Assembly: GCA_012728995.1 (NCBI GenBank)
Contig: JAAYEB010000303.1
Span: 1 to 32,815 of the forward strand
Direction: 5' to 3'
Source of the DNA: Fibrobacter sp.
Lineage (GTDB): Bacteria; Fibrobacterota; Chitinivibrionia; Chitinivibrionales; Chitinispirillaceae
DNA length: 32,815 nt
The notes under the pieces were generated by a model that made no database searches, was not told the DNA's origin, and saw nothing but the letters and a program-made list of their open reading frames with translations. Positions within the stretch are counted from its first letter, which is position 1. Each line of letters opens with the position of its first letter. The position numbers were made by a program, and so were the translations under genes. Shown one piece after another: positions 1-32,815 of the stretch.

Positions 1-894
1 ATCAATACATTTCAATGTTAAAGAGCCTCTTATTGCACCATTACAATCATAATTCCAATAATAATTTGAGGGCAAACTGAACCCAGGTGCATTCCATGTA
101 GTCTCTAATGAAGGCCACTCGTTTCCATCAAAACTACCTGCCACATATTCTCCAAAAGCATGATAGAAGGAAAGTCTCCATTGCCAATTAGTAGCATGCG
201 CGTAAGAACCAGTAGCTCTAACAAATCTTCCGGTAAATGTTCTCGCATCTGCAGGATGGTTATAAGTAATATCATCACCACTAATGGAAACGCCATCAAA
301 AATACCGCTTCCACCAATTCCGCTCTTCTCTAACCGGAGTGTTTCATCCCATTCCCAATAACTGGTATGTTTTTGAAGGTAAGTTAATTCAATTGTTTGT
401 TCCCCAGGATAATACCAACAATGCTGGTCTGGATTATTTATTATTATTTCTGGATTATTATAGTTGTTGTTATTATAGCCTTTAATTAGAATCATATGCC
501 CGATATCATTACTAGTGTTTAACTTATCCATCAATAATATAATAGGACTTTCCTTATCAATTTCCTGAAAAATGTGCTCTTTACTAATCGAGTTAAGATC
601 GTGATAAGTTTGCCCAATTTCTTCTTCACCGAAATTATTTAAAACATAGTTGACACCACGATTGTTATTTGTATTGTATAAAGCGATTTCTTGATCGAAC
701 GGTAACGAAAATACTGCTTCACAAATTTCAGTCTGTGTCTTAAAGATACCATAATAACAAAGAGTCATCTGACAGCACGCAGCCCAACACCATTTAGGCA
801 TTTCCTGATCAACTGATGGTATATTAAGTTGTTTAGATGAAACAGAGGCAACCAAGGTTAAAATAATAATACAAACAGCTTTTCGGTATATCAT
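1..894 (-). CDS. Secreted papain/C39-like cysteine peptidase (C-terminus cut by window edge)
   Basis: An uninterrupted frame runs from ATG at 894 to the left edge: 298 codons with no stop. Residues 1-18 form a hydrophobic signal peptide. Then comes a papain-like active-site block: Gln30 (oxyanion-hole position) in DQEMPKWCWAAC with Cys36 as nucleophile. His133 lies in a GHMILIKGY motif, and Asn153/Asn154 in INNP sit at the third-residue position. This order (Q, C, H, N/D) is typical of C39/C70-like bacterial papain-fold peptidases. Residues about 170-298 form an extra domain rich in Trp, Tyr and Gly that I do not recognise. The start is firm: GGGAGG lies 5 nt upstream, and ATGA overlaps the stop of the preceding gene, indicating translational coupling. 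An exported protein-processing or toxin-like protease is likely; its substrate is unknown. Confidence 0.85.
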   Translation of the reverse strand, partial: MIYRKAVCIIILTLVASVSSKQLNIPSVDQEMPKWCWAACCQMTLCYYGIFKTQTEICEAVFSLPFDQEIALYNTNNNRGVNYVLNNFGEEEIGQTYHDLNSISKEHIFQEIDKESPIILLMDKLNTSNDIGHMILIKGYNNNNYNNPEIIINNPDQHCWYYPGEQTIELTYLQKHTSYWEWDETLRLEKSGIGGSGIFDGVSISGDDITYNHPADARTFTGRFVRATGSYAHATNWQWRLSFYHAFGEYVAGSFDGNEWPSLETTWNAPGFSLPSNYYWNYDCNGAIRGSLTLKCID

Positions 895-1652
895 TTTAAC
901 CTCCCTTGTTTCTGAAGTGCCTTTTGTTTCTTTACATTTATAAATCGATTCCGGACAACCTGAAGTGTAATTCTGCTATCGATTACCGATACGGAATCAT
1001 ATGATTTGGACATGATTTTTTCATATTCTTTTAATTCCTGTAAATCCTCATCTCTTAATAAAGATCTGTTTCCAAACTTTATCTGACTTTTTATTCTTTT
1101 TCGATAATTTTCATCTGTAGCGAATGTCAGATTTCGTTCGTTAATATGAGGAAAATGAAATAAACCTCTATCTCCAAAAGTAATTGCAACTGGCCTTACT
1201 CCTGTTGATTCTGGATATGTATTCCATACTTCTTCCCATATTTTGCGCCTGCCACCTGTTGACATGTGTTGAAATTTGTCATTGTTAGCATCGAATAAGA
1301 GCGTAATTATATATTCTTCACGTGCTTTAAGACAAAATAACCATATCCCATTTGGTTCAATAAGTGACATTACAGGCGCATTGATATCAATTTTTTCAAT
1401 TTCTTTTAGACTTGAATTTGAAGGTTTTATTTTAAAATCGTGAAACTGAACCGGAATTCCCGGATCAATCTCATCAACAGTTATTGTAGTATCAAAACCA
1501 AATCTGCGTAATGCATTTTTCAGATAATCACCTTGGTTTAATTTAGCAAACAGTGCTTTATACAACCCTTCAGGAATATCCTTTGGAGATTCAATGCAAT
1601 ATCCTGCTGTCTGAAAAAGTATAATGCTTATAATAATGAATATTGGTTTCAT
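891..1652 (-). CDS. Exported protein of unknown function, coupled to the peptidase
   Basis: This encodes 253 residues with a signal peptide at about 1-20 (MKPIFIIISIILFQTAGYC). A Cys near the cleavage region could be a lipoprotein site but lacks a clear lipobox. The mature part is mixed, with a charged helical C-terminus from about residue 185. I recognise no family. The stop overlaps the start of the downstream papain-like peptidase (TGA inside ATGA), so the two proteins are probably made in a fixed ratio. Role as an inhibitor, chaperone or substrate of the peptidase is plausible but only inferred from coupling. The start has AGGA about 8 nt upstream. A 58-bp gap separates it from the upstream surface-protein gene. 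Confidence 0.75.
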   Translation of the reverse strand: MKPIFIIISIILFQTAGYCIESPKDIPEGLYKALFAKLNQGDYLKNALRRFGFDTTITVDEIDPGIPVQFHDFKIKPSNSSLKEIEKIDINAPVMSLIEPNGIWLFCLKAREEYIITLLFDANNDKFQHMSTGGRRKIWEEVWNTYPESTGVRPVAITFGDRGLFHFPHINERNLTFATDENYRKRIKSQIKFGNRSLLRDEDLQELKEYEKIMSKSYDSVSVIDSRITLQVVRNRFINVKKQKALQKQGRLK

Positions 1653-1710
1653 ATAATATCCTATCTATTTTAATCGTTTGATTTACTTTTATATATAATA
1701 TAGTTAACGA

Positions 1711-2481
1711 TTATTTTTTATCTTTCTTTTCTTTTTCATTAATTTTCCGTGCTTTTTTCGCTATATCCCTGATCCTCTGTTTAACAGGATTTAACTCTTT
1801 TGGTTCTTCTCTCTCATTTTTAAGCATTTTATCTGTATCAACTATAATTTCCTCATCTTCAAAACCGTCTCTTACCCCTGTAACCTGGAACGCGAACTGT
1901 ACATCACCGAATTCAAACAGATCGGATTTTTTCATTGCTACAGTGACATTGGTTTTGCTTTTGTTTTTGGTATATAAAAGAACCGGTGCGCTTTCCGGAG
2001 TCAGAAGCACTGTAAGAGGTGCTTTTTCGCTTGTAACCAGTGAAAAATGGTCGGGAAGTTCAATTTCAGCCTTACCATTTTCGGTTTTTGCTGTCCCGCG
2101 TGCAACTGTAAGCGCTTCACCAGACTCTATTGCAATATACTTTATGAGTTTAGTGGAATCTGTGGGGTGAGGATGAACAAAGTTTTTGGTGCCATAAACA
2201 TTTAAATTCTGGAAAACATCTATAGTTCCACTACATACCAAACTCCCATAATTTACCATATTACCAATATTAACAATACGGTTGCACTGAAGCCACCCCC
2301 ATGTATCTCCACTTGCACCACCTTGTAATCTTAAATCGCCATAATGATAAGTAATATGGGCAGGATTATCATAGTTTCTAAAATTAATTGAATTAGCATC
2401 CAGGTTTATCTGTGCGCTTGCAATAGAAAACGACATAGCAATAGTACTCATAACCGCAATAGAACGAAACTGCTTTTTCAT
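1711..2481 (-). CDS. Exported fibre-like surface protein with a tail-fibre/endosialidase-associated repeat domain
   Basis: This encodes 256 residues with a signal peptide ending near ASA at 22-24. Residues about 94-215 match, from memory, a beta-rich module widespread in bacterial surface and tail-fibre-like proteins: KNFVHPHPTDSTK, then YIAIESGEALTVARGTA, then ENGKAEIELPDHFSLVTS, ending VTGVRDGFEDEEII. The usual form has SLEGPEAGTYIRGTA where this protein reads AIESGEALTVARGTA. The C-terminal about 40 residues are Lys/Glu/Arg-rich and probably helical. The start is supported by GGAGG 7 nt upstream of ATG. It is the first gene of a leftward cluster of exported proteins. Role: probably cell-surface or extracellular structure; no enzymatic motif is seen. 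Confidence 0.75.
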   Translation of the reverse strand: MKKQFRSIAVMSTIAMSFSIASAQINLDANSINFRNYDNPAHITYHYGDLRLQGGASGDTWGWLQCNRIVNIGNMVNYGSLVCSGTIDVFQNLNVYGTKNFVHPHPTDSTKLIKYIAIESGEALTVARGTAKTENGKAEIELPDHFSLVTSEKAPLTVLLTPESAPVLLYTKNKSKTNVTVAMKKSDLFEFGDVQFAFQVTGVRDGFEDEEIIVDTDKMLKNEREEPKELNPVKQRIRDIAKKARKINEKEKKDKK

Positions 2482-3082
2482 TTAGAACCTCCATTTAGTT
2501 TAATACACAATACACCCCTAAAGCGATATAAACCAACTGTTTTATATGCATTTTCACTTTAGAGAATAATTATTATATAAACCCGGGTTGTTCTGTTATT
2601 TAACCTGAACTACTTTTTCATTTCCCCTTTAATAGGTATTGACATTTCTCTTTGGCGAACATCTCTAATATTTTTATCAGCACTTTAACTGAACACAAAT
2701 CACAACGAGTTTATTCCACAGTGCCTGCATTATTTAAATTGCTGTAATTACCAACAGACATTGTATGTTTTTACTTATTATCTATTTTATTCCGATGCAC
2801 CCTGTAACTGTTACAACAGAATTAATTAGTTTACATTATATTATTTTACAGTATCTTTTAATTGTTCTTTAGGAATATATATATATATATATACTTGCAA
2901 CTTTTTATTTGATTTATTCAAAATTTTTTTTCAGATTTACAATACATTCAAAATTGGAATCAGGTAATTTATTGACATTATATTGTTTTGTCTTTTGTCA
3001 TCATTTGAGTATATTTTGTATTTGTAAATAATATCAGAATCGTATTATTAAGAGCTACTGTCATTTAGACATTCTGGTTGTA

Positions 3083-3111
3083 TTGACAGTTGATTTTTTT
3101 TTGCAGATAAT
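3083..3111 (+). promoter_or_regulatory. Near-consensus sigma-70 promoter
   Basis: TTGACA at 3083-3088, a 17-nt spacer, then GATAAT at 3106-3111. Transcription would start near 3118 and run rightwards through two tiny open frames and the GC-rich island, about 520 bp before the endoglucanase gene. It could drive a long leader or a separate small transcript. Confidence 0.5.
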
Positions 3112-3252
3112 TCGAATAGTTTGGAGAAGGGGTACTTGGTAAAGATGTCAAAGAATAAATCCCAAATACCAACAGGAAAATGTCTGAACCGCTTGCTTGT
3201 ACATGATGGGGATGATTAAAACAATGATTGATTTTTTTGTTTATTTCCGATT

Positions 3253-3266
3253 TCCTGTAAACAGGA
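3253..3266. repeat. Short palindrome
   Basis: TCCTGT-AA-ACAGGA is a perfect inverted repeat downstream of the 3083-3111 promoter, just before the GC-rich island. It could be an operator or part of an RNA structure. Confidence 0.4.
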
Positions 3267-3641
3267 GCTATTCACAGGTTTCCACACGCCCCCAGGAGGG
3301 TGTTACAGAACTGCAATACGCTGCCGCGGGGGTCGTGTCCGCTCGGCGAACATGAAAATATTTAAAAACATAAATTACACCTCAAACATAAATTTTATCA
3401 TATGAATAGATGTTATTTAATTTAAACGAGTCGTGTACATTTCTTAAACATTATACTTACATTTTTTTGATTTCAGAGTAAACTTGATACCAGGCTGATA
3501 GTTGCCAAAAAATAACTGCTGATACCTTCTTTTTATTGTACTATTATTTATATTATCAGATTATCCAAATGATCTGCTGCTAATTTAGTTTTATTTAAAC
3601 AACTTTTATTTAAAAAACAAAACCATAAAACAGACAGAAAA

Positions 3642-5372
3642 ATGATGAAAATTACACAAATAATCAAAACCAAAACCTTTTTTGTACTCATTTTTGTATT
3701 ATCATGCATATCCGCATCTTATTCTCAGACATTAAGCGGAAAAGTAGTTGATGAAGATAACAACGGTATCGAAAACGCACTCGTTGAACTAGCAAATATT
3801 ACCCTGTCCACTACAACAGATAATGAAGGCACCTGGAGTATCACAGTTCCAAGCAGCATTGAGCCATTTATCAAAAAGCACCTGAGGCCTGTACCTGTGC
3901 TTAAATCAAACATCATTTATTTTGCTGTAAACAGCCCGAATCAACAGATAAAGGCGGACATATACACCCTTAACGGCAGTTTTATATATAATGTTATAAA
4001 TAAAAAAGTGAAATCCGGGTTTTACAGTCTCAACCCCTTAAAACGAACTCTCAATCCCAATATCTACGTTGTCAAATTTCAGATCGGCAATAAAACCACC
4101 TGTTTCAGGCTTCTTGTAACAAACAGGCCAGAGCTGTCTGAAATTACCCTTCAAAACAAAAAAGACTCGGAGATCACAGGTATGCTTCGAAAACAAACTG
4201 TTGTAATAGATACGGTAAAAGCATCAAAAGACGGCTACTCGCCAGCTTCGGTACCTGTAAGTTCATACAATGAAGGACCCTTGACCATAACATTGAAAAA
4301 ACATATCCCGTCATATTATCTCAATCCACCCGATCCCTGTTATAATCAGTTTCACGTTGATGGATGCATACAGGGTGATCCCGGTTCTGCATGCGGTGGT
4401 AACTGTATAGTAGCAAACTCCTGCAGTCCTCCCGAAGACGGTAGTAAAGCTAATCTTGTAAAGACATTTATCTGCCCCAGATTCATGCTTTTCAGCACCG
4501 AAATGATTCAGGCAGCTAAAGACGATGCCCGCTCGTACGGCTGGGATGAAAATAACCCGCCTTTTAACTACGGTGTGGTCGGACATGATCCCGACATAGG
4601 TGGGATTGATGACGGCCCGAGCAGTTGTTGCCAGTGTTACCAGATCATTTATGAAAAACCTGAGCCAAGCTCTCCGCAGCCACCGGATTTACCCTACCCC
4701 AAACCCCTTATTGTGCAAAGTTTCAATACAGCAGCCAGCGGTCCGTACGGTTTTGATGTGTTCATGGGTGCAGGCGGATATGGAGCATTTAATTCCTGTT
4801 ATGATGACCCCGACTTCAGCAACACATCCAATTTTGATGAGTTTATTTACGATGAATATCCGTATCAGAATCCAAACAGCGGTGGCATATCGTTTCTAAG
4901 ATATCCGGAACTGTGTATGGATGGATGGCCGCCAACCATTGAAGGAATCCAGTCAGCCGCTTGTCAGGAAAAAATCAGGGAACTTTGTAATCAGGCTCTG
5001 GTCAATTCTTCAGAGCAAATCACTGAAGACACAAGAAGATCTTGCATTCAAAGTAATCAGATCGAATCGTTATACCATCAGAACTGGGATGTTATTGTAA
5101 AACGGGTACGATGTCCCGACAACCTTACTAGGGTTACCGGATGCAGGCTCATTGAAGACGATCTGCCTCTTCCAAGCCCCGAAATACAAACACCGGCAGA
5201 TGCACTCGCTGACGGCTCCTTTTTGTCCGGTTATCACACAACAACAATGCAGGATTGCTGTAAACCAACATGCGCATGGTCAGACTGGACAGAAAATTAT
5301 GGCCTTCCGGTAGACGGTGAATGGAACTCATTCTATTCGTGCGACAAAAACGGGTTGCCTTTTACAAAATAA
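3642..5372 (+). CDS. Secreted GH45-like endoglucanase with permuted motif order and N-terminal T9SS-CTD-like module
   Basis: This encodes 576 residues; ATG at 3642 or 3645, no strong ribosome site. Signal peptide 1-29 ends SYSQ. Residues 30-70 are a carboxypeptidase-regulatory-like strand set (SGKVVDEDNNGIENALVEL), which seems to resume at 190-219 (DTVKASKDGY...LTITLKK). Between them, 99-159 resembles a T9SS type A C-terminal sorting domain (ADIYTLNG...GFYSL...NIYVVKFQIGN). From about 230 the protein is Cys-rich and GH45-like: CCQCYQIIY (329-337), VQSFNT (359-364), GFDVF (370-374, Asp372 as general acid) and GGYGAFNSC (378-386). These are followed by CPDNLTRVTGCR (491-502), DCCKPTCAW (538-546, Asp538 as general base) and CDKNGLPF (567-574). 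In classical GH45 the DCCKPSC block is N-terminal; here it is C-terminal. Likely cleaves beta-1,4-glucan outside the cell. Confidence 0.8.
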   Translation: MMKITQIIKTKTFFVLIFVLSCISASYSQTLSGKVVDEDNNGIENALVELANITLSTTTDNEGTWSITVPSSIEPFIKKHLRPVPVLKSNIIYFAVNSPNQQIKADIYTLNGSFIYNVINKKVKSGFYSLNPLKRTLNPNIYVVKFQIGNKTTCFRLLVTNRPELSEITLQNKKDSEITGMLRKQTVVIDTVKASKDGYSPASVPVSSYNEGPLTITLKKHIPSYYLNPPDPCYNQFHVDGCIQGDPGSACGGNCIVANSCSPPEDGSKANLVKTFICPRFMLFSTEMIQAAKDDARSYGWDENNPPFNYGVVGHDPDIGGIDDGPSSCCQCYQIIYEKPEPSSPQPPDLPYPKPLIVQSFNTAASGPYGFDVFMGAGGYGAFNSCYDDPDFSNTSNFDEFIYDEYPYQNPNSGGISFLRYPELCMDGWPPTIEGIQSAACQEKIRELCNQALVNSSEQITEDTRRSCIQSNQIESLYHQNWDVIVKRVRCPDNLTRVTGCRLIEDDLPLPSPEIQTPADALADGSFLSGYHTTTMQDCCKPTCAWSDWTENYGLPVDGEWNSFYSCDKNGLPFTK

Positions 5373-5560
5373 TGTTTTTCCATTTTCGAATTTTTATCTT
5401 TCACCGCGGTGAGTCATGTGATCTCAGGCCACTCATATTAAATCTATTCTTGCTTAACCTTAATTCTGATAATTGATAAAACTGCAACTCTATTTCCACC
5501 TCTCCCAGAACTTATATTTCTAATTCTGTTTAATCATTTTTAATCTGTGAGGAAACTCCA

Positions 5561-6181
5561 ATGATTGCCATTATCGACTATGATGCCGGTAATTTAACTT
5601 CGGTTAAACGTGCCCTGGATTATTTGGGAATTCAATCCAGAATTACCCCAGATCCCGATGAGATCATGACCTCTGAACGAATTATTTTCCCGGGAGTCGG
5701 CCATGCTGCTTCAGCAATGAATACAATCATTAAACGCGGACTAGATCAGGCTCTGAAAGAAAGTTACACTAAAGGAACACCAATACTTGGTATCTGCCTG
5801 GGAACACAGATTATTCTTTCCCATTCTATGGAAGGGAATACAGACTGTTTAGGCCTCATAAAGGGTGATTGTCCCGAATTCAAACCTGAAAACCCCAGAC
5901 TCAAGATTCCACACATGGGATGGAATCAAATAAGGAAACTCTCGGATCATCCGATTCTTGACAATGTCGATCCGGGTGACGAATTCTATTTTGTCCATTC
6001 TTTCTACCCGCAGCCGCACAACCCCTCATCAATACTGGCGGTTTGCGAATACGAAATCGAATTTCCGTCAGTTATTGGATGTAACAACCTCGTAGCGACA
6101 CAATTTCATCCGGAAAAAAGCGGGCCGGCAGGTTTACGGATACTTTCGAATTTCTCCTCCTGGGACGGAAATTTATGCTAA
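5561..6181 (+). CDS. hisH: Imidazole glycerol phosphate synthase, glutamine amidotransferase subunit HisH
   Basis: This encodes 206 residues, normal for HisH. It hydrolyses glutamine and passes ammonia to HisF for histidine synthesis (and AICAR release). The class I amidotransferase triad is complete: Cys79 in GICLGTQ, His183 and Glu185 in [16 protein letters not shown] near the N-terminus, FPGVGHA at 43-49 and PHMGWN at 117-122 are family hallmarks. GAGG lies 9 nt before ATG. The stop overlaps the hisF start by 7 bp, as usual for the complex. No other his gene is nearby, so the pathway is scattered. A WbuY-like role in surface-sugar amidation is possible for such pairs but HisF below looks canonical. 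Confidence 0.95.
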
Positions 6182-6951
6182 GTAAAAGGATAATCTCATG
6201 TCTGGATGTGCGTGACGGCAATCTGGCTAAAAGTGTAAAATTTGTGGATACAAAAGATATTGGCGACCCGGTTTCTACAGCAGCAAAATATTATGAAAAT
6301 GGTATTGATGAACTGGTGCTCTACGATATTACAGCGTCAAGTGACAACCGCAATATCATGCTGGATGTTGTAAACAAGGTTGCATCACGGATATTCATCC
6401 CTTTCTCTGTGGGCGGCGGCCTCAGAACCGTACAAGACTGTACGAATGTACTTCTGGCAGGAGCAGAAAAAGTCAATGTTAACACTGCTGCAGTTGCCAA
6501 TCCAAACCTGATTTCTGATACAGCAAAGGTTTTCGGTGCTCAGGCTGTCGTACTGTCAATGGATGTTCTTGAAGTTGAAATTTCTCAAAAAATCCCTTCC
6601 GGTTACGAAGTCGTAACCCATGGTGGACGAATTCATACCGGTATAGATGCACTCTGGTGGGCAAAAAAAGGCCAGGAACTTGGAGCCGGAGAACTCGTGA
6701 TAAACTCCATTGATGCAGATGGAACAAAAGAGGGATATGAAATTCGCCTGACAAGAAAAATTGCCGATTCCGTTTCCATTCCGGTAATTGCATCGGGAGG
6801 AGGAGGCAAGCCATCCCATCTTCACGATGTTCTTACTGAAGGCGGTGCTGATGCAGCCCTGATAGCTTCAATACTTCATTATAACGAATATACAATAAAA
6901 GAGATAAAGGATTATCTGAGCTCAAGAGGAATCAAGGTTCGTAAAACATAA
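6175..6951 (+). CDS. hisF: Imidazole glycerol phosphate synthase, cyclase subunit HisF
   Basis: This encodes 258 residues, a (beta-alpha)8 barrel of normal HisF length. It joins ammonia from HisH to PRFAR, giving imidazole glycerol phosphate and AICAR. Catalytic Asp11 (SCLDVRDG) and Asp130 (LSMDVLE) lie at the canonical positions. Phosphate-binding loops are seen as VGGGLR (79-84) and IASGGGG near 205-211. [16 protein letters not shown] and [12 protein letters not shown] are typical. The start overlaps hisH and lies in the same transcript. It is followed by a convergent spacer. Confidence 0.95.
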
Positions 6952-6971
6952 TAAATATACAAAAAGGATAC

Positions 6972-7056
6972 AACAAGATTCATTAGGATTATTACCTGAA
7001 AACGATTCCTTTACACGAGCCTTTTCTGCGAACTGTTACCAATTACTAATCTTGTT
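6972..7056. repeat. Inverted repeat enclosing a copy of the dispersed intergenic motif
   Basis: Arms AACAAGATT (6972-6980) and AATCTTGTT (7048-7056) are perfect complements and enclose AACGATTCCTTTACAC (7001-7016). On the minus strand this reads GTGTAAAGGAATCGTT, the core of a motif also seen near 11924, 29284 and 32661. It lies between the convergent ends of hisF and tsaE. It could be a short non-autonomous repeat or a bidirectional transcription end. Confidence 0.4.
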
Positions 7057-7155
7057 CTGTTTCAAATTTAGAGTTCAATATTCCGAGTTTAGAAGAATAA
7101 CGTGACAGGGTAACAATTGCGACAACGATACCGAACTCCTTACCCTAAAAACAAG

Positions 7156-7575
7156 TTACAGTTCTTTTTCTGTTTCAATAATCCTGACATTCTCACTTAT
7201 ATCTGTAATCTTTATCTTGACAGCATTTTGCGGTATTACTTCAGGAAACAGATTTCCCCATTCTATCAGACACACCCCGTCACTGTTTATATATTCATAA
7301 TAACCGGTTTCGTTCAACTCATCGGGATCACACATGCGATAAAAATCAAAATGGTACACAGGAAACATCCTGGTTGTATATACATTAATAATGGAAAATG
7401 TAGGACTCCTGACAGTACATTCCGTTTCCAGTTTTGCCGTGAATCCACGAACAAATTCTGTTTTACCGGCTCCCAGATCTCCCTCAAGCAAATAAATGTC
7501 ACCAGGCATTGCTTTCGAGGCAAATAAAGCACCAAGTTCACGTGTCTGTTCAACTGAATATGCAGTAACTTTCAT
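7156..7575 (-). CDS. tsaE: tRNA t6A37 biosynthesis ATPase TsaE
   Basis: This encodes 139 residues, typical of TsaE, the ATPase partner of TsaB/TsaD in threonylcarbamoylation of adenosine 37 in ANN-decoding tRNAs. It has Walker A GDLGAGKTE (32-40), the family motif SPTFSIINVY (about 58-67), HFDFYR (about 75-80) and CLIEWGN near 104-110. It starts 12 nt after the stop of the PorX-like gene, so it is the last gene of the serS-porY-porX-tsaE unit. Proximity of porX-type genes to tsaE is also, as I recall, seen in Bacteroidota. Confidence 0.93.
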   Translation of the reverse strand: MKVTAYSVEQTRELGALFASKAMPGDIYLLEGDLGAGKTEFVRGFTAKLETECTVRSPTFSIINVYTTRMFPVYHFDFYRMCDPDELNETGYYEYINSDGVCLIEWGNLFPEVIPQNAVKIKITDISENVRIIETEKEL

Positions 7576-7587
7576 ATTAATTTACTT

Positions 7588-9156
7588 TTATCTGGTAAAA
7601 ATACCCATGGGCATAATAATCTCTTCCATGGAGATACCACCATGTTGAAAACTATTACGAAACTGAGTCTTGTATTGTTCGTTTTTTTCCGGTGGAACAA
7701 AGTAATAATTTTCCTTTGCAATAAAGCAGGACTTGTCCTGTATGATATCTGGTAATCCAAAATGAACCGGATTCCGTATAAACAATGCCCTTCTTTCATC
7801 ACAGGAAATATCAGATCCGAATTTGTACCTCAAATTTTTGCTCCAGTTTTGGACACGGTATAATTCGGTACTGCGGCTGCAAAGGACATTTCCGTGATCT
7901 GAAGTAATAATCAACCTGCAATCTTTCGAAACAAGGTCTTTCATGATTTTCAAGACAGCAGACCTCTCAAACCAGGATTTTGTAAGTGTTCTTATCCCGC
8001 TTTCATCACGTATCAATTCTTTCAGAACACCTCTTTGCGGCTGATTATGGCTCAAAAAGTCAAAAAAGTCAACTACACAGACATTGACTCTTGATTTCTT
8101 GCATTTATTAATCTGTTGAATTATCTGATTCGAGTCAACAGAATCGGATAAGTATAGAAACCATGGTTCATTATTATTGATTTTTATTCCATTTGCAGTT
8201 AATAAGCCGGAGAGGAGCTTTTTTTCAAAAGGGCTGGTCTGCTTTTCGTCTTCAATACCAGTTTTCCAGATATTTTTATCTTTTTTGGAAATTTCGGCCG
8301 GCAAGAACCCGGACAAGAATGATATCCGGGAAAACACGGAAGCAGTTGGAATAATTGAGAAAAAGTTATTTTTCTGTACATTAGAGAATTGTCGCAGTAT
8401 CCTCTCCATTATAATATATTGATCATATCTCATCCCACTAAGTACAAATAAAAAAGTGGTCTTGAACTGATCCTGGTTTTCAAGCACAATCTTCTGCAAT
8501 GCGTCATGACCAAGAACAGGTGGCTCTCTCTCTCCTTTTAACCAGCTGACATAATTTTCAACCAGATAATCTGAAAAAACTGCATTACTATCCGATTTCT
8601 GCCCGGCATGAGTCTGCCGCAAACCTTCATCATCTGTTTTATCAAGCTCCAGATCCCAATAGACCAGATTGTCATATATCTTTATCCAATCTTTATAAGA
8701 CAGATAACCGCCAAGAGAAGTACGGTTTTCGGAATAATTGCGGATAAATTTTTGTGAAATCTGATTTGAAAGAATCCGTCTGGACTCAAGCAGTCTTTTA
8801 CATACAAGAAGAATCTGGCTTGGATTAACAGGTTTGGTCAGGTAAGCATCAATTTTTTTCCCAAGAGCACTCTCCATCACGTGTTCTTCCTCATTTTTGG
8901 TTACCATAACCACAGGAAGATCCGGATTAATCTGTTTTATCTCCTCAAAAGTAGTAATACCATCTTTTCCAGGCATCCTCTCATCAAGAAGCACTATATC
9001 AAATTCCCGGGGATTCTGTTCAATTAAATGAATGGCATCATCACCACTGAAAACCGGTGTAACACAATACCCTCTTGTTTCAAGAAACATTATATGAGAT
9101 CTGAGAAATTCTATCTCATCATCAACCCAGAGAACTTTTTTCTTTCCTCCGGACAT
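7588..9156 (-). CDS. porX: PorX-like response regulator with PglZ (alkaline-phosphatase-fold) output domain
   Basis: This encodes 522 residues from ATG at 9156, chosen because a G-rich AGGGGGG ribosome site sits just upstream; longer starts would lie inside the kinase gene. The receiver (1-125) has the acidic pair Asp12-Asp13, phospho-acceptor Asp58 (VLLDER) and Lys108 (TKP). A helical linker (130-230) contains WDLELD and NYVSWL blocks typical of PorX. The PglZ part (235-522) keeps RYDQ (243-246), PTA with nucleophile Thr271, DFLSH (366-370), SDHGN (419-423) and FQHGGISMEE (503-512). In PorX of Bacteroidota, from memory, the first motif reads IDNLRYDQ; here it is LSGMRYDQ, so the metal-ligand Asp is Ser240. 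ARN after PTATQY is replaced as well. PorX regulates T9SS genes in Bacteroidota; here phosphodiesterase activity may be weakened. Confidence 0.92.
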   Translation of the reverse strand: MSGGKKKVLWVDDEIEFLRSHIMFLETRGYCVTPVFSGDDAIHLIEQNPREFDIVLLDERMPGKDGITTFEEIKQINPDLPVVMVTKNEEEHVMESALGKKIDAYLTKPVNPSQILLVCKRLLESRRILSNQISQKFIRNYSENRTSLGGYLSYKDWIKIYDNLVYWDLELDKTDDEGLRQTHAGQKSDSNAVFSDYLVENYVSWLKGEREPPVLGHDALQKIVLENQDQFKTTFLFVLSGMRYDQYIIMERILRQFSNVQKNNFFSIIPTASVFSRISFLSGFLPAEISKKDKNIWKTGIEDEKQTSPFEKKLLSGLLTANGIKINNNEPWFLYLSDSVDSNQIIQQINKCKKSRVNVCVVDFFDFLSHNQPQRGVLKELIRDESGIRTLTKSWFERSAVLKIMKDLVSKDCRLIITSDHGNVLCSRSTELYRVQNWSKNLRYKFGSDISCDERRALFIRNPVHFGLPDIIQDKSCFIAKENYYFVPPEKNEQYKTQFRNSFQHGGISMEEIIMPMGIFTR

Positions 9157-9175
9157 TATACCCCCCCCTGATTTA

Positions 9176-10486
9176 TCAGACATTTTCCGTATTGACCGGA
9201 AGATCAATACAGAAAACAGTTCCTTTACCTTTTTGAGAACTTTTAACATAAATCCTGCCTTTATGATAGTCCTCAATAATTCTTTTGGCAAGAGTCAGCC
9301 CAAGTCCCCATCCCCTCTTTTTTGTAGTATACCCAGGTACAAATATTCTTTTCTGCGCTTCCCATGAGATTCCATTTCCGTTGTCAATAAACAGAATACG
9401 AAGTATTCTTTTTTCGGAAACATATTCAGTTTTAATCTCAATTAACCCATTATTCGATTCAATAGCATCAATAGAGTTTTTTACCAGATTCTCAAAAACC
9501 CATTCAACAAGATCATGGTTGACATTTACATCCGGTGTTTTTGATGTATTACACCTGATTTCAATCTTTTTTCGCAAAAAAGGCATTCTCATCTTGAAAT
9601 AAGCAGCAATATCATGCACAATAGTATTCACAGATAGTGGAGAAAGTAAAGGAACCGAACCTATCTGACTGAATCTTGACGTTACTTTTATAAGCCGCTT
9701 GAGATCGTTCTCCATATCATTACATATTGTTTTTGCCTGTTCCATAAATATTTGTGGATCTAATGGCGAACTGGTTTCCTGAATGGTTTTAATATATTCA
9801 ACCCATCCCATAAGTGAAGAGATCGGAGTTCCAAGCTGATGAGCGGTTTCTTTAGCCAAACCAACCCATAACCTGCTTCGTTCTGTATTTCTAATGCTGT
9901 TAAAAGAAAGATATGCCAATCCTATCAGTAATGCAACAAGTCCGATTTCAAAAAATGGCATTAGAGTCAAACTGCGAATCAGAGGTTGGTTACCAAAAAA
10001 AAGATATCCGAGCTGCGTATTACTACCTTTTATGATAATTGGATGCGGGTCATAGGTGTTTTTAAACTCCATGATTTTCTTACGCAAAAACTGCTCTGTT
10101 TCGGGTGTAAGTGTAGTCTGTTCAAGTAATTTCCTTTTATAAAACGGCCCATTGTAGATATTTTCCCAGATAACGGGGTTCCAGGCTGTATCAGTAATTA
10201 TTACAGGGTTTTGTGATTTATGAAGAACCGTTTGAAGTGCATCATTAATCTTTTCATGTTCCACGATACCTGATACAGCAGTACCGATAAGCTCTGCGTA
10301 GGCTCCAGTTACAATTATTGTCTCATCCTTTAACCGGCTGATCAATGTACATGTAAATACATTGTATAAAATTAATGCAGCAGCACAAATCAGAAAAAGA
10401 AGATTTTTACCAATGAATGGCTTGATTGAAAGCAAAAATGAGTAAAACGTCGGTGCTGTAACGACTTTCCCGAGAAAGTTTTTCAC
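9176..10486 (-). CDS. porY: PorY-like sensor histidine kinase
   Basis: This encodes 436 residues. It has a first membrane helix at about 29-50, an extracytoplasmic part of about 120 residues, and a second helix at about 173-196. The dimerisation/phosphotransfer domain carries His216 in [18 protein letters not shown], a wording characteristic of PorY-type kinases. The catalytic domain has the N box [11 protein letters not shown], a DNGNGI motif and the [13 protein letters not shown]2 loop, so it looks active. The start is GTG at 10486, overlapping the serS stop by 4 bp, and its stop lies 20 bp before the porX ATG. Genes directly adjacent in this order imply a cognate PorY-PorX pair; in Porphyromonas the two genes are unlinked, as I recall. 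Confidence 0.9.
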
Positions 10487-11757
10487 CTGGGACCGATCTC
10501 CTTAATCCCATGCATATATGGCTGAAGAACTTCAGGTATCAAAACAGTTCCCTGTTCTGTTTGATAATTCTCCAAGAGAGCAGCAAGTATTCTTGCAGTT
10601 GCCAGACCACTTCCATTAAGAGTATGTACGAACCTTGGTTTTTCTTTTCCTTGCGGACGAAAACGTATATTCATTCGTCTTGCCTGAAAATCTTCGAAAT
10701 TGCTGCATGAAGAGACTTCAAGATATTTCTGTTCTGCAGGTGCCCAGGCTTCAAGATCATAACATTTTGCAGCAGCAAATGAAAGATCAGCATCACAAAG
10801 CATGAGCACCCTGTATTTAAGCCCCAGCAACTTGAGAATACTCTCTGCATCTTTTCTTAAAAGCTCAAGTTCCTCATAAGATTCTTCAGGAAGAACAATC
10901 TTTACCAGTTCAACTTTGTTAAACTGATGAACCCTCAAGAACCCCTTCGTATCCTTACCATACGATCCGGCTTCTCTTCGAAAACAGGCACTGTAAGCAC
11001 AAAATTTCAGAGGGAGATCAACAAAGTCTATCATCTCTTCTCTCATAAGATTGGTAACCGGCACTTCTGCAGTAGGAATACAAAAAAGATCGTCTTCATT
11101 GATATAGTACATCTGATCTTCACTTTTAGGAAGCTGACCGGTTCCAAAAAGACTGGCCCGATTCACCAGAAATGGGGGAAAAATTTCCGTATACCCATTA
11201 CCAGAGTGAGTGTCCAGCATAAAATTTATCAGTGCCCGCTCAAGAAGTGCACCTGCCCCCTTGTACACAGGAAATCCGGCACCTGTAATTTTTGCACCCC
11301 GGGGAAAATCAATTATACCCAGTGCAGTACCTATCTCAAGATGATCTTTGGGTTCAAATGAAAACTCTCTTGCATCACCCCACTCATATACTACTGCATT
11401 ATCTTTTTCACTCTCACCATGAGGAACACTTTTATGCGGAATGTTTGGAATTCTAATCAGATGCTCATGAATTTGCTGCTCTTTCTGAGCCAATTGCAAA
11501 TCCATGTTTTTTATCGTATCCGAAACAGATTTCATCTCTTCAATGAGCTTTGATGCATCCTGCTTTTGTTTCTTAAGAACAGCAATTTTCTGAGAACTGA
11601 CATTTCTCTGGTTTTTAAGTTTCTCTACTTCCCGGATTATATCCCGTTTTTCGTTGTCCAGATTAATAATCGAATCAATATCAATCGGATTTTTTTTATT
11701 ATTTGCTGCCTCGTTTATCATCTGAGGATTTTCACGTATTATTTGAATATCAAGCAT
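10483..11757 (-). CDS. serS: Seryl-tRNA synthetase
   Basis: This encodes 424 residues, full length. An N-terminal coiled-coil arm lies at about 30-100 ([17 protein letters not shown]...). The class II core has TAE at 229-231, motif 2 [20 protein letters not shown] at 257-276 and motif 3 [20 protein letters not shown] towards the end. It charges serine on tRNA-Ser (and tRNA-Sec if present). AGGAG lies about 12 nt before the ATG. It is the first gene of the serS-porY-porX-tsaE unit, so a housekeeping synthetase would be co-transcribed with a signalling pair. Confidence 0.97.
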
Positions 11758-11892
11758 GTATCTTTATCTCCTGATCTTTAACTGGTAACCCCAAAAAAAG
11801 TGTAACCTGAATAGATTCGATTAATTCACGATGATCCCTAAAGGGCAGTATGCTATTCATAGAAGAGGTTTCTATTGTTGTAAATCTTATCA

Positions 11893-11940
11893 ACCCTATG
11901 CCAATGTCAGCAAAAAAAGACCCGCGCAAAAGAATCGTTT
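11893..11940 (+). repeat. Dispersed intergenic repeat, copy A
   Basis: It contains TATGCCAATGT (11897-11907), then 16 nt, then GCGCAAAAGAATCGTT (11924-11939). The same two blocks with nearly the same spacing recur at 32635-32676. It is upstream of serS, read away from it. The function is unknown. Confidence 0.5.
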
Positions 11941-12168
11941 GGTTCAGGTATAATATACATGATGTAACCGTTCACAGTTAAAATCCGTTTTCCATCTTAT
12001 CTCAGTCACCATCATTAACTTATCTTTTCAAACAATCTGTATGGGCAGCGAAACTACAGGATTAGAAACCACCCAGAAACAAACAGTTTTGAACAAAGAG
12101 TTTGACTTATAAATCCGGTTTTTCAATACCTTGGTACTACAATAAATACTGGAATACATGATTTTAAA

Positions 12169-12187
12169 GTGTTGTTTTGGACAACAC
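12169..12187. repeat. Small hairpin
   Basis: GTGTTGT-TTTGG-ACAACAC is a perfect 7-bp stem with a 5-nt loop in an otherwise empty spacer. There is no T-tract, so it is not a standard terminator. Confidence 0.35.
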
Positions 12188-12689
12188 GTACTGAAAATAC
12201 TCGACTTGAAATCAACAGTTTTCAACTATCACCCCAAAGAGGTACTGATTGATAAACACCCTGTAATGCATGTTATGTTTATCTTAATTGTCAGATAAGG
12301 GGAGTTTAATTATTGTTACCTGTGGAGAAGTTCAATTTAAAATGTCGGAATCATAGCCCCATAATCGTATCTTATCGATTTTTTCGTAAAATTCGAATTA
12401 TTAGAATCGAAATTCGAAACATAACTAGAGAAAAATCTGAAATAAATGAAAATCAATGTTGACTGCACAAGATTCAGAAACCATTCAGCATTGACAACTA
12501 ATTAAGCAGTCTGTCCGATAGTGCAATTAAGCCTGTTCATACACCATAATACATGCATCACGCCAGATGCACACTACGATTTACCTCAGAATATGAAACA
12601 CAAATTCATGGCAAGAAAAAACAGATATCGGTTATGTTTTAAACTGATTACTAAAAAAATACAGAACAAAACTCTATTTTGAAAAAGGA

Positions 12690-14294
12690 TCAGCTTTTTC
12701 TTTGCTTTGTTCCAGTATTTTTCTCATTTTTCATTAAAACTACCCGACCTCGTTCGTTGCGTTTTTTCTTTAATTTCATTTCTGAAATCACTTTATAATA
12801 AAAAGGTGCACAATAATCAAATTTTTCGCTCAGATTTCTGATCATATAATTTAGTTCAATGATTTTTTCTTTTATAAGTATATCATTTACATAAGATTTG
12901 ATTACTTCCCGCTGGTCTTCGATTATTACCGGTTCAGCACCTTTTTTAAGTTTGATAAAGACTCTGTTACCGCGCACGGATTTACTTAAAAAGTTAAGAG
13001 TATTGATTTTACTCCTGATACCAGCTTCGCTTACTCCATACTTTCGGATAAAATGATTGACCACATTTGCAAGCGGCAATCTTTCTTCGCCAAGCATCTC
13101 AATAAGTTCTTTGCTAAGCTGTGTAATGGACAGGTTTCCCCTGATCTTGGTTTGTCTTTTAATACCCATGTTTCTGGCCATTGCACTTGTGACATAGGTT
13201 TCCGGCGCTATTCTGACATAATCTTTTGTTCCCAGGATAGAATGTAGTGTACCGGGTTTCAAATCTGACCTGGTACGAACTATGTGTTTATAAATCTTAT
13301 CAACAGTCAAAGGCTTGTTGAATTTTTCGAAAACTGAAGCCACAACTTTATCGTAGGTACTGGTATTATATTTCCATTCTTTCAAAACCCAATAACCGGT
13401 TCTGCCTACAGGCTTGAATCTATCATCAAGACTTAGATTCAGACTTAGAGCAGATCTGTATCCAGCCCGTTTAAAAAACTCTTCCCGCAACTCGTTTAGG
13501 TGCATTTTGTCTTTTCTCTCATACAAAATTCTATAAGCAATATCAGCTGCTTTAAGGACACCAGAATCAGGTACGGTGTATTTTAACCCTTCTTTGTCAC
13601 GCAGCGGCTCAAGCCCGGCGATTTTACATAATTTATCCAGTAATTCACTATCTTTTATTTTGAATACCTGCTCCAGTTTTTTTGCCTTTACAGATAATTT
13701 CTGTTTCAGACAGTATCTTCGTATATCCCTGATTCTTTTCTGGTATTTAATCATTTCATCTTCACTGGTGTTACAATAATAGAGCTTGCCTTTATATGTA
13801 AAGTGTCTTATGCCATACAACTCTATTATAAGAGATATTGCCCAATCAGGTAGATTCATTTTGGAATTTTTGAACATCTTCAAAAATTCATCCTGAGGAA
13901 ATATTATCTCAGAACTCAGTTTCTGGGCAACTGACCGAAACAACCTGGCAGTTTTTGAATTGAGTATTATTTTGCAATACCTGTCTTCATAACTTCCATT
14001 GTCAATTGTTTCTTTAATACAGTCCAGAAGATAGTTCTGTTTTTGTCGAATTCTTTCACGAGTACACCCATACCGTGCACCAATCGATTTTAGAGTTTCA
14101 ACCTTCTTACCAATTCCAAATCTGGTATAAATGATATCAATGTAAATATCAGATTCCTGCGGATTCCTTCTGTTCTCCTTATAAGCGTTTACCAGCTCCG
14201 TAATGAAACTCTTAAGCTGTATATCAAGATCCTTATCGGCTTTTGCCGGAACAATAGTAGTTTTTTTATTTAGCAAATCACTCCAAGCAGTCAT
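12690..14294 (-). CDS. Orphan DNA-binding protein: sigma-70 region 4-like HTH plus tandem winged-helix modules
   Basis: This encodes 534 residues. Residues about 52-95 contain ETLKSIGARYGCTRERIRQ (66-84), a clear sigma-70 region 4.2-type helix-turn-helix. No region 2 is seen, so it is not a classical sigma factor. Three later segments look like HARE-HTH/winged-helix modules: 247-305 (DIAYRIL...DDRFKPVGRTGYWVL), 313-370 (VVASVFEKFNKPLTVDKIY...) and 388-448 (ELIEMLGEERLPLANVVNHF...). The C-terminus is Lys/Arg-rich. GAGG precedes the ATG by 5 nt. Both flanks are long AT-rich spacers, so the gene is monocistronic. Similar sigma-like/HARE-HTH proteins are known mainly from genomic context; the function could be transcription regulation or defence/mobile-element control. 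No enzyme motif is visible. Confidence 0.75.
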   Translation of the reverse strand: MTAWSDLLNKKTTIVPAKADKDLDIQLKSFITELVNAYKENRRNPQESDIYIDIIYTRFGIGKKVETLKSIGARYGCTRERIRQKQNYLLDCIKETIDNGSYEDRYCKIILNSKTARLFRSVAQKLSSEIIFPQDEFLKMFKNSKMNLPDWAISLIIELYGIRHFTYKGKLYYCNTSEDEMIKYQKRIRDIRRYCLKQKLSVKAKKLEQVFKIKDSELLDKLCKIAGLEPLRDKEGLKYTVPDSGVLKAADIAYRILYERKDKMHLNELREEFFKRAGYRSALSLNLSLDDRFKPVGRTGYWVLKEWKYNTSTYDKVVASVFEKFNKPLTVDKIYKHIVRTRSDLKPGTLHSILGTKDYVRIAPETYVTSAMARNMGIKRQTKIRGNLSITQLSKELIEMLGEERLPLANVVNHFIRKYGVSEAGIRSKINTLNFLSKSVRGNRVFIKLKKGAEPVIIEDQREVIKSYVNDILIKEKIIELNYMIRNLSEKFDYCAPFYYKVISEMKLKKKRNERGRVVLMKNEKNTGTKQRKS

Positions 14295-14471
14295 ACGCCT
14301 CTTCTTTTTTAATACTTAAAATTACAAATATAAATATGCATTATTGCTTTGTTATTCAAATCAATTAAACCATTATTTAGACTTTGACAGGGTATAATAA
14401 GTTGTATGTATTGAAGAATAAATGGAGTATAATCAGGATTCAAATAACACAAAGGTGTATTCGATTAATGG

Positions 14472-14485
14472 TTAAATATATTTAA
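14472..14485. repeat. AT palindrome downstream of tRNA-His
   Basis: TTAAATATATTTAA is a perfect 14-bp palindrome just past the tRNA-His 3' end. It lacks GC pairs and probably does not terminate transcription by itself. Confidence 0.3.
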
Positions 14486-14493
14486 TTTTTTTT

Positions 14494-14570
14494 TGGGGTG
14501 GCTGAGGGGACTCGAACCCCCAACGTCTGGAACCACAATCCAGTGCTCTAACCATTGAACTACAGCCACC
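14494..14570 (-). tRNA. tRNA-His (GUG anticodon), CCA encoded
   Basis: The minus strand folds as a full cloverleaf. The acceptor stem GTGGCTG pairs with CAGCCAC, an extra G at the 5' end (14570) faces C73, the D-arm reads TAGTTCAATGGTTAGAGCA, the anticodon loop is TTGTGGT (GUG) and the T-loop is GTTCGAGTC. The extra 5' G is the histidine identity element. CCA follows directly at 14496-14494. Confidence 0.97.
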
Positions 14571-14747
14571 ATAACGATGATAAAGTACAACTTATTTTTT
14601 AAAAATTCAGTATTCCTTTACAAGTTATGCAAAAGAACAGTAATTATTTATCTGACCGTATAAAATAACTCTTTTTTTATAAAAGAGCAAATCCAAAATT
14701 AAAGCCAACTAACAAATGCTTTTTCTTTCCATCTAAAACATTTTCTT

Positions 14748-15662
14748 CTACTTCTGTAAAACCAGATCAGTCCATGTACCTGGAATATCCCTTTCAGCAT
14801 TCTGAGGAATGGAACTGGTTACTTTGTTTGAACTGTTCAATGCAAAAATTCCAAGCCCACATTTTCGCCCCTCAAATGGAATAATTCCAGCATCAGCCCA
14901 TGGAATAACAATTAACGTTTTATCCCCGACAGTTTTTGTTGCAATCTCATGATTCCAGACATTTTCTGTGTAAATCAGAGAATCCGCCCTTATTTCTCTT
15001 TTGTAATTAAAACCGTGTATCGAATCTTTCGAAGGAGTATAACAGATTATCCTGTCAGGATAAGAGAGAAACGCCTTTTTCCCGTTTTTTCCATCAATAA
15101 AAAACTGTATAGATCCAGGCTCCTCACTTTTTTGGAAAATCAGATAAAGGCTGCTGGTATCCCAAGCTGTAACAAATTCAAGATTTCCAACCTTATTCGG
15201 TTTTTCAAATTCCGATACGATATTATCAATATCCAATCCCTTTTTAACCCGGACTGCCAGCAAATCCTCAGCATCCCTTTTTTTATCAAGTTTGACAATT
15301 CCAAGCGGCCCCACAGACCCACTTTCATCACTGCCCGCAACACTCCAGTTTAATTGCAGAAATTCTGTACCACCTACGATGTCTTTGTTTATGGTGCCTA
15401 ATGAAAACTCTGCCATATTATCTTCAACTTTAAATGTTTTTGTCGCTAACACCCGTTTTTTCCCGTTATTAACCTGCGCCAGCTTTATAGTTATCTCTTT
15501 TTTCTCAAGTTGTGCAGTATCTATCTGAGCCTTCGCAACAATTGTATCACTGCGTTGAGTTAGCCATGCACCTGGTGAACTTACAATTACAACCTCGCCT
15601 GACACTAAAAAAGGGATACCCAAAAAAACAGATAAAAAAAGACTACGGAACTGATATTTCAT
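14748..15662 (-). CDS. Exported protein with possible CBM9-like C-terminal domain
   Basis: This encodes 304 residues with signal peptide at about 1-22 (ends LVSG before EVVIV). Residues about 25-120 are beta-rich and Ig-like. Residues about 155-304 resemble the CBM9/DOMON-type sandwich: FVTAWDTSSLYLIFQ at about 160-175, a middle VWNHEIATKTVGDKTLIVIPWADAG-type block, and a terminal IPGTWTDLVL. This suggests sugar or ligand binding in the periplasm or outside; the assignment is from pattern only. AAGGAG lies 6 nt upstream of the ATG. It follows a membrane-protein gene on the same strand by about 190 bp. Confidence 0.7.
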   Translation of the reverse strand: MKYQFRSLFLSVFLGIPFLVSGEVVIVSSPGAWLTQRSDTIVAKAQIDTAQLEKKEITIKLAQVNNGKKRVLATKTFKVEDNMAEFSLGTINKDIVGGTEFLQLNWSVAGSDESGSVGPLGIVKLDKKRDAEDLLAVRVKKGLDIDNIVSEFEKPNKVGNLEFVTAWDTSSLYLIFQKSEEPGSIQFFIDGKNGKKAFLSYPDRIICYTPSKDSIHGFNYKREIRADSLIYTENVWNHEIATKTVGDKTLIVIPWADAGIIPFEGRKCGLGIFALNSSNKVTSSIPQNAERDIPGTWTDLVLQK

Positions 15663-15849
15663 TCAATTCTCCTTTCATCAAAAACTTATATTTCCAAAAG
15701 AATAAACCTTAACAGAAACAAAAACATTTTCCTTTAACGGCTGTTGGACCAGGCTAATATACATTTTGAGGAAATGAAAGCCATGTAATGATGCAGATCG
15801 TATTAAGATACCGTTATTATTCATGTAAAATATAGAACCTGCATACACA

Positions 15850-16509
15850 TTAATACAATTTCCATTTAACAGTATTTGAAATACCCTCACCCAATGTCCA
15901 TAATGTATCCTTATCCCCTATCATATCCAGACGAACACCTTGTGCAGTATTTATCCATTTAAAAGAGAATATTGCCTTTTTATAATCTGCCGGGACTGTA
16001 AACAATCCAATAATCTGTTCAAAAAACGGGTTATCCATTTCTTTATATAAATAAAAAACACGAAAAGTTTTCCCATTTTCAATCTTGTTTTTCTCTTTTA
16101 TCCGATAATTACCAGTGTTTCCTTTATATGAATCAACAATTTCAGATTCCCATAAGGTTGATATTTTTTGAGGCCCAAGAATAATCCACCCATGATATGA
16201 CAATATAAAAAAGGTTAATGCACCAAAAAAAACTACTCTGAAAAATGTTCTGTTCTTAATAAAATTAAACCACCAGAAAAATTCACAAAGTGCTAATGTA
16301 GTACCCAGGAATAGTAGTGTATCAAAAAAATCAACTCTGAAAGAGGTTCCCGTAAGATCAAAAAGAAATGAACATAAAAGTATCGCAAAATAGATCCAAT
16401 ACCGTATTACTCTGCCTCTTTTTACACGAGATAGTAGATAACTTCCCGGCAATATTAAAAATGGTACTACCCACAAAAACATGATTATAAAATTCACATT
16501 AAAAACCAA
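15850..16509 (-). CDS. Membrane protein of unknown function, possibly frameshifted at its 3' end
   Basis: This encodes about 219 residues from a TTG start at 16509; a start at the ATG of MFLWVV, nine codons on, is possible. No strong ribosome site is seen. Four hydrophobic helices lie at about 6-26, 36-52, 62-82 and 88-112, followed by an extracytoplasmic beta-rich part of about 105 residues ending SFKWINTAQGVRLDM...WTLGEGISNTVK. After its stop, another frame continues open (15890 to 15678) with protein-like content (MYISLVQQPLKENVFVSVKV), hinting that the original protein was about 60 residues longer. I recognise no family. Confidence 0.55.
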   Translation of the reverse strand: MVFNVNFIIMFLWVVPFLILPGSYLLSRVKRGRVIRYWIYFAILLCSFLFDLTGTSFRVDFFDTLLFLGTTLALCEFFWWFNFIKNRTFFRVVFFGALTFFILSYHGWIILGPQKISTLWESEIVDSYKGNTGNYRIKEKNKIENGKTFRVFYLYKEMDNPFFEQIIGLFTVPADYKKAIFSFKWINTAQGVRLDMIGDKDTLWTLGEGISNTVKWKLY

Positions 16510-16832
16510 TAAAAAGATTCAATAATCTGAAACATGTCAGCTGAAACTGCACCAACGGATGAAAATAAATCAGATTCAAGATAACAAGTGGAAAATTTTA
16601 ATCAGTTTTCTTCTTAACCCTGAATTATGCTGACGATTTGTGGTGTTAAGTTACAGTCTTGGTTCCGGGCAGTTTCATACCTGTGATCACACCATTCTTA
16701 ACACTATTTATGACAATCATGACATAAATACCTGTTTGCGCAAATCTCAGTTTGAACCATTCTAAAAACATTACAGAACAAGAAAGGGTATAAAACGAAA
16801 GTGCAGGTAACTATTTTTTTTGGATATTTATA
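16510..16832. other. Intergenic region, nothing recognised
   Basis: About 320 bp separate ptsI (end) and the membrane-protein gene (start). There is no coding frame, tRNA or clear hairpin-plus-T-tract. Confidence 0.5.
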
Positions 16833-18581
16833 TTATACTCCAACCGTCAGCGGTAATTTTTCAAGGACATTTCCCAATAGTCTCTTATTTAAATTTTTCA
16901 GCCATTCATCCATATCTTCTGTTGATTCAATTGCATCAATATGAGAAATACTCTCTGCAGCTTCAGCAAAACTGATATTAGCAATAATTTCTTTTATCAG
17001 AGGAATATTTCTTGGTATTACGCTAAACCTTCGAAGTCCAAGCCCCACCAGCAAAACTGTATGAATAGGGTTACCAGCCATTTCTCCACAAACAGAAAGT
17101 GACATTCCATTATCGTTGGCGCATTTAATTGCAGTCCGGATTATCCTGAGAAAAGCAGGTTCAATAGGATTGTATAAATAATTAACTTTTGCGTTATTTC
17201 GATCAGCAGCACTCAGATACTGAATAAGATCGTTTGTTCCTATTGAAGCAAAATCAATCTCTTTTAAAAAAGTGCTCATCTCAAGTATGGCAAGAGGTAC
17301 TTCAAATAAAACACCGCATTTAGGCCTTTTCAAACCCAGTCGTGAAGCAACTTTTGTGATAAAGGCTTTTGCTTCCAGCCACTCCTGCAATGTTGTAACC
17401 ATTGGCATCATGATAGAATACTCACGATTAATTCCAGCTTTTAATATAGCCGTAACCTGAGTCTCAAAGATCTCTTTGCGTTCCAGAAATATCCTGATAG
17501 CCCTCCAACCCATAAACGGATTGAATTCAAGAGGCATGTCAAAAAACTGAGGTATTTTATCACCACCGATATCCATTAATCTTATAACACACGGTTTGTT
17601 ATCAGCTTTATCCAGAATCTGCTTGTAATACTCATATTGAGCTTTTTCGGAAGGCATTTCTTTGCGATTTGATAAAAGATACTCTGTTCTGATAAGTCCG
17701 ATTCCATCAGCACCGAACTCTTTGGCATCATCAACATCGTCTGCAAGAGAGATGTTGGCAAGAACATCAATCTGGATCCCATCGGTAGTGTAGACCGGTC
17801 TTCGCCATTTTGATTTCAGTTCCTCCAGAGTCTTTTCACTGTCTGTTTGCCTTTTAAAGCGGGAAACAACTGTAGTTGAAGGCCTTACATAAACTATACC
17901 TTTTTCCGCATCAACAAGAACCTGGTCACCCGGATTGATACTTTCTGAAATATTCTGTAACCCGGAAACTACAGGTATGGAATATGACCGTGCAAGGATA
18001 GCTGCATGTGAAGTTTTTCCACCGCTGACAGTAACAACTCCCTGAATTTTAGATTTGTCATAAGACAAAATATCCGTGGGAGTAAATGTACGCAACACAA
18101 CCAGAATAACAGGCTCCATAAAAGTTTTCGCCCTTCCGTTATCCTGATAAAGATAAGAGATCAGTTTTTCACAAACCTCAACCATATCGCTGCTTCGTTC
18201 CTTAAAATATGCAGTTCCGGCAGAATTGAACCGATTAATAAAATCATTGGAAACAAGCCTGATTGAAGTCTCAAGATCATAGAGCTTTGAAGAAATCGTT
18301 TCTACTATCTGACCAATAAACGCAGGATCATCAAGAATATGTTCATATATGTTCAAAACAGATACGTCAACGGTAGTACCACCCAGATCAGTAATATATT
18401 GTCGATAATTTTTTTTTGCCTTTTCACGTATCTCATTAAAACGCATTATCTCATCACCAACATCCTGTCGTGATATGGACACCGTAGAGGTCTGCTGCAC
18501 TGCCCTGCCTACAAAATAGGCCTTCCCTACCCCCCATCCAGAAACTACCGGTATCCCGCTAAGTTTAATCTCTTTTTTCAT
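16833..18581 (-). CDS. ptsI: Phosphoenolpyruvate-protein phosphotransferase (PTS enzyme I)
   Basis: This encodes 582 residues, normal for enzyme I, which moves phosphate from PEP to HPr. There is no GAF domain, so it is not PtsP. The HPr-binding helical domain is at about 30-145. The phosphohistidine loop is GGKTSHAAILARS with His192 (usual form GGRTSHTAI). The PEP-binding barrel (255-570) has GIGLIRTEYL, MDIGGDK, GWRAIR, IGTNDLIQY and CGEMAGNP with the catalytic Cys. All key residues are present, so it should be active. ATG overlaps the phosphorylase stop by 4 bp (ATGA) and lacks a strong ribosome site of its own, indicating translational coupling. No HPr gene is in the window. Confidence 0.95.
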   Translation of the reverse strand: MKKEIKLSGIPVVSGWGVGKAYFVGRAVQQTSTVSISRQDVGDEIMRFNEIREKAKKNYRQYITDLGGTTVDVSVLNIYEHILDDPAFIGQIVETISSKLYDLETSIRLVSNDFINRFNSAGTAYFKERSSDMVEVCEKLISYLYQDNGRAKTFMEPVILVVLRTFTPTDILSYDKSKIQGVVTVSGGKTSHAAILARSYSIPVVSGLQNISESINPGDQVLVDAEKGIVYVRPSTTVVSRFKRQTDSEKTLEELKSKWRRPVYTTDGIQIDVLANISLADDVDDAKEFGADGIGLIRTEYLLSNRKEMPSEKAQYEYYKQILDKADNKPCVIRLMDIGGDKIPQFFDMPLEFNPFMGWRAIRIFLERKEIFETQVTAILKAGINREYSIMMPMVTTLQEWLEAKAFITKVASRLGLKRPKCGVLFEVPLAILEMSTFLKEIDFASIGTNDLIQYLSAADRNNAKVNYLYNPIEPAFLRIIRTAIKCANDNGMSLSVCGEMAGNPIHTVLLVGLGLRRFSVIPRNIPLIKEIIANISFAEAAESISHIDAIESTEDMDEWLKNLNKRLLGNVLEKLPLTVGV

Positions 18582-20989
18582 AAAACCGGTACCTTCCAGA
18601 TATCTTTAATGTATTCAGCAGTCACCCTGTCACTTGAAAACCAGCCGACACGGGCAATATTCAGCAGAGATTTTCTGGTCCATTGCATTTTATCAGCAAA
18701 CAGTAAATCCACCTGCTCCTGCTGCTTGATGTAATCATTAAAATCGACTAGCACAAAATACCTGTCCGAATCACGCAATGATGAAATCAGGGGGTTAATA
18801 GAAGACCCCTCCTGAATCTGTGATAAATAGGTATCAAGAAGACTGAAAATATTCTGCAATGATTGATCAGATGAAAGTAGTTCACAAGGATGATAATTCT
18901 GAATAGATGAAGTAAACTCACTGTCTTTTCCAAAAAGAAAAATGTTTTCCTCTCCAACTTTTTCTGCCAACTCAATGTTCGATCCACTTTTGCTTGCAAT
19001 AGTCAAAGCACCATTAAAAGCATATTTCATATTAAAAGTACCCGCAGCTTCAAATGAAGCTGTTGAAATCTGTTCCGAAAGATCAGCACCTGGTACCATC
19101 TTTTCAGCCCAGCTCATTCCAAAATTGGGTACGAATATAACCCTGATTTTATCATTTACCTGTGGATCGTTGTTAACAAGCTCAGCTGTAACATTTATAA
19201 GCTGAATAACCTGTTTTGCCAGAAAATCAGACGGTGAAGCTTTTCCGGAGAAAATATGCAGTCTCGAAGACTCAAGATTTTTTCCCGATTTGACTAAAAG
19301 ATAACGATGCAGGATATTAAAGATGTGAAGAACATGTCTTTTACATGGATGAATTTTTCCGCTTTGTATATCATACATAAACGTTTCATCCGGATCAAAC
19401 CGGCATCTTTCCCTGATCTGAGAACTTAATCTGACTTTTGCATTTTTTTTAACATCATAGAGCGATTTTAAAAATTGCATATCATCAGCATACTGCTCCA
19501 GATCCAATAGCTTTTCAGGTTTTGTTACCCATTGATCTCCGATAGCAGAAGTAATCAGTTCTGATAATTCAGGATTAGCACACAAGAGCCACCTGCGATG
19601 AGCAACACCTACGGTTTTGTTGCAGAACTTTTGAGGATTATATTGAGAAAAAACCGGAAACAGTTTTTTTTGAAGTAAATCAGACTGAATTCTTGAAATG
19701 CCGTTAACAGAAAAAGAACCAACAACAGCAAGATGTGCAAGCCTTATCCTTTTTACTTCACCCTCTTCTATAAGTGAAAGTGAACGGACCATTTCCGGAT
19801 CATTACTGAAACACCTTCGAACATTATCAAGATGAAACTGATTAATGTCAAATATTATCTGCATGTGTCTGGGAAATATTTGATTGACTTTATAAACAGG
19901 CCAGGTCTCCAGATTATCTTTGGAAACAGCATTACTTGTGTATGCAAATACATTTGAAGTAATTCTCCATGCCTCTTCCCATGGAACATTTTCCACATCA
20001 ACCAGTAAACGCATCAATTCCGGAATTGCTAATGCACATCTACTTCCATTGAGTTGAATCACCACTTTTTTATCGAAATCAAGTATGTTACTGTTATTTA
20101 CCTTATACCGCCGCAAAATATCCTGAAGCGCAGCAGAGACAAAAAAATACTGCTGTTTCATTCTTAATTCAGTAGCACGCCTTACATCTTCTTCTGGAAA
20201 CAGTACCTTTGTAATTCTACCATACTGCGATTTTTCCTCACATGCCCTTATATAATCACTATGATTGAAATAATCAGGCAAAAACTCTTCTGAAGGCCTT
20301 GCAGACCATAATCTGAGTGTATTAACAATATCATTGTTGTAACCCGCAACCGGTACATCATAAGGAATAGCATGAACCTGTTCCTGAGTTTCCCACTCTG
20401 CAGGACCTAATGGCCCACCACCACCACCACAACTGCATTGCCCACCGAACCGTACCAGACAGGAGTATTCCGGTCTGATAATTTCCCAAGGATGCCCCCT
20501 GTGAAGCCAATCATAAGGACGTTCGATCTGAATACCATTTTTAATACTCTGCTGAAACTGAGCATAATCATATCGTAACCCATACGCCATTGAAGGTATT
20601 CCTATGGTCGCCATCGACTCCAGATAACATACAGCGATGCGTCCCTTTCCTGTATTTCCCAATTCAAAATCATCTTCCTGGTGTACAAGTTCGTCAAAAG
20701 AAAAACCCAAAGAATTAACCGCAGAAATTAAAGGTTTTTCTATACCTAAATTGATCATATTCTGGCGAAGACTTTTGCCAAAAATGTATTCCATCGAGAG
20801 ATAATAAATCCGGCGAAGATTACGTGTGTGGTATTCCTGTTGCGTTTTTATCCAGTTATCAACCATTTCACTGCGAACAGCATATGCAAGCGCCATGTAT
20901 TTATCATATGATGTTGCAGTCGATTCATCTTTGGCAAGAAAGTAACGAAGATACCCATAATATGTTTCTTTCAGGTTTTTATTTTCCAT
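18578..20989 (-). CDS. glgP: Divergent glycogen/starch phosphorylase paralogue with altered active-site motifs
   Basis: This encodes 803 residues from ATG at 20989, chosen for AGGAG 6 nt upstream rather than the longer frame from 21058. The fold is unmistakable: RIYYLSMEYIFGKSL, VNTLRLWSA, PRHMQIIFDIN, ADLSEQISTA and FSSDRVTAEYI. The PLP lysine is kept (Lys655 in FNMKYAFNGALT). Invariant motifs are changed, though: GNGGLGR is GNTGKGR (111-117) and LNDTHPAL is LNGSRCAL (313-320). NGVTPRRW is VGVAHRRW (460-467), QVKRIHEYKRQ is QSGKIHPCKRH (542-552), and SGTGNMK is AGTFNMK. These include the active-site His and a phosphate-binding Arg. A Gly-rich loop (CSCGGGGGPLGP) is inserted near residue 185. 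It may be catalytically weak or regulatory. Coupled to ptsI. Confidence 0.88.
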   Translation of the reverse strand: MENKNLKETYYGYLRYFLAKDESTATSYDKYMALAYAVRSEMVDNWIKTQQEYHTRNLRRIYYLSMEYIFGKSLRQNMINLGIEKPLISAVNSLGFSFDELVHQEDDFELGNTGKGRIAVCYLESMATIGIPSMAYGLRYDYAQFQQSIKNGIQIERPYDWLHRGHPWEIIRPEYSCLVRFGGQCSCGGGGGPLGPAEWETQEQVHAIPYDVPVAGYNNDIVNTLRLWSARPSEEFLPDYFNHSDYIRACEEKSQYGRITKVLFPEEDVRRATELRMKQQYFFVSAALQDILRRYKVNNSNILDFDKKVVIQLNGSRCALAIPELMRLLVDVENVPWEEAWRITSNVFAYTSNAVSKDNLETWPVYKVNQIFPRHMQIIFDINQFHLDNVRRCFSNDPEMVRSLSLIEEGEVKRIRLAHLAVVGSFSVNGISRIQSDLLQKKLFPVFSQYNPQKFCNKTVGVAHRRWLLCANPELSELITSAIGDQWVTKPEKLLDLEQYADDMQFLKSLYDVKKNAKVRLSSQIRERCRFDPDETFMYDIQSGKIHPCKRHVLHIFNILHRYLLVKSGKNLESSRLHIFSGKASPSDFLAKQVIQLINVTAELVNNDPQVNDKIRVIFVPNFGMSWAEKMVPGADLSEQISTASFEAAGTFNMKYAFNGALTIASKSGSNIELAEKVGEENIFLFGKDSEFTSSIQNYHPCELLSSDQSLQNIFSLLDTYLSQIQEGSSINPLISSLRDSDRYFVLVDFNDYIKQQEQVDLLFADKMQWTRKSLLNIARVGWFSSDRVTAEYIKDIWKVPVL

Positions 20990-21611
20990 GGTACTCCTGA
21001 AAACATTCTTTGTTTTTCGCCATTGTGTTTGACATCCAAACAGGGTAAAACCTGACATTTTCCTGCATTTCTTTTAATATTGGAAATATTCCCCAAATTA
21101 TAACGACCTGGAGTCTAATTATTGCGAAAAGAATACTTAAGACCGAAGATATCCGTTTCCGTCATAAGTATACATCTTAATTAAAAAGCATGCCACAATA
21201 AAAATTTAAGAAAAAATTAGAGCTTATGAGATTAAAAAAAGCAAAAACAAATTGAAAATTACTCAGATTACACCCTTAATGTCAATTTTTATCTAAATAA
21301 AAGCCATAATAGAATTGATAGAGTAAACCTATACCCGTCTCCCGATGCTCATCAGCACCATAAATCCAGAAACCACAAAAGCAATGTCCAAAATTTTAGT
21401 CACCAGGCAACACAATCAGATCGATATGCTTTTTTTTCGTGATCGTTTGCAAAAGAATATACCAAGCACACATAGGAGTCCCAAATAAACCATTAATAAC
21501 CTGAAAGTTTTTAATTCACACAATCAATAATTGTTATTGATCACTGAATAAATTTAATTATCAACTTGTCTGTATTTGGAAAAGAAACTATATTTAAAAT
21601 CTTACATTTCA
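20990..21611. other. Intergenic region upstream of the phosphorylase and tRNA-Ser
   Basis: About 620 bp of AT-rich sequence without a coding frame. The only clear element is the tRNA-Ser promoter at 21566-21594. Confidence 0.5.
21566..21594 (+). promoter_or_regulatory. Probable tRNA-Ser promoter
   Basis: TTGTCT (21566-21571), a 17-nt spacer, then TATATT (21589-21594), ending 17 nt before the tRNA 5' end. Spacing and position fit a sigma-70 promoter. Confidence 0.5.
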
Positions 21612-21699
21612 GGAGGGGTGGCCGAGTTGGCTTAAGGCACAGGTTTGCTAAACCTGCGTAGGGGCAACCTTACCGGAGGTTCGAATCCTCTCCCCTCCG
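21612..21699 (+). tRNA. tRNA-Ser (GCU anticodon), CCA not encoded
   Basis: Acceptor GGAGGGG pairs with CCCCTCC, with discriminator G at 21699. The anticodon loop TTGCTAA gives GCU. A long variable arm (GTAGGGGCAACCTTAC) marks a class II tRNA, and the T-loop is GTTCGAATC. A T5 run follows immediately, so CCA is added post-transcriptionally. Its last 30 nt overlap antisense the 3' end of the ADP-ribosylglycohydrolase gene. Confidence 0.97.
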
Positions 21700-22626
21700 T
21701 TTTTCATAACCCTTTTTAATAAGTTCATTTATAAAATCCTTACCTTCAAAATCATTTTCGAGTAACTTGATCCATTTATCAGGAATTTCTGAATATCCAA
21801 GTTTTGCACCAGATATTGCACCTGCCATTGCTCCAATTGTATCTGTATCACCACCCATACCGATTGCAAAAGATATGGTATCGGCAAACGATTGATGATT
21901 TCGCATAACAGAATAAACCGCTGATGGAACAGCCTGCATTGCCTCAGGACTATTGCCAATAATTTTTGCACACTCCTGCGGTGATGGCTGACGTTCAAGA
22001 GCCCTGATCACGCTTTCCAGCTTGATTTTGTATGCACTCTCTATCGGCAGCTCAAAAAAATAATCCAGCCAGTCATTAACAGCAACATCATTGAGTGCAA
22101 GCAGTACCGCATAAGCCTGAAGAATGGCACCAGAAATTCCATAAGAATGAGCATGTGTAATTTCTGAACACTTAATAACCTGCTCAATCAGATCATCCCG
22201 TTCCCCCAGATCGAAAAAGGCACTCAACGGAGCAATACGCATAGCAGCACCATCACCAAAACTCCCTGCACCTCCATAAATTTTTTTTGCTGCAAATTGA
22301 ACTTCAACACCACTGCGCCAATGCTCAATCACCTCAAGCATACCTCCACCATACCCCCTCCACCGCGAGAACCTCTTTTGAAATCTTTGCTGCAAAGAAC
22401 TCTGAATAATCGAACCATTATCTACCATTTCTTCCAGAACTGAAATAGTCATCTGAGTATCATCAGTGTAGATTCCTGTAGAATTTTCTGCCAAAAATTC
22501 CATATCCAAAGGAGGTATCTGATCAGGATTTTGCCCTTCAAACCTTGCACCCAGGACATCACCAACAAAAGTACCAAAAAGTATTCCCTGAACCTTCTCT
22601 CTGGCATATTTAAATTTTCTTTTCAT
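21670..22626 (-). CDS. ADP-ribosylglycohydrolase family protein
   Basis: This encodes 318 residues of the ADP-ribosyl(di)hydrolase/DraG-like family, which removes ADP-ribose from proteins or small molecules using two divalent metals. Metal ligands are seen in GDVLGARFEG (22-31), TDDTQ (54-58) and GMGGDTDTIGAMAGA (256-270). All are intact. The C-terminal tail KRRGEDSNLR is encoded by the antisense strand of tRNA-Ser, whose sequence supplies the stop codon; this tail is probably not part of the fold. The substrate cannot be told from sequence. GAGG lies upstream of the ATG. Confidence 0.9.
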   Translation of the reverse strand: MKRKFKYAREKVQGILFGTFVGDVLGARFEGQNPDQIPPLDMEFLAENSTGIYTDDTQMTISVLEEMVDNGSIIQSSLQQRFQKRFSRWRGYGGGMLEVIEHWRSGVEVQFAAKKIYGGAGSFGDGAAMRIAPLSAFFDLGERDDLIEQVIKCSEITHAHSYGISGAILQAYAVLLALNDVAVNDWLDYFFELPIESAYKIKLESVIRALERQPSPQECAKIIGNSPEAMQAVPSAVYSVMRNHQSFADTISFAIGMGGDTDTIGAMAGAISGAKLGYSEIPDKWIKLLENDFEGKDFINELIKKGYEKRRGEDSNLR

Positions 22627-22780
22627 AACTTACTGCCTCATGAAAAAACAAAACAGTTCATACATTTCAAGATATCACCATGAAGATTTTTCGGACCGAA
22701 CTCTCCATTGATTTTGAATCAAGTATAACCTTTTAGTATTAATATAATAGTAAAGACTTATTTGTTCAAATCCGAACCTG

Positions 22781-23959
22781 TCAGCCACGTATAAGAACAT
22801 TAAGAGGATCTATCTTAAACAGTTGAGGATCAAGCGAACATTTTATACGGTGATTCCCATTCAGTTGATCTGATTTTGAAATATCCCTTAAAAAAGGATT
22901 ATTCAGACGTTCTCCCGAAGCATTAAAAAGAACTAAAATTTGTGGAAAAAGTAATGTCTGCCTGTTGGTTTTTGTAACTACTCCCATTTCGCCAGATTCC
23001 AGTCTGACAAAACTCCCGACAGGATATATTCCAAGTAATTTGGTGAAATTCTCAATCAGATTTCTTGGGTACTCTTCATCAGCTACCTGAAAAATCAGTG
23101 CCAAAGCTTCTTGTGGAAGACATGCTTTTCGTTTCCCCTTTTCTGTAGTGAGATTATCATAAATATCGCATACAGCACATAACATTGCACTCTCATCAAT
23201 CACACTTCCCTTTAAACAGTTTGGATAACCACTACCGTTTATTCTTTCGTGGTGCTGACCTATGACAGATAAAGAAACCGGGGCTATGTTTCTGTAGTTC
23301 TGCTTTAAAATTTTGATTCCCAATAACGGATGTCTTTTAATTTGTTCCAGTTCATCCGAATTATAAATCGCCTTTTTTATTAAATAATCGGGCAACCCGA
23401 TTTTTCCGATATCATGAAGAAGGGCACCTGTACACATTTCCAGAATTTTATCGCTGGAATAACCTAAATGTGAACCCAATGCAGAAGTGAGAACTGCAGT
23501 ATTTACTGAATGTGTATAAAGTTCATCATTGTAAGATTTTATCTGACATAATCCCAAATAAGAATCTGTATTATCCAATACCTGTTCGATTAAGTTTTCA
23601 ATAGTTGAAGAAAGTGTGCTGAAAGAAAAAAATTTTCCGGTTTTGACAGAAGCCATAAACTCTTTCACAGTTTTTATGATTTTCTTACGGTTTAGATTAA
23701 CTGTTTTGAGTTTTTGGTGCTGTTGAGAATTCAGCCATTGATTGGATACAGGTGCATACTGTTGTATTTTCCCGGATTGGTTTTCACGAATTATTGAACA
23801 AAAACCAACGCCCTGACGTCTCAAAGACTCAATCTGATGATAACCTGTAATCTTGTTTTTTACAGTAAAGAGAAAAATTCCCGTCCCATTAAATACATCA
23901 TTTACGTACATACCGGGTCGTAACTGTTGTAATGGTATTTTATCGAAAAACTCTGGCAT
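22781..23959 (-). CDS. HD-GYP domain protein, probable cyclic-di-GMP phosphodiesterase
   Basis: This encodes 392 residues. The N-terminal 1-130 resembles the DUF3391-type region often found before HD-GYP. The HD-GYP domain (about 145-315) has His150, His182-Asp183 with Lys186 (LLHDIGKIG), His210, His236-His237 and GSGYP (242-246). All metal and signature residues are present, so it should hydrolyse c-di-GMP to pGpG/GMP. The C-terminal 315-392 is a beta-rich extension (VGSFVRLESGEMGVV...). It has no membrane helix, so it is cytosolic. It stands alone between spacers. Confidence 0.9.
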   Translation of the reverse strand: MPEFFDKIPLQQLRPGMYVNDVFNGTGIFLFTVKNKITGYHQIESLRRQGVGFCSIIRENQSGKIQQYAPVSNQWLNSQQHQKLKTVNLNRKKIIKTVKEFMASVKTGKFFSFSTLSSTIENLIEQVLDNTDSYLGLCQIKSYNDELYTHSVNTAVLTSALGSHLGYSSDKILEMCTGALLHDIGKIGLPDYLIKKAIYNSDELEQIKRHPLLGIKILKQNYRNIAPVSLSVIGQHHERINGSGYPNCLKGSVIDESAMLCAVCDIYDNLTTEKGKRKACLPQEALALIFQVADEEYPRNLIENFTKLLGIYPVGSFVRLESGEMGVVTKTNRQTLLFPQILVLFNASGERLNNPFLRDISKSDQLNGNHRIKCSLDPQLFKIDPLNVLIRG

Positions 23960-24138
23960 ACTCTTCTATCACCTCTGTACCTGGGTATCTGTTGTAATTA
24001 GTCTACACATCTCCCTATTCTGCATTTAACTCGAGTTTCTGGGTAACAAATTCCATCTATTTACCTGAATCTGCTTCCAGTTAAAACTATTATTTAATTA
24101 TAGCAGTAAAGTGATCTAACTATCAAGAGACAGATTCA

Positions 24139-24678
24139 TTACCATTTTCCTTCAATGGAATCTGAAAATTTATCAAACAACCGGTTTAAAGCAAGTCTTC
24201 TACGAGGTTTTTGTTCATGATTAGCTTCAAATGCGATATAACCCATCAAATCATCAATATCCTCTACAGAACCAACAATGACATAAGCATCATCTTTCAC
24301 TCTTGCATCCTCTACAGCTTTTATGGCACCTGATTCAAGTATCGATATTTCTGTTAAAAGAGCATACTCTTTTTTTGAAAGCAGGATTTCACAATATTCA
24401 TCAGAGTTACTAATATCATCAGTTCTGGTATGAACAAGCGTCCATGGAATGCCTTTCCAGTTTCTGATTATTCCATTATCACCACATTGCGGACACCACC
24501 ATATCAGCTCTGCAGGTTTTTCCTGTAATCGTAACCTGATTAATCCATGACATCGACGTCTTTGCGGACGTCGCCTGCAACGTAAATCGGTAACAACTTC
24601 TACACCAGGTGGAGCAAGAGTCGCAGCTGAAACTATAGCACCAAAATAATCTGTACTTCTCAGAATCCTTTCACTCAC
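24139..24678 (-). CDS. Conserved hypothetical protein with split zinc-ribbon-like cysteines
   Basis: This encodes 179 residues from a GTG start at 24678 with a weak ribosome site. CRRRPQRRRCHG (33-44) and WWCPQCGDNGIIRNW (about 59-73) provide four Cys spaced like a zinc ribbon. This Cys-rich block plus the CPxCGDNGxIxxW phrase is familiar to me from an uncharacterised bacterial family. The remainder is helical and acidic, with a basic patch near 160 (KPRRRLALNR). No catalytic motif is visible. Possible nucleic-acid or protein binding; function unknown. Confidence 0.7.
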   Translation of the reverse strand: MSERILRSTDYFGAIVSAATLAPPGVEVVTDLRCRRRPQRRRCHGLIRLRLQEKPAELIWWCPQCGDNGIIRNWKGIPWTLVHTRTDDISNSDEYCEILLSKKEYALLTEISILESGAIKAVEDARVKDDAYVIVGSVEDIDDLMGYIAFEANHEQKPRRRLALNRLFDKFSDSIEGKW

Positions 24679-25082
24679 CCGAAATCCATTCTTATATGCA
24701 CGGTATCAAATTTTTTATTTTCATTTTGCTGACAAATAACAAACTGTCAGAAAATGATATAAAAGGTGTAATTTTTGATGTTTTTGAAAGAGGAATTACG
24801 ATTGTAAAAAGAAACACTTCTATAATGATATGAACTTTTAATTTTTCCGGATTATCCAAAAACATGATATTCACATTAAATATTAACCGGAATGTAAATC
24901 CTGCGTTAAATAAAGAAATTAAAAATAATCTGTTGAATGGTATGATGAAAGTATTCCCGATAAAGATCATCAGTTTAATCGCATGTATTTAACTTTTTTT
25001 TCTTGAGGTCACCTTTTTGATATGAATTGTAACAGTTGAAACCGTTAAATCAGTTTTCTTACACAATACAAAAAAAACAAAG
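24679..25082. other. Intergenic region, nothing recognised
   Basis: About 400 bp of very AT-rich sequence. A 92-codon frame on the minus strand (24692-24970) is hydrophobic by base composition only and has no ribosome site, so it is not called. Confidence 0.5.
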
Positions 25083-25487
25083 CTATCGATTTTCAATCAT
25101 TTTTATTGATAATTCAATAAGGGAACGGGCAGACGGAAATGAAAGCATTTCCATTGCCTTTTTATAATTGTACCATTGCGGTTCCCTGCCCTTTTCACCT
25201 TTATTAACAACAGCTTTAAATCTGGTAAGAAAATAACTTACTCTGTACTTCTTTTTGTGTTTATTAAATTCAACAGTATCCAGAAATGTAATAATTTCTC
25301 CCGACACACCAGCTTCTTCAGTTAACTCCCGTAATGAGGCCTCTTCAAGTGTTTCTCCCATTTCTACATGTCCTTTCGGAAAGATCCACTTTGAAGGCTC
25401 CTTTTTTGAGCGTACAAGAAGAAATTCTATTCCTGAATCCAAAATCCTGAAAGTTACAGCTCCAGCCTGTTCTATTATAAAATCCAT
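25083..25487 (-). CDS. Nudix hydrolase (diadenosine tetraphosphatase-like)
   Basis: This encodes 134 residues. A perfect Nudix box runs from Gly39 to Val61: GHVEMGETLEEA followed by SLRELTEEAGV, matching GX5EX7REUXEEXGU. IFPKGH ahead of the box and the small size fit Ap4A/bis(5'-nucleosyl) tetraphosphatases (MutT/Ap4A group), but other nucleoside-diphosphate-linked substrates are possible. The start at 25487 has only a weak GGG upstream. It stands alone. Confidence 0.9.
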   Translation of the reverse strand: MDFIIEQAGAVTFRILDSGIEFLLVRSKKEPSKWIFPKGHVEMGETLEEASLRELTEEAGVSGEIITFLDTVEFNKHKKKYRVSYFLTRFKAVVNKGEKGREPQWYNYKKAMEMLSFPSARSLIELSIKMIENR

Positions 25488-25693
25488 ACCCGATAAAATA
25501 CATTTTTAGATTATTAAAAATGGTACAAACTTGAGAGTATTCATAACCTATTTTACAGATATTGCCATTCTAATAAACCAGCCATGATCTGATCAAAACT
25601 TTCCTGCAAATAAGATCAGTATTTTTCTACTGATCTATTTTGAACAGGTATAAATCATCTGTTTTTATCTATTATTTTCATTGAAATTAATTC

Positions 25694-26143
25694 CTACCAC
25701 TCTACTCTTATCCTTATGATAATCGTATGCAATACTCCGTTAACAGAAAGTGGTGCATGAGCATCTTCAGGAAAAAAAATCGCATACATCCCGGGAACGA
25801 GCCCAAACCATGTGTCTGGTATATCTGAATAGTAGATTGTGTCGTTAACGGAATCATAATCACCGGCACCGAAACATTTGGAAACAGATCTCCACCCAAC
25901 ATTATCAATTCCACGTGCCGAAAACTGAATTTCTATATATTTTTTATGGGATTCAAGCCTGGCGTTCGATACTCCGATACCAGGACCTGTCATGGCGAAT
26001 GCATAAACATATTCACCTTTTATATATCTTTTTCCACAAGTAAATGCATCAGGATCTATTGAATGAAGGAACTGGAATGCAGATTCGAAACCAGGGTGAA
26101 TTGCTATATATCTGCCCATATTAGGAAAAATATCAAGAATCAT
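25694..26143 (-). CDS. YhcH/YjgK/YiaL (TabA) family protein
   Basis: This encodes 149 residues, full length for this cupin-like family, which is linked to sugar and sialic-acid use and biofilm traits. The metal-site motif ESHKKYIEIQ (64-73) is present, followed by FFPEDAHAPL (about 123-132) near the C-terminus. GGAG lies 6 nt upstream of ATG. It sits 236 bp downstream of the GH20 hexosaminidase on the same strand, so a shared role in amino-sugar processing is likely but inferred. Confidence 0.9.
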   Translation of the reverse strand: MILDIFPNMGRYIAIHPGFESAFQFLHSIDPDAFTCGKRYIKGEYVYAFAMTGPGIGVSNARLESHKKYIEIQFSARGIDNVGWRSVSKCFGAGDYDSVNDTIYYSDIPDTWFGLVPGMYAIFFPEDAHAPLSVNGVLHTIIIRIRVEW

Positions 26144-26379
26144 TTTATCTCCAGTTCTTATCTGATACCGTTCAGACTAAAACAGGTTCAATATTAGCTG
26201 ATGCAATGGTTATTCCGGTTTCTTTTTTGATAAACAACCATCACACACTAATTTATGATCCTTGTAAAATAATAATTTTGAAGATCATTCACTCCATTAT
26301 TAAATTGTACACGTTATTTAACCAAATTATCGATTCTGCTTAAATATACAAATATGGATAATACAGGTAAAAATCAACT

Positions 26380-28227
26380 TCAATGCTGATTCGATTGAGT
26401 AATCTGCCATATTCTGTCAAAAACAGATCTAAAAGTAGAAACAATATTACAAAGCTCGGATTCTTTATTACGCTCTCTCCATAAAAAAATAAATTCATTT
26501 AATAAAAAACAACCTGTTTCAATCAGTTCATTTCCGGACAAAGGTGCCTCCACTTCCTGTCTGTACTCTTTTTCTTTTTTAAACAAAAGAAAGGCCAGTG
26601 TCCACTTAATCATTTTAGCGCTCCACATAAACTCCATAAAATCAAGTCGGTTATCTGTTTTAAAGTTCAACATTTTTGCCTGAATTTCATCTGCCCTGAA
26701 ATAATTTCGCAGGAGTATTTCAGAATCCATATTTTTCAACTCTTTTTCCTTGTTCCATAGACAATCCTTACTGTTTATCCAGGCATAGATGTTACCAAAA
26801 TGATAAAAACAAAGGTTTCCCAATTCTCTGAGCAAAGATGCAAGTTCTGAGGAACAATCCTTCCACTCAAGTAACGAAATCGCTCTGTCAAACTCATTAT
26901 CATTAAAAGCAGAAGATGTATTCCATGAAAGTGCTGCACCCAATGCCATTCCATGCAGGGCGCCTGAAACAAAATTTATATGGCCGCAATCTCCCCAGTC
27001 AGTATTCAGAACTCCATCAGCATTAAACTTTACCCCGTATTGGATTTTTTTTCTGATATTTGTTGATGCATGATCAATGTCACAGGCAAATCTACTCCAC
27101 CCTTGTACACCAGGACACACAATCTGTGTAACACCAGCTTCAGAAAATTTTCTTGTAGCCTCCTCGGTAACATCAGCACCATATTCCCAGTTCAAAAAAA
27201 CTGTTTGTGAAGGCAGTTCATGAATTAAATCACGATGATTTAACACAATATCTCCCCACATCATGGGAATTTTTCCATTTGATATGACAACCTCTGCGAT
27301 TTTCTTGACAAAATCGACATAAAGTCTTTCGGGACCGGGCTGCACCAATGCTTTATTTCTGCCTTTACCTAAATCGAATGTTTCATCGCAGCATATATTA
27401 AAAAATTCTGAAGAAAACAGCGGAAGGTATTCTTCTATCATCTGTTTTATTAGATTAAAACTTTCTTCATTCGAAGGATCGATCGTATAGTGAGCCATAC
27501 GATCCCATAAATCATGCGGCAGATCTGCAGCAGAAATTTCCAATTCGTTTAAATGCTGATACTTTCTCAGACGCAGCAATTCATAGAGATGTCCAAATGT
27601 TGCCATTGATGGAATCAGATCAATATGAAAATCACGACAATATTCATCAAGTTCCAAAATTTCCTGAGCAGTCAAAGGATCTTTCCCTGTCCACAATTCA
27701 GGAACAGATTTAAATGCGAAAGAGTGTTCCACATACAACTGAAGTTCATTTATTTTATAATAAGCACATTTTTCCACTAACCACTTTAATGTAGAAAGCT
27801 TTGGAACCTTTCCACGGGTTACATCATGATAAAATCCACGATGTTTAAAATCCGGTTCATCTTCAATTTTCAAACATGGAAGAGTTTTATGATACTGTTG
27901 AATGATTTGCAATAAAGTCTGTATTCCCCAAAATAAAGCTTTTGGCGACTTTCCATTTATCGCAATACCATTTCCATCAATTTTTAATGCATAAGTTTCA
28001 CTGTAACCAGAATCTTCAAAATCCAGATAAATCTCGTTAGCAGAATCCGTTTCCGAAACCATAATAGGAATCATATGACCGGTTAAAAACATTATCCGCT
28101 TCTGAAGGAAAGTGCCGGCATGAAACAGATCCTTGTGAATACTTTTTATTGTGATTTTTTTAATATCAGCTAATTTACAAGCTCCACTAAGTACAGTTAC
28201 TTCTTTAACTTCAGGAATCAAATACAT
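26380..28227 (-). CDS. Cytosolic GH20 beta-N-acetylhexosaminidase
   Basis: This encodes 615 residues without a signal peptide. Residues 1-120 are the GH20b-type N-terminal domain (EIYLDF, YALKIDGNGIAINGKSPKAL). The barrel (125-450) starts KHRGFYHDVTRGK and carries the catalytic Asp281-Glu282 pair in NICCDETFDLGKGR, which acts through the substrate N-acetyl group. WGDI and LNWEYGAD follow. The C-terminal about 150 residues are helical. GAGGG precedes ATG. Being cytosolic, it likely splits imported N-acetylglucosaminides or N-acetylgalactosaminides rather than polymers. YhcH downstream supports amino-sugar use. Confidence 0.92.
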   Translation of the reverse strand: MYLIPEVKEVTVLSGACKLADIKKITIKSIHKDLFHAGTFLQKRIMFLTGHMIPIMVSETDSANEIYLDFEDSGYSETYALKIDGNGIAINGKSPKALFWGIQTLLQIIQQYHKTLPCLKIEDEPDFKHRGFYHDVTRGKVPKLSTLKWLVEKCAYYKINELQLYVEHSFAFKSVPELWTGKDPLTAQEILELDEYCRDFHIDLIPSMATFGHLYELLRLRKYQHLNELEISAADLPHDLWDRMAHYTIDPSNEESFNLIKQMIEEYLPLFSSEFFNICCDETFDLGKGRNKALVQPGPERLYVDFVKKIAEVVISNGKIPMMWGDIVLNHRDLIHELPSQTVFLNWEYGADVTEEATRKFSEAGVTQIVCPGVQGWSRFACDIDHASTNIRKKIQYGVKFNADGVLNTDWGDCGHINFVSGALHGMALGAALSWNTSSAFNDNEFDRAISLLEWKDCSSELASLLRELGNLCFYHFGNIYAWINSKDCLWNKEKELKNMDSEILLRNYFRADEIQAKMLNFKTDNRLDFMEFMWSAKMIKWTLAFLLFKKEKEYRQEVEAPLSGNELIETGCFLLNEFIFLWRERNKESELCNIVSTFRSVFDRIWQITQSNQH

Positions 28228-28652
28228 TTTTATCCCTCATTTCTGAATTCATAACAATTGTTTCATTTGCAGGGCAGTTTTTTAACATCTAACCCTATCG
28301 CAATTCACTATATTGCTCAATAACTTTCCTGAACAGCATTTTCATTCTTAGTGGCCATCCGCTGTGGCCTCAAATCAGTAATCATTATTGTCACTTCAGG
28401 TAAAATTCTAAAATACTAAATATCTGTATATACAACTGTTTTTTTCTAAATGAAGACGATTAAGTAATGATGATCTGTGATAAAATTGTGAATTATGAAT
28501 GGTGAATGTAGAGCAATCCTGAATTCATAATTCATAATTCACATGATCCTGGTATGGAATGTAATTCGCTGATAATCTGATTTAGTATACCTTAACCAAC
28601 AGACATGACCAATGATTATGTCCTGAACTAACTGAAATAACAAGGAGTATTG
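28228..28652. other. Intergenic region between divergent genes, with a repeat
   Basis: About 425 bp. It includes a 13-bp inverted repeat (28488-28542) and a weaker GGCCA/TGGCC pair near 28353-28369. No coding frame was found. Confidence 0.5.
28488..28542. repeat. MITE-like inverted repeat with AATTCAT units
   Basis: GTGAATTATGAAT (28488-28500) and ATTCATAATTCAC (28530-28542) are perfect 13-bp complements around a 29-nt loop. The ATTCATA unit is also repeated directly (28523, 28530). Such AATTCATAATTC repeats are common dispersed elements in several phyla. Confidence 0.6.
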
Positions 28653-29261
28653 ATGAAAGCACTCGTAATGTTTTATTCCACCTATGGACATACCTGGCAG
28701 ATAGCAGAAGCGGTAAAAGAAGGAATACATGAAGTAACACAGGATGTTACACTTAAAAGAATTCCGGAACTGCTTTCTGATTCGGTGCTAAAAGCACTCA
28801 GGGCACTGGAATTTCAGAAAAAAATGGAACATATACCTGTTGTTTCAATGGAGGAATTGGCTGATTATGATCTTTTGTTTTTTGGATCACCTACAAGATT
28901 TGGCAATATGATTGGCCAGATGAGAATGTTTCTGGATTCAACCGGCCCTTTGTGGAGTAAAAATGCCCTGACAGGTAAAGTGGGCAGTTGTTTTACCAGC
29001 AGTGGCACTCAACATGGAGGTCAGGAATCAACTATTCTATCAATGTACAATACGTTAATTCATCATGGAATGATTGTTGTAGGTCTGCCATACTCTTTCA
29101 CCGGCCAGTCACGTATGGATGAAATAACAGGCTGCAGTCCATATGGAACCTCAACTATAAGCGGCCCTTCAGGAGAAAGAATGCCTTCTGAAAATGAACT
29201 AAACGGAGCAAGATTTCAGGGAAAGTTTGCAGCACGAATTGCAAAAAGAATTTTTGAATAA
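28653..29261 (+). CDS. wrbA: WrbA-type flavodoxin-fold NAD(P)H:quinone oxidoreductase
   Basis: This encodes 202 residues, standard WrbA length; ATG at 28653 follows AAGGAG by 5 nt. The FMN phosphate loop is YSTYGHTWQIAE (about 8-19). GSPTRFGNM (about 77-85) and the SSGTQHGGQEST (about 115-126) WrbA insertion are present, as is YG followed by SGPSGERMPSENEL near the C-terminus. It reduces quinones by two electrons, limiting radical formation. It is monocistronic. Confidence 0.95.
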   Translation: MKALVMFYSTYGHTWQIAEAVKEGIHEVTQDVTLKRIPELLSDSVLKALRALEFQKKMEHIPVVSMEELADYDLLFFGSPTRFGNMIGQMRMFLDSTGPLWSKNALTGKVGSCFTSSGTQHGGQESTILSMYNTLIHHGMIVVGLPYSFTGQSRMDEITGCSPYGTSTISGPSGERMPSENELNGARFQGKFAARIAKRIFE

Positions 29262-29654
29262 TTTAATTTCCGTGGACCAACAGTTTCCTTTACGCTAGCC
29301 GTTTCACGACTACTGTTAAAATAGAGTCCATTTGAAAACTATATTAGACAGCTTGCGGGTTTATCCGTAAACAACTCCTGATATATGACCACGATGTGCC
29401 AGACGCAGATCCGGGCAATATTTAAGTGGGCTCCTAGCAGACTAAGAACCTAGCTATAGTCCCAGTAAGGGATACCGATTACGACTTCGATCAGGTTTTA
29501 CTTGATTATAATTTATCTGAAATATAAATTGTATCAACACTCTTCTATGTTAAACAGGCAATAACTGTTTAACATAAATTATATTTTCAATATTAAAGAC
29601 AAATCCGGACGCTATAACATATGTATCAAATTATTAATTAATACAAGCCAAATA
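29262..29654. other. Intergenic region with unexplained structured segment
   Basis: About 390 bp. Copy D of the dispersed motif lies near 29284-29300. A higher-GC segment at about 29380-29490 has local self-complementarity (CCTAG near 29431 with CTAG near 29452, GGG with CCC). A 12-bp inverted repeat lies at 29546-29576. No coding frame is convincing. Confidence 0.5.
29546..29576. repeat. 12-bp inverted repeat upstream of the sensor-like gene
   Basis: TATGTTAAACAG (29546-29557) and CTGTTTAACATA (29565-29576) are perfect complements around a 7-nt loop. There is no T-tract, and it ends 78 bp before the next ATG, so an operator or RNA stem is more likely than a terminator. Confidence 0.55.
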
Positions 29655-31052
29655 ATGAGTTACTTGACAATCAATTTGATAAAATATATGAATATTATAG
29701 AAAGAACCAAAGACTCTCACAATAAGCAGATAGATTTACAATACCTGCTGCAAAAAAAAACTGATGTAGATATGCATTTATTGTTTTTTTTCATAATACT
29801 AACAGGTTTCATGATAATAATATCGGTGCGCTTATTCCCGGGCCTGAGTGAAACATTGCTTTTGAAACATTATCCGGGAATATACTCTGTTTTTGTCACA
29901 TTGAATTTATGTCTGTATATGACATTGACAGAAAAGTATAGAACTTCCCCTTTATTTACATCATCATGGCTTTCTCTTTTTTTGGCATTCCTGTTTGAAT
30001 TCTGTACCTGGTCACTCGCGGCGTTATATGACCTGCCAGCTGCGGCTGCATTTACAGCATTTCCTGTACTGCTCAGTGCTTTCCATGGTCATCATTATCA
30101 GTCCAGTCTTAAATATCCCTGCCCTTTTTTTGTCAGTTTTCTTGCTGCTTTAGCTGGTCTTTTCCTTAATTATGACAAAATCCACCTGACCATATTTTCC
30201 ATATCAGTTCCAGCAGCTCTGAGTATGAACCTTTTCTGGGGAACCCTGGCCCGTTGCAAACATGAAAAAAAAAAGCAACAGGAAGTTTTTCGTGAAGTAA
30301 TAGATACACAGATTGCCAATGTTCACTTTAAAACGATTGATCGTATTATTAACATTCTTAATGTACTCAGAGAACATAATCATGATACAGTAAATGAGTA
30401 TACCGGTCTTATACTTTTGCTGCCTGGATTTATGAAAATTGCCCAGGCTGAAAACCCGGACAAGGATGATATCCGTAAAGCTGTTGCCATAGCAAAGGGT
30501 ATTCAACAATGTCTTCAATCCTTACAACATATCATGAAAAACAAACATAATATTGAATTGCGTAACCAACTGCAATCAATCGTAGTTTATCCATGTGAAA
30601 TCCTTGAGAACCTGATTTCAGAATTTGAACAGAATTATCCTTCTATCCACTTCGTCGGGGATTTCCAGGATCCTCTTAAAAATTACACAATACCGTTCTT
30701 TGGCGGTAGTACTGCCTTAAAACAGGTGTTTCATAATATATTTTCATATACATGCAGGGAAATCAGAAAAAGAAACCCAAACTGTATTATTGTTGAATCA
30801 GACCCTGATTCCAGAAATTTTTTTGTTATTTCAATTTCTGATAACGGTTCAGTTTTTACTCCCATTCAACTTAAAACGCCGCTCTGCAATTTATTGGCAA
30901 ATGTTCATGAAAACAGCAATCTGTATGCTTCACTGAGAATACTAAAATTCAATGGTGGTGACCTGATAATTAAAAACCGGCATGACAATAATGGAAGATG
31001 TTTCATAATAAAGCTCAGAGTGATACATGAAAGTGAAACCTGCAGTCATTAA
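29655..31052 (+). CDS. Membrane protein with degenerate histidine-kinase-like catalytic domain
   Basis: This encodes 465 residues; the exact start is uncertain (ATG 29655, weak ribosome site; Met40 before LLFFF is an alternative). Six hydrophobic segments lie at about 42-200. A helical linker follows (EVFREVIDTQIANVHFKTIDRI) but no normal H-box with His-Glu/Asp. The C-terminus recalls an HATPase fold: ALKQVFHNIFSYTCREI in the N-box position, ISISDNGSVF like a G1 box, and a final GGDLIIKNR...GRCFIIKL strand pair. The second glycine loop is missing. It may be a non-catalytic sensor or phosphatase-type scaffold. No response regulator is adjacent. Confidence 0.65.
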   Translation: MSYLTINLIKYMNIIERTKDSHNKQIDLQYLLQKKTDVDMHLLFFFIILTGFMIIISVRLFPGLSETLLLKHYPGIYSVFVTLNLCLYMTLTEKYRTSPLFTSSWLSLFLAFLFEFCTWSLAALYDLPAAAAFTAFPVLLSAFHGHHYQSSLKYPCPFFVSFLAALAGLFLNYDKIHLTIFSISVPAALSMNLFWGTLARCKHEKKKQQEVFREVIDTQIANVHFKTIDRIINILNVLREHNHDTVNEYTGLILLLPGFMKIAQAENPDKDDIRKAVAIAKGIQQCLQSLQHIMKNKHNIELRNQLQSIVVYPCEILENLISEFEQNYPSIHFVGDFQDPLKNYTIPFFGGSTALKQVFHNIFSYTCREIRKRNPNCIIVESDPDSRNFFVISISDNGSVFTPIQLKTPLCNLLANVHENSNLYASLRILKFNGGDLIIKNRHDNNGRCFIIKLRVIHESETCSH

Positions 31053-31180
31053 TGCAACTGTTAATAAACGTTTTCAGATCGTTAAGCGGCCGCGAGTATG
31101 ATCATATTAAATAACCAGAATGTTTTCCCAACCAGCACAATAACAGTTGCAGCCATTCTCTTATCAACATAACCGATAAA

Positions 31181-31729
31181 TCAGGCAGGATTGTTTTTCC
31201 TCCATAGTTTCATCTGCTCCATATAACGTTTTCTGAATGCACATAATTCTTTATCGTAACGGCCGTCCTTAAAATCCGGAAAAGACCATTCAAAAGACTG
31301 ATATTTTCCGGCTTTGTATCTTCCTGCCAGATCTGCATATATCCCTTTGTCCAGATATATTTTCTGTCCTGCCTCTTTTGCAGATGCAAGTAATACCTTG
31401 TTATGATCAAGATATCCAGCATCAAGATTGACCACCCTTTTTCCTTTTTTGAAGGATAATTCCAGTTCCAGTTCATTACATCGAAGTTTCATTGTTACCA
31501 GTAATATAGGGTCATACAGTTTTTCAAAAGCAATCAACCTGCGGTATATTGGCTGCCCCATCTCTTTATGATAATAATCTGTAACATCAAAAAGATGGTC
31601 ATCACCCTGAATATCGATTTTTCCCCAGATCTCTTCTGTTTGCTTACAGGCGACAATCAGGTCGGCTTTATCTTTAAACAGAACAGCTATGAAGTATTTA
31701 ACCGGAAACGGTGGTCGTGGTTCAGCCAT
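31181..31729 (-). CDS. DUF4416 family protein
   Basis: This encodes 182 residues, full length. DUF4416 hallmarks are FDVTDYYHKEMGQPIYRR, IAFEKLYDP, KLRCNELE, VNLDAGYL, KIYLDKGIYAD and PDFKDGRY. These proteins are found in several phyla and are sometimes labelled GTP-binding without evidence. The ATG overlaps the stop of the NAT-like gene by 8 bp, so the two are co-translated. Cytosolic; function unknown. Confidence 0.85.
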   Translation of the reverse strand: MAEPRPPFPVKYFIAVLFKDKADLIVACKQTEEIWGKIDIQGDDHLFDVTDYYHKEMGQPIYRRLIAFEKLYDPILLVTMKLRCNELELELSFKKGKRVVNLDAGYLDHNKVLLASAKEAGQKIYLDKGIYADLAGRYKAGKYQSFEWSFPDFKDGRYDKELCAFRKRYMEQMKLWRKNNPA

Positions 31730-32546
31730 AATTCAAGACTCCAAATGCCTTGTTTACAATTTCTTTACTTATCCCCAAATTCAGGGAAATAAAATCTATC
31801 TGTGAGCTGGTGTCAAGTACTGTACGCTGTATTCCCCTGTTGTTGCGAACGGAGAGTCTTTGTCCCTGAAGATACTGGTGGGTTCCTGCACTACAGCGTG
31901 TGAGAACAGGATAAGTCATCATTTCCCATGTAAACGATTTGATCCATGCCCGGTAAAATGTAATACTGTCAACAGGATCAATTTTATAGGTTAATCTGTA
32001 TGTTCTGTTGTTATTCACAATAGTATTGAGCCGAATTCTTCGACAGTTTTCTTCTGGTTGAAGCTCTATTTTGTTGTATCCGGTATCTACTACAACAGTT
32101 TTTTCTTCAGGAACGAGGGTAGGAATAAAAAGCAGATACCCTGGATCAAGGAGGAACAAACCTTCCGACCGGATAATCACAAGTCCACAGTGTGTATCCA
32201 CACCATAATACCGGTCTGCAAGTACAGGATGAGCCTCTATTCCAAGAGAATCAAAAACAGCTATAACTGCAGCAGCAAGTGAAAAACAGGTTCCCCCTGT
32301 TCCCCATTTAAGCCAGTCTCCAATAACTTCATCGGGATAACGAATGGCTGAATCTGCATTTACAATTATTTGAGATTTGATAATTTTCGTGAGGTTTTCG
32401 TAAGGAATTCTGGAAAACGCCTGTGCAACCCTGTTTACTGTCAATTCCTTGTTCCGGTAATCGGTAATTCCCGATTTTACCAGAAACTCTTTTAAAATCT
32501 TTCTGTCATTTATCTTCAAAAATGGTGCATCATGAAAAGTATTCAT
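31722..32546 (-). CDS. Arylamine N-acetyltransferase-like protein
   Basis: This encodes 274 residues from ATG at 32546, preferred over TTG at 32585 because AGGAA lies 5 nt upstream. The NAT (transglutaminase-like) catalytic triad order is present: Cys in GTGGTCFSLAAAV (normally RGGxCFE), His in DTHCGLVI, Asp in LDPGY. FSRIPYENL near the N-terminus is typical NAT. It should transfer acetyl from acetyl-CoA to an amine or act as a related acyl-transfer enzyme; Ser replacing the usual Glu after CF suggests divergence. It overlaps the downstream DUF4416 gene. Confidence 0.8.
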   Translation of the reverse strand: MNTFHDAPFLKINDRKILKEFLVKSGITDYRNKELTVNRVAQAFSRIPYENLTKIIKSQIIVNADSAIRYPDEVIGDWLKWGTGGTCFSLAAAVIAVFDSLGIEAHPVLADRYYGVDTHCGLVIIRSEGLFLLDPGYLLFIPTLVPEEKTVVVDTGYNKIELQPEENCRRIRLNTIVNNNRTYRLTYKIDPVDSITFYRAWIKSFTWEMMTYPVLTRCSAGTHQYLQGQRLSVRNNRGIQRTVLDTSSQIDFISLNLGISKEIVNKAFGVLNYG

Positions 32547-32628
32547 ATAGTTCCTGACATTACTGATTACGCTTCCCCGGATCAAAAAACAGCCGTTTTA
32601 ACCTTGTGATGTGGCCAGGCAGTCATAA

Positions 32629-32676
32629 ACCCTTTATGCCAATGTACGCTATAATGACCAGCGTAAAGGAATCGTT
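32629..32676 (+). repeat. Dispersed intergenic repeat, copy B
   Basis: TATGCCAATGT (32635-32645), then 15 nt, then GCGTAAAGGAATCGTT (32661-32676). It matches copy A at 11897-11939, with 11 of 11 and 14 of 16 matches in the two blocks. It lies in the divergent spacer at the right end. Confidence 0.5.
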
Positions 32677-32769
32677 ACTTTTATGTACAATATAATTACA
32701 AAACGGCATTAAAATTGCATCCCTTTATTAAAAACATTTTTCGATTAAATTCAGATAAAGGAGCTGCCA

Positions 32770-32815
32770 ATGATTTCTTTGAAAATGAAACGAAAGATAG
32801 TCATGGGAATTTTCC
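32770..32815 (+). CDS. Start of a gene continuing past the right edge
   Basis: ATG at 32770 follows AAAGGAG by 6 nt. The 15 visible codons read MISLKMKRKIVMGIF, a basic then hydrophobic start suggesting a signal peptide or membrane anchor. The family cannot be told. Confidence 0.55.
   Translation, partial: MISLKMKRKIVMGIF

Follow-up and report, generated by a model that had tools for sequence, protein, structure and literature searches.

The window analysed here (32,815 nucleotides, from a Fibrobacter sp. assembly in the family Chitinispirillaceae) contains a 576-residue open reading frame encoding a putative signal peptide, a nested N-terminal module, and a C-terminal domain carrying the sequence blocks of glycoside hydrolase family 45 (GH45), an industrially used cellulase family (Table 1). 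The nested module is a CarboxypepD_reg-like domain in two halves (residues 30-70 and about 187-219), divided by an insert resembling a T9SS sorting domain (residues 83-158). The first-pass annotation of this DNA proposed that the GH45 blocks occur in rotated order, and all of the motifs that it named are where it placed them: CCQCY starts at residue 329, VQSFNT at 358, GFDVF at 370, GGYGAFNSC at 378, CPDNLTRVTGCR at 491, DCCKPTCAW at 538 and CDKNGLPF at 567, with the DCCKP block near the C-terminus.

Table 1. Features of the open reading frame and its GH45-type domain; HiCel45A is Humicola insolens Cel45A
Feature	Coordinates	Strand	Evidence or remark
Whole ORF, 576 aa	3642..5372	+	Signal peptide, nested N-terminal module, permuted GH45-type domain
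Putative signal peptide, residues 1-29, KTKTFFVLIFVLSCISASYSQ	3642..3728	+	Predicted from sequence
Nested N-terminal module: CarboxypepD_reg-like domain split by T9SS-sorting-domain-like insert	3729..4298	+	PF13620, E 5.1e-8; TIGR04183 weak, E 0.018
Permuted GH45-type domain, residues 223-576	4308..5369	+	Same unit kept in 39 sequences whose N-terminal parts are unrelated
New N-terminal segment, residues 223-305	4308..4556	+	Matches classical columns 37-74 only after rotation; Cys conservation
CCQCY, residues 329-333, equivalent to HiCel45A C86-C87-A-C89-Y90	4626..4640	+	
VQSFNTAASGPYGFDVFMGAGGYGAFNSC, residues 358-386	4713..4799	+	Motif position, profile alignments
Asp372, equivalent of HiCel45A Asp121 (general acid)	4755..4757	+	D in 39/39
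CPDNLTRVTGCR, residues 491-502, closing block of classical GH45s, containing the counterparts of C189 and C199	5112..5147	+	
Seam linker, old C-terminus to old N-terminus, residues 503-532	5148..5237	+	
Relocated classical N-terminal segment, residues 533-576, TTTMQDCCKPTCAW...FYSCDKNGLPF	5238..5369	+	hhalign: classical columns 2-36, E 6.6e-7
Asp538, equivalent of HiCel45A Asp10 (general base)	5253..5255	+	D in 39/39

We gathered 39 near-full-length permuted domains, from which all conservation counts are taken. Both catalytic aspartates, claimed at the outset to be preserved, are present in the window protein and throughout these relatives. Every domain has a single DCC block, located 33-47 residues before its C-terminus and separated from the TGC motif by a spacing to the catalytic Asp with a median of 36 residues, and within the relocated segment the Asp and four Cys are invariant. 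Twenty cysteine columns are nearly invariant – compared with 14 in HiCel45A – and those of the core (C329, C330, C332, C386, C491, C501, C539, C540, C544 and C567) are kept in at least 38 of the 39 sequences. The new N-terminal segment contributes C233, C242, C251, C255, C261 and C278, and by alignment and cysteine pattern is an expanded version of the classical region that follows the CD.N block. A signal peptide and the nested module precede the permuted domain in Chitinispirillaceae, and a lipobox with an SD-rich or G/S/T-rich linker precedes it in Myxococcota; since the N-terminal partners differ between phyla, the permuted unit is itself the domain.

The single-sequence Pfam test is the weak point in the case for rotation. 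The Pfam profile PF02015 matches the window protein with an E-value of 1.7e-5 and 25.3 bits, below its curated cut-off of 27, and the isolated domain with 20.4 bits; at E 1 it finds no match in the domains of L037 and the paralog L039, and one close Myxococcota member clears the cut-off when neighbouring stretches are included (28.3). Rotating the single window sequence raises the Pfam score only from 20.4 to 21.1 bits (a gain of 0.7), probably an effect of large insertions, which interrupt the local alignment, and the gain from rotation is visible only in profile-to-profile comparison. Aligning the protein to the GH45 structure 5h4u with phmmer gives two stretches whose order is exchanged (query 521-548 pairs with chain 12-39, and query 297-388 with chain 70-154), and a profile built from 13 permuted relatives finds ten GH45 chains among solved structures (E 4.8e-8 to 1.4e-4), the top three alignments each consisting of three stretches in rotated order.

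Profile-to-profile comparison with hhalign initially used 18 permuted and 65 classical sequences, the latter picked by a motif demanding YWD.C, such that conservation at that motif in part reflects the selection. Query columns 96-268 align with classical columns 75-219 (E 2.3e-12) and columns 308-350 with classical columns 3-36 (E 2.2e-6), in swapped order, and with all 39 permuted sequences the same two-piece, swapped-order result is obtained (E 2.7e-12 and 6.6e-7). The native order scores 88, and when the permuted profile is cut at the seam both pieces align at full length in one alignment, with scores peaking at 115.9-118.6 (18 sequences) or 122.5-124.1 (39 sequences). Elsewhere in the 18-sequence scan, the score is 88 for cuts within the domain's first quarter or its last 30 columns, 64-77 for cuts in the core, and 92-98 for cuts between the FD and CP blocks. 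A doubled classical profile similarly gives a single alignment through the seam, scoring 122.1 with 18 sequences and 126.2 with 39, and when the 47 relocated columns are shuffled the score falls to a mean of 90.6 (maximum 90.7), with none of 200 trials reaching the unshuffled value. Because no shuffle reproduces the score and the same arrangement recurs in 39 sequences, the window protein, as judged from sequence comparison, contains a rotated GH45 domain and not a chance resemblance.

Cysteine losses bear on the same question. One sequence, L041, has lost both C330 and C501, the counterparts of HiCel45A C87 and C199, which form a disulfide; C233 and C251 are both lost in five other permuted sequences. 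The C330/C501 co-loss supports the same spatial arrangement as in the classical fold, although with 20 cysteines a second random loss would strike the named partner with odds of 1 in 19, and the observation is thus supportive but not decisive. AlphaFold yields a pLDDT of 34 from the single sequence, and AF2 with a 13-row alignment a pLDDT of 60 and a pTM of 0.67; this second model has six core strands, one of them (model residues 306-314) within the relocated segment, but a Foldseek search with it returned no significant match, the top hit being MltA with an E-value of 4.6. Of the original proposal of an intact but permuted six-strand barrel, the rotation is borne out by the swapped profile alignments, the 39 sequences and the cysteine co-loss, and the barrel itself is not confirmed by a model of this confidence. 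We conclude that, very probably, the product of the gene is a secreted glycan hydrolase and its catalytic domain a GH45 double-psi barrel that has undergone natural circular permutation.

Two other accounts of the C-terminal DCCKP block are much less probable. It might be what remains of another GH45 domain that was truncated, or a strand swapped in trans between two chains, and permutation does normally proceed through tandem duplication, with tandem classical GH45 genes present in Myxococcota; but the Asp and four Cys of the relocated segment are invariant in all 39 sequences, none of which has another DCC block, and this argues strongly against a remnant. We consider this account improbable, and a truncated second domain was rejected on the count of one DCC block per domain. 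Less credible still, to the point of being barely tenable, are chance or convergent motifs and an assembly or frameshift artefact, for which the subthreshold Pfam score and the pLDDT of 60 could be cited. Assembly error and chance motifs are ruled out by the profile E-values, the shuffle control, and the recurrence of the arrangement in 39 sequences from two phyla, each in one open frame; several assemblies from different sites show the same arrangement.

In the permuted GH45 protein, the classical opening segment – the first strand, the general-base Asp, and the cysteines of the DCCKP and CD.N blocks – follows the closing segment, with a linker of about 30-40 residues joining the old termini and the new N-terminus lying just past the old CD.N block. 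The chain most likely forms the same barrel, the relocated C-terminal strand fitting back into place and being held there by the same disulfide bonds (predicted pairs 539-386, 540-261, 544-329 and 567-278). Asp538 and Asp372 would then face each other across the cleft, positioned to hydrolyse a beta-1,4-glucan or related plant polysaccharide with inversion. For any relative of GH45, the default expectation is inverting hydrolysis through the Asp dyad. Endoglucanase activity is likely, but uncertain because Tyr8 is replaced by Met (Met536) in all 39 sequences and Asp114 is lost, and a changed substrate would be the main alternative.

That alternative shares the permutation and differs in function only: the dyad is kept, and a remodelled cleft serves another polysaccharide or chemistry, with Asp316 possibly substituting for Asp114. 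It draws on the Tyr8 replacement, on an invariant Gly314-His315-Asp316 (39 of 39), and on the absence of the Asp114 column from the permuted alignment together with the replacement of His119. Asp10, Asp121, Asp114, Tyr8 and Ala74 are important residues in beetle GH45s, and among beetle proteins in which Asp114 or Ala74 is altered there are xyloglucanases as well as some for which no activity was detected (PMC6509783). Only the Asp dyad among these five is kept in the permuted proteins, in which Ala74 aligns with the invariant Gly314, albeit by eye, in the rotated alignment, and within a divergent region that weakens this comparison. Moreover, the same genomes retain classical GH45s, and the permuted copies need not duplicate their role. 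The intact dyad and core cysteines speak against a shifted function, which we nevertheless regard as a substantial minority possibility.

With the fungal GH45 enzymes (HiCel45A, PDB 2eng/3eng/4eng; also 6mvi, 5glx and 1oa7) the permuted proteins share both catalytic Asp, the CC.C, FD...GG.G..N.C, CP...TGC and DCCKP blocks, and the core cysteines, but differ in the rotated order of the blocks, in having Met for Tyr8 and no Asp114, and in carrying about 140 extra residues. Classical bacterial GH45s of Fibrobacterota and Myxococcota have a homologous domain and occur in the same genomes – one, L116, with the same nested module – but unlike the permuted form they have DCCKP first and keep Tyr8 and Asp114, and in those examined the cysteine of the closing TGC block is missing, as is its partner. 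Given a score under the Pfam cut-off, a changed order of blocks and two active-site residues that are not kept, we class the permuted proteins as a permuted family related to GH45, not as plain GH45 members.

Natural permutation of glycoside hydrolases has precedents. The 1,3-1,4-beta-glucanase (GH16) of Fibrobacter succinogenes is naturally circularly permuted (Tsai 2003, as cited in PMC2395249), and is likewise a secreted glucanase from the same phylum, but has a jellyroll fold and belongs to a family unrelated to GH45. GH70 glucansucrases and GtfB-type enzymes are permuted relatives of GH13 (PMC9732880); here too a permuted catalytic domain has persisted as a family, but with a TIM-barrel fold, alpha-glucan chemistry and no relationship to GH45. 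The double-psi barrel fold has itself been cited as a permutation case (Castillo 1999, as cited in PMC2395249). In a search limited to open-access papers we found no earlier description of a natural GH45 permutant.

A search of 168 Fibrobacterota genomes recovered ten full-length permuted sequences including that of the window, all of one family. One group comprises the window sequence and relatives at 74-81% identity, the other a set of paralogs at 48-51%; three genomes, including that of the window, have both. Classical GH45s are widespread among Fibrobacterota, with PF02015 matches in 123 of the 168 genomes, and co-occur with permuted ones in the same genomes. An earlier contig scan with a single-protein query gave no match, but an alignment query against a collection of 84,980 species did, identifying further members in records labelled Chitinispirillaceae, Fibrobacter, Myxococcales and Deltaproteobacteria. 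The permuted form is common in two orders reached through the Myxococcota matches (6 of 14 and 13 of 18 genomes), and rare in an even draw of 331 Myxococcota genomes, where it is present in one genome besides the query's own. The 39 permuted sequences thus span Chitinispirillaceae (Fibrobacterota; two paralogs) and Myxococcota, and the permuted GH45 is not peculiar to Fibrobacterota, most of the diversity found being in Myxococcota. Scanned plasmids and viral contigs contained no relative. We saw no unpermuted cousins with the new N-terminal segment, and profile A1 matches classical GH45s only over the core. One permuted copy (G506:C189; L125 and L126) is split into two frames, by a frameshift or a sequencing error.

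A tree of rotated sequences places the permuted form on one side of a branch with an SH-aLRT of 100, and the stem between permuted and classical GH45s is very long; the topology is consistent with one origin of the permuted form. Circular permutation usually arises by tandem duplication, fusion and trimming, and we infer that route here. Tandem classical GH45 genes adjoin in Myxococcota genomes with permuted ones (L091 and L098 in G170:C344; L097 and L100 in G173:C58) and fit it, and no fused tandem GH45 in a single frame was present as an intermediate among the loci examined. Within the permuted-family tree, rooted by midpoint, Chitinispirillaceae sequences occupy two places among those of Myxococcota, and its starred branches cannot be explained by fewer than two changes. 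The simplest reading would be two transfers from Myxococcota-like donors into Chitinispirillaceae followed by local capture of the nested module, the direction of transfer being tentative under a midpoint root. More speculatively, the permutation and the remodelling (Met for Tyr8, the invariant Gly-His-Asp, the missing Asp114) might together define a separate enzyme family with a new substrate or mechanism, which arose in or near Myxococcota and passed twice to Chitinispirillaceae, both copies gaining the same local secretion module; as a whole we consider this scenario rather unlikely.

The whole nested unit, CarboxypepD_reg-like domain plus T9SS-like insert, is present in 16 copies in the window's genome and has the appearance of a module for secretion or anchoring that is specific to this lineage. 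It is carried by the window gene, paralog L039, the classical-order GH45 L116, a PETase-like esterase and others, including FGE-sulfatase-type and histidine-phosphatase-type proteins (window 3729-4298; L111-L118). Its presence on both the window gene and L116 means that a single genome has both circular orders behind the same module, a matched pair that would allow a direct test of how chain order affects folding, stability and catalysis. The low profile scores also mean that profile annotation undercalls permuted GH45s, the window protein lying under the Pfam cut-off and the paralog's domain going unmatched.

Several other genes of the window merit mention. A response regulator-PglZ fusion (window 7588-9291, minus strand) has a counterpart at positions 100-1728 of L043, near a permuted GH45 in both genomes, and the neighbourhood is partly conserved between the two. 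A carbohydrate phosphorylase (18578-21058, minus strand; PF00343, 825 bits) lies beside a PTS enzyme I gene, and its catalytic motifs (QLNGSRC, AYTSNA, NKTVGVAHRRW and EAAGTFNMK) look degenerate relative to those of Escherichia coli MalP, making it a candidate pseudo-phosphorylase. A further gene (12690-14294, minus strand) encodes a 534-residue protein whose sole match is to a sigma-70 region 4-like domain.
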